64,000 bases of DNA from an uncultured Olsenella sp. (lineage in GTDB: Bacteria > Actinomycetota > Coriobacteriia > Coriobacteriales > Atopobiaceae): the NCBI GenBank assembly GCA_949290055.1, contig CASEQJ010000006.1, forward strand, positions 1-64,000, given 5' to 3'. Each line of letters begins with the position of its first letter. The first letter of the stretch is position 1. This document shows, piece after piece, positions 1 to 64,000 of the stretch. A program made the position numbers and the translations under genes. The notes below the pieces were generated by a model that was not told where the DNA came from, made no database searches, and worked only from the letters and a program-made list of their open reading frames with translations.

Positions 1-21
1 CCAGGCGAGAAGAACGCCCCC

Positions 22-957
22 TCACAGCCCGCTCGGACGGACGGGCCGGCTGTCCTCGGCAGGAGGCAGCTCGTCGCCGCCGCGCGGCTCCCAGCCCTCC
101 GCAAAGGGGCCGTTCGCCGGAACCGGCGCGGTGTCGAGGAGCCTGCAGGCGCGCACCGCCGCGGGGGCGTAGAGCGCGACGGCCACGACGTAGGTCGCCA
201 CGAGGGCGAGCCCCTCGACCGTCGCCGCCAGGCCCTCTCCCCCGCTCACGTACGTGCCGATCGAGCCCTCGAGCCCGCCGAGCACGGCAAGCGGCGCCAT
301 GAGCAGGAAGTCGGCGAGCCCGTGAAGGGCGGCCACGCCGACGAAGGAGCGCGTGCGCACGTAGACGGTGCCGAGCAGAAGCCCTATGAAGGTGGTCTGG
401 GCGGTCTTGAGCAGCATCTGGGCCAGCGTTATCGGGTCGAGCGCCGCGGACATGGTGACGTGCGCCGCCCCAAAGGCCACCGACGACACGAGCACCGAGA
501 CCACCACGCCGTTGCGCGTCGAGCCGTGACGGGAGAGCAGCCCGCCCAGCAGCAGCACGCGAAAGAGCGCCTCCTCGTAGAGGCCGACGGAGGCGCACAG
601 CGCGGCCGCGCCCACAAGGTCGCTCGCCCACGAGGGCGAGAGCGCGACAGCCTCGCCCGCACCCGCAGCCTGGAGCAGCGCCGCCGCCTCGAGCGCACAG
701 AGCCCGAGGGCGAGAAGCACCGGGTAGCGCCCCTCGCGCAGGGCCCGCGCGAGACCGGCGTCACTCGGCACGAGCGAGCGGGCGCCGCCGAGCGCCGCCA
801 CGAAGAGCGCGACGAGCGCAAACAGCGCCACGCGCTGGAGCGTCTGGTCAAACAGGTAGGGAAGCCCCGAGAGGCTCGGCACGACCGCCAGGGCGAGAAA
901 CCCCACGACCGCAAGCGCGATCGCCCAGCCCTGCTTGTGCTTCGCAATGAGCGCCAT
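22..957 (-). CDS. CPBP (CAAX/Abi-type) intramembrane metalloprotease
   Basis: A 311-residue polytopic membrane protein with roughly eight hydrophobic segments. It carries the three signature motifs of the CPBP family: EEALFR (E128, E129, R133), FGAAH (H166) and HGLAD (H212), which in known members line a membrane-embedded metal site. Members process prenylated or small membrane substrates, or act in bacteriocin immunity; the substrate here is unknown. The ATG start at 957 is supported by GGGAGG about 7 bases upstream. The C-terminal 40 residues are polar and proline-rich and probably cytoplasmic. It stands alone, divergent from the next gene. Confidence 0.85.
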   Translation of the reverse strand: MALIAKHKQGWAIALAVVGFLALAVVPSLSGLPYLFDQTLQRVALFALVALFVAALGGARSLVPSDAGLARALREGRYPVLLALGLCALEAAALLQAAGAGEAVALSPSWASDLVGAAALCASVGLYEEALFRVLLLGGLLSRHGSTRNGVVVSVLVSSVAFGAAHVTMSAALDPITLAQMLLKTAQTTFIGLLLGTVYVRTRSFVGVAALHGLADFLLMAPLAVLGGLEGSIGTYVSGGEGLAATVEGLALVATYVVAVALYAPAAVRACRLLDTAPVPANGPFAEGWEPRGGDELPPAEDSRPVRPSGL

Positions 958-1050
958 GTGAACCTCCCGTCACATCGACAGGATACCCGCGAGGCGACCG
1001 CGTGATTCGCTACCATGTATGAGAACGGTCCCGCCCCAGAAGGGAGAGCC

Positions 1051-3012
1051 ATGCTCGAGGACTACGCCAAGGCACGCAAGCTCGGTCTCAAGCAGGTGGA
1101 GCGCGACGTCGCCGCAGGCCGCTACCCCTACCCGCCCGCTCTCGACGACATTCTCAAGAACCAGGGCTACCAGGGCGAGGTTCCCGTCGGGCTCGCCGAG
1201 ATCGACCTCTCGCTGATTGCGGGCACCAAGACGCGCGGGCGCCAGAACATGTTCTCGAGCGGCTTTCTGCCCATTGCCGAGGTCGGCTCGGAGTTCTCCT
1301 CCAAGTGGAGCGACCTCATTGACTCCCAGCGCGCCGAGGGCCTGCGCGACCCGATCGTCGTCTACGAGTACCTGCAGCGCTTCTACGTCCAGGAGGGCAA
1401 CAAGCGCGTCTCCGTCTCGCGCTACCTGGGCATGCCCACGATCCTCGCCACCATAACGCGCGTGACCCCCATGCCCTCCGACGAGAAGGCCCTGCGCGCC
1501 TACCACGAGTTCACGCGCTTCTACCGGGTGTGCCCCATATACGGCATTATCTCCGACGAGGAAGGCTTCTACACGCGCCTCGCCGCCCTTCTCGACCAGA
1601 GCCTGGACACCCCCTGGCCCGAGGACGTGGTGCGCGACCTGCGCTCGCTCTTCGACAGCTTCTCGCTCTCGTGGCGCGCCCGCGGCGGCGACGCGCTCGA
1701 CCTGCAGGTCGGCGACGCGCTGGCCACCTACGTCACGATCTTCGGCTTTGAGCACGTGCGCAGCCTCACCCCCTCCCAGGTGGACGCCGAGGTCGGCAAG
1801 ATCTGGGGGGAGTTCGTGGTCACGCAAGGCGAGGGGGCGCGCGCCTACCTCGAGGACCCCGCGAGTGGCCACACCGCGCCGCTTCCCAAGCTCAAGAACC
1901 TCGCCAAGACCACCATGCGCGCCAAGCCCTTCCGCGTGGCCTTCGTCTACGACCGCAACCCGCTCTCGTCGGGCTGGATCGCCCTGCACGAGCGGGGCCG
2001 CCAGAAGCTCGAGGGGCGGCTCGGCGCCACCGTCTCCACGCGCGTCTTCACCGACCGCAGCTCCGACGCCGCCTTTGACCAGGCGATCGACGAGGCCATG
2101 GACTACGGGGCCGACCTCGTGGTCACCTGCTCGCCAACGCAGATGCGTCAGGTCACGCGCGCGGCGGCCGAGCACCCCGGGCCCGCCTACCTCAACTGCT
2201 CCGTGAGCCTCTCGCACAGCGCGGTGCGCGGCTTTTACGGCCGCATGTACGAGGCCAAGTTCCTGCTCGGCGCGCTCGCGGCGAGCCTGGCGGGCCACCA
2301 CAGGGTGGGCTACGTCGCCGAGTCGCCGGTCTTCTCGACCGTGGCAGAGATCAACGCCTTCGCCATAGGCGCCCAGATGGTGGACCCCTACGCCACGGTG
2401 CACCTCAAGTGGTTCTCGGCCAAGGACTACGACTGGCGCCGGGAGCTGCGCGAGGAGGGCGTCCACATAGTCTCCGGGCGCGACTACGCCAACCCGCTGG
2501 CGCCCAAGGAGTCATGGGGCCTCTACCGCGTGGACGACGACGGCGCCGAGACCCACCTCGCCGAGCCCGTCTGGAAGTGGGGCCGCTACTACGAAATGCT
2601 CGTCCGCTCGATCCGCAACGACACCTGGAAGAAGGAGGGCGAGAAGGTCGCGGGCCAGTCGCTCAACTACTGGTGGGGCATGTCGGCCGGTGTGCTCGAC
2701 GTGCGGCTCTCCGAGGAGCTGCCGCGCGGCCAGCGCATGCTCGTGGACGTGCTGCGCCAGTCGGTGCTCTCCGGGCGCATGCACCCGTTCGTGGGCGAGC
2801 TGCGCGCGCAGGGCGGCGACGTGGTCCAGGGCCCGGAGGCGGGGCGGCTCACGAGCGAGCAGATCGTGCGCATGCGCTGGCTCAACGAGAACGTGGTGGG
2901 GCGCCTGCCCGAGCAGCGCGAGCTCGACCGCGACGGCCTCGTGGAGGTGGAGGTCGCCGGCGTGATTCCGGTGGACCCGGCGACGGTCCTGCTCAAGGAC
3001 ACGAGTCGGTAG
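1051..3012 (+). CDS. ParB-like domain fused to BMP-type ligand-binding domain
   Basis: A 653-residue protein. The N-terminal ~150 residues include a ParB/sulfiredoxin-like stretch (QEGNKRVSVSRYLGMP), a middle helical region follows, and from about residue 290 (KPFRVAFVYD) there is a basic-membrane-protein (BMP/Med) type substrate-binding domain. BMP proteins normally bind nucleosides for ABC import and are exported lipoproteins, but no signal peptide or lipobox is visible here, so this copy is probably cytosolic. The start at 1051 is chosen over an in-frame ATG at 1015 because GAAGGGAG lies just upstream of 1051. The next gene follows after 10 bases and its ribosome site overlaps this stop, so the two are probably one operon. 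Confidence 0.7.
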   Translation: MLEDYAKARKLGLKQVERDVAAGRYPYPPALDDILKNQGYQGEVPVGLAEIDLSLIAGTKTRGRQNMFSSGFLPIAEVGSEFSSKWSDLIDSQRAEGLRDPIVVYEYLQRFYVQEGNKRVSVSRYLGMPTILATITRVTPMPSDEKALRAYHEFTRFYRVCPIYGIISDEEGFYTRLAALLDQSLDTPWPEDVVRDLRSLFDSFSLSWRARGGDALDLQVGDALATYVTIFGFEHVRSLTPSQVDAEVGKIWGEFVVTQGEGARAYLEDPASGHTAPLPKLKNLAKTTMRAKPFRVAFVYDRNPLSSGWIALHERGRQKLEGRLGATVSTRVFTDRSSDAAFDQAIDEAMDYGADLVVTCSPTQMRQVTRAAAEHPGPAYLNCSVSLSHSAVRGFYGRMYEAKFLLGALAASLAGHHRVGYVAESPVFSTVAEINAFAIGAQMVDPYATVHLKWFSAKDYDWRRELREEGVHIVSGRDYANPLAPKESWGLYRVDDDGAETHLAEPVWKWGRYYEMLVRSIRNDTWKKEGEKVAGQSLNYWWGMSAGVLDVRLSEELPRGQRMLVDVLRQSVLSGRMHPFVGELRAQGGDVVQGPEAGRLTSEQIVRMRWLNENVVGRLPEQRELDRDGLVEVEVAGVIPVDPATVLLKDTSR

Positions 3013-3022
3013 GAGGCGCGAC

Positions 3023-3664
3023 GTGCGGATCCTCTTCATTTCCGACACGGAGGAGAGCTGGCTCTACGACCGCTGGGACGCCGCGCGCATGGCGGGCGTG
3101 GACCTGATCGTCTCCTGCGGCGACCTGCCGGCGCGCTACCTCGAGCACGTCGTGACGCTTGCCAACGTTCCGCTGCTCTACGTCTGGGGCAACCACGACA
3201 CCGCCTACGAGCGTCATTCCCCGGAGGGCTGCGTCGACATAGACGGCCACCTGCGCGACTTCCGCGGCCTGCGGGTCATGGGCCTCGGCGGCTCGATTCG
3301 CTACAACGACCAGGTCCACGGCTTCACGGAGGCGGAGATGTCGAGAAGGGCGGCGCGGCTGGCGCTGCTCGCCCAGGCCTCGGGCGGGGTGGACCTGATC
3401 GTGACGCACGCGCCGGCGCGCGGCTACGGCGACCTCGAGGACCTGCCGCACCGCGGCTTCGAGGCGATAGGGCGCCTGGTCGAGCGCACGCGCCCGCGCT
3501 ACCTCGTGCACGGTCACGTCCACATGGCCTACGGTCGCATAGAGCGCGTGCGCGAGCACCCCTGCGGCACCACGATCGTCAACGCCTGCGGCTCCTACGT
3601 GCTGGACCTCCCTGACGAGGACATTCCCCAGCGCGGGGGGCTCTTCCGCCCCGAGATCGTGTAG
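3023..3664 (+). CDS. calcineurin-like metallophosphoesterase
   Basis: A 213-residue phosphoesterase with the standard metal-binding blocks: ISDTEES (DxH position altered to D-T-E), SCGDLP (GD), WGNHD (GNHD), TH near residue 130 and GHVH near 165. Such proteins hydrolyse phosphodiesters or phosphomonoesters; the substrate cannot be told. The first block reads DTE instead of the usual DxH, so one metal ligand may differ. The GTG start at 3023 has AGGAGG 6 bases upstream, overlapping the stop of the preceding BMP-type gene, which implies translational coupling. Confidence 0.8.
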   Translation: MRILFISDTEESWLYDRWDAARMAGVDLIVSCGDLPARYLEHVVTLANVPLLYVWGNHDTAYERHSPEGCVDIDGHLRDFRGLRVMGLGGSIRYNDQVHGFTEAEMSRRAARLALLAQASGGVDLIVTHAPARGYGDLEDLPHRGFEAIGRLVERTRPRYLVHGHVHMAYGRIERVREHPCGTTIVNACGSYVLDLPDEDIPQRGGLFRPEIV

Positions 3665-3683
3665 CGGCGCGCGTTCTTCTCGC

Positions 3684-4931
3684 TTACGCCTTCCCCAGGC
3701 ACGCGGCACCGGTCTGGCGAATGTTGGTGAGGTAGACGCTCTCGCGGCCAAAGTAGCCGGAAATGTAGTCGACGTAGCCCGCGGTCTCGGCCTTGGGCAG
3801 GACGCACATGATCACGCCCGCGAAGCCGCCTCCGTGCAGACGGCACACGCCGGCGCCGATCCTGCGCAGGTAGAGCTCGGTGAGGGCGAGCGCCAGGGGA
3901 ATGGGCTGCTCCTCGGGCATGCCCGGCACGACGGCGTTTTGCAGCCACTCCCAGGAGGAGCGACCGGAGGCGGAAATGAGCTCGAGCACGCGGGCCTTGT
4001 CACCGGCGTTGATCGCGGCCTCGGCGGACTCGACGCGCCCGCACTCCTCGAAGTAGTGCAGGGCGCGCAGGACCGCGCGGTCGCCGCACTTCTGGCGCAG
4101 CTCGGCGACGTTGGCGAGGACCGCGTCCTCGCTCGTGTCGCAGAGGTTCTCGACGCCGAGCTCGGCCGCCACGGCGTGCATCTCGTTGGGGACGGAGGAG
4201 TACTCGGCGGAGAGGTCGGCGTGACCCTTGCCGGTGTTCACGATCACGAGGTCGCAGCCCAGCTCGTCGAAGCCGAAGTCGACCTTCTCGTACTTCACGC
4301 CGTCCGAGAAGTCCAGAAGGATCGTGCCGCCCACGGCGCACGCCATATGGTCCATGAGGCCGGAGGCCTTGTCCCACCAGACGTTCTCGGCGTACTGGCC
4401 TATGCGCGCGTAGTCGGCGCGGTCTATGGCGTCGTCGTTGTAGAGGTGGTTCACGATCTCGCAGACGAGCATCTCGAAGGAGGCCGAGGAACTCACGCCG
4501 GCGGAGGGTATGACCTCGGAGGAGCACACGGCGTTGAAGCCGCCGACCTTGAAGCCGCGCTTGACCGTGGCCTCGAGCATGCCGGCGACGAGCGTGGTGG
4601 AGCCCCCGCCGTGCGCGATCTTGTCAATGTTTGCGGTGTCCACGACGATGGCCTCGGGGTAGCCCTCGCTCCAGATCGTGACGACGCCGTCGTCGGTGGG
4701 CTGGGCGGCGGCAATGCTGTCCATGGTGATCGAGGCGGCGAGAATCTTGCCGCCGTTGTGGTCGGTGTGGTTGCCTATGATCTCCGTGCGGCCCGAAGCG
4801 GTGAAGAACTCGGGGTCACCGGCGCCGAAGGCCTCGTCGTAGCGGCCGGCGAGCGCCGAGAGCCGTGCTTGCGCGCGCGCCGCGTCCTCGCCGTACACCT
4901 TGCTCAGAACGTCCTGGCTGGGAATGCCCAT
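3684..4931 (-). CDS. galK: galactokinase
   Basis: A 415-residue GHMP kinase that phosphorylates galactose to galactose-1-phosphate in the Leloir pathway. Visible family motifs are the N-terminal substrate signature (GRTEIIGNHTDHNGG), the ATP-binding PSAGVSSSASFE block and the C-terminal HGGGFAG block. The ATG start at 4931 has GAGAGGAGA upstream. It lies directly downstream of galT on the same strand, separated by a palindrome at 4951-4980, so galT and galK are one transcription unit with a stem-loop between them. The galactose is probably supplied by the GH36 alpha-galactosidase at 11-13 kb. Confidence 0.95.
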   Translation of the reverse strand: MGIPSQDVLSKVYGEDAARAQARLSALAGRYDEAFGAGDPEFFTASGRTEIIGNHTDHNGGKILAASITMDSIAAAQPTDDGVVTIWSEGYPEAIVVDTANIDKIAHGGGSTTLVAGMLEATVKRGFKVGGFNAVCSSEVIPSAGVSSSASFEMLVCEIVNHLYNDDAIDRADYARIGQYAENVWWDKASGLMDHMACAVGGTILLDFSDGVKYEKVDFGFDELGCDLVIVNTGKGHADLSAEYSSVPNEMHAVAAELGVENLCDTSEDAVLANVAELRQKCGDRAVLRALHYFEECGRVESAEAAINAGDKARVLELISASGRSSWEWLQNAVVPGMPEEQPIPLALALTELYLRRIGAGVCRLHGGGFAGVIMCVLPKAETAGYVDYISGYFGRESVYLTNIRQTGAACLGKA

Positions 4932-4950
4932 GGGTGATCTCCTCTCTGAA

Positions 4951-4980
4951 GATCCAAAGGGGGTCTGTCCCCTTTGGATC
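4951..4980. terminator. palindromic stem-loop between galT and galK
   Basis: The halves GATCCAAAGGGG and CCCCTTTGGATC pair almost perfectly around a short loop. It lies in the 54-base galT-galK gap. It resembles the GGGGTCAGACCCC palindromes at 8094 and 43279, so it is a variant of a short recurrent stem-loop in this genome. It could attenuate galK relative to galT or protect mRNA ends; no T-run follows. Confidence 0.6.
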
Positions 4981-4985
4981 AGAAC

Positions 4986-6563
4986 CTAGCGGACGCTCGC
5001 GACGAAGCGCGCGAGCGCCGCCCTGCCCCTCTCGTCGTCGGCAAAGACCGCACAGTGCTCGAGCACCTGCGCAAAGACCTGGCCGATCTCCTCCTCGATC
5101 ACGGCGTGCAGCGCCGCCGGGTCGGCGTCCGCCACGCTCTCCGGGGCAAACTCCGGGTGGCGCGCCAAGATCTCCGCCGCCCACGGCGCGTGGCTCGCGA
5201 CCTCGGGCACGGACGCCGGATCCTCGCCCGCGAGAATCGTCTGCTCGAGCCGGTCCATCTCGCCGAGCAGACGCGCCGGCAGCACCGCCAGCCCCATGAC
5301 CTCAATGAGGCCGATGTTCTCCTTCTTTATGTGGTGCAGCTCCTGGTGCGGGTGGAATATCCCGAGCGGGTACTCGTCTGTGGTGCGGTTGTTGCGCAGG
5401 ACGAGGTCGAGCTCAAAGTCCTCGCCGCGACGGCGCGCGATCGGGGTGATCGTGTTGTGCGGAGTGCCGTCGGTCTCGGCGAGCACGCCCACGGCCTCGT
5501 CGGAGTAGCCGCGCCACGCAGAGAGAATCTTGTCGGCAAGCTCGACGAGGCGCGCCGGGTCCGCGCCGTCGAGGCGGATCACGGACATGGGCCAGTCCAC
5601 GACGGCCGCGCTCACGTCGTCAAACCCCGCAAAGGAGACCTCCTCGCGCGCGCCGGCGCGGGCCATGGCAAACTCGTAGCGGCCGCCCTGGTAGTGCTCG
5701 TGGGTGAGAATGGAGCCGCCCACGATCGGCAGGTCCGCGTTGGAGCCCACGGTGTAGTGCGGGAACTTCTCCACGAACTCGAAGAGCCGCTGGAACGTCG
5801 TGCGGCTGATCTGCATGGGCACGTGCTTCTCGGACAGGACTATGCAGTGCTCGTTGTAGTAGACGTAGGGGCTGTACTGCAGGTACCACGGCTCGCCTGC
5901 CAGCGTGAGCGGAATCAGGCGAATGGTCTCGCGCGCGGGGTGGTCGAGCCGCCCGGCGTAGCCCAGGTTCTCGGGACAGAGCTGGCAGCGCGGGTAGGGC
6001 TCGGCGCCACCCGCCTTCTGCTTCTCCAGCGCGGCGGCTATGGCCTTGGGGTCCTTCTCGGGCTTGGAGAGGTTGATCGTAATGTCCAGGTCGCCGTAGC
6101 GCGTGGAGGTGACCCACTTGCGGTCGCGCGCGACACGGTAGCCGCGAATGTAGTCGGAGTCGAGCGCGAGGCGGTAGAAGTAGTCCGTGGCCGCCTCGGG
6201 CGCGTCCTCGTAGCGCTTCCAGAACGTGCGGACGACCTCGCTCGGGCGCGGGGTCACGCAGCCCATGAGGCGCGTGTCAAGAAGGTCGCGGCTCGCGACG
6301 CCGGGGTCGCACACGCCGCGCTCGACGGCGTCGTCGAGCAGGTTGGCGAGAATGACCTCGAGGTCGGGGCGCTCGGCGGCGGCGCGGGCCGCCGCGACGG
6401 CCTCCCGCGGGACGAAGGCGCCGGTGGGCTCGTGGCAAAGGGCGTCGAGCATGAGGTTTGCCGCGTAGGTCACGTCCGCCTCGCCTATGAGCCCCCGGTC
6501 GAGCGCGTAGGCGACAAGGTCGGCGACCCCCCGCTCAACCGCACCCGAACACTCTTCTGCCAT
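4986..6563 (-). CDS. galT: UDP-glucose--hexose-1-phosphate uridylyltransferase, class II
   Basis: A 525-residue enzyme exchanging UMP between UDP-glucose and galactose-1-phosphate. It is the long form found in Gram-positive bacteria rather than the roughly 350-residue E. coli form; the block GSNADLPIVGGSILTHEHYQGG is typical. The start at 6563 (MAEECSGAV) has GGAAGGGAG upstream; a longer in-frame start at 6602 lacks a ribosome site. The gene is followed by galK and lies divergent from lacI across a 543-base gap that holds a phased repeat array. Confidence 0.93.
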   Translation of the reverse strand: MAEECSGAVERGVADLVAYALDRGLIGEADVTYAANLMLDALCHEPTGAFVPREAVAAARAAAERPDLEVILANLLDDAVERGVCDPGVASRDLLDTRLMGCVTPRPSEVVRTFWKRYEDAPEAATDYFYRLALDSDYIRGYRVARDRKWVTSTRYGDLDITINLSKPEKDPKAIAAALEKQKAGGAEPYPRCQLCPENLGYAGRLDHPARETIRLIPLTLAGEPWYLQYSPYVYYNEHCIVLSEKHVPMQISRTTFQRLFEFVEKFPHYTVGSNADLPIVGGSILTHEHYQGGRYEFAMARAGAREEVSFAGFDDVSAAVVDWPMSVIRLDGADPARLVELADKILSAWRGYSDEAVGVLAETDGTPHNTITPIARRRGEDFELDLVLRNNRTTDEYPLGIFHPHQELHHIKKENIGLIEVMGLAVLPARLLGEMDRLEQTILAGEDPASVPEVASHAPWAAEILARHPEFAPESVADADPAALHAVIEEEIGQVFAQVLEHCAVFADDERGRAALARFVASVR

Positions 6564-6725
6564 TGCGCGCTCCCTTCCCGGAACCAGTCCGATTTTTCGC
6601 ATGAACAGCTATGAGAGAACGATACCACGTACCGGCTGTCCGCGCCCCTCGCGACGGCGGGCGGCAGGGCCGGACGGACGAGAAAGGCGCGCGAGCAGAC
6701 GTCCTTCTCGCCCCGGTGGGGGTCT

Positions 6726-6946
6726 TCTAGAAATACGAGGTCTTGATGTGCGGCTGTCTAAGAAATGGCGGGGTTGTCCTAAGGGCTTCCGGAAATCCGG
6801 GGCCTTGTCACGGCAAAAGCCTGCAAGACAGTCAAAACGCGGACAAAAGGCGGACAAGGTCCCCGATTATCGGAAACGGTGGCGCGCGCGGCGGACAAGG
6901 TCCCAAATTCCTGGAAAGTCCGAAGGCAAGCACGCCGTTTTCCAGA
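6726..6946. repeat. phased repeat array A1: three convergent pairs of units
   Basis: Three forward units (TCTAGAAAT, TCTAAGAAAT, TCCGGAAATC plus a CTTG-type second half) start at 6726, 6757 and 6788, 31 bases apart. Three inverted units end at 6874, 6915 and 6946, spaced 41 and 31. The span between the innermost forward start and inverted end is 87 bases. It sits between divergent galT and lacI, upstream of both. The same spacing rule holds in the arrays at 45945 and 52240. Confidence 0.8.
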
Positions 6947-7061
6947 AACGCCCCGCTGCCGAGAAAAACGCCGCGTCGCCGAACGGCATACTTTTGACGG
7001 TGAGCGGAATCTTTCGAATCTCGAGACGTTCCCCCTGCGACGGTGCTATATCTATGCCGTG

Positions 7062-7077
7062 TTGGAAACGTTTCCAA
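7062..7077. promoter_or_regulatory. LacI-family operator upstream of lacI
   Basis: A perfect 16-base palindrome, TTGGAAACGTTTCCAA, with the central CG pair typical of LacI/GalR-family operators, centred 38 bases before the ATG of the lacI-type gene. Autoregulation by that protein is the simplest reading. Confidence 0.8.
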
Positions 7078-7106
7078 TTCAAAGCGGAACTCCCCTGGAG
7101 GAGGCC

Positions 7107-8102
7107 ATGGACATACGGGACATAGCAACGGCATCCGGTTACGGCGTGGGCACGGTCTCGCGCGTGATCAACAACCAGCCCAACGTCAGCGACCGTGCGC
7201 GCAAGCGCATTCTCGCCGTCATGGCAGAGTGCGGCTACGAGCCCAACTCCAACGCGCGCTACCTGAAAATGCGCTCGCAGACCCCGATCGCCGCGTTTGT
7301 CATGGGCGTCGGCAACCGCCTGTTCGACGACATACTCGGCCCGCTGCAGGCGACCCTTGCCGCCGCGGAGGAGGAGGTGGCCGTCACCTACCTCGACGAC
7401 GACTCCCGTGAGGTCCGCGCCGCGATCGACTACCAGCAAAGCCGCCGTCCCAAGGGCATGGTCTTTCTCGGGGGCGAGCCGCGCTACTTCGCCGAGTCCT
7501 TCCACGAGATCGAGGTCCCCTGCGTCCTGGTGACCAACTCGGCCGCCGGCCTGGGCTTTGACAACCTCTCAAGCGTGACGATCGACAACGAGGCCGCGGC
7601 CGCGCGCGCAGTCGGGCACCTCTGGGAGCGCGGGCACCGGCGCATAGGTGTCATTGGGGGCAACCGTGCCGAGAACAGCATCAGCTCGCAGCGCCTTCGC
7701 GGCGCCGAGCGCGCGCTGCGCGAGCGCGGGGTCGAGCTCGACTACGAGCGCGACTACGAGCCCTGCGCGTTTCTCGAGCAGGCGGGCTACGACGCGGCGG
7801 GGCGCCTCCTCGAGCGCACAGGCGACCTCACCGCCGTCTTCGCGCTCGGCGACGTCATAGCCTTTGGCGCCCTGCGCGCCTTCGTCGACCGGGGGCTTTC
7901 CGTGCCCGGGGACGTCTCGCTCGTGGGCTTTGACGACACGTCCTTCTCGCAGTTCTCCGTGCCCCGAATCACGACGGTCCGCCAGAGCGCCGAGCTTCTG
8001 GGCCGCAGGGCGGCGCAAATCCTGCTGGACATGGCAGACGGCGGCAACGCCACCCACGAGCTGGTCCCCTTCGAGCTGGTCGAGCGAGAGAGCGTCGCCT
8101 AA
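7107..8102 (+). CDS. LacI/GalR-family transcriptional regulator
   Basis: A 331-residue regulator. An N-terminal helix-turn-helix (MDIRDIATASGYGVGTVSRVIN) and hinge (residues about 1-58) are followed by a periplasmic-binding-protein-like effector domain ending with GLSVPGDVSLVGFDD and TTVRQSAELLGRRAAQILLDM. The start at 7107 has GGAGGAGG 6 bases upstream; the longer open frame upstream is non-coding regulatory DNA. An operator palindrome precedes it. The next genes, alpha-glucosidase and Gfo/Idh oxidoreductase, are likely targets, so the effector is probably an alpha-glucoside or galactoside. Confidence 0.93.
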   Translation: MDIRDIATASGYGVGTVSRVINNQPNVSDRARKRILAVMAECGYEPNSNARYLKMRSQTPIAAFVMGVGNRLFDDILGPLQATLAAAEEEVAVTYLDDDSREVRAAIDYQQSRRPKGMVFLGGEPRYFAESFHEIEVPCVLVTNSAAGLGFDNLSSVTIDNEAAAARAVGHLWERGHRRIGVIGGNRAENSISSQRLRGAERALRERGVELDYERDYEPCAFLEQAGYDAAGRLLERTGDLTAVFALGDVIAFGALRAFVDRGLSVPGDVSLVGFDDTSFSQFSVPRITTVRQSAELLGRRAAQILLDMADGGNATHELVPFELVERESVA

Positions 8103-8128
8103 AGGGGGTCTGACCCCTTTTAGGCGAC
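8094..8128. terminator. stem-loop at the lacI 3' end
   Basis: GTCGCCTAAA(A)GGGGTC pairs with GACCCCTTTTAGGCGAC. The left arm contains the last lacI codons and its TAA stop. The core CCTAAAAGGGGTC/GACCCCTTTTAGG recurs at 43279-43313. It may partly terminate or process transcription before the alpha-glucosidase gene. Confidence 0.7.
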
Positions 8129-8149
8129 TTTTCTGGAAAGGAGCACGAC

Positions 8150-9835
8150 ATGACCAAGAACAACGCACGCGAGAACTGGTGGAAGCAGGCCGTGGTGTAC
8201 CAGGTGTACCCGCGCAGCTTCTACGACACGGACGGCGACGGCCTCGGCGACATACGCGGCGTCACCGCGCAGATGGACTACCTGCGCGAGCTGGGAGTGG
8301 ACGCGATCTGGCTCTCCCCCTTCTACCCCTCCCCGCTCGTCGACGGCGGCTACGACGTGGCCAACTACCGCGACGTGGACCCGCGTCTGGGCACGCTCGA
8401 GGACTTTGACGAAATGGCGGCCGCCGCGCACGCCGCGGGGATCAAGGTCGTCGTGGACATCGTCCCCAACCACACCTCCACCGAGCACGAGTGGTTCAAG
8501 GCGGCGCTGGCCGCCGGTCCCGGCTCCCCGGAGCGCGACCGCTACATATTCCGTCGCGGACGCGGCGAACACGGCGAGCTGCCCCCCAACGGCTGGAGGT
8601 CCACCTTCGGCGGGCCCGGCTGGGAGCCGGTCGGCGACGGCGACTGGTACCTGCACCTCTTTGCGGTGGAGCAGGCGGATCTCAACTGGGAGAACCCTGA
8701 GGTACGCGAGGACTTCAAGCGCACGCTGCGCTTCTGGAGCGACCGCGGCGCCGACGGCTTCCGCATTGACGTGGCCCACGCGCTCGCCAAGGACCTCGAG
8801 AGCCGCCCGCTCGACGAGTGGCCCGACGAACCCGACCAGAACCACCCCGGCGCCGAGAACCCCCTCTGGGACCGCCCGGAGGTCCACGAGATCTACCGGG
8901 AGTGGCGCCAGGTCTTCAACGAGTACGAGCCCGCGCGGTTTGCCGTGGGCGAGGCGTGGGTCGTCCCGGAGCACCAGTGGCGCTACGCCTCGACCGAGGA
9001 GCTCGGCCAGGTCTTCAACTTCGAGCTCGCCAAGGCCAACTGGGCGGCGGACGAGATGCGCCTTGCCATAGAGGAGGGACTCGACTCCGCCGAGCGCTCC
9101 GGCTCCACCACCACCTGGGTCCTCTCCAACCACGACGTGGTGCGCCACGCCACGCGCTACGGCCTGCCGCAGGTCAAGTCCGCGGTGCACCACCAGCTCG
9201 CCAACGACTGGCTGCTGCGTGACGGGCGCACCTACCATGAGGACCGCGCGCTCGGGACGCGCCGCGCGCGGGCGGCGCTGCTCATGGAGCTGGGGCTTCC
9301 CGGGTCGGTCTACCTCTACCAGGGCGAGGAGCTGGGCCTCTTTGAGGTCGCGGACATCCCCTGGGACGCGCTCGAGGACCCGCAGGCGCACATGACCGCG
9401 CACGGCGACGCCCCCAAGGGTCGCGACGGCTGCCGCGTGCCGCTGCCCTGGGAGGCCGAGAAGGGCGACTTTGGCTTCTCGGCACCGGCGATGCACGCGC
9501 CCGCGCACCTGCCGCAGCCCGCGTGGTTCGCGTGCCACGCCGTGGACGTGGAGGAGGGCGACGAGCGCTCCATGCTCCACTACTACCGCCGTGCCCTCAA
9601 GCTGCGCGCGGAGCTGCTCACGGCCACCGGGGACACGTCGCTCACGTGGGCGGACGGCTATGACGACCAGGTCATTGCCTACCGTCGTCCCACTGCGGAC
9701 GGCAGGGTGCTCACGAGCGTGACCAACTTCGGTGCGCATGCCGTCGAGCTTCCCGAGGGCGAGGTCCTTCTCGCCAGCGCCGAGCTTTCGGACGGGGCGC
9801 TGCCCGCAGACGCCACGGCTTGGGTCGTTTGCTAG
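8150..9835 (+). CDS. GH13 alpha-glucosidase (oligo-1,6-glucosidase type)
   Basis: A 561-residue cytoplasmic alpha-glucosidase hydrolysing short alpha-glucosides such as isomaltose, the glucose side of raffinose-type sugars or sucrose. Motifs are WWKQAVVYQVYPRSF at the N-terminus, DIVPNHTS, DGFRIDVAHAL (nucleophile Asp), FAVGEAWV (acid/base Glu) and LSNHDVVRHATRYG (transition-state Asp). There is no signal peptide. The ATG has GGAAAGGAG upstream. It follows the lacI-type gene and a stem-loop and precedes a Gfo/Idh oxidoreductase on the same strand, suggesting a LacI-controlled unit. Confidence 0.92.
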   Translation: MTKNNARENWWKQAVVYQVYPRSFYDTDGDGLGDIRGVTAQMDYLRELGVDAIWLSPFYPSPLVDGGYDVANYRDVDPRLGTLEDFDEMAAAAHAAGIKVVVDIVPNHTSTEHEWFKAALAAGPGSPERDRYIFRRGRGEHGELPPNGWRSTFGGPGWEPVGDGDWYLHLFAVEQADLNWENPEVREDFKRTLRFWSDRGADGFRIDVAHALAKDLESRPLDEWPDEPDQNHPGAENPLWDRPEVHEIYREWRQVFNEYEPARFAVGEAWVVPEHQWRYASTEELGQVFNFELAKANWAADEMRLAIEEGLDSAERSGSTTTWVLSNHDVVRHATRYGLPQVKSAVHHQLANDWLLRDGRTYHEDRALGTRRARAALLMELGLPGSVYLYQGEELGLFEVADIPWDALEDPQAHMTAHGDAPKGRDGCRVPLPWEAEKGDFGFSAPAMHAPAHLPQPAWFACHAVDVEEGDERSMLHYYRRALKLRAELLTATGDTSLTWADGYDDQVIAYRRPTADGRVLTSVTNFGAHAVELPEGEVLLASAELSDGALPADATAWVVC

Positions 9836-9883
9836 CCCGCTGCTGCTACAGTAGGCACAGGCGAGAAGGACGGAGGGCGTGAC

Positions 9884-10870
9884 ATGAAGACCATGCGCAT
9901 GGGCTACCTTGGCGCGGGCAACATTTCGGGGCAGATGGCGGCGACCGTCGCGCGCATGGGTGAGGTGGAGAACTACGCCGTCGCCGCGCGCGACCCCGAG
10001 CGCGCGCGGGAGTTTGCCGATCGCTGGGGCTTCTCGCGCGCCTACGGCTCCTACGAGGAGCTGCTTGCCGACCCCGACGTGGACCTCGTCTACGTGGCGC
10101 TCCCCCACTCGCACCACCACCGCTGGACCATTGCCGCGCTTGAGGCCGGCCACCACGTGCTGTGCGAGAAGGCCTTCGCCGCCAACGAGGGTCAGGCGCG
10201 CGACATGGTCGCGTGCGCCCACGAGCGGGGGCTCCTGCTCGTCGAGGCGATCTGGACGCGCTACATGCCGTCGCGGGGCATGATCGACAAGATCGTCTCG
10301 AGCGGCGAGATCGGCGAGGTCACGACCGTCGCGGCCAACCTCGGCTACCGCGTGGACGGCAACGCGCGCATGACCGACCCGGCGCTCGCCGGCGGGGCAC
10401 TTCTCGACCTCACGGTCTACCCGCTGAACTTCGCCAGCATGGTGCTCGGCAACAGGATCCGCCGCATCGCGGCGTCCATGGTGCCCGCCGCGACCGGCGT
10501 GGACGGACAGGACAACGTCATGATCGAGTACGAGTCCGGACAAATGGCGAGCCTGTTCTCCACGATGTACGCCATGACCGACCGCGAGGGCCAGATTCTG
10601 GGCACCAAGGGCTTCGTCACCGTCGAGAACATAAACAACCCGCAGGTCATACGCGTCTACGCGTCCGACGGGCTCACCCGCGAGCTCACGCGCGAGATTG
10701 CGGTGCCCGAGCAGATCTCCGGCTACGAGTACGAGCTGCTGTCCTGCAAGCGCGCCATTGAGGCGGGCGCGCTCGAGTGCCCGGAAATGCCCCACGCCGA
10801 GACGCTCGAGCTCATGCGGCAAATGGACGAGATCCGCCGCCAGTTTGGCGTCGTCTTCCCGTTCGAGTAG
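9884..10870 (+). CDS. Gfo/Idh/MocA-family NAD(P)-dependent oxidoreductase
   Basis: A 328-residue protein with an N-terminal Rossmann fold (GYLGAGNISGQMA) and the family block YVALPHSHHHRWTIAALEAGHHVLCEKAFA, where CEKA stands in for the usual EKP catalytic lysine motif. Family members oxidise sugars, sugar derivatives or inositols. Co-orientation with the alpha-glucosidase 48 bases upstream suggests a role in modifying a sugar from the same locus; the substrate is unknown. GGAGGG lies upstream of the ATG. It is followed by a dyad and a strong stem-loop. Confidence 0.88.
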   Translation: MKTMRMGYLGAGNISGQMAATVARMGEVENYAVAARDPERAREFADRWGFSRAYGSYEELLADPDVDLVYVALPHSHHHRWTIAALEAGHHVLCEKAFAANEGQARDMVACAHERGLLLVEAIWTRYMPSRGMIDKIVSSGEIGEVTTVAANLGYRVDGNARMTDPALAGGALLDLTVYPLNFASMVLGNRIRRIAASMVPAATGVDGQDNVMIEYESGQMASLFSTMYAMTDREGQILGTKGFVTVENINNPQVIRVYASDGLTRELTREIAVPEQISGYEYELLSCKRAIEAGALECPEMPHAETLELMRQMDEIRRQFGVVFPFE

Positions 10871-10879
10871 CCGTCGCCC

Positions 10880-10960
10880 GAATTAACGCGCTAAATTCCG
10901 CAAGCGCGTTATTCTCAACTGCACATATACGAAGTGGTATCAAATTTAGCTCATTAATTC
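10880..10960. repeat. dyad H: AT-rich inverted repeat
   Basis: GAATTAACGCGCTAAATT (10880-10897) is mirrored by AATTTAGCTCATTAATTC (10943-10960) with three mismatches across 18 bases and a 45-base spacer. It lies just after the Gfo/Idh stop, between convergent genes. It is markedly AT-rich for this genome. No other copy was seen in the window. Confidence 0.65.
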
Positions 10961-10979
10961 GCACCAAGCCGAGAAGGAC

Positions 10980-11047
10980 AGGGCCGCCCCCTGTTCCGTA
11001 GAGAAGTTCCGCGCAGCGCACTTCCCGAAGGAACAGGGGGCGACCCG
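10980..11047. terminator. large stem-loop between convergent genes
   Basis: GGGCCGCCCCCTGTTCC (10980-10996) pairs with GGAACAGGGGGCGACCC (11030-11046) around a 33-base loop with its own GAAGT/ACTTC pairing. Placed between convergent Gfo/Idh and alpha-galactosidase genes, it is a likely bidirectional terminator without a T-run. Confidence 0.7.
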
Positions 11048-11066
11048 GCCATTGCGGCTCGGGGCG

Positions 11067-13259
11067 CTAGTTCACGCGCTCGAAGCGGTACATGAAGCTC
11101 TCGTAGGGCGTGGCGGGCACGGAGACGGGCAGGCCCATGTCCATGAGGGCGTCGGCGGCGTAGACGTCGCCGTTGCTCACCATGCGGTAGCGTGCCCCCG
11201 GTGTGAGGCCGCGCGGCACGACGTAGTTGGCCAGTCCGTAGCCGTCCACGCGCGTGACCACGGCGCACACGAGCGCCTCCGAGCCGTCCTCGGAGACGAA
11301 CTCCCAGGCCGCGAGCGTGGCGTCCTTGGGGTCGGTCAGACGGTAGAAGAGGCCCTCGCGCACGAGGTGCTCGATCGTGCGATAGGTCTTGACCTGGCTC
11401 TTTATGAGCTCGCAGGCGCGCTCGTTCAGCTCCATGAGGTCGAGCTCGTAGCCGAAGGCGCCGCCGCCCATGGCAACGGTCCCGCGGGCGCCGAGAGGAA
11501 CGGTGCGCCCGGTGATCTCGTTGGGACAGGCGGAGACGTGCGCGCCCATAGCCGAGCACGGGTAGCCGAACGAGGTGCCGTACTGGATCTCCAGGCGGTT
11601 GCGCGCGTCGGTGTTGTCCGAGGTCCAGATCTGGGGCGTGTAGTAGAGCATGCCCGCGTCAAAGCGGCCGCCGCCCGCCGAGCAGCCCTCGATCAGCAGC
11701 TCCGGGTAGCGGGAGCGAATGCGCTCGAGAAGGTCGTAGAGGCCGAGCATGTAGTCGTAGAGAACCTTGCCCTGGTCGCTCGCGGTGCGCGAGTACACGT
11801 CGACGATCGAGCGGTTGTAGTCCCACTTGACGTAGTCGATCCCGCCCTGGTCGAGCACGGCGCAGAGCTGCTCGAAGAGGTTCTCGCGCACCTCCGCGCG
11901 CGAGAGGTCCAGCACCAGCTGGTCGCGGCCGAGCACGGGCTCCTTGCCGGGGACGGCGAGCGCCCAGTCGGGGTGCGCGCGGAAGAGGTCGGAGTCCTCG
12001 TTGACCATCTCCGGCTCCACCCAGATTCCAAATCCCAGGCCCACCTCGTTCACGCGGTGCGCGAGGTCGGCCACGGTGCCGCCGAGCTTGCCCATGTTGG
12101 GCTGCCAGTCGCCGAGGCCGCGGTGGTCGTCGTTTCTGGACCCAAACCAGCCGTCGTCCATGACGAGCATGTCCAGACCCAGCTCCGCGGCCTTCTTCGC
12201 AAGCTCCACGAGCTTGTCGCCCGTGAAGTCGAAGTAGCAGGCCTCCCAGCTGTTGATCAGGATCGGCCGCGGGGCGTCGCGCCAGGGGCCGCGGCAGACG
12301 TGGCGACGAATGCAGCGGTGGAGGTTGTGGGAGACCTTCTCCAGGCCGGCGTCGGAGTAGGTCATGATCACCTCGGGCGCCAAGATCTTCTCGCCCGGCT
12401 CGAGCGGGTAGGAGAAGAGGTCGTCGTCGAGACCCATCTGGAGGCGGGACTGGTCGTACTGGTCACGCTCGGCCTCGGCGAGAAACCCGCCGCTGTAGAC
12501 GAAGCTCATGGACCAGCAGCGGCCCGAGGTCTCGGTGGCGGCGTGGTCGCAGGCGATCATGACCGGGTTGTACTGGTTGGAGGACATGCCGCGGCGGCTG
12601 CCCACTGAGAGCGCGCCGTTGAGCAGGTGGCGGCGCGTGGGCCGGCGCTCCATGGCGTGGCGGCCATCGAAGGTAATGACGTCGAGGTCGCCGGTCACAA
12701 GGTCGAGGCAGGCGCTCTGGAGCTTCTCCACGGTGACGCGGCCGGTGCCGTTGTTGCGGACCACGGCCGCGCGGGTGATCACGTCGAGCTCGGGCAGGAC
12801 GCCGTAGAGCAGCTCGACCTCGAGGCCCAGGCGCTCGTCGGCGAGCGTCACCGAGAGGGTCTCGGCACCGTCCGCCTCGGCGTCCGCATAGACGGCGGGA
12901 AGCCCCGGCAGGCCGTACTTGCCCGGACGAATCTCGTGGCACTTGTAGCGCAGGTCGCAGCCGAAGGTGCCCTCGGCGTCGCGGACGAGAAGGGCCGGGC
13001 TGCGCATGTCACCGGAACCCTGGAAGGGGTACTCCTGGGGGAGAAAGTCGAGGGAGTAGGTGCGGTCGGCCACGTCGTGCGGACAGCCGCACATGCCGCT
13101 GCGGTCGCAGTAGGTAACGAGGTAGGACAGGTCTCCCTCAGCGCGGGCGCCGTAGTAGAGGTGGAGCAGGTACCCATACTCGTCGATCTTCATCTGATAC
13201 GAGGTGCGGTCGGTGGAGATGGTGAGGGTGCGGGCGTCGGCATCATACGACAGGGGCAT
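11067..13259 (-). CDS. GH36 alpha-galactosidase
   Basis: A 730-residue cytoplasmic alpha-galactosidase releasing galactose from melibiose, raffinose or stachyose. The family pattern is clear: MDDGWFGSRNDD, YVKWDYNR (nucleophile Asp) and WTSDNTDARNR (acid/base Asp), within a (beta/alpha)8 barrel flanked by an N-terminal beta-sandwich and a C-terminal beta domain. The start at 13259 (MPLSYDADART) has GAGG upstream; a longer in-frame start at 13313 falls inside the preceding stem-loop gap. It is the last gene of the msmK-binding protein-permease operon, matching an imported alpha-galactoside. Confidence 0.94.
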   Translation of the reverse strand: MPLSYDADARTLTISTDRTSYQMKIDEYGYLLHLYYGARAEGDLSYLVTYCDRSGMCGCPHDVADRTYSLDFLPQEYPFQGSGDMRSPALLVRDAEGTFGCDLRYKCHEIRPGKYGLPGLPAVYADAEADGAETLSVTLADERLGLEVELLYGVLPELDVITRAAVVRNNGTGRVTVEKLQSACLDLVTGDLDVITFDGRHAMERRPTRRHLLNGALSVGSRRGMSSNQYNPVMIACDHAATETSGRCWSMSFVYSGGFLAEAERDQYDQSRLQMGLDDDLFSYPLEPGEKILAPEVIMTYSDAGLEKVSHNLHRCIRRHVCRGPWRDAPRPILINSWEACYFDFTGDKLVELAKKAAELGLDMLVMDDGWFGSRNDDHRGLGDWQPNMGKLGGTVADLAHRVNEVGLGFGIWVEPEMVNEDSDLFRAHPDWALAVPGKEPVLGRDQLVLDLSRAEVRENLFEQLCAVLDQGGIDYVKWDYNRSIVDVYSRTASDQGKVLYDYMLGLYDLLERIRSRYPELLIEGCSAGGGRFDAGMLYYTPQIWTSDNTDARNRLEIQYGTSFGYPCSAMGAHVSACPNEITGRTVPLGARGTVAMGGGAFGYELDLMELNERACELIKSQVKTYRTIEHLVREGLFYRLTDPKDATLAAWEFVSEDGSEALVCAVVTRVDGYGLANYVVPRGLTPGARYRMVSNGDVYAADALMDMGLPVSVPATPYESFMYRFERVN

Positions 13260-13318
13260 GGTTCCTCGGTTCCTCTCGTCGAGCTGGAACGTGCAATCGC
13301 GAATGTAGCGCATTTGGG

Positions 13319-13356
13319 GACGCCCGGAACCCGTCGCGTGGCGGATTCCGGGCGTC
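13319..13356 (-). terminator. stem-loop between permease and alpha-galactosidase
   Basis: A perfect 11-base stem (GACGCCCGGAA with TTCCGGGCGTC) lies in the gap between the second permease and the alpha-galactosidase gene. There is no T-run. Within an operon such a hairpin usually adjusts the ratio of transporter to enzyme by partial termination or 3' protection. Confidence 0.7.
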
Positions 13357-13398
13357 AGGGGGAATCTTTACAGATACCCTACGTTTCCAACGAGCTGC

Positions 13399-14256
13399 CT
13401 ACTTCACGGCACCGTTGGTGACGCCGCCAATGATCTGCTTCTGCGCCACGATGTAGAAAATGATCATGGGGAGCATGGCGAGCAGGTAGGAGGCAAAGGC
13501 CAGGTTGTAGTTCGTGGAGAACGCGGTCTGGAAGTTCATCTGCGCGAGCGGCAGGGTGTTGACGCCGGAGCCGCCCATGATGACGAGCGGGGTCATGACG
13601 TCGTTCCACACGGCCAGGCCGGTGATGACGGCGACGGTGGCGTGCATGGGCTTGAGCAGCGGGAAGATGACCTTCCAGTAGGTGGTCCAGGTGGACGCGC
13701 CGTCGACGCGGGCGGCCTCCTCGAGGGCGGTCGGAATGTTCCTCAGGTAGCCGGTGTAGAGCATCATGTTCATCGGCATGTAGAACACCACGTAGAGGAT
13801 CATGACGCCGATCATGTTGTCGAGGTGCATAACGGCCGTCTGCTTGACGAGCGGCATCATCAGGATCGCAAAGGGCACATACATGCCGGCGACGATGAAG
13901 TAGTAGGACGCCTTGAAGAGCTTCTTCTTGTCCATGTTGCGCCCGATCGCGTAAGCCGCGAGGCTGTGGATCAGGATGGAGACCACGACCGCGACAACGG
14001 TGATCACCAGCGAGTTCATGAACGAGTGGAAGAAGTCCGTGACTTGGATGGCCTCGATGAAGTTGTCGAGGGACCAGGTGCTCGGAAGCGAGAGAATGCC
14101 GGCAATGTCGTTGGTCATCTCGGAGGGGTCCTTGAAGGCGATGACCACGGCCATGTAGAGCGGGAAGAGCACGGTCAGGGTGCCGACCATGAGCAGAATC
14201 GTGACGGGCCAGTTGACCCGCTCCCTGACCTTCTCGGGAACCGTGTTGTTAGCCAT
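13399..14256 (-). CDS. sugar ABC transporter permease (MalG/MsmG-type)
   Basis: A 285-residue inner-membrane permease with six hydrophobic segments. It carries the EAA-type coupling loop (LEEAARVDGASTWTTYWKVIFPLLKP) that docks on the ATPase. It pairs with the upstream permease, and the two genes overlap by one base (start 14256, stop of the other gene 14256-14258). By context it imports an alpha-galactoside such as raffinose or melibiose. Confidence 0.93.
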   Translation of the reverse strand: MANNTVPEKVRERVNWPVTILLMVGTLTVLFPLYMAVVIAFKDPSEMTNDIAGILSLPSTWSLDNFIEAIQVTDFFHSFMNSLVITVVAVVVSILIHSLAAYAIGRNMDKKKLFKASYYFIVAGMYVPFAILMMPLVKQTAVMHLDNMIGVMILYVVFYMPMNMMLYTGYLRNIPTALEEAARVDGASTWTTYWKVIFPLLKPMHATVAVITGLAVWNDVMTPLVIMGGSGVNTLPLAQMNFQTAFSTNYNLAFASYLLAMLPMIIFYIVAQKQIIGGVTNGAVK

Positions 14257-15125
14257 TAGAGCTGCTCCTCCTTACTGTTCAGGAACTTCGTCTGCGCGAT
14301 GGAGACCACGGCGATAAGGGCAAAGAAGATCACCGCGTTCGCGCACTGGAAGCCGAACTGGCCGCCGGAGAGGCCGTTGTTGTAGATGAGGTAGGAGATC
14401 GACTCGGTGGACTGCGCGGGACCGCCGGAGGTCATCGAGACGATCTGGTCAAAGACCATGAGCATATCCTTCATGACCAGGACCATGTTGGTGGTGATGG
14501 ACGGCATGATGAGCGGGAACGTGAGGTAGCGGAACTTGTCCCAGCCCGTGGCGCCGTCGAGCGCGCCGGCCTCGTAGACGTCCTCGGGAACCGAGGAGAG
14601 GCCGGTGATGTAGATAATCGTGGTCTGGGCGCAAGCCTGCCACACGAGGACCACGACGATGGCCACCCACGCCCACTCCTTGCTCGCCAGGATCGACTCC
14701 GCACCGGTGACGGCCGGGACGATGTAGGTGAAGAAGTAGGAGAAGACGTAGCCGACGACCAGGGCGCCGAGGATGCGAGGCACAAAGTACAGGCCGCGCA
14801 GGGCACTCTTGAACTTGATCTTGCCCGAGAGGCCGATGGCGATGATGAGCGAGATCACGTTGACCAGGATCGTGGACACCACGGCCACCTTGAAGGTGAA
14901 CAGATACGAGTTGCCCACGCGGGCGTCCTGGAACAGGTCGATGTAGTTCTGGAAGCCCACGATCTCGAAGGCGCCGTAGCCCTTGGAGTCGGTGAAGCTG
15001 TAGAAGAATCCCGTGAGCAGCGGGAACGTGTTGAAGGCGCAGAACAGGATCAGCACGGGGATCAAGATCATGAGGAAGGTGCGGTTCCTGTCAGACCCCG
15101 TCTTGGCCTTAGCGAGACTTGCCAT
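14256..15125 (-). CDS. sugar ABC transporter permease (MalF/MsmF-type)
   Basis: A 289-residue permease with an N-terminal cytoplasmic tail, six membrane segments and the EAA loop (DVYEAGALDGATGWDKFRYLTFPLIMP). It forms a heterodimer with the next permease. The start at 15125 follows the binding-protein gene by 18 bases with GGAGGG upstream. It belongs to the five-gene operon running from the ATPase gene to the alpha-galactosidase. Confidence 0.93.
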   Translation of the reverse strand: MASLAKAKTGSDRNRTFLMILIPVLILFCAFNTFPLLTGFFYSFTDSKGYGAFEIVGFQNYIDLFQDARVGNSYLFTFKVAVVSTILVNVISLIIAIGLSGKIKFKSALRGLYFVPRILGALVVGYVFSYFFTYIVPAVTGAESILASKEWAWVAIVVVLVWQACAQTTIIYITGLSSVPEDVYEAGALDGATGWDKFRYLTFPLIMPSITTNMVLVMKDMLMVFDQIVSMTSGGPAQSTESISYLIYNNGLSGGQFGFQCANAVIFFALIAVVSIAQTKFLNSKEEQL

Positions 15126-15143
15126 GCGATACCCTCCTTTTCC

Positions 15144-16430
15144 TTATCCCTGGTTCTCTTCGTATTCCTGGACCTTGCGGATGACGGCGCGGTTGTAGCG
15201 CTGCCAGTCCTCGTCCCACTTGGCGAGAAACGCGTCGACGTCACCGTCGAGCAGCATCGCCTGGAGCTGCGCGTCGCAGGCCATGGCGCTCTGGTAGGAG
15301 TGGTCAAGGTAGTCGAGGACCTTGCCCTCGTCGAGGAACGGCTGGATGTCGTCGTAGAGCGGGTCGAGCGTGTAGTCTCCCTCGGTGCAGGGGATGGCGC
15401 GCTGGTCGTCGATGTAGGTCTGCACGTTCTCCTGCTGGCTCAGGAAGTCGATGACCTCGTAGACCGCGTCCTTGTGCTGGCAGGTCTCGGCGACGCACCA
15501 CTGCAGGTCGACGCCCGAGACGACGATGCGGTCGCCGGGGTTGTCTGCCGAGGGCATGGCAAAGAGGCCGATGTTCATGTCCGGGTTGACCGAGAGAATC
15601 TGCGGCACGGCAAAGGAGCCGCACGGGTACATCGCGCTCTGGCCGCGCGCGAAGGCGGTGCAGGCGTCGTTGTAGGCGTAGGCGAAGGGGCCGGGCTCCG
15701 CGTAGTCGAGCAGCTGCAGCATGCGCTCGGCCGGCTCGCGGTAGTAGTCGGCGAACTTGGCCTTGCCGGAGTTGACCTGGAAGGCCAGGTCGGACGGGAC
15801 CATGTTGATCGTGATGGAGTTCCAGGGCGAGAGGATCGTCCAGGTGTCAAGATAGCCCAGGTAGATTGGGTAGATGTCGGGCTCCTCAGACTTGATCTGC
15901 TCGAAGAGGGCGATCATCTCGTCCCAGGTCTCGGGGATCTCCCAGCCGTGCTCGACGAACATGTCCTTGTTGTAGAGCATGCCGGCCGCGTTGGCCACGT
16001 ACGGGACGCCGTAGATGCCCTCCATGGGCACGTAGGTCACGCTCTTGAGAATGTCACTGTAGGCGGACTGGACCTTCTCGCTCGTGGGGCAGTCGGAGAC
16101 GTCGGCGAGGATGTCGGAGTCCACGAAGTTGGCGTAGTCCGCATCGCCACCGATGCCGATGACGTCGGGGTAGTCCTCGCGGACGAAGCGGGTCTTCATG
16201 ATGGTGACGGCGTCGGCCGGGCTGTTGATCGTGAGGACGATGTCGTCGTGGGAGGCATTGAACTCCTCCTGGAGCTGCTCGAAGATGCTCACGGCCTCCT
16301 GCTTGTAGGAGACAATCTCGACCTCGACCTTGCCGTCGGCGCGCTCGTTCACGCAGCCCGCGAGCGCCAGGCCTGCGGCTGCAGCACCCGCTGCGCTCAA
16401 GAAGGAGCGACGTGTCAGTGTTCTTCTCAT
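15144..16430 (-). CDS. sugar ABC transporter substrate-binding lipoprotein
   Basis: A 428-residue extracellular binding protein. The N-terminus combines a twin-arginine-like motif (RRSFLSAAG) with a lipobox (LALAGC), so the mature protein is a membrane-anchored lipoprotein, possibly exported by Tat. The body is a family-1 solute-binding fold (ERADGKVEVEIVSYKQEAVSIFEQLQEEFN). It supplies sugar to the two permeases downstream. It lies 19 bases after the ATPase gene in the same operon. Confidence 0.92.
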   Translation of the reverse strand: MRRTLTRRSFLSAAGAAAAGLALAGCVNERADGKVEVEIVSYKQEAVSIFEQLQEEFNASHDDIVLTINSPADAVTIMKTRFVREDYPDVIGIGGDADYANFVDSDILADVSDCPTSEKVQSAYSDILKSVTYVPMEGIYGVPYVANAAGMLYNKDMFVEHGWEIPETWDEMIALFEQIKSEEPDIYPIYLGYLDTWTILSPWNSITINMVPSDLAFQVNSGKAKFADYYREPAERMLQLLDYAEPGPFAYAYNDACTAFARGQSAMYPCGSFAVPQILSVNPDMNIGLFAMPSADNPGDRIVVSGVDLQWCVAETCQHKDAVYEVIDFLSQQENVQTYIDDQRAIPCTEGDYTLDPLYDDIQPFLDEGKVLDYLDHSYQSAMACDAQLQAMLLDGDVDAFLAKWDEDWQRYNRAVIRKVQEYEENQG

Positions 16431-16449
16431 TTGCTCTGCTCCTCCTTCC

Positions 16450-17565
16450 CTAGTGGGCGATGGCGAGCTCGGTCTGCTTGTCGAAGAGGTGGATCTTGTC
16501 GACGTCGACGGAGCAGTTGATCTTGTCGCCGGTACGGACGGGGCTCGAGGCGGAGAGGTGCGCGGAGATCTGGCCGCCCTCGACGTCGGCGTAGATCATG
16601 GCCTCGGAGCCCAGCAGCTCGTAGACCGTGACCTCTGCCGGGAAGGTCTCGGAGAGGGTGCGGCCCTCGGCGTACTCGCGCTCCTCGACAACGTCCTCGG
16701 GGCGAATGCCCATGACGACGACCTTGCCCACGTAGCCGCCGTCCTTCAGGGCCTGGGCCTTGGCGCCAGTGAGGGTGATGACGTTCTTGCCAAAGGTGAG
16801 CGTCACGCCGTCGTCCTTCTCGGCCACCGTCACGTCAATGAAGTTCATCTGCGGGGAGCCGATGAAGCCGGCGACGAAGAGGTTGCAGGGCTCGTTGTAG
16901 AGCTTGGTGGGGGTGTCCACCTGCTGCATGACGCCGTCCTTCATGACGACGATGCGGGTGCCGAGCGTCATGGCCTCGGTCTGGTCGTGCGTGACGTATA
17001 TGATCGTGGCACCGAGGCGGTCGTGGAGCTTGGAGATCTCCGCACGCATCTGCACGCGCAGCTTGGCGTCGAGGTTGGAGAGCGGCTCGTCCATGAGGTA
17101 GACCTTGGGGTTGCGGACGATGGCGCGGCCCATGGCGACGCGCTGGCGCTGGCCGCCGGAGAGGGCGGACGGCTTGCGGTCGAGGAGCTTCTCGAGGTCG
17201 AGAATGCGGGCGGCCTCGCGGACGGCCTTGTCGATCTCGTTGGCGTCGACCTTGCGGAGCTTGAGCGGGAACGCCATGTTCTCGTAGACGGTCATGTGCG
17301 GGTACAGCGCGTAGGTCTGGAAGACCATGGCGATGTCGCGGTCCTTGGGCTCGACGTCGTTGACCACGCGACCGTCGATCTTGAGGGTGCCGGAGGTGAT
17401 GTCCTCGAGGCCGGCGATCATGCGCAGCGTCGTGGACTTGCCGCAGCCGGACGGGCCGACGAAGATGATGAACTCCTTGTCGGCGATCTCAAGGTTGAAG
17501 TCCTTCACCCCCTCGTAGCCGTTGGGGTACTTCTTTCCTACGTGTTCGAGCGTGAGGCTTGCCAT
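16450..17565 (-). CDS. msmK: sugar ABC transporter ATP-binding protein (MsmK/UgpC/MalK-type)
   Basis: A 371-residue ATPase with Walker A (GPSGCGKST), signature LSGGQRQRVAMGRA, Walker B VYLMDEPLSNLDAK, and a C-terminal TOBE-type regulatory domain (from about residue 240). The start at 17565 has AAAGG upstream. It heads the transport operon, whereas in many Gram-positive bacteria this ATPase is encoded elsewhere and shared among transporters; here it appears dedicated. Its promoter should lie in the AT-rich gap shared with the divergent AraC gene. Confidence 0.93.
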   Translation of the reverse strand: MASLTLEHVGKKYPNGYEGVKDFNLEIADKEFIIFVGPSGCGKSTTLRMIAGLEDITSGTLKIDGRVVNDVEPKDRDIAMVFQTYALYPHMTVYENMAFPLKLRKVDANEIDKAVREAARILDLEKLLDRKPSALSGGQRQRVAMGRAIVRNPKVYLMDEPLSNLDAKLRVQMRAEISKLHDRLGATIIYVTHDQTEAMTLGTRIVVMKDGVMQQVDTPTKLYNEPCNLFVAGFIGSPQMNFIDVTVAEKDDGVTLTFGKNVITLTGAKAQALKDGGYVGKVVVMGIRPEDVVEEREYAEGRTLSETFPAEVTVYELLGSEAMIYADVEGGQISAHLSASSPVRTGDKINCSVDVDKIHLFDKQTELAIAH

Positions 17566-17969
17566 GTGCGCAACCTTTCTCCCTGCCCGCCCGGCGTGCG
17601 CCCGCCGGCCGAGGCCCCACCTTACGTTGCGCTTAATTCTAGATTGCATATTTGCGCGCTATTCTCTCTATCCAGGTATGTTTTATTCATATTTGTGCTA
17701 TTCCGCTGGTATCTTTCTTTCTTGCAACATGGGACCGATTTCATACATTCGCTCAACGGGTGACTTTTTGGGGCGAGCGGTTTTCATGTTTTACAAAAGT
17801 GCAGGTAACGAGTTTGTGTGTAGCTACAGATTGCGGTATCGATTCCATATCACAGTCAACTGCATTTGTCGAAATGCGTGTTTTTGTCGTTTTCAATATG
17901 CCTGAAAACCGATAAACTATACAAAATGCGTCAGGGCTTCTCGCCCCACGCCGACACCTGGAGGCGGCC
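17566..17969. promoter_or_regulatory. AT-rich divergent promoter gap, msmK / araC
   Basis: A 404-base gap, much richer in A+T than its neighbours, between divergent genes. It holds a direct repeat CATATTTG..GCTATTC at 17647-17664 and 17688-17703, 41 bases apart, which fits the tandem half-sites used by AraC-family activators. No small gene with a ribosome site was found. The core promoters cannot be fixed with confidence. Confidence 0.6.
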
Positions 17970-18824
17970 ATGGCCACGCACGAGCTCGAGTTCTCGACGT
18001 TCACGCACGGGCGCTACGTCGACCTCATGCCCTACCAGTACGGACGCGAGGCCTGCGAGCCCGGCCACGCCTTTGGTCCCGCGCGACGCGACCACTTTCT
18101 GTTCCACTACATAATCTCCGGTCGTGGCCTGCTCATGACGACGGACGAGAAGGGCGTCAAGACCGACTATCGCCTCTCGGCGGGCGAGGGGTTCCTCATC
18201 TTTCCCGGCCAGGTGAACACCTACGTGGCGGACCTCGACGACCCCTGGGAGTACGTATGGGTCGAGTTCGACGGCATTCGCGTGCGCGACGACCTGGAGG
18301 CGGCGGGGCTCACGCCCTCCTCCCCCGTCTACCGCTCGCAGTCGAGCGAGCTGCGCGCCCACATGGTCGAGGAGATGCGCTATCTGGTCTCGAACAGGAA
18401 CGCCTCCGCGCTGCATCTCGTCGGGCACACCTATCTCTTCCTTGACTACCTGCTGCGCTCCGTGGCGCACCCCGACGAGCCGGCCGCAAACCGCCTGCAG
18501 GGCTTCTACATAAGCGAGGCGATCGACTTCGTGAAGGAGAACTACCAGGCGGACATCTCAGTCGAGGACATAGCCAAGCGGACCGGCCTCAACCGCAGCT
18601 ACTTCGGCAAGGTGTTCAAGGCCGCCACGGGCAAGTCCCCGCAGCAGTACCTGATCGGTTATCGCATGGGCAAGGCGGCCGAGCTGCTCAAGCTCACCGC
18701 ACTGCCGGTGGCCGAGGTGGGACGGGCCGTGGGATACCCAAACCAGCTGCACTTCTCGCGCGCCTTCAAGGGCGTCTACGGCGTATCCCCGCGCGCGTGG
18801 CGCCGCGAGAACGCGGCCGTGTGA
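17970..18824 (+). CDS. AraC-family regulator of the alpha-galactoside operon
   Basis: A 284-residue regulator. An N-terminal cupin-like sugar-sensing domain (HYIISGRGLLMTTDEKG, residues about 1-160) is followed by a double helix-turn-helix domain (DISVEDIAKRTGLNRSYFGKVFKAATGKSPQQYLIGYRM). It is divergent from the transport operon, the usual arrangement for MsmR/RafR-type activators. GGAGG lies 7 bases before the ATG. It probably activates the ATPase-to-alpha-galactosidase operon when the sugar binds. Confidence 0.92.
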   Translation: MATHELEFSTFTHGRYVDLMPYQYGREACEPGHAFGPARRDHFLFHYIISGRGLLMTTDEKGVKTDYRLSAGEGFLIFPGQVNTYVADLDDPWEYVWVEFDGIRVRDDLEAAGLTPSSPVYRSQSSELRAHMVEEMRYLVSNRNASALHLVGHTYLFLDYLLRSVAHPDEPAANRLQGFYISEAIDFVKENYQADISVEDIAKRTGLNRSYFGKVFKAATGKSPQQYLIGYRMGKAAELLKLTALPVAEVGRAVGYPNQLHFSRAFKGVYGVSPRAWRRENAAV

Positions 18825-18842
18825 CGGGGCCCGGGCCGCCTG

Positions 18843-21318
<2,476 letters not shown>

Positions 21319-22530
21319 CTAACGAGAGCCACCGCGGGCAAGCGTGGCGAGCGCACGACCGCCGAGCACGAGCTGGACCACGAGCAGCGCGCCGGCGGCG
21401 AGCCAGAGCGCGTCGTAGCCGCCAAGTGCGACGAGCTGGCTGCCGAGCGCGGAGCCCACGCCACCGCCCGCAAAGACGCCGAGGCCGATGAGTCCGGTGC
21501 AGAGGCCCGTCTGCGCGGGGTCGGCGTCCATGGAGAGCGAGACGAGCGTGGGCTGCGTGAGGATGTAGCCAAAGCCGAGCGCGCCCGCGGCAAGGAGCGC
21601 AGGCTGCCATGCACCCGTCGCCGTAACGAGCACAAGCGTCGCTATGGCCAGCAGCCCCGAGGCCTCTCCCACATAGATCACCCCGTGCGGGCCGTGAGCC
21701 GCCCCAATGCGCCCGGAGACGGTGCCGCCAACCAGGCACATGACCCCGTAGAGCATCATGATCAGCCCCGCCTGCGTGGAGCCGAGGCCGCAGCGCTCGG
21801 AGAGAAACGTGCCCATGAAGCCGTAGACGCCCAGGAAGACAATGCCCGTGGTGCACGCTACGAAGAAGATCGCACGATGGCTACCGAAGAAGATTCTCGC
21901 GGCACGGACGAAGAAGCTGCCCTGGGGCGTTGCCGCCGCGGGCTCGGCGGCCTTCTTGCCCGCCGGCAACTCGGTGCGCGGAAGCCGCCAGAGCAGCGCA
22001 AGTGCCACCAGCGCGAGTACTCCGAAGCAGGCAAACGCCGCGCGCCAGCTCATGAGGTCCGTGATGATGCCGCCGAGGCCCGAGGAAAGCCCCTGCCCGG
22101 TAAAAGTAATGCCCATGAGGACACCCACCGCCGCACCGCGGCGCTCCGGGCCCACGACGTCACCCACGTGCGCCTGGGAGACGGCGATGATGCCCGCTGC
22201 GAAGCAGCCCGTGAGCACGCGCGCCGCCACGAGCAGCGGCAGCGTGGGCGCCACGGCGCAGAGGAACGTCCCCGCGGCGAGGCCGGCCACGATCACGTGC
22301 AGCACGCGCAGGCGGCCAAAGCGGTCGCCGAGCGTGCCGCACACGGGCTGGAGCAGGCCATAAGGCACGAGATAGGCGGTGAGCACGATCGTCGCCGCCG
22401 AGGCCGCCACGCCCAGTGCGTTTGCAATGGCGGGCAGCGCCGGCGAAACGAACCAGTTGTCGGCGGCGGAGACGAGTCCGCAGAAGCCCAGCGTGTAGAC
22501 GACGCGCTTCTGCTCGGAGGTAAGGTCCAT
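21319..22530 (-). CDS. MFS transporter, drug/metabolite efflux type
   Basis: A 403-residue major facilitator with 12 predicted membrane segments. The loop motif between segments 2 and 3 (GTLGDRFGRLRVL) is the family signature. Segment 5 contains GQGLSSGLGGIITDLMSWRAAF, resembling the antiporter motif of drug:proton exporters. The substrate is unknown. The start at 22530 (MDLTSEQKRVV) has AAGGG upstream. It lies 49 bases downstream of copA on the same strand, but no link to copper is evident. Confidence 0.85.
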   Translation of the reverse strand: MDLTSEQKRVVYTLGFCGLVSAADNWFVSPALPAIANALGVAASAATIVLTAYLVPYGLLQPVCGTLGDRFGRLRVLHVIVAGLAAGTFLCAVAPTLPLLVAARVLTGCFAAGIIAVSQAHVGDVVGPERRGAAVGVLMGITFTGQGLSSGLGGIITDLMSWRAAFACFGVLALVALALLWRLPRTELPAGKKAAEPAAATPQGSFFVRAARIFFGSHRAIFFVACTTGIVFLGVYGFMGTFLSERCGLGSTQAGLIMMLYGVMCLVGGTVSGRIGAAHGPHGVIYVGEASGLLAIATLVLVTATGAWQPALLAAGALGFGYILTQPTLVSLSMDADPAQTGLCTGLIGLGVFAGGGVGSALGSQLVALGGYDALWLAAGALLVVQLVLGGRALATLARGGSR

Positions 22531-22578
22531 AAGGTCGACCCTTCTTGAACACACGAATTGAGCCGACCCATTGTAGAC

Positions 22579-22785
22579 CTACGCGACGGTGGCCTCGTAA
22601 CCGGCGTCGACGACGGCGGCCACCAGGACCTCGTCGCTCACGGAGTCGGCAGCCTCGACGGTCGCGGTGCCAGCCTCGAGGTTCACGTCCACGGCGCTCA
22701 CGCCGTCGACGCCCTCGAGCGCCTTCCTCACGTGCGCGACGCAGTGCTGGCACATCATGCCGGTCACGTTCAGGGTCTTGGTCAT
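22579..22785 (-). CDS. copZ: possible separate CopZ copper chaperone from an internal start
   Basis: The last 68 codons of copA form a complete CopZ-type domain starting [15 protein letters not shown]. The internal ATG at 22785 is preceded by AGAAAGGAAACGACC, a good ribosome site at normal spacing. This suggests the chaperone may also be made alone, either as a relic of a once separate copZ gene whose upstream stop was lost, or as a working dual product. Both the fusion and the start are seen in sequence; dual expression is inference. Confidence 0.5.
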
Positions 22786-25140
22786 GGTCGTTTCCTTTCT
22801 CGATTCCTCTATCCTCACGCTCGCCGCAGCGGGTGCCGCGACGTCGGCAGTGACCTCACTTGGCTTCCAGGTGCGAAGGCGCAGCGCGTTCGTCACCACA
22901 AAGACGGAGCTGAAGCCCATGGCGGCGGCACCGATCATGGGGTTCAGCGTAATGCCCCACGGCGACAGCACGCCCGCCGCCACCGGAATGCAGACCGCGT
23001 TGTAGAAGAGCGCCCAAAAAAGGTTCTGCTTGATGTTTCTCATCGTGGCGCGGCTGAGCTCCATGGCGGTGGCCACGTCGGCCGGGTCGGAGTGCATGAG
23101 CACCACGTCGGCCGAGCTTATCGCCACGTCCGTGCCGGCGCCGATGGCGATTCCCACGTCGGCGCGAGCGAGCGCGGGCGCGTCGTTTATGCCGTCTCCG
23201 ACCATGGCGACGGTGCGGCCGGCCTCCTGCAGCTCGCGAACCTTGGCCTCCTTCTGCGCCGGCAGCACGCCGGCAATGACCTCGTCGACGCCCACCTGGC
23301 GCGCCACGGCGGCAGCAGTTCGCTCCTGGTCGCCGGTGAGCAGCACCGTGCGGGCGCCCATCGCACGCAGACGCGCAATCGCGGCGGCGCTCGTCGGCTT
23401 CACGGGGTCAGCCACGGCGATCATGCCCAGCGCACGACCGGCAAGCGAGAAGAACAGCGGGGTCTTGCCGTCGTCCGAGAGCGCCGCGGCGCTCTCGGCG
23501 AGCTTGCCGAGTTCCACGCCGTGCGCCGCCATGAGGCGCGCATTGCCCGCAAGCGCCGGCGCGCCGTCAACGGCGGCGGAGAGGCCACCGCCCGCGACCT
23601 GCTCGAACTTCTCGACAGGCACGTCCTTATCGGCATGCGGGCCCTTCTCGTCCGCGTAGGCGCAGACGGCGCCGGCCAGCGGGTGCTCGCTCTTGCGCTC
23701 GAGCGCCGCAGCCACGCGCAGCAGCTCACTCTCGCTCACGCCCGGGGCGAGAAGGACGTCCGTCACGCGCGGCTCGCCCGCCGTCACGGTACCGGTCTTG
23801 TCCAGCACGACGGCGTCCACGCTGCAGGCGGTCTCGAGCGCCTCGGCGGACTTGATCAGGATGCCGTTGGCGGCGCCGCGGCCGGTGCCCACCATGATGG
23901 CCGTGGGCGTGGCCAGACCGAGCGCGCACGGGCAGGAGATCACGAGGATCGAGATGGCGTGCGTGAGCGCCGTGGCAACGTCGCCAGCAAGCGCGAGCCA
24001 CGCCACAAACGTCACCGCGGCAATCGCAATCACCACGGGCACGAAGACGCCGGCGATCCTGTCCGCCATGCGCTCTATGGGGGCCTTGGAGCTCGTGGCC
24101 TCGTCGACGAGGCGAATGATCCCAGCGAGCGTGGTGTCGTCGCCGACGGCGCGCGCCTCCATGGCAAACCAGCCGCGCGTGGAGACCGTAGCGCCGGTCA
24201 CGCGGTCGCCCACGCCCTTCTCGACCGGGACCGCCTCGCCGGTTATGGCGGACTCGTCCACGGCGGCGGAGCCCTCGACCACCACGCCGTCCACCGGCAC
24301 GGACTCGCCCGCGCGCACGACCACGCGCTCCCCCACGCGCACGTCCTCGGTGGGGACCTCGACCTCCTCGCCGTCGCGCACGACGGTGGCCGTCTTAGGC
24401 GCGAGGTCCATGAGAGCGGCTATGGCGTCCGTGGTGCGGCCCTTGGCGCGAGCCTCGAAGAACTTGCCCAGCGTGATGAGGGTGAGAATCATGCCCGCGG
24501 AGTCGAAGTAGAGGTTGTGCGCGGCGGCGTGGAGCGTGGCCATGTCACCCACGCCCGCGGCCCACGCCATACGGTAGAGCTGCGCGACCGACCACAGCGC
24601 GGAGGCGGCCGAGCCCAGCGCGATCAGCGAGTCCATGTTGGGCGCGCGGTGCGCTAGCGTCTTGAAGCCGGTGACGAAGTAGTGACGGTTCGCAAAGAGA
24701 ATGGGCGCGCACAGCAGCAGCTGCGTGAGGCCGAGCGCCACAAGGTTGGTCTCGCCCGAGAGCGCGGGAGGCTGCGGCCAGCCAAACATGGGGCCCATGG
24801 CCACGTAGAAGAGCGGGGCCGAGAAGACCGCGGAGACGATCAGCTGGTTGCGCTTCTCGCGAATGGCCTTCTCGGCGGCCGCGCCGGGGCGCTCGGCGGA
24901 CGCGGCGCCGCGGCCCTTCTCGCCCGCCGGCGCGCGACGGGTGGCCCCGTAGCCGGACCTCTCGATGGCCTCCACCACGGCGGCGGCCGTCTCGGGCGAG
25001 CCGTCGTAGTCGAGCTCCATCGAGTTCTTGAGCAGGTTCACGTTGGCGCAGGCCACGCCGGGTACCTCGCCCGCCGCCCTCTGCACACGCGCCGAACACG
25101 CCGCGCAGGTCATGCCCGTTATGTCGAACGTCTCTCTCAT
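22579..25140 (-). CDS. copA: copper-exporting P1B-type ATPase with C-terminal CopZ-like domain
   Basis: An 853-residue copper ATPase. In order: N-terminal metal-binding domain (GMTCAAC, residues 1-70), eight membrane segments, TGE loop (near 301), CPC ion-binding motif (403-405), phosphorylation site DKTGT (447-451), SEHPLAGA and GDGINDAP. It continues in frame into a second metal-binding domain (GMMCQHC, residues 786-853) that looks like a free-standing CopZ chaperone. The join ([10 protein letters not shown]) is encoded by what looks like a 5' untranslated leader with AAAGGAA before an ATG. csoR lies upstream on the same strand, so copper control is expected. Confidence 0.93.
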
Positions 25141-25156
25141 CGAAGCTCCGTCTGCT

Positions 25157-25218
25157 AGTTGGGGACAGTCCCCAAATTACAGAAAACTTTTATGCGAATT
25201 GGGGACTGTCCCCAATTG
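25157..25218. repeat. repeat family D, copy 1 (GGGGACAGTCCCC pair)
   Basis: Two 13-base palindromes (GGGGACAGTCCCC and GGGGACTGTCCCC), each flanked by AATT, face each other across an 18-base spacer. They lie in the csoR-copA gap. A second copy with a conserved spacer is at 49581-49647. The element probably folds as one long hairpin and could attenuate copA or stabilise mRNA. Confidence 0.8.
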
Positions 25219-25223
25219 ACAGG

Positions 25224-25535
25224 TCACATGAACTTGCGGAAGAGGTCCATGACCTCGTCGGTGACCTCGGTGTCGCCGGCCTGAATCCGCTCGACCACAC
25301 AGGTCTCCAGGTGGTCGCGCATGACCTCGCGCGAGATCGCCTTCACGGCGGACTCCACGGCCGCGAGCTGCGTGAGGACGTCGCCGCAGTAGCGGTCCCC
25401 CTCCACCATCTGCCGAATGCCGTTCAGCTGGCCCACGGCGCGGTTGATCCGACGCGTGACGCTGGCCTTGAGCTCGGGCGAGCGCGGCGTGTGCTTGAGG
25501 GCGCCGCAGTGCGGACAGTCGTTCTTCTCGGGCAC
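25224..25535 (-). CDS. csoR: CsoR-type copper-sensing repressor
   Basis: A 103-residue all-helical metal sensor of the CsoR/RcnR family. The Cu(I) ligand set is present as C50, H75 and C79 (RYCGDVL, DHLETCV), matching the Cys-His-Cys pattern of copper sensors, not the nickel or formaldehyde branches. An added N-terminal CPHCG motif is unusual and might bind metal. The GTG start at 25535 has AAGGAGGAG upstream. It heads the csoR-copA operon and has its own operator in the promoter. Confidence 0.92.
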   Translation of the reverse strand: MPEKNDCPHCGALKHTPRSPELKASVTRRINRAVGQLNGIRQMVEGDRYCGDVLTQLAAVESAVKAISREVMRDHLETCVVERIQAGDTEVTDEVMDLFRKFM

Positions 25536-25579
25536 GGCTCCTCCTTCGTCAAAATACCCCCTCGGGGTTTATTATGCTG

Positions 25580-25608
25580 AGTCTATACCCTATAGGGGTA
25601 TTAATCAA
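25580..25608 (-). promoter_or_regulatory. csoR promoter with CsoR operator in the spacer
   Basis: On the reverse strand, TTGATT (25603-25608) and TAGACT (25580-25585) are separated by exactly 17 bases. The spacer is occupied by the near-palindrome ATACCCCTATAGGGTAT (25585-25601), which fits known CsoR operators. A second G/C-rich dyad (ACCCCGAGGGGGTA) lies between the -10 and the start. Bound CsoR would block RNA polymerase. Confidence 0.8.
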
Positions 25609-25624
25609 ACATCAGGTAATGGAT

Positions 25625-25740
25625 CTTTTCCGGTTATGTACACCCATCGAAGGGCCAACGTTCACCAGCACTTCATCTACCAGCAGTTCTGCAAGGGGTT
25701 GCCTCATGCATATGATGTGGGGGTGTACATAACCGAAAAG
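25625..25740. repeat. dyad G: TTATGTACACCC inverted repeat
   Basis: CTTTTCCGGTTATGTACACC (25625-25644) is mirrored by GGTGTACATAACCGAAAAG (25722-25740) with one unpaired base. The spacer is about 77 bases. It lies between divergent csoR and the acetyltransferase, ending 13 bases before the latter's ATG. Function unknown; operator or transcribed hairpin are both possible. Confidence 0.65.
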
Positions 25741-25753
25741 TTGGGAGACATAG

Positions 25754-26317
25754 ATGCCCAATTCATACGAGACGGAACGCCTCACACTGCGCCCCTGGGC
25801 CGAGGCGGACGCCCCCGCGCTCTTCCGCTGGGCGCGCGACCCCGAGGTGGGGCCGCGCGCCGGGTGGGAGCCGCACGAAAGCGTCGAGGAGAGCGCGCGG
25901 ATCATTCGCGAGGTGCTCGCCGTGCCAGAGAGCTATGCGATCGTCGTCCGCGAGCGCACGCCCGAGGACGAGCCGGTCGGGGCAATCGGCCTCAAGTTTG
26001 GCGCCGCGTCCGACCTGGCGCGGGACGCGAGCGAGGCCGAGCTCGGCTACTGGCTCGCCCGGCCGCTCTGGGGGCACGGCTACACGCCCGAGGCAGGACG
26101 CGCCCTGCTCGCCCACGCCTTCGACGATCTGCGGCTCGAGAGGGTGTGGGCCGGCCACTACGAGGGCAACCTGCAGAGCCGGCGCGTCATGGAGAAGCTC
26201 GGGCTCACGGAGGTGCGCACGCGCGACGCAGACGGGCGCAGAGAGCGCGTCCTGTGCGTCACGTGTGCGGAGTGGGAACGCAACCAAGCGGCGGGCGAGA
26301 AGAACGACCTCCCCTAG
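25754..26317 (+). CDS. GNAT-family N-acetyltransferase (RimJ/RimL-like)
   Basis: A 187-residue acetyltransferase starting MPNSYETERLTLRPW, the typical opening of RimJ/RimL-like GNAT enzymes. ELGYWLARPLWGHGYTPEA carries the acetyl-CoA-binding beta-bulge region, and YEGNLQSRRVMEKLGL is the usual C-terminal block. The substrate is probably a protein N-terminus or a small amine but is not identifiable. GGGAG precedes the ATG. Its TAG stop interlocks with the opposite-strand TAG of the bile-salt-hydrolase-type gene through a shared CTAG. Confidence 0.85.
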   Translation: MPNSYETERLTLRPWAEADAPALFRWARDPEVGPRAGWEPHESVEESARIIREVLAVPESYAIVVRERTPEDEPVGAIGLKFGAASDLARDASEAELGYWLARPLWGHGYTPEAGRALLAHAFDDLRLERVWAGHYEGNLQSRRVMEKLGLTEVRTRDADGRRERVLCVTCAEWERNQAAGEKNDLP

Positions 26318-27234
26318 CTGGCGAACGGAAACTCGCGAATCTGCGGGTCGTCGTAGGTCGCGTAGTAGTACGAGCGCGTCGCGGCAGAGAAGCCGCTGGT
26401 GTAGAGGGTCTTCTCGCAGGAGCCGTCGGCCGTCAGCGCACAGCCCTCGGGCACGGCCACCGAGCCGAGCGTGCGGAAGAGGCGCGTGACGTTATCCCTC
26501 TCGTCGGACTTGGTCGGGTAGTGCGCGTTGGCAAAGGCGACCTTCACAAAGCGAGAAGGACCAGAGTAGTCACCGGGAACGCCGCGCAGACCGAGACCCG
26601 ACCCAAAGGCGGTGAGCTCGGCGCGGCCCCACGAGACGCCCGCCGGGTCGTCGCCGGTGAGCGTGAGGTAGTTGCGCAGGTTCTGGCGCTGCCAACCGAA
26701 GTCGGGCTCGTTGGTGAGAACGTCGACGTCGTCATCCCAGACGCGCATGCCGTCCTCCATGCACTCCACCACGATCGAGCCCGTCGCGTCCGCGACGATC
26801 CAGTGCAGGTTGGCGACGGGCAGCTTGTCGCTCACGGCCTTGGCCACCACGGTCACGCCGGAGAGCGCGGCTCGGGCCTCGGAGACGGTCGCGAAGCTGC
26901 GCGCGACCCAGTACGGGAACTCGTAGGCGGCCACGTTGACGGTACCGTCCACGGGCGCGGCCGCGTAGCGCGCGCTCTGCGGGAAGTTGAGCCCCGCCAC
27001 AGCTAGGCCCGCGTCGTTGGCGCAGTCAAAGTAGAGCGGCACCCCGAGCGCCTCAATGCCCACGCCGATCACGTCGTGGCCGCGGGCGGGGTCGCCGGGA
27101 CGGTCGAAGGCGGCGGGCACGGCCGCGTCGCCGGGCGTGCGAAGAATGCCCTGCCCATAGTCGAACGTCCAGTCGAGGTTGCGGCCAAAGAACATGTTCC
27201 CCTGGTCGTCCGTGAAGCGAACCGCTGTGCACAT
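26314..27234 (-). CDS. bsh: choloylglycine hydrolase family (bile salt hydrolase / penicillin V acylase)
   Basis: A 306-residue Ntn hydrolase that cleaves amide bonds of conjugated bile salts or related amides. The catalytic set falls at canonical positions: Cys2 (exposed after Met removal), Arg18 and Asp21 (FGRNLDW), Asn83 (GLNFP), Asn175 (LTNEPDF) and Arg228 (GPSRF). No signal peptide is seen, so it is cytosolic as usual. AAGGAGATG precedes the ATG. Whether it prefers bile salts, penicillin V or acyl-homoserine lactones cannot be told from sequence; a gut lifestyle favours bile salts. Confidence 0.88.
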   Translation of the reverse strand: MCTAVRFTDDQGNMFFGRNLDWTFDYGQGILRTPGDAAVPAAFDRPGDPARGHDVIGVGIEALGVPLYFDCANDAGLAVAGLNFPQSARYAAAPVDGTVNVAAYEFPYWVARSFATVSEARAALSGVTVVAKAVSDKLPVANLHWIVADATGSIVVECMEDGMRVWDDDVDVLTNEPDFGWQRQNLRNYLTLTGDDPAGVSWGRAELTAFGSGLGLRGVPGDYSGPSRFVKVAFANAHYPTKSDERDNVTRLFRTLGSVAVPEGCALTADGSCEKTLYTSGFSAATRSYYYATYDDPQIREFPFAS

Positions 27235-27352
27235 GACGCATCTCCTTGCATACGAACCGTTGTTGTGGAGATGCTACCCGCGACGGCGCCCGGGCAGACG
27301 CGCACACGGGACGAGCACGACGCTGTCCGCGCTTTCAGGTTGGGGGGCGAGG

Positions 27353-27550
27353 CTAGCTTGCCCGGGCGAGCGCGACGCCCGCGCCGGAGACGGCCGCGCA
27401 GGCGAGAAGCGCACCGACGTTCTCGACGGTCGGCTGCAGTGCCACGAGCACGAGGCCGAGAAGGGCGCAGGTGCCGCAGAGCAGCCCGCTCAGCGCGCCG
27501 AGCCTCCTCAGATACGACGCCTCGGCCCCCACGATCTTCTCGCCCAGCAT
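27353..27550 (-). CDS. small two-helix membrane protein, unknown
   Basis: A 65-residue protein with two hydrophobic segments (GALSGLLCGTCALLGLVLVAL and VGALLACAAVSGAGVALA) joined by a short polar turn. GAGGGGG lies upstream of the ATG. I do not recognise a family. It sits in the gap between the bile-salt-hydrolase-type gene and the alcohol dehydrogenase. Confidence 0.55.
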   Translation of the reverse strand: MLGEKIVGAEASYLRRLGALSGLLCGTCALLGLVLVALQPTVENVGALLACAAVSGAGVALARAS

Positions 27551-27676
27551 GGCGCACCCCCTCGACAGATAACCGTACGACTACACCGTATCGCCGCCAC
27601 GTCAACCGGACGTAAGCGCAGCGCCAGCGCCGTGCAAGCGCTAAGCTCTTCTCATGCAACCCGCGAAAGGAGTCCC

Positions 27677-28912
27677 ATGAACGACTTCACGTTCTTCTCG
27701 CCCACCCGCTTCGTCTTTGGCCGCGGCGTCTGCGACCGCACCGGCGCCGAGGTCGCCGCCTGCGGCCACGCGCGCGCCCTCGTCGTCTACGGCCAGGGCT
27801 CCGTGGTCCGCACGGGCACGCTCGCGCGCGTGCTCTCCTCCCTCGACGCCGCCGGCGTGGCGCACGAGGAGTTTGGCGGCGCGCGCCCCAACCCGAGCGT
27901 CGCACACGTCCGCGAGGGCGTGGAGGCGGCGCGCGCCTTCCAGGCGGACGTCATTCTCGCCGTGGGCGGCGGTTCGACCATAGACACCGCCAAGGCAATC
28001 TCGCTCGGCGTCCCCTACGCGGGCGACGTCTGGGACCTCTTCATGAAGGTCGCCAAGCCCGTCGCCGAGGGCAAGCCCGCCGTGGCCAGCGTCCTCACGA
28101 TTCCGGCCGCCGGCTCGGAGGCGAGCGACTCCTGCGTGATCTCCAACGACGAGCTCTGCCTCAAGCGCGGGCTCTCAACCGACCTCAACCCGCCCGAGCT
28201 CGCGATCATGGACCCCGAGCTCACCTTCACGCTGCCCCCCTACCAGACCGCGGCGGGCGTGACCGACATGTGCGCGCACATAATGGAGCGCTACTTCTCC
28301 AGCTACGGGCCCGTGCCCGTGACCGACAACATAGCCTGCGGCCTCGTGCGCACCCTCGTCGAGGAGGCGCCGCGCGCGCTCGCGGACCCCGAGGACTACG
28401 ACGCCCGCGCCAACATAATGTGGGCGGGCATGCTCGCGCACAACGGGCTGGCGGGCCTCGGTCGCAGCGCAAAGCCGAACACGCGCGCCGGCGGCTGGGA
28501 GAGCCACGCCCTCGAGCACGAGCTCTCGGCGCACGACGCCCGGATCGCGCACGGCGCCGGCCTCGCGGTGATCTTCCCGGCGTGGATGCGCTACGTCTGG
28601 CGCGCCAACACCGAGCGCTTCCTCTCGTTCGGCCGTGACGTCTTTGGCATTGAGCCGGTCGACCCCGAGGCGGACGGCGTGGACGTGACGCCCGAGCAGG
28701 CCGTCGCCGACGCCGTCTGCGCCACGATCGACGAGCTGCAGGACTTCTTCGTCTCACTCGGCATGCCGCGCACCCTCGGTGAGCTCGGCGTCACCGCGAA
28801 GCAGATCCCGGCGCTGCTGGCCACGCTCGAGCAGAACAAGGGCCGCGAGATCGGCGACCTCATGCGCCTCTCGCTCGACGACGTCCGCGCAATCTACGAG
28901 TCCGCGCTCTAG
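27677..28912 (+). CDS. iron-containing alcohol dehydrogenase (BdhA/YqhD-type)
   Basis: A 411-residue group III alcohol dehydrogenase. The nucleotide site shows GGGSTIDTAKAI, and metal ligands appear in GVTDMCAHIMERYF and ESHALEHELSAHDARIAHGAGL. It reduces aldehydes to alcohols with NAD(P)H during fermentation, butanol-dehydrogenase-like by overall pattern. GAAAGGAGTCCC precedes the ATG; the same leader is found before the next gene. It is a single gene, followed 120 bases later by the DedA gene. Confidence 0.93.
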   Translation: MNDFTFFSPTRFVFGRGVCDRTGAEVAACGHARALVVYGQGSVVRTGTLARVLSSLDAAGVAHEEFGGARPNPSVAHVREGVEAARAFQADVILAVGGGSTIDTAKAISLGVPYAGDVWDLFMKVAKPVAEGKPAVASVLTIPAAGSEASDSCVISNDELCLKRGLSTDLNPPELAIMDPELTFTLPPYQTAAGVTDMCAHIMERYFSSYGPVPVTDNIACGLVRTLVEEAPRALADPEDYDARANIMWAGMLAHNGLAGLGRSAKPNTRAGGWESHALEHELSAHDARIAHGAGLAVIFPAWMRYVWRANTERFLSFGRDVFGIEPVDPEADGVDVTPEQAVADAVCATIDELQDFFVSLGMPRTLGELGVTAKQIPALLATLEQNKGREIGDLMRLSLDDVRAIYESAL

Positions 28913-29032
28913 GCAGCCCAGACGGCCGAGAAGGACGACGGCACGCGACTTCTGTGCAATCGTTGATTATTTCGCCGCGCGCGGCGCGGGCGGCGATAAT
29001 GGAGCGCGCTGCCGTTTTCCGAAAGGAGTCCC

Positions 29033-29674
29033 ATGGAGGACGTCTTCACCAACCTCATAAGTCAGTTCGGCTACATCGGCGTCTGGTTCCTCATCTTCTT
29101 CGAGAACGTGTTCCCGCCGATTCCGTCCGAGCTGATCCTGCCGCTCTCGGGCTTCTTCACCACCACGACCGACCTCACGCTGCCCGGCGTCATAATCGCC
29201 GCCACCATAGGCTCGATCACCGGCGCCTACATTCTCTACGGCGTGGGCCGGCTCCTCTCGCGCGAGCGCCTCATGACCTTCTTCGGCACCCGCCCCATGC
29301 GCCTTTTGGGCTTCAAGCCCGACGACATCTCCAGCGCCGTCGACTGGTTCGACCGCAAGGGCCAGGTGACGGTGCTGATCTGCCGCTGCATTCCCGTCGT
29401 GCGCAGCCTGATCTCCATTCCCGCCGGCACCGCGAAAATGAACGTTGTGCGCTTCTCGCTCTACACGCTCGTCGGCTCGGCGGTGTGGAACACGATCCTC
29501 TGCTCGCTCGGCGCGGCGGCCGGCAGCGCCTGGGAGACGGTCACCGAGCAGGCGGAGTGGGTCTCCGACGTCGTGAAGTACGTCATTGTCGCGATCGTGG
29601 TCGCCGCCGCCGTGTGGTGGGTCGTCAAGCGCATACTCCCCGCCCTGCGCGAGCGGCGCGAGCAGGAGCAGTAG
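29033..29674 (+). CDS. DedA/VTT-family membrane protein
   Basis: A 213-residue membrane protein. Conserved features are FFENVFPPIPSELILPLSGF near the N-terminus and the RCIPVVRSLISIPAGTAKM block, typical of DedA proteins involved in lipid scrambling and membrane homeostasis. About five hydrophobic segments are predicted. GAAAGGAGTCCC precedes the ATG. Confidence 0.9.
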   Translation: MEDVFTNLISQFGYIGVWFLIFFENVFPPIPSELILPLSGFFTTTTDLTLPGVIIAATIGSITGAYILYGVGRLLSRERLMTFFGTRPMRLLGFKPDDISSAVDWFDRKGQVTVLICRCIPVVRSLISIPAGTAKMNVVRFSLYTLVGSAVWNTILCSLGAAAGSAWETVTEQAEWVSDVVKYVIVAIVVAAAVWWVVKRILPALRERREQEQ

Positions 29675-29731
29675 CCGCCGCTCTCCCGCCCGTCCTTCTC
29701 GCCCCATGCAAAGCCCGTCGCCAACCTTAAA

Positions 29732-29745
29732 ATGAACGCGTTCAT
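29732..29745. promoter_or_regulatory. palindromic operator before the TetR gene
   Basis: A perfect 14-base palindrome ATGAACGCGTTCAT, 23 bases before the TetR start and overlapping the TTAAAAT-like -10 region. This size and place fit autoregulation by the adjacent TetR protein. Confidence 0.65.
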
Positions 29746-29768
29746 AAAGGCCGGCGAGAAGAACGTCC

Positions 29769-30329
29769 ATGCCCAAGATCATTGAGAACCTGCGCGAGCG
29801 CATACTCGAGGCCGCGCGCGAGGCCCTCGCCGCGGACGGCTGGCGCGCCCTCTCCATGCGCGCCCTCGCCCAGCGCGTGGGCGTGGCCCCCGGAACCCTC
29901 TACAACTACTTCTCCGACAAGGAGGAAATCGTCGCCACGCTCGCCCTCGCCGATTGGCAGGACGCGATCGCGCGCATGGACGCCGTCGCGGCCGCGGCCA
30001 CCGACCTCGAGCGCGGCCTCGCCGCCCTCTGCGACGAGCTCAACGCCTTCTCGGACGCCTACCGCCCCACGTGGCAGCAATACGAGAGCGGCAGCGCCGC
30101 GAGCTACCTCACCCGCTATCACCGCATGCTCCGCGAGCAGGTCGCGCGCCCCGTGCGCGCCGTGGTCGAGCGCGCGGGCCGCGCAGACCTCTCCCCGCTC
30201 GCCGACGTGCTGGCCGAGGCGCTTCTCGCCTGCTCGGTCAACGCCGATCTTGGCACCCCAGCCATGGGCAAGCTGGCGTCCGCCCTCGCCGCGGGCGCCC
30301 CGCACACAGAAGGAGGACAACAATCGTGA
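29769..30329 (+). CDS. TetR-family transcriptional regulator
   Basis: A 186-residue regulator with an N-terminal helix-turn-helix (ALSMRALAQRVGVAPGTLYNYFSDKEEIVATL, residues about 22-54) and an all-helical ligand domain. An operator-like palindrome precedes it. Its stop overlaps the GTG start of the next gene (GTGA), so it is co-translated with the flavin-reductase-like protein and probably controls it. No strong Shine-Dalgarno is visible; GAGAAG within a GGCGAGAAGAACG motif is the nearest purine run. Confidence 0.88.
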   Translation: MPKIIENLRERILEAAREALAADGWRALSMRALAQRVGVAPGTLYNYFSDKEEIVATLALADWQDAIARMDAVAAAATDLERGLAALCDELNAFSDAYRPTWQQYESGSAASYLTRYHRMLREQVARPVRAVVERAGRADLSPLADVLAEALLACSVNADLGTPAMGKLASALAAGAPHTEGGQQS

Positions 30330-31261
30330 GCAGCTTCAAGGACCTGAGGATCGTCGACAACTTCTACCAGACGTCGGCGTTCTTCCCCATGCCGACGGTG
30401 TGCATCTCCACCATGAACCCCGACGGCTCCCTCAACATCGGCTCGTACTCGCTCTGCTTCCCGTACTACATTGCCGGCAAGGACCGCTACGCGATGCTGC
30501 TGGAGTGCCGCAACACGTCCAACACCTGCGCCAACCTGCTCCGCACGCACAAGTGCGCCCTCAACTTCATTCCCGACGACCGCGAGAGCTTCAAGGAGGC
30601 CGTGCGCCTGGGATTCCCCGGCCCCTCCTCGGAGAAGATGGGCGACCTCGCCTTTGAGATGGAGCCCGGCCAGGCCGACCCCGCGGACCCCAACCGCCCG
30701 CCCGTGATCAAGACCGCGTTCCAGATCTTCGAGTGCACCTGGGCCGCGGAGCTCGAGGGCGCCGACAAGTTCCGCGTGGAGGACATAGACGACGGCCACC
30801 CCGGCCCCTACAACGACTTCAACGGGATCACCTCCAAGTACGGAGCCCACTTCATTCTCCACATCGACAAGATCCTCATGAAGGAGCGCTACTACGACGC
30901 CATCGTGAACGGCGTCACCAAGAACTCCTTCCCGCCCGTGCCCGTGGACTACGGCTACCGCGACTCCACCAACTTCTGGTACACGCGCTTCCCCAAGCTC
31001 GCCAAGCCCATCGCCGAGCCCATCCCCGCCCCCAAGGAGGTGGACATCGAGTCCATCCGCTACGCGGCCAACCGCGCGGACGACACGGTCAAGTTCACCG
31101 ACGAGGCGCTCAAGAACTTTGTCAAGGTGCCGCGCCCGTTCCTCAAGACCGTCCTCAACGGCTGCGTGGCCTGGGCCAAGGAGAACGGCGTCGAGCTGAT
31201 CACCGACGAGCACGTCAAGATCATCAACGACAAGCGCCGCGCCGAGAAGGACGCGCGCTGA
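30326..31261 (+). CDS. flavin-reductase-like protein with C-terminal PCP_red-like domain
   Basis: A 311-residue protein. Residues about 1-190 resemble the flavin reductase-like FMN-binding barrel (FYQTSAFFPMPTVCISTMNPDGSLNIGSYS). The last ~60 residues (FTDEALKNFVKVPRPFLK ... AKENGVELITDEHV) resemble the small PCP_red-type domain seen at the C-termini of some redox proteins. A role as a flavin-dependent oxidoreductase is inferred; the substrate is unknown. The GTG start at 30326 has AGGAGG upstream and overlaps the tetR stop, making a two-gene operon that ends in a G/C-rich hairpin. Confidence 0.7.
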   Translation: MSSFKDLRIVDNFYQTSAFFPMPTVCISTMNPDGSLNIGSYSLCFPYYIAGKDRYAMLLECRNTSNTCANLLRTHKCALNFIPDDRESFKEAVRLGFPGPSSEKMGDLAFEMEPGQADPADPNRPPVIKTAFQIFECTWAAELEGADKFRVEDIDDGHPGPYNDFNGITSKYGAHFILHIDKILMKERYYDAIVNGVTKNSFPPVPVDYGYRDSTNFWYTRFPKLAKPIAEPIPAPKEVDIESIRYAANRADDTVKFTDEALKNFVKVPRPFLKTVLNGCVAWAKENGVELITDEHVKIINDKRRAEKDAR

Positions 31262-31264
31262 CGC

Positions 31265-31302
31265 GCGGGGGGCGGGGAGCGCGCCGCCCCGCCCCCCCCC
31301 CC
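31265..31302. terminator. G/C stem-loop with an 11-C tract
   Basis: GCGGGGGGCGGGGAGC pairs with GCCGCCCCGCCCCCC after the flavin-reductase-like gene. The right arm extends into 11 consecutive C residues (31292-31302). It is a likely terminator; the homopolymer is prone to slippage. Confidence 0.7.
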
Positions 31303-31488
31303 GATCACGCCCGTTGCCACCACCATAGGTTGACGTTGTTCTTCTCGTCATGCACTACATCTTGTGTATTTTGGTGCTTGTTATCTTTTTCTAACTTATT
31401 CTCGTCCACAGGGCCGCGCAGACGTGGTAGTTTTGTGCTGCCGCGTTGTGCGGCGACCGATGCAACGACGCAAAAAGGAGCGTGAGCA

Positions 31489-33579
31489 GTGAGTCAGCAG
31501 GAGGCATGGGCCGGCTTTGTCGGCGGCAACTGGGAGCACGAGATCGACGTCCGTGACTTCATCCAGCGCAACTACACCCCCTACGACGGCGACGAGTCCT
31601 TCCTCGTCGGCCCCACGGAGAGCACCACCAAGCTCTGGGACGAGGTCATGGACCTCTTCCAGAAGGAGCGCGAGGCCGGCGGCGTCCTGGACATGGACAC
31701 CAAGGTCGTCTCCACGATCACCTCGCACGAGGCCGGCTACATCGACGAGCCGCTCGAGAAGATCGTGGGCCTGCAGACCGAGAAGCCCCTCAAGCGCGCC
31801 CTCATGGTCAACGGCGGCATCCGCATGGCCGTGGCCGCCTGCAAGCAGAACGGCTACGAGGTCGACCCGGAGATCGTGAACATCTACACGAACTACCGCA
31901 AGACCCACAACGCCGGCGTCTTTGACGTCTACACGCCCGAGATGCGCGCGTGCCGCCACAGCCACATAATCACCGGCCTGCCCGACGCCTACGGCCGCGG
32001 CCGCATCATCGGCGACTACCGCCGCGTGGCGCTCTACGGCGTCGACCGCCTGATCGAGGAGAAGAAGGCCGAGCTCGCCGGCACGCAGAAGCACATGCGC
32101 GAGGAGGTCATCCGTCACCGCGAGGAGCTGGCCGAGCAGATCCGCGCCCTCGGCGAGCTCAACCAGCTGGGCAAGATCTACGGCTTTGACATCTCCCGCC
32201 CGGCGGCCACCTTCCAGGAGGCCGTGCAGTGGCTGTACTTTGGCTACCTCGCCGCGGTCAAGGAGCAGAACGGCGCCGCCATGTCCATCGGCCGCAACTC
32301 CACGTTCCTGGACATCTACGCCGAGCGCGACCTCAAGAACGGCACGCTCACCGAGGCCGAGGCGCAGGAGATCATTGACCACCTCGTCATGAAGCTCCGT
32401 ATGGTCAAGTTCGCCCGCACCCCCGAGTACAACGAGCTCTTCTCCGGCGACCCGCAGTGGGTCACCGAGTCCCTCGGCGGCATGGGCGTCGACGGCCGCT
32501 CCATGGTCACCAAGACCGCCTTCCGCTACCTGCACACCCTGGAGAACATGGGCACCAGCCCCGAGCCCAACCTCACGGTGCTCTGGTCCACGCGCCTGCC
32601 CGAGGGCTTCAAGCGCTACTGCGCCAAGATCTCCATTGCCACGAGCTCCATTCAGTACGAGAACGACGACCTCATGCGCGTCTACCACGGCGACGACTAC
32701 GCGATCGCCTGCTGCGTGTCCTCCATGCGCATCGGCAAGGAGATGCAGTTCTTTGGCGCCCGCGCCAACCTCGCCAAGTGCCTCCTCTACGCCATTAACG
32801 GCGGCCGTGACGAGAAGACCGGCGAGCAGGTCGGCCCGAAGTTCCGTCCGGTGGAGGGCGACTACCTCGACTACGACGACGTCATCTCCAAGTACCGCGA
32901 CATGATGCAGTGGCTGGCCGAGGTCTACGTCAACTCGCTGAACATTATTCACTACATGCACGACAAGTACTGCTACGAGCGTCTGCAGATGGCCCTGCAC
33001 GACGAGCACGTGCACCGCTGGTTTGCCACGGGCATTGCCGGCCTCTCCGTCGTGGCCGACTCGCTCTCTGCGATCAAGTACGCCAAGGTCAAGGTCATTC
33101 GTGACGAGACCGGCCTGGTCACCGACTACGAGGTCGAGGGCGACTTCCCCAAGTACGGCAACGACGACGACCGCGTGGACCAGATTGCCCACGACGTGGT
33201 CGAGATCTTCATGAAGTACGTCCGCGAGACCGACACCTACCGCAACTCCGTGCCCACGACCTCGATCCTCACGATCACCTCGAACGTCGTCTACGGCAAC
33301 GCCACCGGCAACACGCCCGACGGCCGTCGTGCCGGCGAGCCCTTCGCCCCGGGCGCCAACCCCATGCACCGTCGTGACACCCACGGCGCCGTGGCGTCGC
33401 TCGCCTCCGTTGCCAAGCTCCCGTTCAAGGACGCCCAGGACGGCATCTCCAACACGTTCTCGATCGTCCCGAACGCGCTCGGCAAGGACGGCGCCGTCAT
33501 GTTCGACGAGCTCGACCTCGACGCCCTCGGCGTGGACATTCAGATCGAGAACCCCGCCCCCGACTGCGGCTGCTGCTAG
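31489..33579 (+). CDS. pflB: pyruvate formate-lyase, large subunit lacking the glycyl-radical domain
   Basis: A 696-residue formate C-acetyltransferase converting pyruvate and CoA to formate and acetyl-CoA. It matches E. coli PflB nearly throughout ([67 protein letters not shown]) and keeps the active-site cysteine pair Cys408-Cys409 (YAIACC). It then stops after a unique tail ending PDCGCC, without the RVSGYAV radical loop. That loop is encoded by the next gene. The GTG start at 31489 has AAAAAGGAG upstream. The radical must be supplied in trans. Confidence 0.93.
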
Positions 33580-33604
33580 GCCGCCCGACCAGAAAGGAAT
33601 CGCC

Positions 33605-33856
33605 ATGACCACCGCCACCGTTGCTCCCGAGCAGGTCGACAACCTCGTCAGCATGATCGACGGCTACGTTGAGGAGGGCGGCCACCACCTCAACGTCAAC
33701 GTCTTCACCAAGGAGACGCTGCTCGACGCCCAGGCCCACCCCGAGAAGTACCCGCAGCTGACCATTCGCGTCTCCGGCTACGCGGTGAAGTTCAACTCCC
33801 TCACCAAGAAGCAGCAGGACGACGTCATCTCCCGCACCTTCCACGAGGCGATGTAA
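33605..33856 (+). CDS. grcA: separate glycyl-radical subunit of pyruvate formate-lyase
   Basis: An 83-residue protein whose residues 13-83 match the C-terminal end of E. coli PflB ([43 protein letters not shown]). Gly58 in RVSGYAV is the radical-bearing residue. It resembles the stress rescue protein GrcA/YfiD, but the adjacent large subunit has no radical domain of its own, so it should be an obligate part of the enzyme. It has its own ribosome site (AAAGGAATCGCC) 25 bases after the pflB stop, so this is a true gene split and not a frameshift. Confidence 0.92.
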
Positions 33857-33879
33857 GGTCAACCTGACCTGTAAGGCAG

Positions 33880-33955
33880 ACGGCCCGGGCAATTGCTCCG
33901 CAAAGTGCTTCGCGCTCCGCGCTCAGGAACTTTGCTTCGCAAATGCCCGGGCCGT
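33880..33955. terminator. long hairpin after the pyruvate formate-lyase genes
   Basis: ACGGCCCGGGCA (33880-33891) pairs with TGCCCGGGCCGT (33944-33955), and inside it GCAAAGT pairs with ACTTTGC. It lies 24 bases after the small subunit stop and before the activase gene, so it may limit read-through into pflA. Confidence 0.75.
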
Positions 33956-34002
33956 TCGCTCTATCATGGTTGTGCGTACAGGTCTGGGTGGAAGGTGCGG
34001 AT

Positions 34003-34815
34003 GTGACTGTGGATACCGAAGGACGCGCTCGTGACGTTGACGTGGTCGGAAGGGTGCACTCCACCGAGAGCTTTGGGACGGTGGACGGCCCCGGCACGCG
34101 CTTCGTCGTGTTCTGCCAGGGCTGCCCCATGCGCTGCCAGTACTGCCACAACCCCGACACCTGGGAGTTCGCCCGCGCGGACGGAACCGGCCCCGGGACC
34201 AGCGTGACGGTCGGCGAGCTGCTCGAGCGCTACGAGCGCAACCGCCCCTTCTACCGCACCGGCGGCATAACGGTGACGGGCGGGGAGCCCATGGCGCAGC
34301 CCGACTTCGTGGCGGCCCTCTTCCGCGCCGCGCACGCCGCGCCCGCCGGCCGCATCCACACCTGCCTCGACACCTCCGCGGCAACCTTTTCCGCGGCGCA
34401 CGCCGACCGCTTCTCGGCGCTGCTCGACGCCACCGACATGGTGCTTCTCGACATAAAGACCTCGGACCCCGCGCTGCACGAGACGCTGTGCGGACTGCCC
34501 GCCTCGCATGCCCTCGAGCTCGGCGACGAGCTTGCGCGCCGCGGCATTCCCACGCTGGTGCGCCACGTGGTGGTGCCCGGCCTCACCGACTCCGAGGAGG
34601 AGTGCGCGGCCGTCGGCCGCATAATCGGCGACTGGGACAACGTCGTGGGGCTCGACTTCCTCCCCTACCACACCCTCGGCAAGACCAAGTACGACAAGCT
34701 CGGCATTGAGTACCCGCTCAAGGGCGTGAAGGCCATGAACGCCGCGCGTGCCAAGGAGCTGCGGCAGGTGGCCCTTCTCGCCCGCGCCCGACGCCGCGCC
34801 GAGCGCGGGAGGTAG
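34003..34815 (+). CDS. pflA: pyruvate formate-lyase activating enzyme (radical SAM)
   Basis: A 270-residue radical SAM activase with the CxxxCxxC iron-sulfur motif at C41, C45 and C48 (CPMRCQYC), followed by the SAM-binding GGITVTGGEPMAQ. It abstracts hydrogen from the glycine in RVSGYAV, here on the separate small subunit. The GTG start at 34003 has GGAAGG upstream; an overlapping ATG at 34001 is out of frame. It is co-oriented with the two lyase genes, behind a hairpin. Confidence 0.95.
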   Translation: MTVDTEGRARDVDVVGRVHSTESFGTVDGPGTRFVVFCQGCPMRCQYCHNPDTWEFARADGTGPGTSVTVGELLERYERNRPFYRTGGITVTGGEPMAQPDFVAALFRAAHAAPAGRIHTCLDTSAATFSAAHADRFSALLDATDMVLLDIKTSDPALHETLCGLPASHALELGDELARRGIPTLVRHVVVPGLTDSEEECAAVGRIIGDWDNVVGLDFLPYHTLGKTKYDKLGIEYPLKGVKAMNAARAKELRQVALLARARRRAERGR

Positions 34816-34826
34816 GTCGAGGCGGC

Positions 34827-35855
34827 CTATGCGCGCTCGGCGATCTCCTTCACAAGGCGCTCGGTCTTGTCCCAGCCGAGGCAGGCGTCGGTGATCGACT
34901 GCCCGTAGGTGGTGCCGCCCACGGGCTGGTTGCCGTCGACGAGGTAGGACTCCACCATGAAGCCGCGCACGAGGCGACGAATCGTGTCCGAGCGGCTCAT
35001 GGAGTCGAGCACCTCGTGGCAGATGCGGATCTGCTGGAACGGACGCTTGCCGGAGTTGTCGTGGTTGCAGTCAATGACCGCGGCGGGGTTGCCAAAGCTC
35101 GCGGCGGTATACTTTTCGGCCAGGCGCTCCAGGTACTCGTAGTGGTAGTTGGGGTAGTTGATGCCGTCGAGACCCACGTAGCCGCGCAGGACGGCGTGGG
35201 CGAGCGGGTTGCCGGTGGTGGAGACCTCCCAGTTGCGGAAGATGAACGTCTGGGGCTGCTGGGCGGCGTAGATCGAGTTGAGCATGACGTCGGTGGAGCC
35301 ACCCGTGGGGTTCTTCATGCCCACCGGCATGGGAACGCCCGAGGCAACGAGACGGTGCTCCTGGTTCTCCACGGAGCGCGCGCCCACGGCAATATAGGCG
35401 AGCACGTCAATGAGGTACTGGTAGTTCGTGGGGTAGAGCATCTCGTCCGCCGTAAACAGGCCCGTCTCCTCCACCACGCGCAGGTGCATGCGGCGAATGG
35501 CCTTGACGCCCTCGAGCAGGTCGTCGGCTGCCTCGGGGTTGGGGTTGTGGAGCAGGCCCTTGTAACCGGTGCCCTTGGTACGCGGCTTGTTGGTGTAGAC
35601 GCGCGGGATCACGACGAGGCGGTCGCGCACGCTCTCGGTGAGCTTGGCAAGACGGAGCGCATAGTCAAGCACGGAATCCTCGCGGTCAGCAGAGCAGGGA
35701 CCGATAATGAGCAGGAGGCGGTCGTCCTCGCCGCGCAGCACGCGGGCGACGTCAGCGTCAAAGGAGGCCTTGCGCTCCGCCATTTCCGCGGAAAGCGGCA
35801 TTTCGGCACGAATGTCCTTCGGAATGGGCAGGAGACGCTTGAACTTCATCGACAT
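34827..35855 (-). CDS. aroF: 3-deoxy-7-phosphoheptulonate (DAHP) synthase, class I
   Basis: A 342-residue enzyme condensing phosphoenolpyruvate and erythrose-4-phosphate, the first step of the shikimate pathway. Family blocks include LLIIGPCSADREDSVLDYA, RVYTNKPRTKGTGYKGL, ARSVENQEHRLVASG, CNHDNSGK and MVESYLVDGNQ. It belongs to the AroF/G/H class with feedback-control potential. The start at 35855 (MSMKFKRLLPIPKD) has AAAGG upstream; about 95 further in-frame codons upstream run through promoter and repeat sequence and are rejected. It is convergent with pflA. Confidence 0.94.
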   Translation of the reverse strand: MSMKFKRLLPIPKDIRAEMPLSAEMAERKASFDADVARVLRGEDDRLLLIIGPCSADREDSVLDYALRLAKLTESVRDRLVVIPRVYTNKPRTKGTGYKGLLHNPNPEAADDLLEGVKAIRRMHLRVVEETGLFTADEMLYPTNYQYLIDVLAYIAVGARSVENQEHRLVASGVPMPVGMKNPTGGSTDVMLNSIYAAQQPQTFIFRNWEVSTTGNPLAHAVLRGYVGLDGINYPNYHYEYLERLAEKYTAASFGNPAAVIDCNHDNSGKRPFQQIRICHEVLDSMSRSDTIRRLVRGFMVESYLVDGNQPVGGTTYGQSITDACLGWDKTERLVKEIAERA

Positions 35856-35891
35856 GCGGGGCAGCCTTTCGACGCTTATGCGAACCGGCGT

Positions 35892-35921
35892 ATTATCGCG
35901 CGGCAATCGTTTTCGGTGCAA
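35892..35921 (-). promoter_or_regulatory. predicted aroF promoter
   Basis: On the reverse strand TTGCAC (35916-35921) and GATAAT (35892-35897) are separated by 18 bases, placing transcription start near 35884, some 30 bases before the ATG. The repeat units of array B begin about 35 bases upstream of the -35. Confidence 0.6.
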
Positions 35922-35954
35922 CACAGCTGAGCGACGTTTGCACAAAAGCAACGT

Positions 35955-36154
35955 TCGTGTGATGACGCGCCGCATTTGAAGGCAAAACGCCCGCTCGTGT
36001 GATAAGAAAACGGCACCGTTTCTGAATCCGATTATATTATTGATATATCTATCTGGGCAAACGCGTTGCGAGCGGCCAACCGTCTCTGTTTCGAGCGATT
36101 TTTTCATCACACGAACGCCTTTTTTGCGCCGAAACCGGGACATTCATCACACGA
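35955..36154. repeat. array B: four TCGTGTGATGA units, two facing two
   Basis: Forward TCGTGTGAT units start at 35955 and 35995 (40 bases apart). Inverted ATCACACGA units end at 36114 and 36154 (40 bases apart). The central 120-base stretch holds a very AT-rich segment (GATTATATTATTGATATATC). The array fills the 374-base gap between divergent aroF and the C69 peptidase gene; no protein gene is seen there. The architecture parallels arrays A1-A3 but the unit sequence differs. Confidence 0.75.
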
Positions 36155-36229
36155 GCGACCGTTTTGCAGCCCGGCGGGCGCGCTAAGATGGTGGCGCACG
36201 TCCGCACGTCACGCCCAGAAGGAGGCACC

Positions 36230-37714
36230 ATGCCCTGCACCACCATACTCGTCGGCAAGAAGGCAAGCTACGACGGCTCCACCATTGTCGCTCGCAACGA
36301 GGACTCCCCCGGTGGTCAGTTCGAGGCCAAGCGCTTTGTTGCCCGCGAGGCCCCCGTTTCGGGCTCGGTCTACAAGAGCGTCCTCTCACACCTGGAGATC
36401 ACACTTCCCGAGGGCGGGACCCGCTACACCGCCATGCCCAACGCCGACCTGCGCGAGGGTCTCTGGGAGGCCGCCGGCTTCAACGCGCGCAACGTCGGCA
36501 TGAGCGCGACCGAGACCCTCACCTCCAACGAGCGCGTGCTCGCCGCCGACCCGCTCGTGGAGTACCGCGCCGCGCGCGGCACGGAGGGCGAGCCGGGCTT
36601 TGAGCCCGAGCGTCTCGGCGGAATCGGCGAGGAGGACATGGTCACGCTCGTGCTTCCCTTCGCCAAGAGCGCCCGTGACGGTGCGCTTCGCCTCGGCGAG
36701 CTGCTCGAGCGCTACGGGACCTATGAAATGAACGGAATCGCGTTCTCCGACGCAGACGAGATCTGGTGGCTCGAGACCGTGGGCGGCCACCACTGGATCG
36801 CGCGCCGCGTCCCGGACGACTCCTACGTGACCATGCCCAACCAGCTGGGCATCGACGACTTCGACCTTGCGGACGCCTTCGGCGAGCAGCGCGAGCACCT
36901 CTGCTCGACTGACCTGCGCGAGTGGATGGCCGCCAACCACCTTGACCTCACGCTCGGCGTCTCGGGTGACCACTTCAACCCGCGCGACGCCTTTGGCAGC
37001 CACTCCGACGCCGATCACGTCTACAACACGCCGCGCGCCTGGGACATGCAGCGCTTCCTCAGCCCGCACGCCGGTCCCTGGGAGAGCGCGGCGCCGGGCG
37101 CGGACTTTGGACCCGAGAGCAACTGCATTCCGTGGTGTCGCGAGCCGGAGCGCAAGGTCACGATCGAGGACGTGAAGTACGTGCTCTCCCTGCACTACCA
37201 GGGCACGCCCTATGACCCTTACGGCAGCGGCCCGGCCTCCGCGCGCGGCCTCTACCGTCCGATCGGCATCAACCGCAACTGCCAGCTCGCCGTGCTGCAG
37301 CTGCGCCCCTACGTCGACGCGAGCCGCGCCGCGCTGCAGTGGATCTCGCTCGGCAGCAACGTCTTCAACGCCCTCGTGCCGTTCTACGCCGGCGTGACCA
37401 AGACGCCCGACTACCTGGCCAACACCACCACGACCGTCACCACGGACAGCTTCTACTGGGCGAACCGCCTCGTTGCCGCCCTGGCCGACGCGGCCTACGG
37501 CGCGTGCCTGCCGCACGTGGAGCGCTACCAGGAGCACCTCACCAGCCGCTGCGCCGCGCTGATTCGCGCGTGCGACCTCGCGAACGGAGACCTCGAGCCC
37601 TGCAACCAGGCCATAGCCGACGAGTGCCGCCGCGAGACGGACGAGCTGCTCTCCAAGGTGCTCTACGAGAGCAGCATGCGCATGAGAAACGGCTTCGCGC
37701 GCAGCGACAACTAG
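36230..37714 (+). CDS. C69-family dipeptidase (PepD-like)
   Basis: A 494-residue Ntn-type dipeptidase. The N-terminus MPCTTILVGKKASYDGSTIVARNEDS provides the nucleophile Cys3 and the RNED block typical of C69 enzymes. No signal peptide is present. These enzymes cleave a wide range of dipeptides, fitting amino-acid scavenging. The start at 36230 has AAGGAGG upstream. Its TAG stop overlaps the stop of the opposite-strand gene in a shared CTAG. Confidence 0.93.
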   Translation: MPCTTILVGKKASYDGSTIVARNEDSPGGQFEAKRFVAREAPVSGSVYKSVLSHLEITLPEGGTRYTAMPNADLREGLWEAAGFNARNVGMSATETLTSNERVLAADPLVEYRAARGTEGEPGFEPERLGGIGEEDMVTLVLPFAKSARDGALRLGELLERYGTYEMNGIAFSDADEIWWLETVGGHHWIARRVPDDSYVTMPNQLGIDDFDLADAFGEQREHLCSTDLREWMAANHLDLTLGVSGDHFNPRDAFGSHSDADHVYNTPRAWDMQRFLSPHAGPWESAAPGADFGPESNCIPWCREPERKVTIEDVKYVLSLHYQGTPYDPYGSGPASARGLYRPIGINRNCQLAVLQLRPYVDASRAALQWISLGSNVFNALVPFYAGVTKTPDYLANTTTTVTTDSFYWANRLVAALADAAYGACLPHVERYQEHLTSRCAALIRACDLANGDLEPCNQAIADECRRETDELLSKVLYESSMRMRNGFARSDN

Positions 37715-38400
37715 GTTGCGCGGCGCTCCGGGACCTCGGACACGCCCAGGTCCCGGAGCGTCTGCGCCAGGTCGGGCGAGAAGTACGGGAAGAGCTCGAT
37801 TGCAATGTCCGCGTCCCAGGGACCCGCGGCGAGAAACTCCTTTGGCGCGCGGCCCGCGTGCAGGTGGGTCCGCAGGACGCCGGAGGCCTCGAGGTCGCGC
37901 GCGCCGGAGAAGCGCCGCGCTCGCACGGCGCCCTCGCGCTGCGGCTCTATGACCAGCTCGCGGTACTCGCCCAGCATGCGGAAGGTGCACTCTGGCAGGT
38001 AGGCGACGCTCGCGCGCACGCGCCGCGGCTCCCGGCTTCGCCCCCAGAAGTAACGGTCGTCTCCGGTGTCCACGAGCTCGCGCTCGTCCCGACACGCGTA
38101 GAGGAGGTACCCCTCGTGGTCAATCACCAGGTGCTCCTCTGAGACGCCGCTTGTCGCCGCCCCCTCGTCGCGTCGGACCGCCAGGAAGAAGCCCAGCGAG
38201 ACGAACAGGCATCCCGCCGCCCCCGCCACCATGAGGGCGCCGCGGGCGAGCAGCACGAAGACGAGCGCCCCGACGACGCCCGCCACAATGAAGCCGCGGG
38301 CCACGCGGCCGGTCCCGCTGGACCCGCCCCAACCGTCGAGCCAGTGCTCCTTGAGCTCGCTATCGACCTCGAAGACCATGTCGTGCTCAGGTAGGTTCAT
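37711..38400 (-). CDS. membrane protein of unknown function
   Basis: A 229-residue protein. Residues about 35-75 form two adjacent hydrophobic segments (GFIVAGVVGALVFVLLARGALMVAG and CLFVSLGFFLA), followed by a soluble C-terminal region rich in beta-type sequence (EEHLVIDHEGYLLYACRDERELVDT). The layout, two helices then a PH-like domain, resembles YcxB-type proteins, but this is weak. It follows the 38415-39086 gene by 14 bases, probably as an operon. The ribosome site at 38400 is weak. Confidence 0.55.
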   Translation of the reverse strand: MNLPEHDMVFEVDSELKEHWLDGWGGSSGTGRVARGFIVAGVVGALVFVLLARGALMVAGAAGCLFVSLGFFLAVRRDEGAATSGVSEEHLVIDHEGYLLYACRDERELVDTGDDRYFWGRSREPRRVRASVAYLPECTFRMLGEYRELVIEPQREGAVRARRFSGARDLEASGVLRTHLHAGRAPKEFLAAGPWDADIAIELFPYFSPDLAQTLRDLGVSEVPERRAT

Positions 38401-38414
38401 GGCGGCGTCCGTCT

Positions 38415-39086
38415 CTAGAAACCAAACTTCTCGTAGAGGACCTCTTTTGCGCACTGCGCGTAGGCGTCCCTGCACGCACACGGCTCCGAGCACTTTCTCC
38501 CAACGACGAGCGCGTCCGCGCCGCACTCGGCAACGAGCCGCTTGAGCTCCTCGAACGCCGCCTCGAAGAGCGGTCGCGCCTCGTTGCCAGGGTAGTCGAG
38601 GACGATCTTCTTCAGGCGTGCGAACGGCACGGGACCCTCCGGCCGCCTCAGGGTTATGTGCTGACAGAATTCACCGAACTTGAAGCCATCCCTCAGCTCG
38701 TCCTCCGTCACGAAGTAGCGCTCGGCCTCGCCCATGCCCCTGCGCCAGCGAATGGGGTTGTCCCTCGTGACCCAGACGGAGTCGCCAGGGCAATCCTCGA
38801 GAAGGCGCACGTCGTAGACAAAGGAGACGGGCCCGTAGTCGTTGAGGCGGTGCCCGCGCTCGTGTATGTCGACCGAGTCAAAGAAGACGTCGTCAAACAC
38901 GCCGAGGGCCACGTCCTTCTCGTCTGACGTCTGGGGTGTCTGGTCGAGGCCGTGACGCTCGACGTAGGCGCGCGAGAGCAGGCCCCCGTTCCTCAGGAAC
39001 GTGCAGGCGGTCCTCACGGTGTTCGCGTGGTACAAGCGGTAAACGCCCTTCTCTCGCAGGACCTGGCATGCGATCTTCCCGTTCAT
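38415..39086 (-). CDS. unknown protein, possibly ADP-ribosyltransferase-like
   Basis: A 223-residue soluble protein. The opening GVYRLYHANTVRTACTFLRNGGLLSR resembles the N-terminal block of DarT/DUF4433-type ADP-ribosyltransferases (a His near a conserved GGLLSR turn), and NDYGPVSFVYDVRLLED could be a core strand. The C-terminus holds a cysteine cluster (CSEPCACRDAYAQC). I cannot confirm the fold, and no macrodomain antitoxin partner is adjacent. The start at 39086 has GGGAGG upstream. It is in operon with the membrane protein downstream. Confidence 0.5.
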   Translation of the reverse strand: MNGKIACQVLREKGVYRLYHANTVRTACTFLRNGGLLSRAYVERHGLDQTPQTSDEKDVALGVFDDVFFDSVDIHERGHRLNDYGPVSFVYDVRLLEDCPGDSVWVTRDNPIRWRRGMGEAERYFVTEDELRDGFKFGEFCQHITLRRPEGPVPFARLKKIVLDYPGNEARPLFEAAFEELKRLVAECGADALVVGRKCSEPCACRDAYAQCAKEVLYEKFGF

Positions 39087-39377
39087 GCGACCTCCCAAGG
39101 AAGACGTGACAACGACAACAAGAGCATAGCCCAGCGAGCACCTTGCCGCGCTCTCGCGCCCGCTTGCGCCATGCCGAGCCACGCGTTTTGCGCTTAGGGG
39201 TGACGGCGCGGCGCGCTCGCGGGCTGAGCCCTGCCGCCGACCGATACGTTTCGAAACCTTTCACCAGGGCCGCCCCTGCCCACCTGCCCCCGCAGACCCG
39301 TGACAGCCAGGGGGAGATTCGTGTAAGGACCCGCATGCTAGGCTCTCCGCCACCCCGATTTCGGACAAGGAGGACCA

Positions 39378-42300
39378 ATGCAGACGAGAAGAACCACGGC
39401 ACGTCGGGCGCCAACGAGAGGACCAGGTGGGCAAAGAGGAAGACGACGCGTAGGAAGGCGGCTCCTCGCGCTCGTGCTGGCAACCGCGCTCCTGCTGCAG
39501 AGCCTGCTCTCGCTCGGCGGCGGCGTCGCCCGCGCCGCCGAGACGCAAAACGGCGACTCCGTCTACCTCTCGGTCGGAAACCCGATCTGGTACGGCGGTC
39601 TCGGCGCAATCTGCACGGCACGCATGAGCGTAAACGGCGAGATCGCCTACTGTGCCGACCCCGTCAACAAGACGCCGAAGCCGGGCTACTACACGCGCGA
39701 GGCCGTGAAGCCCTTCGGCAACGTCGGGTGGAACTGGCCGGTCTCGAGCATAGAGAAGGTCATGTACTACGGCTACGGCGGGCCCGGCTTTGACGCCGAC
39801 TACTGGAGGAACCACATTGGCGGGACCGACGCGGCAGGCAGGCACTTCTCGCCCGGCCTGGACTGGGACGGCACCGCCATAACCAACGACGAGTTCCACG
39901 CCTACACGCACATTCTCGTCGCCGACCGCATGTCGACCAACGGCTCCGCCGCGCTCCTGCGGACCTCGGAGAGCTTCAGGGAGTGGTTCAGCTGGAACAT
40001 ACTCGGCTACACCTACGGCAACGACGGCGGCCGTGAGAACCCCAACGCTGTCGGACTTGCCATAGACACCCTGAGCGTGCCCGACGGCTTTGAGATCTTC
40101 ATGCTGGACACCGGCAACAACTCGCTGCTGTACGAGGGCGTGCGATCGCAGACCATTGTGTCGTTCGAGTACAACCCCTACGTCGAGGTGCGCTTTGACA
40201 AGGTCTCCGCCGACGCCTCGCTCACGAGCGGCAACGCGGAGTACGCCTATGCGGGCGCAACCTACGAGATCTACGAGGCCTCGACGGGCGCCAAGGTGGC
40301 GACCGTGACCACCGACGACGCTGGGCACGCGACCTACAAGCTCAAGCCCAACACGAGCTACTACGCGGTGGAGACCGCCGCCCCCCAGGGCTTTGTCAGA
40401 AGCGAGGAGCGCGTGGAGTTCTCCACGGGGTCCTCGGGAAGCACGGTCGAGCTCCCCGACCAGCCCGGCACGCTCGAGCTCGAGGTCGTGAAGCGCGACT
40501 CCGCCACGCTTGGCCAGGCCCAGGCGGGAGCCACGCTGGAGGGGGCGGAGTACAAGGTCGTGGGCGCCAACGGAGTGGCGCACGTCGGCGTGACCGACGA
40601 GACCGGCAGCGTCTCCTTCACGGGCCTGCCGTTCGGGGCGGTGAGCGTAACGGAGACGAAGGCGCCCGAGGGCTACCGGATCGACACCGAGGTCCACGAG
40701 TACCACGTCAGCTCGCAGGACATGCCCGCGTCGGGCGTGATCGAGCTCTCCCCGACGGGAGACTTTGACGAGCACGTCGTCGCGTTCGACATTGACCTCG
40801 TGAAGTATGCGGACAGCGGTGCCGAGGGCTCGGGGCTGCAGGAGGGCGCCGCGGGCGTCGAGTTTGAGATCTCCTCCGGCACGACGGGCGAGGTCGTCGC
40901 GACCCTCGTCACGGACGAGAAGGGCTTCGCGACCACACGTGGCGGCTGGTTCGGCGCGGGCGAGCGGCCCGACGGGATTCTCGGCGCCCTGCCGTACGAC
41001 CGCGCGGGCTACGTGGTGCACGAGGTCACCTCTACCACGCCCGAGGGCTACCAGCCCGCCCCGGACTGGCACGTGACGCCCGAGCAGATGGTCGACGGCG
41101 CCACCCTGCACTACATTGTGGACAACGACTTCGTGGCAACGCGCCTGCAGGTGGTGAAGACGGACGCCAAGAGCGGTCAGAGCGTTCCCTTGGCCGGCTT
41201 CACCTTCCAGCTGCTCGACGCCGACGGCAACGCGCTCGCCCAGGACGTCTGGTACCCCAACCACGAGCAGATCAGCGAGTTCACCACGGACGAGACGGGC
41301 AGCGTGACGCTTCCCGGCGAGCTGAAGCCCGGGACCTACCGCATTCGCGAGGTCGCCGCCGAGGCGCCCTACCTGAGCGCGGCCGAGGACCTCACCGTCA
41401 CGATCGAGAACTCGGCTGAGGTGCCCCCGGTCAGCGTGGTGTCCTTCTCGGACGACCAGGCGACGGGCTCCGCGACGATCGCCAAGCGCTGCTCGACCGG
41501 CACGCAGGACGCTGGCACGAGCGTCCATGACGCGGGCTGCGCGGGGACCCTCGCGGGCGCGGAGTTCGACGTCGTGGCGCTCCAGGACGTCGTCTCCCCG
41601 GACGGCACCGTGCGCGCCGTGACGGGCGAGGTCGTCGACCACGTGACCACCGACGAGAGCGGCGTCGCCACGACGGAGGGGCTGCCCCTGGGTACGGGCA
41701 GCGCGTCCTACGCCTTCGTCGAGACCGCGCCCGCGGCGGGCCACGCCCTTGACGCGACGCCGCACGAGTTCACCCTCACCTATGCCGACGACCACACCTC
41801 CGTGGTCACGGCCTCCGTCGAGGTCGTCAACGAGCCCACGACCGTGACGCTCGACAAGACCGTCCTCGGCACCGACGAGCCCCTCCCCGGCACGATCTTC
41901 GCCCTCTGGCGCGAGGGTGCGACAGACGACAGGGACGAGGGAGCCGAGGAGGAGACGATCCTGCTGACCACCGGCGAGGACGGCACGATCTCCCTGCGCC
42001 ACCTCGCGCCGGGCACCTACCACCTCGCCGAGCAAGAGGCGCCCGACGGCTACGTGCCGGACGCGGCCGTCCGCACCTTCACCGTCGACGAGAGCGGGCT
42101 GATCGAGGGCTCTCCCAGCCTGCAGCTCTCGGTTGAGAACGACGTCACCAAGACGCTGCTCTCAAAGCGCGACGTCACGAACGAGAACGAGGTTGCAGGG
42201 GCGCACCTCAGCGTGCTCGACGCCGAGGGCAACGTCGTGGAGAGCTGGGTCTCCACCGAAGAGCCCCACCTCATTGAGGCGCTGCCCGCGGGAGCCTACA

Positions 42301-43262
42301 CCCTCGTCGAGGAAATGACGCCGCGCACCTACGACGAGGCGACCGCCGTCGAGTTCTGCGTGCCGCCGACCGGCGAGGCCCAGGCCGTCGTCATGTACGA
42401 CGAGCCGATTGAGGTCATGGGAGAGGTCGACAAGCGCCAGGAGATCGCAGAGGGCGAGGCGGGAAGCTTCGACTACTCCGTCGACGTGCGAAGCACGAGC
42501 TCGACCTGGGTGGACGAGTTCACCGTGACGGACGATCTCACCGCAGCGTCAGCCGGTCTCGCCGAGCTCACCGGACTCACCACGCCCGTCGCCGACGGCG
42601 ACTACGACGGCCTGCTCAACGTCTGGTACCAGACCAACCTCACGCCTGCCGACCATGTTAACGAGAGCGGCGCCAACGCCACGCTCGAAGACGGCCACGC
42701 AAATCCCTGGCTCGCCTCCGAGGAGAACGCAGAGCGGCTCGGGGACGACGGCCGCGCCCTGTCCTACGAGGGCTGGCAGCTCTGGGCGCAGGGCGTGAGC
42801 GCCACGGAGGCGACGGATCTCTCCGTCTCCGACCTCGATCTGGCGGCGGGCGAGAAGGTCGTGGCTGTGCGCCTCGAGTACGGGCGCGTGGAGCCGGGCT
42901 TCACGACGCGGACCGACGGCTGGGACCGCGAGGGCCTCAAGGACGTCCGCGACAACGTCTCGGACGTGACCGCGCACGAAGGCGACCTGACCGAGGCCGG
43001 GCAGGAGCGTGCGCCCCTCATGCTCCACATGCGCCTCACCGACGCCTACGAGCCCGGCACAAGGCTCGACAACCAGACGCGCGTCGACCTCTATCGCAAC
43101 GGGGGCGAGTACGAGGGCCTCGAGGGACATGACGAGGACCTCGTGGAGCAGGGGTGCGAGGAGACGCCGCTTGCCAAGACCGGTGACGTCGCGCTACCCG
43201 TGACGGGCGTCGCCACGCTCGGCGTCATCGCCGTCCTTCTCAGCCTCCGCCGTCGCCGCTGA
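39378..43262 (+). CDS. large sortase-anchored surface protein with thioester and Cna-B/SpaA repeats
   Basis: A 1294-residue adhesin-type protein. In order: a long basic signal peptide (residues 1-53), a thioester-type domain (GEIAYCADPVNKTPKPGYY, about 55-270), then at least seven Cna-B/SpaA-like beta-barrels recognisable by E-element strings (YYAVETAAPQGF, SVTETKAPEGYR, TYHLAEQEAPDGY), a C-terminal VDKRQEIAEGEAGSF region, and a sorting signal LAKTGD, hydrophobic helix and RRRR. The sorting motif is LAKTG, not LPXTG. AAGGAGG precedes the ATG. It is a stand-alone gene ending at a bidirectional hairpin. Confidence 0.9.
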   Translation: MQTRRTTARRAPTRGPGGQRGRRRVGRRLLALVLATALLLQSLLSLGGGVARAAETQNGDSVYLSVGNPIWYGGLGAICTARMSVNGEIAYCADPVNKTPKPGYYTREAVKPFGNVGWNWPVSSIEKVMYYGYGGPGFDADYWRNHIGGTDAAGRHFSPGLDWDGTAITNDEFHAYTHILVADRMSTNGSAALLRTSESFREWFSWNILGYTYGNDGGRENPNAVGLAIDTLSVPDGFEIFMLDTGNNSLLYEGVRSQTIVSFEYNPYVEVRFDKVSADASLTSGNAEYAYAGATYEIYEASTGAKVATVTTDDAGHATYKLKPNTSYYAVETAAPQGFVRSEERVEFSTGSSGSTVELPDQPGTLELEVVKRDSATLGQAQAGATLEGAEYKVVGANGVAHVGVTDETGSVSFTGLPFGAVSVTETKAPEGYRIDTEVHEYHVSSQDMPASGVIELSPTGDFDEHVVAFDIDLVKYADSGAEGSGLQEGAAGVEFEISSGTTGEVVATLVTDEKGFATTRGGWFGAGERPDGILGALPYDRAGYVVHEVTSTTPEGYQPAPDWHVTPEQMVDGATLHYIVDNDFVATRLQVVKTDAKSGQSVPLAGFTFQLLDADGNALAQDVWYPNHEQISEFTTDETGSVTLPGELKPGTYRIREVAAEAPYLSAAEDLTVTIENSAEVPPVSVVSFSDDQATGSATIAKRCSTGTQDAGTSVHDAGCAGTLAGAEFDVVALQDVVSPDGTVRAVTGEVVDHVTTDESGVATTEGLPLGTGSASYAFVETAPAAGHALDATPHEFTLTYADDHTSVVTASVEVVNEPTTVTLDKTVLGTDEPLPGTIFALWREGATDDRDEGAEEETILLTTGEDGTISLRHLAPGTYHLAEQEAPDGYVPDAAVRTFTVDESGLIEGSPSLQLSVENDVTKTLLSKRDVTNENEVAGAHLSVLDAEGNVVESWVSTEEPHLIEALPAGAYTLVEEMTPRTYDEATAVEFCVPPTGEAQAVVMYDEPIEVMGEVDKRQEIAEGEAGSFDYSVDVRSTSSTWVDEFTVTDDLTAASAGLAELTGLTTPVADGDYDGLLNVWYQTNLTPADHVNESGANATLEDGHANPWLASEENAERLGDDGRALSYEGWQLWAQGVSATEATDLSVSDLDLAAGEKVVAVRLEYGRVEPGFTTRTDGWDREGLKDVRDNVSDVTAHEGDLTEAGQERAPLMLHMRLTDAYEPGTRLDNQTRVDLYRNGGEYEGLEGHDEDLVEQGCEETPLAKTGDVALPVTGVATLGVIAVLLSLRRRR

Positions 43263-43278
43263 CGACCTGAAACGCAAC

Positions 43279-43313
43279 CTTGCCTAAAAGGGGTCAGACC
43301 CCTTTTAGGCAAG
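43279..43313. terminator. GGGGTCAGACCCC hairpin between convergent genes
   Basis: CTTGCCTAAAAGGGGTC pairs perfectly with GACCCCTTTTAGGCAAG. It separates the convergent surface protein and metQ genes and is the same core as at 8094-8128. The placement suggests a bidirectional terminator. Confidence 0.8.
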
Positions 43314-43317
43314 GGTT

Positions 43318-44175
43318 CTAGAACGCGGCCTGGACGGAGTCGCCGAAGGTCTCCTCGAGGTAGGCCTTGAAGTCGTCGGTGGTGAGCACGGCCACGAGCG
43401 CCGCGATCTTCTCGTCCTCCGCCTTGTCGGGCGTGGTCACGATGACGTTGGCGTACTCGTTCTTGATGACGTCGGAGTCGGCGCTCTCCTGGGCCACGGC
43501 GTCGGCCAGCGTGAGGCCCGCGTCGATCGCGTAGTTGCCGTTGATGACCGAGAAGTCGGCGTCGGCGAGCGTGGAGGGCAGCATGGCCGCCTCCTGCTCG
43601 ATGAACTCGACGCTGTGCGGGTTGTCCACGATGTCGTTGGGGGTGGCGGTGATTCCGGCGTCCTCGGAGAGCGTGATCACGCCCTGGTCCTGGAGCAGCA
43701 GCAGCGCGCGGCCCTCGTTGGTGGCGTCGTTGGGGACGGTGATCGTGGCGCCGTCGGAAATGGCGGAGAGGTCGTCGGACTTGCCGGCGAAGACGCCCAT
43801 GGGCTCAAAGTGGATCTTGCCCACGCTCACGAGGTCGGTGCCGTTCTCCTCGTTGTAGTTGTCGAGGTAGTTGAGGTGCTGGAAGTAGTTGCAGTCAACC
43901 TCGCCGGAGGTGGTGTCCTGGTTGGGAAGAATGTAGTCGGTGTACTCCTTGACCTCGAGCGTGATCCCCTGCTCGGCCAGAAGCGGCGCGGCAAAGTCGT
44001 TCAGGATCTCGGCGTGAGGGCTGGGACTCGCGGCCACGGTGAGGGTGGCGGTGGCCTCCTCACCAGCGGCGTCGTCGGAGCCGGAGCCGCCGTTGCCGCC
44101 GCACGCGGCGAGCGCGGAGGTGGCGAGAAGGGCGGTGGCGGAGAGCAGGGAGCGACGGGTGACGTTACGAGACAT
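43318..44175 (-). CDS. metQ: methionine ABC transporter substrate-binding lipoprotein
   Basis: A 285-residue NlpA/MetQ lipoprotein. It has a twin-arginine-like start (RRSLLSATAL), a lipobox (SALAAC) and the family body (LEVKEYTDYILPNQDTTSGEVDCNYFQHLNYLDNYN). It captures methionine for MetI-MetN. It is the last gene of metN-metI-metQ, 58 bases after metI. The whole operon lies behind a methionine-rich leader peptide. Confidence 0.94.
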   Translation of the reverse strand: MSRNVTRRSLLSATALLATSALAACGGNGGSGSDDAAGEEATATLTVAASPSPHAEILNDFAAPLLAEQGITLEVKEYTDYILPNQDTTSGEVDCNYFQHLNYLDNYNEENGTDLVSVGKIHFEPMGVFAGKSDDLSAISDGATITVPNDATNEGRALLLLQDQGVITLSEDAGITATPNDIVDNPHSVEFIEQEAAMLPSTLADADFSVINGNYAIDAGLTLADAVAQESADSDVIKNEYANVIVTTPDKAEDEKIAALVAVLTTDDFKAYLEETFGDSVQAAF

Positions 44176-44233
44176 GGCTTTTCTCCTTTGGGAATCGTGA
44201 GGGGCGAAGGGGGCGAGAGGTTCTTCTCGCCCG

Positions 44234-44917
44234 CTAGCTCTGGGTACGGTGGTCCACGCGGCGCGCCGCGAGGTCGCAGACGCTCTGAATCGCCTGGACG
44301 ATCACGACGAGCACGATCACGGCAACGACCATGACCTCGTCGACGCGACGGTAGTAGCCGTAGCGCACGGCAATGTCGCCGAGGCCGCCCGCGCCTATGG
44401 CGCCGGCCATGGCGGTGTAGCCGAGCACGGCGATCAGCACGACGGCCACGCCGCGCACGATCGAGGGCAGTGCCTCGGGCAGAAGCGCCGAGAAGACAAT
44501 GCGCGGCACGCTGGCGCCGCAGGCCTCGACAGCCTCCACGCTCTCGCGCGGGACCTCGGCGAGCGACTGCTCCACCATGCGCGCAATGAAGGGCGTGGTG
44601 GCCAGCACGAGCGGGGGAATAATGCCCGCAAGGCCGGAGGCGGTGCCCATGACCAGCCGCGTGAACGGGATTATGAACACCATGAGGACGATGAACGGGA
44701 AGGAGCGCAGAATGTTGACCACCCAGCCGAGCACGGCGGAGAGCACCGGCATGGGACGCAGCGACCCCGGCGCGGTGAGGTAGAGCACCACGCCGAGCGC
44801 GAGGCCAAGGACGTAGGAGATCGCCGTGGGCACGAGCACCATGACGATCGTGGAGAGCGTGCCCTCGGCGAGCAGCTCGCCGTACTCGGCGAGGAAGGCG
44901 TTCACGAAATCAGGCAT
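44234..44917 (-). CDS. metI: methionine ABC transporter permease
   Basis: A 227-residue permease with five membrane segments and the coupling-loop sequence EVPRESVEAVEACGASVPRI of MetI proteins. The ATG at 44917 (MPDFVNAFLAEYG) has AGAGGG at good spacing and overlaps the metN stop by 8 bases; an upstream TTG at 44926 is less likely. It works with MetN and MetQ in methionine import. Confidence 0.93.
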   Translation of the reverse strand: MPDFVNAFLAEYGELLAEGTLSTIVMVLVPTAISYVLGLALGVVLYLTAPGSLRPMPVLSAVLGWVVNILRSFPFIVLMVFIIPFTRLVMGTASGLAGIIPPLVLATTPFIARMVEQSLAEVPRESVEAVEACGASVPRIVFSALLPEALPSIVRGVAVVLIAVLGYTAMAGAIGAGGLGDIAVRYGYYRRVDEVMVVAVIVLVVIVQAIQSVCDLAARRVDHRTQS

Positions 44918-45659
44918 CCCAATCAACCCTCTCGAGAAGTACCTTGGCGGCCTGGGACTGGGGGTCAGCGAAGACGTCCGCCACGCTCCCCCGCTCCACG
45001 ACGTGGCCGTGCTCGAGCACCACCACGTTGCGGCAGATCTTCTCGACCACGCCCATGGAGTGGGTGATCACAATGACCGTGACGCCGGTCTCGCGGTTGA
45101 TCTGGCGCAGGAGCTTGAGGACGGTGTTGGTGCTCGCCGGGTCGAGGGCGCTCGTGGCCTCGTCGCAGAGAATGTACTCGGGGTCGCACGCGAGCGCGCG
45201 GGCAATGGCCACGCGCTGCTGCTGGCCGCCGGAGAGCTGGCTGGGGTAGGAGTCAGCGCGGTCGCGCAGGCCCACCATGTCCAGCAGCTCGAGCGCACGC
45301 TCGCGGTTGGCCGCCGTGACGCGGCCGGTCGCCGCCTTGTACGGGAAGCACACGTTTGCGAGCACCGTCTTCTGGGCGAGAAGCCCAAAGTTCTGGAAGA
45401 TCATCGCCACACGGCGGCGGTACGCGCGAAGCGGCGCGCCCGTGAGGCCCGTGACGTCCTGGCCGTCCACGAGGATCTGGCCGGAATCGGGGCGCTCGAG
45501 CAGGTTTATGCAGCGCACGAGCGTGGACTTGCCGGCACCGCTCATGCCGATAATGCCCATTATGTCGCCGTCGGCGACGTCAATGGAGACGTCGTCAAGG
45601 GCGTGCGGCGCGTCCGGCGCGCTGCCGTAGGTCTTGGTGAGGTTCTTGATCTGAATCAT
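44910..45659 (-). CDS. metN: methionine ABC transporter ATP-binding protein, without NIL domain
   Basis: A 249-residue ATPase with Walker A (GMSGAGKST), signature LSGGQQQRVAIARAL and Walker B YILCDEATSALDP. Typical MetN proteins have about 340 residues, the extra ~90 being a C-terminal NIL domain that binds methionine and shuts the transporter. That domain is absent here, so transinhibition by that route is not expected. GGAG precedes the ATG. The upstream leader peptide may provide methionine control instead. Confidence 0.93.
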   Translation of the reverse strand: MIQIKNLTKTYGSAPDAPHALDDVSIDVADGDIMGIIGMSGAGKSTLVRCINLLERPDSGQILVDGQDVTGLTGAPLRAYRRRVAMIFQNFGLLAQKTVLANVCFPYKAATGRVTAANRERALELLDMVGLRDRADSYPSQLSGGQQQRVAIARALACDPEYILCDEATSALDPASTNTVLKLLRQINRETGVTVIVITHSMGVVEKICRNVVVLEHGHVVERGSVADVFADPQSQAAKVLLERVDWDA

Positions 45660-45716
45660 GCGCGAGGCTCCGCTCGATGACGTGGACGGGGAGGGCCGCC
45701 TCCCGCCGGAGACGAC
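45660..45716 (-). promoter_or_regulatory. leader hairpins before metN
   Basis: In the metN mRNA leader, GGGAGG and CCTCCC (45689-45694 with 45699-45704) form a compact stem about 30 bases before metN. GGAGAC/GTCTCC (45733-45738 with 45708-45713) forms a competing stem spanning the leader stop. Another stem, GCCGTG/CACGGC, covers 45742-45767. Ribosome stalling at the Met codons could choose among them. There is no T-run. Confidence 0.5.
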
Positions 45717-45833
45717 CTAGTGAAGACGCCCGGTCTCCCCGGCCGTGCGACGTGCGCACGACACGGCAGAGTGCCCGGGCTTGGGCATCTCCATGACCAT
45801 CATCATCGTGATATGTGCGACAGCGCTCTTCAT
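45717..45833 (-). CDS. methionine-rich leader peptide of metNIQ
   Basis: A 38-codon reading frame upstream of metN. It starts MKSAVAHIT, continues MMMVMEM (five Met in seven codons, 10-16) and ends TGRLH with TAG, 57 bases before metN. Met runs of this kind are the hallmark of translation-coupled attenuators for methionine genes. There is no Shine-Dalgarno, but the ATG falls 7 bases after a TAACGT -10 element, so the message is probably leaderless. Expression is inferred. Confidence 0.65.
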   Translation of the reverse strand: MKSAVAHITMMMVMEMPKPGHSAVSCARRTAGETGRLH

Positions 45834-45840
45834 GCTGGAT

Positions 45841-45869
45841 ACGTTAGCAGCGGGTCCGAGCGCGCGCAA
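45841..45869 (-). promoter_or_regulatory. metNIQ promoter, probably leaderless
   Basis: On the reverse strand TTGCGC (45864-45869) and TAACGT (45841-45846) are separated by exactly 17 bases. The leader-peptide ATG begins at 45833, with 7 bases between it and the -10, so transcription would start at or next to the A of ATG. Confidence 0.6.
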
Positions 45870-45897
45870 GAAGCGTTACACGCGCGTGACAAAGGCG

Positions 45898-45945
45898 GGC
45901 CGGCGGTTTTCTTGGCCGGCGGTTTTCTGGGCCGGCGGTTTTCTT
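45898..45945 (+). repeat. three tandem 16-base repeats
   Basis: GGCCGGCGGTTTTCTT occurs three times in direct tandem (45898, 45914, 45930), differing only in the last base of the second copy. It abuts array A2 and lies just upstream of the metNIQ promoter. Confidence 0.85.
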
Positions 45946-46175
45946 CTAAGAATCAGGGACCTTGTCAGGGGCGCTTCTAAGAAATGGCGACCTTGCGCGG
46001 CAGGAGGTACGGATCTTCTAGGAATCGAGGCTCTTGTCGCCAAACGTTCTAGAAAATGTCGGCCTTGCACGCCTGCGGAAGCCCACATGCGCACAAGGTC
46101 CGGGATTCCTAGACGAGTCCCGAACAAGGTCCGGGATTCCTAGAAGCACCCCGAGCAAGGGCGGCGATTCCTAGT
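45945..46175. repeat. phased repeat array A2: four units facing three
   Basis: Forward units (TCTAAGAATC, TCTAAGAAAT, TCTAGGAATC, TCTAGAAAAT, each with a CTTG second half) start at 45945, 45976, 46017 and 46048: steps 31, 41, 31. Inverted units end at 46113, 46144 and 46175: steps 31, 31. The inner span is 66 bases. The outermost inverted unit supplies the TAG stop of the adjacent 46171-46782 gene. Between 45660 and 46170 there is otherwise only the met leader. Confidence 0.85.
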
Positions 46176-46782
46176 CCTTCTGGTGCGCCTGGACAACGGC
46201 GCCGACGACGGCGAGCGCGAGCGTGCCCACGAGAATCGCGGTGCCGTAGGCGGCGGAGAAGTCGCCGCCTATGTAGGCGGACAGCGCGTCGAAGGTGCCC
46301 GTGGCGTCACCGGGAACGACCCGCTCGAGAAGCGCGGGGAAGGCGAGCGCGGCGGCCAGGACGTTGGGCACCACGAACGTGGCGCCGGTCCACGCGGTCC
46401 CAAGGCGCACGGCAAGGTCGGACCAGCGATACGCGGCAAGACCCAGAAGCAGGCCGACCACGACCATGATCACACCGAGGAAGTCCCCGGCCTCCTCCGG
46501 CAGGAGCATGGTCGCCACGAAGCCGAGCGCGGCGCCCGCGGCAAAGCCGACGAGGAAGACGCCTGCCTTGTAGACGAACTTGGAGAGGAGCGCCGCGACC
46601 ACACCGAGCACGGCGGCGATCACGAACGAGAGCGCGGAGCCCTCCGTGGACGACAGCGCAATGTTGAACACGCCGAGAAACACGAGCAGGCCCAGCACCA
46701 CGTAGAAGAGGCGCTTGCCAAAGAAGCAGGCGAGGGCGCCGGCGGCAATGTTCACGAGCAGGTAGACAAGTACGAGTTCCAC
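46171..46782 (-). CDS. polytopic membrane protein (DUF4203-like)
   Basis: A 203-residue protein with about seven hydrophobic segments and glycine-rich helices (GVFLVGFAAGAALGFVATMLL), similar in layout to TMEM198/DUF4203 proteins. The function is unknown. The GTG start at 46782 (VELVLVYLLVN) has GGAGAAG upstream. Its TAG stop at 46171-46173 is the CTAG of a repeat unit. It follows another small membrane protein gene on the same strand by 22 bases. Confidence 0.65.
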   Translation of the reverse strand: MELVLVYLLVNIAAGALACFFGKRLFYVVLGLLVFLGVFNIALSSTEGSALSFVIAAVLGVVAALLSKFVYKAGVFLVGFAAGAALGFVATMLLPEEAGDFLGVIMVVVGLLLGLAAYRWSDLAVRLGTAWTGATFVVPNVLAAALAFPALLERVVPGDATGTFDALSAYIGGDFSAAYGTAILVGTLALAVVGAVVQAHQKD

Positions 46783-46804
46783 AGGTCTTCTCCGTTTCGA
46801 ATCT

Positions 46805-47278
46805 CTACTCGAAATGGTCCTCGGGCAAGTACTTTGCGAACGGGCCGCGCTTGCTCGTGTCCACGCCCGCGCAGCCGACCGCATAGACGAACCCGAGCAT
46901 CATTATCATGAGCGGCGCCACCATGGTGACGTAGACCACGACCATGGCGGGGCCCATGAGCGCCTCGCCCGTGTCGGGGGCGAGCGCCGGCACGCCCGCG
47001 AGCAGCACGAAAAAGAGCGCAAGCACGCCAATCACGCGACACACGCGCTTGGACACGCGACCGACGAGAATCTTCTTGAACCACATGAGCGCAAGACCGA
47101 TCAGGACGCCGATCGCGTAGAGCAGAAGCGGCGCCGCGAGCACCACGCCGAGCTGGACCAGGGGGTCGGAAATGTTGGGCGTGCCGTTGCCCAAGTGCCA
47201 CCAGGCGAGAAAGGCGCAGCACGCGGCGGCCACCGCGACCCACGCAACAAGGTTTCCAACGAACGTCGATTTCTTCAA
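46805..47278 (-). CDS. small membrane protein, unknown
   Basis: A 157-residue protein with four hydrophobic segments (NLVAWVAVAAACCAFLAWW, VQLGVVLAAPLLLYAIGVLIGLALMWF, VIGVLALFFVLLAGVPAL, AMVVVYVTMVAPLMIMMLGFVYAVGCAG). A TTG start at 47278 is preferred because GGGAGG lies 6 bases upstream; longer in-frame extensions run into the divergent promoter. It is probably co-transcribed with the downstream DUF4203-like gene. No family is recognised. Confidence 0.6.
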   Translation of the reverse strand: MKKSTFVGNLVAWVAVAAACCAFLAWWHLGNGTPNISDPLVQLGVVLAAPLLLYAIGVLIGLALMWFKKILVGRVSKRVCRVIGVLALFFVLLAGVPALAPDTGEALMGPAMVVVYVTMVAPLMIMMLGFVYAVGCAGVDTSKRGPFAKYLPEDHFE

Positions 47279-47369
47279 GGCCGCCTCCCTGACGGACCGG
47301 AGGGGTATGCTTTCCCCAAGCAGACAACGCGGCTCATTATACCGACTCATGCTCACGCGAGGAGGACTC

Positions 47370-48056
47370 ATGGTTGACGCAACCAACGCCACCTGCGGAG
47401 ACAACGGAAAGCGGCCCCTGCGCAGGCGCCTCTACTCCCTGGGGGAGGAGATCGCCAACTCGGTGTCGCACGGGGTGGGCGTTCTTCTCGGCATAGCGGC
47501 GCTCGTCCTTTTGATCGTCGTGGCGGTCTCGCACGGCGGCGGGGTGCGTCTGGCGGCGGCGATAATCATGGGCGTCTCGCTGATCGTGGAGTACCTCTTC
47601 TCCACGCTCTACCACGCGCTCGCCCCCGAGAAGGCCAAGGCCGTCTTCCGCGTGCTCGACCATTGCGGCATATACCTGCTGATTGCCGGAAGCTACGCGC
47701 CCTTCTCGCTGGTCACGCTCGCCGACCGCGGCGGCCTCGCGCTGTGCGTCGCCGTCTGGGCGGTGGCCGTGGTGGGAATCGTGGCCGAGTGCCTGCTGCG
47801 CGAGCGCCAGCCCGCCTGGCTCACCGCGGCAGTCTACGTGCTCATGGGCTGGCTCGTGGTCTTCCACATTGGCGACCTCTGGGAGCTCCTGCCGCCGCCC
47901 GCGTTCTGGCTGCTTTTTGCCGGCGGCCTCAGCTACACCGTGGGCGCGGTCTTCTACGCGATAAAAAAGGTGCCCTACCTGCACTTTGTCTTCCACCTGT
48001 TCACGCTGGCCGGCAGCGTCTGCATAACCCTCTCCGCCCTGCTCTTCGTGGTGTGA
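47370..48056 (+). CDS. hemolysin III / PAQR-family membrane protein
   Basis: A 228-residue membrane protein with seven helices. LGEEIANSVSHGVGVLLG, STLYHAL, VLDHCGIYLLIAGSYAPF and the closing LHFVFHLFTLAGS carry the Ser/His/Asp/His metal site typical of the hemolysin III and PAQR family. Bacterial members are linked to membrane homeostasis; hemolysis is not generally supported. GAGGAGG precedes the ATG. It is divergent from the 46805-47278 gene. Confidence 0.9.
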   Translation: MVDATNATCGDNGKRPLRRRLYSLGEEIANSVSHGVGVLLGIAALVLLIVVAVSHGGGVRLAAAIIMGVSLIVEYLFSTLYHALAPEKAKAVFRVLDHCGIYLLIAGSYAPFSLVTLADRGGLALCVAVWAVAVVGIVAECLLRERQPAWLTAAVYVLMGWLVVFHIGDLWELLPPPAFWLLFAGGLSYTVGAVFYAIKKVPYLHFVFHLFTLAGSVCITLSALLFVV

Positions 48057-48098
48057 CAGGGGGACGGAGGCTTTGTCACCGCTCTGTCCCGCTGTCAC
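48053..48098. terminator. hairpin at the hemolysin III gene end
   Basis: GTGACAGGGGGAC pairs with GTCCCGCTGTCAC (one mismatch). The TGA stop is inside the left arm. Further TGTCAC copies follow to 48116. Confidence 0.65.
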
Positions 48099-48164
48099 CC
48101 CTGTCAACCCTGTCACACGCGCTAATATGGTCGGCGAGAAGAACCGCGACGCCGAGGAGGGCAC

Positions 48165-49583
48165 ATGGTTGACGAGCAGCTCAAGCGCGAGGTAGACGCC
48201 TACGTTGACGAGGTCTGGGAGGACGTGGTGGCCGACATGGACCGCCTCGTGCGCCACGACTCCGTGGAGGACCTCGCGGCCGCCGAGCCCGGCAAGCCCT
48301 GGGGGCCGGCTGCCTGGGGCGCCCTCGTGGAGGCGGAGCGCATGGCCGAGCGCCTGGGCCTCGAGGTGACCGACGTCGACGGCTACCTCGGCTTTGCTGA
48401 CGTCCCCGGCGCCTCCGGCCCCGAGCGCTACGTGGCCACGATCGCCCACACCGACATCGTCCCCACCGGCGAGGGCTGGCACTTCCCGCCGCTCGCCGTC
48501 ACGCGCAAGGACGGCATGCTGATCGGCCGCGGCGTGGCTGACGACAAGGGCCCCTTCGTGCTCTCGCTCTATGCCGCGCACTTCTTCGCGCGTCGCGCCG
48601 CCGCCGGCCACGAGCTCCCCTACACGCTGCGCTGCATAATCGGCAACAACGAGGAGACCGGCATGGGGGACGTGGACGTCTACCTCGAGCGCTACCCCGA
48701 GCCGCTCTTCTGCTTCTCCCCCGACGCCGAGTTCCCGCTGATTTGCGGCGAGAAGGGCATCTACGGCGGCGAGTTCGCCTCGGGCGCCGTGGCGGGCGAG
48801 AAGATCATGGAGCTTTCCGGTGGCACGGTTTCCAACGCCATTCCCGGCAAGGCCACCGCGCTCGTGCGTGCCGACGCCGCAGTGCTGCCCTCGGCGGAGC
48901 GCATCGCGGTCGAGCCCGCCGGTGAGGGCCTCGCGCGCGTGACGGCCACCGGCATCGGCGGCCACGCCTCCATGCCCGCCGGCACCGTCAACGCGATCGG
49001 CGTGCTCGCACGCTACCTGCTCGCGCAGGGCCTCGCGGGCGCGGGCGAGCGCAGCTTCCTCGAGCTGCTCGTGACCCTCACCGAGGACGCCTACGGCCGC
49101 GCCGCCGGCGTTGCCGCCACCGACGACAAGTTCGGCGACCTCACGCTCGTGGCCGGCGTCGTGCGCACCGCAGACGGCCGCTTCACGCAGACCGTGGACT
49201 CGCGCTTCCCCACCTCCACCACGGCCGAGAAGATCACCGCCCGCCTCTCCGAGCTGGCGGCGGCGCACGGCTGCACCTACGAGGCGGATCGCGGCATGGA
49301 GCCCTTCTACGTGAGCCCCGAGAGCCCGGAGATCCACGCTCTTCTCGACACCTACGCCGAGTACACGGGCCGCGAGGGCAAGGCGTTCACGATCGGCGGC
49401 GGCACTTATGCGCGCCACTTTGCCCGCGCCTGCGCCTTTGGCCCGCAGGATCCCGCCGACGAGCTGCCGGAGTGGGTCGGCGGCGAGCACGGCCCCGACG
49501 AGGGCGTCTCCGAGGAGGCCATGCGCCGCGCGCTCAAGATCTACATCGTCTCGATTGCCCGCCTCATGGACCTCAACCTGTAA
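48165..49583 (+). CDS. pepV: M20-family dipeptidase (PepV/Sapep-like)
   Basis: A 472-residue metallo-dipeptidase. Metal-binding blocks are ATIAHTDIVPTGEGW (His), GRGVADDKGPF (bridging Asp), IGNNEETG (catalytic Glu), CFSPDAEFP (Asp) and the C-terminal YARHFARA (His). A lid domain lies between. It hydrolyses dipeptides in the cytoplasm, complementing the C69 dipeptidase. GAGGAGG precedes the ATG. The stop TAA runs directly into repeat D copy 2. Confidence 0.9.
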   Translation: MVDEQLKREVDAYVDEVWEDVVADMDRLVRHDSVEDLAAAEPGKPWGPAAWGALVEAERMAERLGLEVTDVDGYLGFADVPGASGPERYVATIAHTDIVPTGEGWHFPPLAVTRKDGMLIGRGVADDKGPFVLSLYAAHFFARRAAAGHELPYTLRCIIGNNEETGMGDVDVYLERYPEPLFCFSPDAEFPLICGEKGIYGGEFASGAVAGEKIMELSGGTVSNAIPGKATALVRADAAVLPSAERIAVEPAGEGLARVTATGIGGHASMPAGTVNAIGVLARYLLAQGLAGAGERSFLELLVTLTEDAYGRAAGVAATDDKFGDLTLVAGVVRTADGRFTQTVDSRFPTSTTAEKITARLSELAAAHGCTYEADRGMEPFYVSPESPEIHALLDTYAEYTGREGKAFTIGGGTYARHFARACAFGPQDPADELPEWVGGEHGPDEGVSEEAMRRALKIYIVSIARLMDLNL

Positions 49584-49647
49584 TTTGGGGACAGTCCCCA
49601 ATTCACATAAATCTTTTCTGCAAATTGGGGACTGTCCCCAATTTGCA
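49581..49647. repeat. repeat family D, copy 2 (GGGGACAGTCCCC pair)
   Basis: Same design as at 25157: two GGGGACAGTCCCC-type palindromes with flanking AATT and a spacer reading CACATAAATCTTTTCTG, which matches the reverse complement of the other copy's spacer at most positions. It exactly fills the gap between the convergent pepV and alpha-amylase stops, so a bidirectional terminator role is likely. Confidence 0.85.
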
Positions 49648-49648
49648 G

Positions 49649-51172
49649 TTAGGCGCGCATGTCCTCGGTGTCGGAGGTGATCTCGCGGGTTATGCGGTGG
49701 AGCTGGCGGTCGTTCTCCAGCGCGTCGGCCGTCTTCTCCGGCAGGTAGACCGAAAGACGCCCGCCGAGGGTGCGAAACGTTGCCCAGCCCTCGGCGTCCA
49801 CGGTGACGTCGTCCTGCTCGCCCACCACGCACGCCCAGGTCTCGCCGGCGTGGCCCGCGCCCACGAACATGCGCTTCTCGCCGCCGTCGCGGTCGGTGAG
49901 GACCACGGCCACGCCGCTGCCCTCGTGCTCGGCGTCACCCTCGCGCGTCCAGCCGATCACGTCCGGCGCGTCCAGGAAGTCGTGCTGCGCGCCGTAGGCA
50001 AAGCGGCGACGAATCTCCATGAGCAGCGGCAGCTCGCGCACCGCGGGGATGTTGCCGTCGTTGGGCATGCCGTAGAGGTCGCCGTAGAAGACGCAGGGAT
50101 AGCCCGCCTCGCGCAGCAGGATCAGCGCGTAGGCGGCAGGCTTGAACCACGTCTGAACGAAGGACTGCAGCGCCTGGCCCGGCTGCGTGTCGTGGTTCTC
50201 GGCAAAGGTCACGGCATGCACCGGATCGCGCTCCACGAGCGTGCCCGAGAAGATCTTGGAGAGGTCGACGTTGCCGTTTGAGCACGACGCCGCGTAGAGG
50301 TTGTAGTGCAGCGGCACGTCGAAGAGCGACATCGCGCGCTCCTCGCCGAGGTAGGCCGTAAGCTCGTCTGCCGTGCGACCCCAGTACTCGCCCACGGTGA
50401 AGAGCTCCTTGCCGGCGTGCTTGCGCACGGCGTCGAGCCAGCGCAGGTAGAAGCCGCGGTCAATGTGCTTGAGCGCGTCCAGCCTGAAGCCGTCCAGCCC
50501 GCAGGCGTCCACGTACCAGCAGCCCCAGCGCACGAGCTCGTCAAAGACGCGCGGGTCGTTCACGTCAACGTCCGCGCCCATGAGGTAGTCGTAGTTGACG
50601 TTCTCGCTGCGGTCCACGGCGTCGTCCCAGTGCTTGCCGTCAAAGAGGAAGATCGCCTTGCGCTTGGCGCGGTCGTCCCAGTCCACGCCGTGAAAACAGG
50701 TCCAGTCCCAGGTGAAGTCTGAGTAGGCGCCCGCGCGACCGGGGAACGAGAAGCGCGTCCACGCGGAGATCGTCTGCGGCGCGCCGATCTTCTCGCCCCG
50801 GTTGCCGGACGAGACCTCCTGCGCGAGCACGTCCTCGCAACCGTCCGCGCCGAGGCGCTGGTTGAGCACGATGTCCGCAAGCGCCTGAATGCCGTTCTCC
50901 TGCAGCGCGCGCACGGCGGCCTCGTACTCGGCGCGCGTGCCGTACTTGGTGCGCACGGAGCCCTTCTGGTCAAACTCGCCCAGGTCATAGGTGTCGTAGA
51001 CGCCGTAGCCCACGTCCTCACCGCCCTTCTCGGCCTTGTAGGCGGGCGGCAGCCAGACGGCGGTGATCCCCTCGTAGGCGAAGGCGGGCGCCTGCTCGGC
51101 GAGGCGGCGCCAGTGCGAGCCGTCAGCGGGCAGATACCAGGAGAAGCCCTGGAGCATGGTTCCGTTGGTCAT
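49649..51172 (-). CDS. GH13 alpha-amylase (cytoplasmic, GH13_5-type)
   Basis: A 507-residue alpha-amylase opening with MLQGFSWYLPADGSHWRRLAEQ. Catalytic blocks are GLDGFRLDALKHI (nucleophile Asp), FTVGEYWG (acid/base Glu) and FAENHDTQPGQ (third Asp), followed by a C-terminal beta domain. There is no signal peptide, so it acts on internal maltodextrins or glycogen. GGAAAGG precedes the ATG at 51172. It is convergent with pepV across repeat D. Confidence 0.93.
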   Translation of the reverse strand: MTNGTMLQGFSWYLPADGSHWRRLAEQAPAFAYEGITAVWLPPAYKAEKGGEDVGYGVYDTYDLGEFDQKGSVRTKYGTRAEYEAAVRALQENGIQALADIVLNQRLGADGCEDVLAQEVSSGNRGEKIGAPQTISAWTRFSFPGRAGAYSDFTWDWTCFHGVDWDDRAKRKAIFLFDGKHWDDAVDRSENVNYDYLMGADVDVNDPRVFDELVRWGCWYVDACGLDGFRLDALKHIDRGFYLRWLDAVRKHAGKELFTVGEYWGRTADELTAYLGEERAMSLFDVPLHYNLYAASCSNGNVDLSKIFSGTLVERDPVHAVTFAENHDTQPGQALQSFVQTWFKPAAYALILLREAGYPCVFYGDLYGMPNDGNIPAVRELPLLMEIRRRFAYGAQHDFLDAPDVIGWTREGDAEHEGSGVAVVLTDRDGGEKRMFVGAGHAGETWACVVGEQDDVTVDAEGWATFRTLGGRLSVYLPEKTADALENDRQLHRITREITSDTEDMRA

Positions 51173-51187
51173 GGGAATCCTTTCCTG

Positions 51188-51218
51188 TGAGACAAAGGGA
51201 ACAGGTTCGTTTGTCTCA
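51188..51218. terminator. TGAGACAAA palindrome at a gene end
   Basis: TGAGACAAAGGGAAC pairs with GTTCGTTTGTCTCA. The right end is the stop of the 51216-52142 gene read on the reverse strand. It lies before the alpha-amylase ribosome site. Confidence 0.65.
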
Positions 51219-52142
51219 TTCTGTGGTGTCCACGAGGGCGACGCCGGCGGCCGCGGCAAGCTCCTCAGGCGTGGGTTGACGGTCAATGCGAACGGCCAGG
51301 TAGACGCAGGTGGCCATGAAGACAATGTCGAGCACGAGGTCAAACGAGAGGCCAAAGACGCCGCGCTCCGCCACGCGTCCGACCGCTTGGACGAGGTCGA
51401 GGGCGAGCGAGATCGCCGCCACCGCCAAGAACGGCTTGATCCTCTGCGGACGGTTGGAGCCCCAGATTCCGAGCGCACCCACGCCCACGCTCAGGCCGGC
51501 GGCCACGCCACCCACAATGACCAGCGCGTAAAGCGTTCCCGTCACGGTGACCGGAATGCCCGAGATCACGGCGCGCTCCCCCTCGCCGTAGACGACGAGC
51601 GCCGCGCCGACCACGGCTACCACCACGACGGTGAGCACGCCCTTCAAAATGACGAGCTCGGAGAGCAGGTGCAGCACGCGCTGGTGGCGCGAGCGCAGGA
51701 AGGTCTCGCCGGAGACGCCCTTGTCGTGCTCCTCCTGGACCTTGTCCGCCAGGCGCGAGCAGACCAGCACGTAGACGATCGTGGTGGTGAGGACGATCGG
51801 GTTGAAGAGAATGAACGTGCCCATGCCCCAGCCCCACACGATCGCCACGAGCACGGCGAGCCCCACGAGGTAGCACAAAAACCGGTACGGCCCCACACGC
51901 GCGGAGTTGTTGGAGGCGGCAAGGCCGAGAGCCGCCGTCAGGACGAGAAGACCGGCGACCACGAGAATCATGACGCCAAAGGTGACCGACGCCCACAGGT
52001 CCGCGCCGCCGAGCACGCCCGGAACGAGCACGAGCAGCCCGCCGACAAGGACGAGCGCGCCGATACCGCCCATGAGCAGGGAGACCATGCGCAGGACCGC
52101 CTGCGTCGGCGTGCGCGGTACCGAGGGCTCGAGGTCCTGCAT
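51216..52142 (-). CDS. polytopic membrane protein, unknown
   Basis: A 308-residue protein with seven to eight hydrophobic segments and a conserved-looking cytoplasmic loop (RLADKVQEEHDKGVSGETFLRSRHQRVLHLL). No family is recognised. The ATG at 52142 has AAGGGAG upstream. It precedes the alpha-amylase gene on the same strand, with a palindrome at the junction, and lies downstream of array A3. Confidence 0.65.
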   Translation of the reverse strand: MQDLEPSVPRTPTQAVLRMVSLLMGGIGALVLVGGLLVLVPGVLGGADLWASVTFGVMILVVAGLLVLTAALGLAASNNSARVGPYRFLCYLVGLAVLVAIVWGWGMGTFILFNPIVLTTTIVYVLVCSRLADKVQEEHDKGVSGETFLRSRHQRVLHLLSELVILKGVLTVVVVAVVGAALVVYGEGERAVISGIPVTVTGTLYALVIVGGVAAGLSVGVGALGIWGSNRPQRIKPFLAVAAISLALDLVQAVGRVAERGVFGLSFDLVLDIVFMATCVYLAVRIDRQPTPEELAAAAGVALVDTTE

Positions 52143-52514
52143 GCGGCTCCCTTCGAGTGCGGACGAGCGTGACCGGACGTAGGGAGTATACCCGAGCGCA
52201 CCGTTCTTCTCGCCCACGTTGGCTGGAGGCGGCGCTTGCTCCAGGAAATCGCGACCTTGCCCCGAGGCGTTCTAGGAAATCGGGACCTTGTTCGGAGGCG
52301 TTCTAGGAATTGAGGCCCTTGTCGCCAGGATCTCTAGAAAAATGGACCCTTGTCCCGGAAAACTCTAGGAATCGGCGCGCTTGTCTCGTCAGCAGCAAAG
52401 AAGCCGAGACAAGGCCCGCGATTCCTAGAACGGCTGGCGACAAGGACGCCGATTCCTAAAACGTCCCGAAACAAGGGCGCGAATTTCTAGACCTGGACCA
52501 GGACCCCGACCTCG
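52143..52514. other. 372-base gap filled by array A3
   Basis: No protein gene is seen in this gap. It holds array A3 (52240-52491) and a GTTCTTCTCGCCC motif at 52203-52215. Confidence 0.7.
52240..52491. repeat. phased repeat array A3: five units facing three
   Basis: Forward units (TCCAGGAAAT, TCTAGGAAAT, TCTAGGAATT, TCTAGAAAAA, TCTAGGAATC plus ACCTTG-type second halves) start at 52240, 52271, 52302, 52333 and 52364, each exactly 31 bases apart. Inverted units end at 52429, 52460 and 52491, also 31 apart. The inner span is 66 bases, as in A2. It lies downstream of one reverse gene and upstream of another. It is the longest and most regular of the arrays. Confidence 0.9.
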
Positions 52515-53678
52515 TTAGGACAGCTTGATCCCGCCGAGCCAGCCGCACAGGGGCACGGCGAGCGCGCTGTAGTAGTCCGTCCAGTACGAGAGACTCGACG
52601 AGCGCACGTAGCCGACGTTGTCCATGACCGTGCCGTTGCCGACGTAGATACCAATGTGGCCGTAGATTCGACCGGCGGCGCTGGCGGGCGAGCTGTTCAC
52701 GGCAATGATCATGCCCGGCTGAATGTTGGAGGGCGAGGTGCCGCACCAGCTGTAGTACATGTCGTCCGCGTTGCCCCAGAACGAGCCTACGCCGGCGCGA
52801 ATGAACACGTTGGTGACCCACGCGGCGCACAGGCCGGAGCCCGGCGAGGGCGTGGAGTGGCAGGCGCTGATCACGGCGGAAAGGGACCCGGAGCCCGTGA
52901 CCACCGAGCCGCCACCGCCGCCGGAAGGACGCGACCCGCCGCCCTGCTGCTGTTGCTGCTGTTGCTGCCGCATCTGCTCGGCGAGCTGCTGCGCGGCCAG
53001 AAGCTCGGCGTCGCGCTGCTCCATGAGCTCCTGGACCTCGGCGGAGAGGCCGTCCACGAGCTCCTGGGACTCCTGCTGCTTGGCGCGGGCGTCCTCGAGC
53101 TGCGCCTGCTGCTGCGCCTGGAGCTCCTCGAGGTCGGCCTTCTGGGCCTCGAGCTCCGCCTGCTCCTGCTCGAGCTGCTCCTTGAGCTCGCGGACCTCGG
53201 CGATCATTTCGCTGTCTGCCTCGGTGATCTTGTCGAGGTAGTAAATGTTGCTCGTGAGCTCGTCGAAGGTCGCGGACGACAGCAGCAGGTCGAGCGTCGA
53301 GGTCGGGCCGGCCTTGTAGCTCGAGCTCATGCGCTGGCCCAGAATCTCCTGCTTCTCGTCGATCTGCTCCTGCTTCTCGTCGATCTGCTCCTGCTTCTCG
53401 TCGATCTGGTCGGAGACGTCGACAATCTGGGCGGTCGTGTCGGAGAGCTGCGTGGCGATCTGCTCGTACTCGGCTGAGATGCGGTCGAGCTCGGCCTGCG
53501 CCTCCTCGTAGCTCAGCTGGGCGGCGTCAAGCTTCTCCTGCGTGGTCTCGGCGAGGGCGACGCCAGGAAGCATGGTCGCGCAGACGCCGGCGCCAATGAA
53601 AAACCGCAGCGCGTCACGACGCGTGACGTTGCGCGCGGTGAGCCCGGCGTCGACAGGGGAAATGTGCGGTCGGGACAT
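52515..53678 (-). CDS. secreted coiled-coil cell-wall hydrolase (PcsB/NlpC-P60- or CHAP-like)
   Basis: A 387-residue exported protein. It has a twin-arginine-like signal (NVTRRDALRFFIGAGVC), a long coiled coil from residue 45 to 240 with three tandem IDEKQEQ heptads, a Q7 run and a Gly/Ser linker, and a C-terminal amidase-like domain with GSGLCAAWV (putative nucleophile Cys) and YGHIGIYVGNG (His). This is the plan of division-linked peptidoglycan hydrolases held inactive by their coiled coil. NlpC/P60 versus CHAP is unresolved. Confidence 0.8.
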   Translation of the reverse strand: MSRPHISPVDAGLTARNVTRRDALRFFIGAGVCATMLPGVALAETTQEKLDAAQLSYEEAQAELDRISAEYEQIATQLSDTTAQIVDVSDQIDEKQEQIDEKQEQIDEKQEILGQRMSSSYKAGPTSTLDLLLSSATFDELTSNIYYLDKITEADSEMIAEVRELKEQLEQEQAELEAQKADLEELQAQQQAQLEDARAKQQESQELVDGLSAEVQELMEQRDAELLAAQQLAEQMRQQQQQQQQGGGSRPSGGGGGSVVTGSGSLSAVISACHSTPSPGSGLCAAWVTNVFIRAGVGSFWGNADDMYYSWCGTSPSNIQPGMIIAVNSSPASAAGRIYGHIGIYVGNGTVMDNVGYVRSSSLSYWTDYYSALAVPLCGWLGGIKLS

Positions 53679-53798
53679 GGAGTCTCCTTGATACGTGTTG
53701 GCTGCGTTTTGAAACCCTCGAACTCACGTCGCTATTCTAGCCTCAATTCAGCTCGGACACGAGAGCCACATGAGGCCAATTTGCCCGGCCCCCCGCAA

Positions 53799-54845
53799 TC
53801 AGCGGTTCTCGATCTTTGCCACGTTGCCCACGGTAATGGTGATCCGCCCCTCGGCGTCGGTCGAGAAGTCCAGGTAGCCGGGGCGTTCCGCCAGCTCGGA
53901 GGGGAAGGTGATCTCCACGCCGGTGTCCGTGCGAATCTTGTGGCTGCGCGTGAGACGGTTGGCCACGCCGCGGCGCACGGGCGCCTCCTCCGGCAGCGAC
54001 GCCTCGCGCACGCGCTCCTCGAAGCGCTGCTGCACCTCGGGACGCTCGGCAAAAACGGTGCGGCCCACCTCGGCGGGCGAGAAGGACTCCTCCACGTCGG
54101 CGCTTCTCGCCACCGCGGCCTTGACGCGCCCGACCTCGACGGCCGGCTCGAGGCCAAACTCCTCCGCCACGTCGCGCACAATGACGCTGACCTCGTCAAT
54201 CACCTCGTGGCTTGAGGCCTCGCTCGTGCACTGCAGGAAGCGCTCGGGTATGACGCTCACGCGCTCCCCGCCCACGGCGCGCTCCTTGTCGTGGAAGTCG
54301 ATCGCGCCGGTCTCGGCGTCCACGAGCACGTAGGACGCGACCTTCTGCGACGGGTTGGGCAGCGTGGCGTCCACGCGCGCAATGTCGTTGGCGTCGCTTC
54401 CCACCTCGTGCACGAACGCCTGGCGGCGCGGCAGCAGCAGAATCGCAAAAAAGCGGCGGCCGGCGGGCCCGTCAAAGGAGGGGCCGCCCTCCTCGCCGTC
54501 CTTCTCGCCCGCGCCGTCCGTGTCCGTGAAGTCCGCGACGAGCAGATCGCACTGCTCGAGGTCCTCCGAACGGCGCAGCTCCTCCCAGAACCACTGCGCA
54601 ATCTCGACGCTGAACTCCACGAACTCGCGCTCGCCCACGAGGTAGCGCTGGAGCTCCGCGGCAAAGCCGGAGTCCGGCGCAAACGACCCGTGGCGGCTCT
54701 CGGCGTTGGCCGAGATCTTGCGCAGGTGGCGCTGCACGTAGGAGCGCGTGGCGCGCACCGTGAGGTCGAGCGGGCGCTCCGAGAGGTAGGTGGAACCGGA
54801 GTCGAAGTCAAAGACGTGAAGAATCGCGCGGTCTACCTTGAGCAT
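53799..54845 (-). CDS. nucleoid-associated protein, NdpA/YejK-like
   Basis: A 348-residue protein. The opening MLKVDRAILHVFDFDSGSTYLS and the acidic central region resemble the 37-kD nucleoid-associated (NdpA) family, whose E. coli member binds the nucleoid; its role is poorly known. The end (GVEITFPSELAERPGYLDFSTDAEGRITITVGNV) is the usual C-terminal block. The start at 54845 has AAAGGA upstream. A4 lies immediately upstream. Confidence 0.78.
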   Translation of the reverse strand: MLKVDRAILHVFDFDSGSTYLSERPLDLTVRATRSYVQRHLRKISANAESRHGSFAPDSGFAAELQRYLVGEREFVEFSVEIAQWFWEELRRSEDLEQCDLLVADFTDTDGAGEKDGEEGGPSFDGPAGRRFFAILLLPRRQAFVHEVGSDANDIARVDATLPNPSQKVASYVLVDAETGAIDFHDKERAVGGERVSVIPERFLQCTSEASSHEVIDEVSVIVRDVAEEFGLEPAVEVGRVKAAVARSADVEESFSPAEVGRTVFAERPEVQQRFEERVREASLPEEAPVRRGVANRLTRSHKIRTDTGVEITFPSELAERPGYLDFSTDAEGRITITVGNVAKIENR

Positions 54846-54965
54846 GGGTGTCCTTTCGAGCATTCGAGCGAGCACCCATGATAGCGCGCCGTGCCTGCGT
54901 GCGCGGGCGGCGACAGAGGCGTAGACGCCGGAGGAGCACGAACGGCGAGAAGAACGGGCATGGTG

Positions 54966-55114
54966 CTTAGGGAATCGCGGGCGTTGCGGGTTTCTCGCCC
55001 CGAACGCTTAAGAAAACGGGGCAAGTGCACCTTCGGAACGTCCGAAACGTGCACCTGCCCCAATTCTTTAAGCAACAGGTTCTTCTCGCCCTACAACGAC
55101 CGCGAATCCTTAAG
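54966..55114. repeat. array A4: CTTAAG-variant phased units
   Basis: Forward units CTTAGGGAATCGCGG and CTTAAGAAAACGGGG start at 54966 and 55007 (41 bases). Inverted units, read in reverse CTTAAAGAATTGGGG and CTTAAGGATTCGCGG, end at 55072 and 55114 (42 bases). The inner span is 66 bases, identical to A2 and A3. The second half reads GCGTTG or TCGTTG in the outer units instead of CCTTGTC. The two inner units are also mutually complementary over their GTGCAC-containing loops. Confidence 0.75.
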
Positions 55115-55138
55115 CGGGGCGCAGCCGAGAAGAACGTG

Positions 55139-56701
55139 CTACTTGCCGTCCTCCTCGCGCTCGAGCGAGGGGATCTTGTCGCGGAACGTGTTCTCCGTGG
55201 CGTTGGCATGCGGCGACTTCTTGGCGTAGCGGCGCACCGCGGCGGCCGTCTTGTTGATCGACTGCAGCGTGCCCGCGCCGGCGACGCAGCCGCCCGGGCA
55301 GGCCATGCCCTCGATCAGGTAGCCGGGGTACTTGCCCTTGACCGCGTCCTTCATCATCTTGCGGCAGTTCTCCAGGCCCTCGGCGTTGACGACGTTGACC
55401 TCGCGCTCGGGGTCCATGACCTTGATTGCGTTGACCACGGCATTGGCCACGCCGCCCGCCACCGCGAAGCCGCGGCCGTCGGCGGAGGCGACCTCGAAGT
55501 CGGAGCTGCCCTCGCCGGCGAGCTTGGTGTACTCGTCGATTCCGCGCGCCTTCATCATGCCGGCCATCTCCTCGAAGGTCAGGACAAAGTCCACCTCGGA
55601 GCGCACGGACTTGCGCATGGCCTCGAGCTTCTTGGCCGAGCACGGCCCCACGAAGACGATCTTGGCGTTGGGGTGCTGCTGGCGCAGCAGGCGCGCGGTC
55701 AGCGTCATGGGCGTGAGGGCCATGGAAATGCACTCCGCGTGCTCCGGGAACTCGGTCTTGGCCATGACCGACCATGCCGGGCAGCAGGACGTGCCCATGA
55801 ACGGGATCTTCTCGGGCACCTCCTCCATGAAGTCCTCGGCCTCCTGAACGGTGCAGAGGTCGGCGCCCACGGCCACCTCCTCCATGCCGGAGAAGCCGAG
55901 CATGGTGAAGGCCTGGCGCAGCTTGTCCACGTTGCCCTTGCCGCCGAACTGGCCCACGAAGGCCGGCGCGACCTCGGCAATGACCTCGTCGCCGCGATTG
56001 ATCGCCTGAATGACCTGGAAGATCTGGCTCTTGTCGGCGATGGCGCCAAACGGGCAGTTGATCAGGCACTGCCCGCACGAGACGCACTTCTCGTAGTCAA
56101 TCTGCGCACGGCCGTGCTCGTCGGAGCCTATGGCGTGCATGCCGCAGGCGTCCGCACAGGGGCGCACGTGGTGCTGGATCGCGTGGTAGGGGCAGGCGTT
56201 GAAGCACATGCCGCAGTGAATGCACTTCTCCTGGTCAATGTAGGCCTTCTTGTGACGGAAGGAGATGGCGCCCTTGGGGCAGATCTCGCGGCAGGGGTGC
56301 GCCAAACAGCTCTGGCAGGCGTTGGTCACGCGGTAGACGTTGTCGTCGCAGGCGTTGCAGGCGAACTTGATCACGTTGATCAGGGGCGGTTCGTAGTAGG
56401 TCTCGGGGACGGCGGCGTCGGCGAGGCCGTCGGTGAGGCTCTCGCGCTTGTCCACGCCCTGCAGCGGCAGGCCCATGGCCAGGCGAATGCGCTGCTCCAC
56501 GATCGCGCGCTCCAGGAAGACGGACTCGCGGTAGGTTGCCACGTCGCCGGGAATGATCTCGTACGGAAGGTCGCGGATCCTGCGACGGGTGGTCTTCTCG
56601 TCGTCCTCGGCCATGTCGTAGGCGATCTTGGCCACGTTGGAGAACACGTTGCGACGGATCTCGGTCAGGTTGGTGTAGACGCCGCGCATGGTATCGGCCA
56701 T
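55139..56701 (-). CDS. hydA: monomeric [FeFe] hydrogenase
   Basis: A 520-residue iron-only hydrogenase evolving or oxidising H2. Several 4Fe-4S motifs occupy residues 110-225 (CQSCLAHPCREICPKG, CIHCGMCFNACPYH, CVSCGQCLINCPFG). The three H-cluster signatures follow: TSCCPAW (P1), GPCSAKKLE (P2) and EGMACPGGCVAGAG (P3). No NADH-binding subunits lie nearby, so electrons probably come from ferredoxin. GGAGAGGGG precedes the ATG. Maturation genes hydEFG are not in the window. Confidence 0.92.
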   Translation of the reverse strand: MADTMRGVYTNLTEIRRNVFSNVAKIAYDMAEDDEKTTRRRIRDLPYEIIPGDVATYRESVFLERAIVEQRIRLAMGLPLQGVDKRESLTDGLADAAVPETYYEPPLINVIKFACNACDDNVYRVTNACQSCLAHPCREICPKGAISFRHKKAYIDQEKCIHCGMCFNACPYHAIQHHVRPCADACGMHAIGSDEHGRAQIDYEKCVSCGQCLINCPFGAIADKSQIFQVIQAINRGDEVIAEVAPAFVGQFGGKGNVDKLRQAFTMLGFSGMEEVAVGADLCTVQEAEDFMEEVPEKIPFMGTSCCPAWSVMAKTEFPEHAECISMALTPMTLTARLLRQQHPNAKIVFVGPCSAKKLEAMRKSVRSEVDFVLTFEEMAGMMKARGIDEYTKLAGEGSSDFEVASADGRGFAVAGGVANAVVNAIKVMDPEREVNVVNAEGLENCRKMMKDAVKGKYPGYLIEGMACPGGCVAGAGTLQSINKTAAAVRRYAKKSPHANATENTFRDKIPSLEREEDGK

Positions 56702-57008
56702 GGTTGCCCCTCTCCCGGGTCGCTCGTCAGCTGCCGCGCCTCCCCTCAGAGGCGCTCCTCAACCGACAAGTATCGCACAGGGCGGGTGCGTGCGAGCCTG
56801 CGCGTTGCGCTCGAAGCGGCGAACGTCGCGGCGAGCGCGCGTCTCGGACGTCGCGCGGGCACAGCGGACTAGCGACGGGCAGGTATCACGCACGACGCGC
56901 TCGGCAAGGAGCGCCCCCTCCTCGATTGCGCTCGGGGCATCCTAGCGGGCACGCTGCGGCCGCCCGCGCCGCAGGCGCTCGGGCCATGCGGTCTCGAGTC
57001 TCGGCCGC
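56702..57008. other. 307-base gap with a displaced RluA 3' end
   Basis: GC-rich non-coding DNA upstream of the hydrogenase gene. On the reverse strand, codons from about 56998 to 56943 read LETAWPERLRR ... QRAR and a stop, closely resembling the end of the RluA-type protein encoded at 59456-60121 (LLLETAWPARLWPAPGG). This looks like the original 3' end of that gene, now cut off by the low-GC island. Confidence 0.6.
56968..56998. repeat. direct repeat flanking the low-GC island, left copy
   Basis: A 31-base sequence containing CGGGCCATGCGGTCTC matches 59479-59509 at 27 of 31 positions. The left copy is just outside the island, the right copy within the 3' end of the RluA-type gene. Confidence 0.7.
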
Positions 57009-57245
57009 TCACTTTCCGAAAAGAGCGGCTTCAATTCGCAAAGTCAACAGTTCAGCAGAAATACCAAGTGCGTTCGCATACGTGAAAAACTCGCTGATTG
57101 GTAAGTTACGCTCACCAATTTCGATCTTAGACACGTAGGACTGCGGCTTACCAACCCTTCGCGCCAGCTCAACTTGAGTCAAGTTTGCCTCACGCCGCAC
57201 GGTTTGAAGACAGGACCCAATTCTCCTGTTCGCGTCGACATTCAT
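57009..57245 (-). CDS. XRE-family helix-turn-helix regulator
   Basis: A 78-residue protein that is almost entirely a lambda-Cro/XRE helix-turn-helix (LTQVELARRVGKPQSYVSKIEIGERNLPISEFFTYANALGI). It is in the low-GC island and divergent from the LRR-like gene, with a palindrome between them, so it probably represses itself and that gene. No obvious Shine-Dalgarno is seen; the 5' region is AT-rich. Confidence 0.85.
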   Translation of the reverse strand: MNVDANRRIGSCLQTVRREANLTQVELARRVGKPQSYVSKIEIGERNLPISEFFTYANALGISAELLTLRIEAALFGK

Positions 57246-57269
57246 ACGGGCAGCATATATACTTAAGAC

Positions 57270-57292
57270 GAATATCCCATTTTAGGATATTC
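57270..57292. promoter_or_regulatory. palindromic operator in the XRE / LRR-like divergent gap
   Basis: GAATATCC (57270-57277) and GGATATTC (57285-57292) form a perfect 8-base dyad with a 7-base centre. It lies in the 77-base gap between divergent genes and is a natural site for the adjacent XRE protein. Confidence 0.65.
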
Positions 57293-57322
57293 ATATCGAA
57301 CATAATCGCTTAAGGAGGAACC

Positions 57323-58462
57323 ATGAGTGAATCAGAAGCACCCAGGAGCCCAAAAGCAGGCATCTTCATTCTGGCTGCAATGGCAGTGCTCGTCCTCATA
57401 TATGCGGTAAATCGGAATACAGTAACACCCGAGGCGGAAGCTAACGGAGAAACACCCAATCTTTCCGAACAAGCCACTACATATACAAGCATTCCTCTCG
57501 ACGAAGCCACATTCCCGGACACGATGCTCAGAGGCTATCTCTCTTACTATTATGACCTAGACGGCAGCGGGGCGCTTGACAATGGAGAAGCAGAAGCTAT
57601 CTGGGAACTCGGAGAAACCCAATTCTACGAGGACGACACGTATGAAATGGCACGAGCTGAAGACTTCCCAGCCCTGACTTCGTTGCAAGGTCTTGAATTG
57701 CTTCCCTCACTTACGGTACTTAGTATAGAAGATGCAAGCAACTTAAGCGAAATTGACTTGGCAGGCTTTGATAGCCTGCTTACACTCATAGTAGATACAT
57801 ACTCCAATGATGAGAACTCAACCACTCCCCTTACTTCGATAGACACAAGTGGGGCCCCTCACTTGACCGCTCTTATAATAAAAGGTGCAAATACACCGTA
57901 CCTCGACCTCTCCACAAATACTGAGTTGACAGATTTTTGGTGGTACCAGCGTATCGGTGATATACCACTCGAATCTCTCACCATCCCATCTTCGCTAGAA
58001 AAAGTAAGATTAGACAATGCTCGGATTAGCGATTTCAACTTTTCTAACTGCATGAATCTCGAGCAGCTTTTCCTTATCGACACCATTGCCAACTCGATTG
58101 AATTGCCTGACTCAGATAATCTAAGAACTCTCTTTGTATCAGCTGAGAATCTTTCCCAGCTCGACTTGAAATCCCAAGCCTCGCTAACAGGGCTCTATCT
58201 CTCGGCGCCGCTGATTACAAACCTTGACCTTACCTCTCAAACATGTCTTAAGTACCTAAATCTTTCCAATACGTCTATCACATCAATTGATTTGCAGGGC
58301 AGTGCTTATGTCAATGAATCAATCGTTGTTCCAGAAGAATGTACCGTAAATAACACCTCAGGCGGTGTTCTAAAAGACAACTCCGAATGGCCTGGCGCTG
58401 CCTATCTTCCTGATGATGCGCTGTTTGATATCCATATCTATTGGAATGATTCGACCAAATAG
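57323..58462 (+). CDS. membrane-anchored leucine-rich-repeat-like protein with EF-hand-type motif
   Basis: A 379-residue protein of the low-GC island. One N-terminal membrane helix (AGIFILAAMAVLVLIYAV, residues 14-31) anchors an outward domain. An EF-hand-like calcium loop, DLDGSGALDNGE, lies near residue 75. Residues 110-340 have irregular leucine-rich repeats (LTSLQGLELLPSLTVLSIED, LTALIIKGANTPYLDLS, LRTLFVSAENLSQLDLKS, LKYLNLSNTSITSIDLQ). Such domains often bind proteins at the surface. TAAGGAGG precedes the ATG. Base composition is clearly unlike the flanks. Confidence 0.75.
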   Translation: MSESEAPRSPKAGIFILAAMAVLVLIYAVNRNTVTPEAEANGETPNLSEQATTYTSIPLDEATFPDTMLRGYLSYYYDLDGSGALDNGEAEAIWELGETQFYEDDTYEMARAEDFPALTSLQGLELLPSLTVLSIEDASNLSEIDLAGFDSLLTLIVDTYSNDENSTTPLTSIDTSGAPHLTALIIKGANTPYLDLSTNTELTDFWWYQRIGDIPLESLTIPSSLEKVRLDNARISDFNFSNCMNLEQLFLIDTIANSIELPDSDNLRTLFVSAENLSQLDLKSQASLTGLYLSAPLITNLDLTSQTCLKYLNLSNTSITSIDLQGSAYVNESIVVPEECTVNNTSGGVLKDNSEWPGAAYLPDDALFDIHIYWNDSTK

Positions 58463-58486
58463 CTCTCCACAAAGAAGGTGGCTACT

Positions 58487-59374
58487 TTGAACAAGGTTTG
58501 CCAGAAAGCCGTTGCTTCTAGCCTCACGGTACTCTTATTGGGCTTGCTCTGTGCGTGTTCTAACTCCACCCAACTGGAGACGAGCTCTCCAGAATCAACT
58601 GAACTTGTAGGGGCACAAGAACAAGACAGCGAAACAGCAAGCGTAACCATGGGCACCACAAGCAGTGATGAGACATCGGCTGCCCAATCGCCACACACCT
58701 ATACGCTCGAAGAAATTCAGGATGCCCCAGGCAGTTACTTCATCATGCGTGGTAACTCTTTCGAAAGCGCCGAATCTTGCGAAGTTGAGGCTACCAGTGA
58801 AGCAGACACTGCATATTACTACCCGGTAGAGGGCACAGAATTCGGTTATGCTCCTACGCTTGACCTTACAGAGGGCGACATTCTCGTAACAACATCTGAC
58901 AGCGAAACAATGACGTTCCTTAGTCCTGAGGGTTATGGGTATTTTGCGGATGACGCGTGGAAGATATCACCCCACAGCTGGGAAACAATCAATGGAGTTG
59001 ATATCCCCGAGAACTGGAATGATTTGGACAACATCGAACAGGAGACGTTTCTGTCCGAGATTCTCAATCCCCTAGGCATCACTCTTAATCAAGGGGACGT
59101 ACCTGTAGCGGCATTGCCTGTCACCCTTACTTATGGCGAGTTTGTGGGCACCAAGTACACCGAGCACACAGTGGAGCTCAACGTTCCTTTCTATCATAGG
59201 TTCATAGGATTCTGGGGTGATCAGGGAGACGAAAGCATTGTCATGTGTCCAGTTAATGAAACGAAAGAAGGATATTTCATCGTAGATACTTCTGCCCTTG
59301 AGCCTGGCACATACCTCATTAATGGAAGTTCAACCGGATATATGAATTATGCCCTCCTAAACGTCGCAGCATAA
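58487..59374 (+). CDS. low-GC island lipoprotein, unknown
   Basis: A 295-residue lipoprotein (signal peptide ending LLLGLLCAC, with Cys near residue 23) with a Ser/Thr/Glu-rich linker and a globular region containing two similar segments (DAPGSYFIMRGNSFESAESC and LEPGTYLINGSSTGYMNYALL). No family is recognised. The TTG start at 58487 is preferred because AGAAGG lies at correct spacing; a GTG at 58478 overlaps that site. It follows the LRR-like gene by 24 bases, probably in one operon. Confidence 0.7.
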   Translation: MNKVCQKAVASSLTVLLLGLLCACSNSTQLETSSPESTELVGAQEQDSETASVTMGTTSSDETSAAQSPHTYTLEEIQDAPGSYFIMRGNSFESAESCEVEATSEADTAYYYPVEGTEFGYAPTLDLTEGDILVTTSDSETMTFLSPEGYGYFADDAWKISPHSWETINGVDIPENWNDLDNIEQETFLSEILNPLGITLNQGDVPVAALPVTLTYGEFVGTKYTEHTVELNVPFYHRFIGFWGDQGDESIVMCPVNETKEGYFIVDTSALEPGTYLINGSSTGYMNYALLNVAA

Positions 59375-59455
59375 TCAGGCTCAGAAGCTACCTCGCCCGC
59401 CTCAATTGCACGAGACTTGGATATAAATCTTGTTCCATCTAAATTGAGCTACAGA

Positions 59456-60121
59456 CTATAACCTCCCTCCGGGCGCTGGCCACAGGCGCGCGGGCCACGC
59501 GGTCTCAAGGAGCAAGCGCTTCCCGCTCACGGGGTGGTCGAGCTCCTCGCGCCATGCGTGAAGGAGCAGGCCGGCCGGACAGCGCGGCCCGCCGTAGAGC
59601 GCGTCGCCGACGATCGGGTGGCCGAGCGCGGCCAGGTGCACGCGAATCTGGTGGCGCCGGCCCGTCACGAGCGTGACGGCAAGCAGTGTGCGCCCGTCCT
59701 TCTCGGCCACGCGACGGAAGCGCGTCTCGGCGGGCTTGCCCTGCCCGGGACGGCAGGCGCGCATGCGGCGCGCGTCATGGCGGTCGCGGCCGATTGGCTG
59801 GCGCACGGTCTTCTCGGCCCAGGGGACGCGCCCCGCCACCACCGCGAGGTAGGTCTTGCTCATGGCATGGCCCGCAACCTGCGCGTCCAGCGCCGGCTGC
59901 GTGGCACGGTCAAGCGAGAAGAGCGTGAGGCCCGTGGTCTCCCGGTCCAGGCGCTGCACGGCCTGCAGGCGCGCGTCGGCACGGCCCTCGGCGGCGAGGT
60001 GGTCGGCCACGACGTCGGTGAGCGTGCGCGCGCCCGTGCCGTCGTCGTGCACGATGATCCCCGCCGGCTTGTCCCAGGCGAGAAGAACCTCGTTCTCGAA
60101 TATCAGGCTGCCGTTGTTCAC
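59456..60121 (-). CDS. RluA-family pseudouridine synthase
   Basis: A 221-residue RNA pseudouridine synthase without an S4 domain. The catalytic block is LQAVQRLDRETTGL (Asp), with the usual YLAVVAGR, VTGRRHQIRVHLAALGHPIVGD and LLLHAWREEL motifs. The GTG start at 60121 has GGGAGG upstream; a GTG at 60151 is alternative. Its target (23S rRNA or tRNA) is unknown. The last ~10 codons coincide with a direct repeat (59479-59509) bordering a low-GC island, so the present C-terminus was probably brought in by an insertion. Confidence 0.88.
   Translation of the reverse strand: MNNGSLIFENEVLLAWDKPAGIIVHDDGTGARTLTDVVADHLAAEGRADARLQAVQRLDRETTGLTLFSLDRATQPALDAQVAGHAMSKTYLAVVAGRVPWAEKTVRQPIGRDRHDARRMRACRPGQGKPAETRFRRVAEKDGRTLLAVTLVTGRRHQIRVHLAALGHPIVGDALYGGPRCPAGLLLHAWREELDHPVSGKRLLLETAWPARLWPAPGGRL
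59479..59509. repeat. direct repeat flanking the low-GC island, right copy
   Basis: A 31-base sequence inside the 3' end of the RluA-type gene (contains CGGGCCACGCGGTCTC), 27 of 31 identical to 56968-56998. It is a candidate attachment or recombination site. Confidence 0.7.
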
Positions 60122-60139
60122 GCCGTCCCTCCCGGCTGC

Positions 60140-60262
60140 GTTAGTACGCACTTTCCAACGTTTTAGCCACGTGTTCCGTCGGAAACCGCGTATTGCCGCC
60201 CTGCGATACGCGATTTCCTACACAATCGGCCACGAAAACGTTGGAAGTCGCGTATCGGCGTC
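60140..60262. repeat. array A5: alternating GGAAATCGCGTA units
   Basis: Four units share the GGAAATCGCG core with arrays A1-A4 but have TATCGC or TACT as second half. Reverse units end at 60160 and 60222; forward units start at 60177 and 60239. Same-orientation units are 62 bases apart (2 x 31). The outer arms CCAACGTTTTAGCCAC and GGCCACGAAAACGTTGG also pair. It lies between the hisS stop and the RluA-type start. Confidence 0.75.
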
Positions 60263-60273
60263 CGCCGAAGCGC

Positions 60274-61590
60274 CTACGCCAGGCGGGCGAGAACCTCGTC
60301 GACCAGGCGCTCCATGGGCACCTGCACCTGCTCGTGCGTGCCCATGTCGCGCAGGGTGGCAACGCCCGCGGCGACCTCGTCGCCGCCGAGCACCACGCAG
60401 AGGCGCGCATGCAGCTTGTCGGCCTGCTTGAACTGGCTCTTGAGCGAGCGCCCCTGGTAGTCGGCCTCGGTGCGCACGCCCGCGGCGCGCAGGGCCAGGC
60501 ACGCGTCGAAGGTTGCAGCGCGCTCCGTCTCGCCGCCGGTCGTGGCCACGTAGACGCAGCTCGGCTCGTCGCCGCCCAGCTCCACGCCAGCCGACGCGAG
60601 CGCGAGCGCGATTCGCTCGAAGCCCACCGCAAAGCCGAGGCCCGGCGTGGGCTTGCCGCCCTCGAGCTCCACAAGGCCGTCGTAGCGACCGCCGCCGCCA
60701 ATGGCGCCGACGCCCGAACCCACGGCCTCTACCTCGAAGACCGTGCGCGTGTAGTAGTCCAGGCCGCGCACGAGCGTGGGGTCCTCGACGTAGGTCACGC
60801 CCGCCGCGTCCAGGTAGCGCTTGACCGCCGCGTAGTGGGCGGCGCACTCCTCGCAGAGGTTGTCCGGCGCGAGCGGCGCGCCCTTCATGACCTCGCGGCA
60901 GTGGTCGTTCTTGCAGTCAAAGGAGCGCAGCGGGTTGATCTGCGCGCGCTCGAGGCAGTCGGGGCACATCTCGTCCGCGTGGTCGAGAATGAACGAGCGG
61001 ACCTTGTCGCGGTAGGCGGGGCGGCACGCGGCGTCGCCCATGGAGTTGATCGTGAGGCGCAGGTTCTCGGGGGCAAAGCCAAGAAGCTCGAAGTAGCGCA
61101 TGAGCATGATGACGCACTCGGCGTCCGCCGCCGGGTCGCTCGCACCGAGCCACTCGACGCCCACCTGGTGGAACTGGCGCAGGCGGCCCTTCTGCGGGCG
61201 CTCGCCGCGGAACATGGCCTCGGCGTACCAGAGCTTGGCCGGGGCCGCGCCCTGAGGCACGAGATTGTTCTCCACCACGGCGCGCACCACGCCCGCCGTG
61301 CCCTCGGGGCGCATGGCCATGCGCTGGCGCGGCTTGAGGTGGCTCTCGCTGCCGCGCTCCAGCAGGTCGCCAAAGAGCGCGCCCGAGACCACGCGGAACA
61401 TTTCCTTGCGCACCACGTCCGTGGACTCGCCAATGCCGTGCACGAAGGTGTCAACCTGCTCAATGGCCGGCGTCTCGATCTGGTCGAAACCATACGCGCC
61501 AAAGAGCTCGCGCGCCACGTCGACCATGCGCTGCCAGGCGCGCATGTAGCCGCCGTAGAGGTCCTCGGTGCCCTGAACCTTCTGTGCCAT
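60274..61590 (-). CDS. hisS: histidyl-tRNA synthetase
   Basis: A 438-residue class II synthetase charging tRNA-His. Motif 2-like REKM..FR regions appear as MAMRPEGTAGVVRAVVEN and FRGERPQKGRLRQFHQVGVE; the histidine-specific blocks are VRGLDYYTRTVFEV and GGGRYDGL, followed by a C-terminal anticodon-binding domain (CVYVATTGGETERAATF). AAGGGA precedes the ATG. It is a single essential gene with dyad I upstream. Confidence 0.96.
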   Translation of the reverse strand: MAQKVQGTEDLYGGYMRAWQRMVDVARELFGAYGFDQIETPAIEQVDTFVHGIGESTDVVRKEMFRVVSGALFGDLLERGSESHLKPRQRMAMRPEGTAGVVRAVVENNLVPQGAAPAKLWYAEAMFRGERPQKGRLRQFHQVGVEWLGASDPAADAECVIMLMRYFELLGFAPENLRLTINSMGDAACRPAYRDKVRSFILDHADEMCPDCLERAQINPLRSFDCKNDHCREVMKGAPLAPDNLCEECAAHYAAVKRYLDAAGVTYVEDPTLVRGLDYYTRTVFEVEAVGSGVGAIGGGGRYDGLVELEGGKPTPGLGFAVGFERIALALASAGVELGGDEPSCVYVATTGGETERAATFDACLALRAAGVRTEADYQGRSLKSQFKQADKLHARLCVVLGGDEVAAGVATLRDMGTHEQVQVPMERLVDEVLARLA

Positions 61591-61690
61591 CGTGCGATTC
61601 CCTTCTCGCCATGCGGTTTACAGCCGTTCAGTATAGCGCGAGCGGCCGGCGCGCCGCCCTTCTCGCCAGCCCCACGGCCACCTCCCTGTT

Positions 61691-61815
61691 TTGGGCAACA
61701 ACTTTGATGCCAAGCGCCGGGATTAGTAGAAAATGCCACGTTTTTCTCACTTGTGAGCAAAACGATTGATGCAAAACCCGCAAAAGGCCGCCGGCACATA
61801 AAAGCTGTTGCCCAA
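61691..61815. repeat. dyad I: TTGGGCAACA inverted repeat
   Basis: TTGGGCAACAACTTT (61691-61705) is mirrored by AAAGCTGTTGCCCAA (61801-61815) with one mismatch. Pairing continues weakly inward to a central CTCACTTGTGAG palindrome at 61746-61757. A TAGAAAATGCC segment inside resembles array A units. It lies upstream of hisS. Confidence 0.7.
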
Positions 61816-61914
61816 TACCTCAAGAAACCGTTCGAGATCGGCAAGGCAAGAAGCACGCCAGCTCGAGAAACCCAGAACCACGCAAATTGTGCCAAGGGGA
61901 GGCGACAACCTCAG

Positions 61915-61948
61915 AAAAGGGGCCCTCCGCGCAGCGGCGAAGGGCCCC
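61915..61948 (-). terminator. intrinsic terminator of ilvE
   Basis: Read on the reverse strand, GGGGCCCT and AGGGCCCC form a G/C stem followed by TTTT, about 30 bases after the ilvE stop. It is the clearest classical intrinsic terminator in the window. Confidence 0.85.
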
Positions 61949-61978
61949 AACAGACAGCAACGTTCTTCTCGCCCGGCG

Positions 61979-63019
61979 CTAGCAGATCTTGACGACCCAG
62001 CCCTCGGGGCCCTCGATCTCGCCGGCCTGAATGCCGGTGAGGGTCTCGCGCAGCTTGGCCATGACGGGGCCGACGTGCTCCATGCCGCCCTCGCCGAAGA
62101 CGACCTCGGTCTCGCCGTTCACGACCTTGCCCACCGGCGAGATCACGGCCGCGGTGCCGCACATGCCGCACTCGACGAACGCGCCGCTCGCGACCTCCTC
62201 GAACTTCACCGGGCGCTCGACCACGGTCATGCCGAGCATGTCCGTCGCCACCTGCACGAGGCTGCGGCGCGTGATCGACGGCAGAATGGAGTCCGTGGCG
62301 GACTGCGGCACCACAAGCGTACCCTCGCGGTTCACGAACAGGAAGTTCGCGCCGCCGGACTCCTCCACGAAGGTGTGGGTCTGCGGGTCGAGGTACATGT
62401 TGTCGGCGAAGCCCTGCTCGTGCGCCTGGACGCTCGGGTAGAGCGACATCGCGTAGTTGAGGCCGGCCTTGATGGCGCCGGTGCCATGCGGCGCGGCGCG
62501 GTCGTACTCGGGCACGCGCACGGCCACGGGCTTGACGCCGCCGGAGTAGTACGGGCCCACGGGCGTCACGAGGATGCGGAACTGGTACTCCGTGGCCGGC
62601 GCGACGCCGATGACCTCGCCGGTGGCCACCATGAACGGACGCACGTAGAGCGTGGCACCGGAGCCGAAGGGCGGCACCCACGCCTCGTTGGCCTTGACGA
62701 CCATCTTGACCGCCTCGACGAACTTATCCTCCGGGAAGGGCGGCATCACGATGCGCCGGGCGGAGTCGGCCATGCGGGCGGCGTTGAGGTCCGGGCGGAA
62801 GCAGACGATGTCGCCGTCCTTGGTGGTGTAGGCCTTGAGGCCCTCGAAGACCTCCTGGCAGTAGTGGAAGATGCCCGCGCACTCGGAGAGCGTGAGGGTG
62901 TGGTCGGTGGTGAGGCCGCCCTCCTCCCAGGCGCCGTCCTTGTAGTTGCAGACGTAGCTGTAGTCGGTGGGCTGGTAGGCAAAGCCGAGACTGCCCCAGT
63001 CGATGTCCTTCTTCTCCAT
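61979..63019 (-). CDS. ilvE: branched-chain amino acid aminotransferase
   Basis: A 346-residue fold-type IV PLP enzyme interconverting leucine, isoleucine and valine with their keto acids. The PLP lysine is in GTGAIKAGLNYAMSL, with family blocks FEGLKAYTTKDG, NMYLDPQTHTFVEESGGANFLF and ECGMCGTAAVISPVG. The start at 63019 (MEKKDIDWGSLGF) has AAGGGG upstream; further in-frame codons upstream run into promoter sequence. It ends at a T-run terminator. Confidence 0.95.
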   Translation of the reverse strand: MEKKDIDWGSLGFAYQPTDYSYVCNYKDGAWEEGGLTTDHTLTLSECAGIFHYCQEVFEGLKAYTTKDGDIVCFRPDLNAARMADSARRIVMPPFPEDKFVEAVKMVVKANEAWVPPFGSGATLYVRPFMVATGEVIGVAPATEYQFRILVTPVGPYYSGGVKPVAVRVPEYDRAAPHGTGAIKAGLNYAMSLYPSVQAHEQGFADNMYLDPQTHTFVEESGGANFLFVNREGTLVVPQSATDSILPSITRRSLVQVATDMLGMTVVERPVKFEEVASGAFVECGMCGTAAVISPVGKVVNGETEVVFGEGGMEHVGPVMAKLRETLTGIQAGEIEGPEGWVVKIC

Positions 63020-63404
63020 GCGAGATGCCCCTTCATGCCGGGTTTTGTGTGCTGCGCACAAGATAAACCCATTCCGGGCGAGAGGAACGACGGGTTGCGG
63101 AGGTTGTAACATTGCGCGACACCGAACGGCAGGGCCACTGGAAGTCGCCAAGGCGGATTTCCTGCCCGCCTGTGTCACTTTGCGCCCCATGTGAGTGGAT
63201 AAAACGAGCCCAATTCGTAGCTGCAGGAAAACCCTGTCAGGCCAACTGGTCTTTCTTGTCTCCTAAACAGGAGCGACCACGGCAATCACCTCACATGAGG
63301 TGTGAAGTGACACAGCGTCGGTGTTTTTCCGCCTCGGCTCCCAGTCCAAGCGTGATACAACGTACAGGACACGAATGCGGCGCCGAGAAGAACCGAGGCA
63401 CACC
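63020..63404. other. 385-base divergent gap with repeat C copy 2
   Basis: Contains repeat C copy 2 (63149-63316). Promoters for ilvE and the threonine-aldolase-like gene should flank it, but no hexamer pair is clear enough to name. No small gene is seen. Confidence 0.6.
63149..63316. repeat. repeat family C, copy 2
   Basis: A 168-base dyad matching 21096-21272 in both arms: AGGCGGATTTCCTG, then GTGTCACTTTG and GTGAG on the left; CAATCACCTCACATGAGG and AAGTGACACAGC on the right, ending near CCGCCT. The facing GTGTCACTT cores span 142 bases here and 153 in copy 1. The middle parts are not alike. Confidence 0.75.
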
Positions 63405-64000
63405 ATGCGCATGTTCCGCAACGACTACTCCGAGGGCGCGGCGCCCGAGATTCTGGCCGCGCTCGCCGCCACCAACGACGAGCAGACCGTGGGTTACACC
63501 GAGGGCGACGCCCACTGCGAGCGCGCCCGCGAGCTCATTCGCGCCGCGTGCGGCCGCGACGACGTGGACGTGGAGTTCTGCGTCGGCGGGACCTCGGCGA
63601 ACGTCATCGGCGTAACCGGGCTTCTGCGCGACTGGGAGGGCGCCGTCTGCACGCGCGACGCGCACATCAACGTGCACGAGACCGGCGCCGTGGCAGCGTG
63701 CGGGCGCACCGTGCTGCCCACCGACGACGCCGACGGCTTCCTCACGCCCGAGGCCGCCGAGCGCGTCTGGCGCTTCCAGACCTCAACAGGCCGCCACATG
63801 ACGCGCCCCGGCTGCGTCTACGTATCCAACACCACGGAGCTCGGCGGCGTGTGGGACCGCGCGCGCTTCGACGCGATCTGCGACTGGGCGGACGAGCGTG
63901 GCCTGCCCGTCTTCCTCGACGGCGCGCGCCTGGGAAGCGGCCTCACCTCACCGGCGTCCGGTGGCCTCACGCTCGAGCACATCGCCGAGCGCTGCGGCGC
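63405..64000 (+). CDS. threonine-aldolase-like PLP enzyme, partial
   Basis: The first 198 codons of a fold-type I PLP enzyme cut by the window end. MFRNDYSEGAAPEILAAL at the start, FCVGGTSANVIGV (cofactor phosphate region), HINVHETGAV and LPVFLDGARLGSGL (Asp and Arg contacting PLP) match low-specificity threonine aldolase/beta-eliminating lyases. It would convert threonine to glycine and acetaldehyde or act on a related beta-hydroxy amino acid. The ATG at 63405 has GAGG upstream. The PLP lysine lies beyond the window. Confidence 0.85.
   Translation, partial: MRMFRNDYSEGAAPEILAALAATNDEQTVGYTEGDAHCERARELIRAACGRDDVDVEFCVGGTSANVIGVTGLLRDWEGAVCTRDAHINVHETGAVAACGRTVLPTDDADGFLTPEAAERVWRFQTSTGRHMTRPGCVYVSNTTELGGVWDRARFDAICDWADERGLPVFLDGARLGSGLTSPASGGLTLEHIAERCG

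Follow-up and report, generated by a model that had tools for sequence, protein, structure and literature searches.

A short methionine-rich reading frame upstream of metN is best read as part of a methionine-responsive leader-peptide attenuator that would act mainly on metN translation; from sequence comparison we put the probability of this reading at roughly two in three. The element lies on the minus strand of the window (the whole 64,000-nt stretch of DNA analyzed, from an uncultured Olsenella sp., below the host), where a promoter is followed by the Met-rich leader frame and then by metN, metI, and metQ, an operon that, by family matches, would handle the sensed amino acid itself. The coding frame, the promoter spacing, the link to metN, and the helices P1, P2, P3, and P0 were computed. 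Methionine is awkward for attenuation by a run of codons, since it is also the first residue of every protein; elongator and initiator methionyl-tRNA would be told apart by a leader with AUG as its start and a run of AUG after it.

The features of the locus are collected in Table 1. The promoter and, shortly before metN, the 38-codon frame containing MMMVMEM, both claimed in the preliminary description, are indeed present, the frame encoding MKSAVAHITMMMVMEMPKPGHSAVSCARRTAGETGRLH; the -35 box is a weak match, while TTGAC(A/G) is frequent among relatives. No plasmid copies of the region were found.

Table 1. Features of the metN leader region (coordinates in the window) and the evidence for each.
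Feature	Coordinates	Strand	Evidence
-35 box TTGCGC	45864..45869	-	sequence; relatives have TTGAC/TTGC at similar spacing
-10 box TAACGT, 17-nt spacer from -35, 7 nt 5' of ATG	45841..45846	-	TANNNT 6-8 nt 5' of leader ATG in 83/87 distinct leaders
Leader ORF (predicted leaderless), 38 codons + TAG stop, ATG at 45833	45717..45833	-	sequence; in-frame length changes in relatives
P0 5' strand, codons 2-6 and Met run	45789..45828	-	permutation tests, window-pair map, predicted fold
Methionine run MMMVMEM, codons 10-16	45786..45806	-	Met share of internal codons; ATG frame counts
Alternative hairpin Pa, UGCCC-AAGCCC-GGGCA	45772..45787	-	sequence; compensatory changes in L097, L104
P1 5' strand GCCCGG	45775..45780	-	covariation, window-pair map
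P2, variable hairpin above P1, base CUC/GAG conserved	45735..45771	-	covariation, predicted fold
P1 3' strand CCGGGC	45728..45733	-	covariation, window-pair map
P3 hairpin, 10 bp, GGCG loop, at leader stop codon	45694..45717	-	covariation, window-pair map, predicted fold
P0 3' strand, including metN Shine-Dalgarno	45664..45693	-	permutation tests, window-pair map, predicted fold
metN Shine-Dalgarno core GGAG	45668..45671	-	sequence; predicted pairing with leader
metN, ABC ATPase, 249 aa, no NIL domain, ATG at 45659	44910..45659	-	sequence, domain matches
metI, permease	44234..44926	-	family match
metQ, NlpA-type binding lipoprotein	43318..44175	-	family match

Upstream regions of relatives were gathered via MetN orthologues. 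Searching with a covariance model built on the core detected the element in the order; weak cases came in with a broader model, and the genomes of a third family with a pattern search. By our count, about 106 genomes of the order have the element directly 5' of metN: 47 belong to the host's family, 42 to the second, and 17 to the third. One third-family stretch ends at the contig end before metN, and in second-family genomes with short flanks metN was recognized by its start sequence only. For divergent matches the context was read, and metN is directly downstream in the true ones. Named matches come from Olsenella, Thermophilibacter, Collinsella, Enorma, and uncultured Coriobacteriaceae or Atopobiaceae; the third family presumably corresponds to Eggerthellaceae. 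Across 296 sampled genomes of the phylum, no credible match was seen outside the order, the four best of seven outside matches having been read in context.

Several candidates were rejected. Weak model matches inside coding genes were rejected on context; these are a Met-rich stretch of an apparent ffh-type gene (identified from the local sequence) in Collinsella-type genomes and the best four matches outside the order. Two pattern matches, in Humidesulfovibrio and Thioalkalivibrio, were put down to chance on taxonomic grounds alone.

Relatives with metNIQ and without the frame, named in the preliminary description as evidence against its proposal, do occur, in few lineages (G035/G093, G108/G109, and G116-G119 keep metN without the leader); they look like cases of loss rather than a refutation. 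In L033, L183, and L187, metN is present and the leader is absent, apparently lost. L184 and L185 have a -10-like box and an ATG at the expected place before metN, followed by a frame with no Met run; L184 also has bases complementary to the segment that precedes the Shine-Dalgarno sequence.

Comparison of the 87 distinct leaders shows that in 83 an ATG 6-8 nt after TANNNT shares its frame with the last Met codon; in none of the 87 is the sole such ATG out of frame. The distance from this ATG to the last Met codon spans 36 to 57 nt in 3-nt steps, and eight distinct leader lengths are observed, all preserving the frame, even though these counts of frames and lengths come from related sequences and the events are not independent. 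Internal ATG triplets are distributed over the frames as 307/5/0, hence the leader frame is coding; Met accounts for 24.5% of the internal codons. The mRNA is probably leaderless, as the position of the -10 box suggests. The comparison of relatives lends good support to the earlier proposal that metNIQ is linked to a leaderless methionine leader peptide: across the order the same layout is found before metN, with the Met run, whose conservation was to be checked, reduced to just two codons in some relatives that retain the element. The position of the leader stop differs among lineages, hence the C-terminal end of the peptide is not conserved. The motif ACAUAY at approximately 45812-45818 (leader nt 16-22) is found at a similar distance from the leader start across families in differing reading frames, and therefore looks like a nucleotide motif rather than a peptide one.

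The alignment for P1, P2, and P3 has 94% of cells paired and 123 double-change cells, with covariation as high in 0 of 500 shuffles and slid controls collapsing; it holds three spurious antisense rows and, having been fitted to the model, leans towards it. In an alignment-free window-pair map of 33 lineages, the top rank goes to P3 (z = -11.1) and the next to P1 (z = -7.4); below them comes an antiparallel ladder that joins leader windows to windows of the metN ribosome-binding region (z from -4.5 to -3.0). The loop of P3 is of the GGCR type across relatives. Pa begins inside the last Met codon and is mutually exclusive with P1. The predicted fold of the host leader consists of P0, P1, P2, and P3, with the Shine-Dalgarno sequence paired with the leader; its folding energy is modestly better than that of shuffles (z = -1.79).

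The strands of P0 co-evolve. In a permutation test with 29 lineages, the native sum is -667 versus -572 (sd 18) for permuted combinations, matched in 0 of 20,000 permutations; double-centred permutation yields 0 of 50,000 (p < 2e-5). Against shuffled ribosome-binding regions, the Stouffer z is -7.6, compared with -1.7, -0.2, and -2.2 for control regions, and the signal is repeated in 10 lineages of the third family (p = 0.0066). In the predicted fold of the host, the core GGAG pairs with leader nt 1-48 at 0.58-0.93 per base. P0 is unconvincing in some lineages, e.g., L074 and L097, and a simple calculation of Shine-Dalgarno accessibility with a ribosome-footprint mask gave no net opening (13 of 28 lineages).

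In the proposed mechanism, transcription would start at or beside the leader ATG, as the promoter spacing suggests, hence ribosomes would load on the 5' end. With methionyl-tRNA plentiful, the ribosome would pass the Met codons and depart; the leader start and the Met run would then form P0 with the metN ribosome-binding region, turning metN off, and the closed P0 would enclose P1/P2 and P3. With methionyl-tRNA scarce, the ribosome would dwell on the Met run and occupy the 5' strand of P0, leaving the metN Shine-Dalgarno sequence open and metN translated. We infer the stalling, this direction of the response, and its level, that is, translation and not transcription. P3 might serve as a scaffold or have a function of its own. 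Points against this mechanism include the Met run of two codons in some relatives and the pyrimidine/U-rich tail after P3 in the second family. Were the gauge to keep working across the order even where the run has shrunk to two codons, the last Met codon, P-K-P-G, and the P1 stem might form a dedicated pause site, the pause being set jointly by the shortage of methionyl-tRNA and by the nascent chain or the stem; we hold this variant to be quite doubtful.

The same methionine leader peptide might instead control transcription, with P3 (or a structure including it) terminating, or with Rho acting, and stalling altering the choice of hairpins. The preliminary description had seen the classical plan of an amino-acid attenuator, with competing hairpins; the hairpins are there, Pa against P1, with compensatory changes in L097 and L104, and P3 is the strongest covarying hairpin. 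In the Collinsella-type (second) family its stem is followed by the pyrimidine/U-rich CGCCUUYUU, and U-runs are present in L104 and L030. However, no U-run follows in the host leader, in agreement with the absence of a T-run terminator noted earlier, and an intrinsic terminator with a U-tract was not encountered in the host's family (UUUU in 1 of 36). P1 and P3 do not overlap, hence the classical antiterminator is missing, and the pairing of the leader with the ribosome-binding region, the strongest additional signal, would be left unexplained. Control at the level of transcription is therefore not the best fit, and we consider it unlikely, though still a serious candidate.

Compared with translational attenuation, two further explanations fare worse. 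A nascent-chain arrest peptide, in which the conserved M-P-K-P-G rather than hunger for Met codons sets the pause of the ribosome, would account for the persistence of MPKPG where only two Met codons are left, and for its survival through synonymous CCC to CCT changes with compensation in P1 (L101, L106). It is made improbable by the fact that the same nucleotides also build P1 and Pa, and by replacements of K with S, L, or T, of P with L, and of G with E or K (L029, L071, L076, L097, L104). A ligand-binding riboswitch for methionine or SAM, with the ORF incidental, would agree with the nearly invariant sequence of P1 and its flanks and with ACAUAY being kept as nucleotides; it is the least probable of all, given the frame distribution of internal ATGs, the lengths changing only in multiples of three, and the frame staying constant up to the core while the position of the stop varies. 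No Rfam 15 family matches at the gathering score.

A common RNA solution for methionine genes is the SAM-I riboswitch (RF00162), which differs from the present element in being a ligand-binding aptamer with no ORF. A leader upstream of metNIQ, metL, was reported in 2021 in Streptomyces lividans, mapped by RNA-seq in one strain, and proposed to be methionine-dependent (PMC8079986, Table 4), hence there is a precedent for a methionine leader in front of metNIQ. As presented in the metL entry, it is likewise a leaderless leader peptide directly upstream of metNIQ, with hairpins and no typical Rho-independent terminator; it differs in the peptide, MSTTSDRTPATEATTTPGARCMCRRMCAF, with two internal Met, several Cys, no Met run, and no MPKPG, and no structure or conservation is reported alongside it (PMC8079986). 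Another relative is the LEU element upstream of leuA in Actinobacteria, where a run of Leu codons pairs with the leuA Shine-Dalgarno sequence, as proposed here for P0, the differences being leucine and a pseudoknot; for methionine operons of Actinobacteria, the same survey, from 2005, reports no conserved upstream RNA structure (PMC1262725). The closest mechanism is that of the leaderless poly-cysteine attenuators of mycobacteria, described as leaderless short ORFs with a run of the sensed amino acid (PMC9031893, PMC13236596). These differ in sensing cysteine rather than methionine and in coming from other bacteria, and no shared sequence was found, apart from a weak match to Ms_AS-8 in a permissive Rfam scan (20.5 bits, cut-off 48), which is seen in the host genome only and in 0 of 19 relatives and is therefore treated as chance. 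In the poly-cysteine attenuators, according to what Canestrari et al. reportedly described in 2020, the stalled ribosome frees the downstream ribosome-binding site. Leaderless attenuators and the metL leader were thus already known, and new with respect to these precedents are the Met run, the depth of conservation, and a defined fold; a literature search found no description of this element in Coriobacteriales. The element would carry the principle of leaderless attenuators over from cysteine to methionine, in a form whose fold is defined, and would provide an entire order of common gut bacteria with a methionine-uptake control element absent from the Rfam library.

MetN of the host lacks the methionine-sensing (NIL) domain, as had been pointed out; the accompanying suggestion that control shifted to the leader after the loss of this domain carries little weight, since a NIL domain is present in only 27 of 397 genomes of the order and several NIL-less metN genes have no leader. 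NIL loss as the cause of leader control is therefore not supported. Among 25 genomes of the same genus, there were no matches to the SAM-I riboswitch and none to the MetE domain. All sampled genomes of the genus encode a protein of approximately 240 aa with a weak match to the MetH activation domain (G000:C27:23216-23551 in the host).

Just 5' of the promoter, at positions 45897-46182, there is a block of short direct and inverted repeats of 31-nt, 22-nt, and 17-nt families. They have cores of the TTCTTAGAA/CCTAG type, and many similar copies are found elsewhere in the genome, including near 52247-52322.
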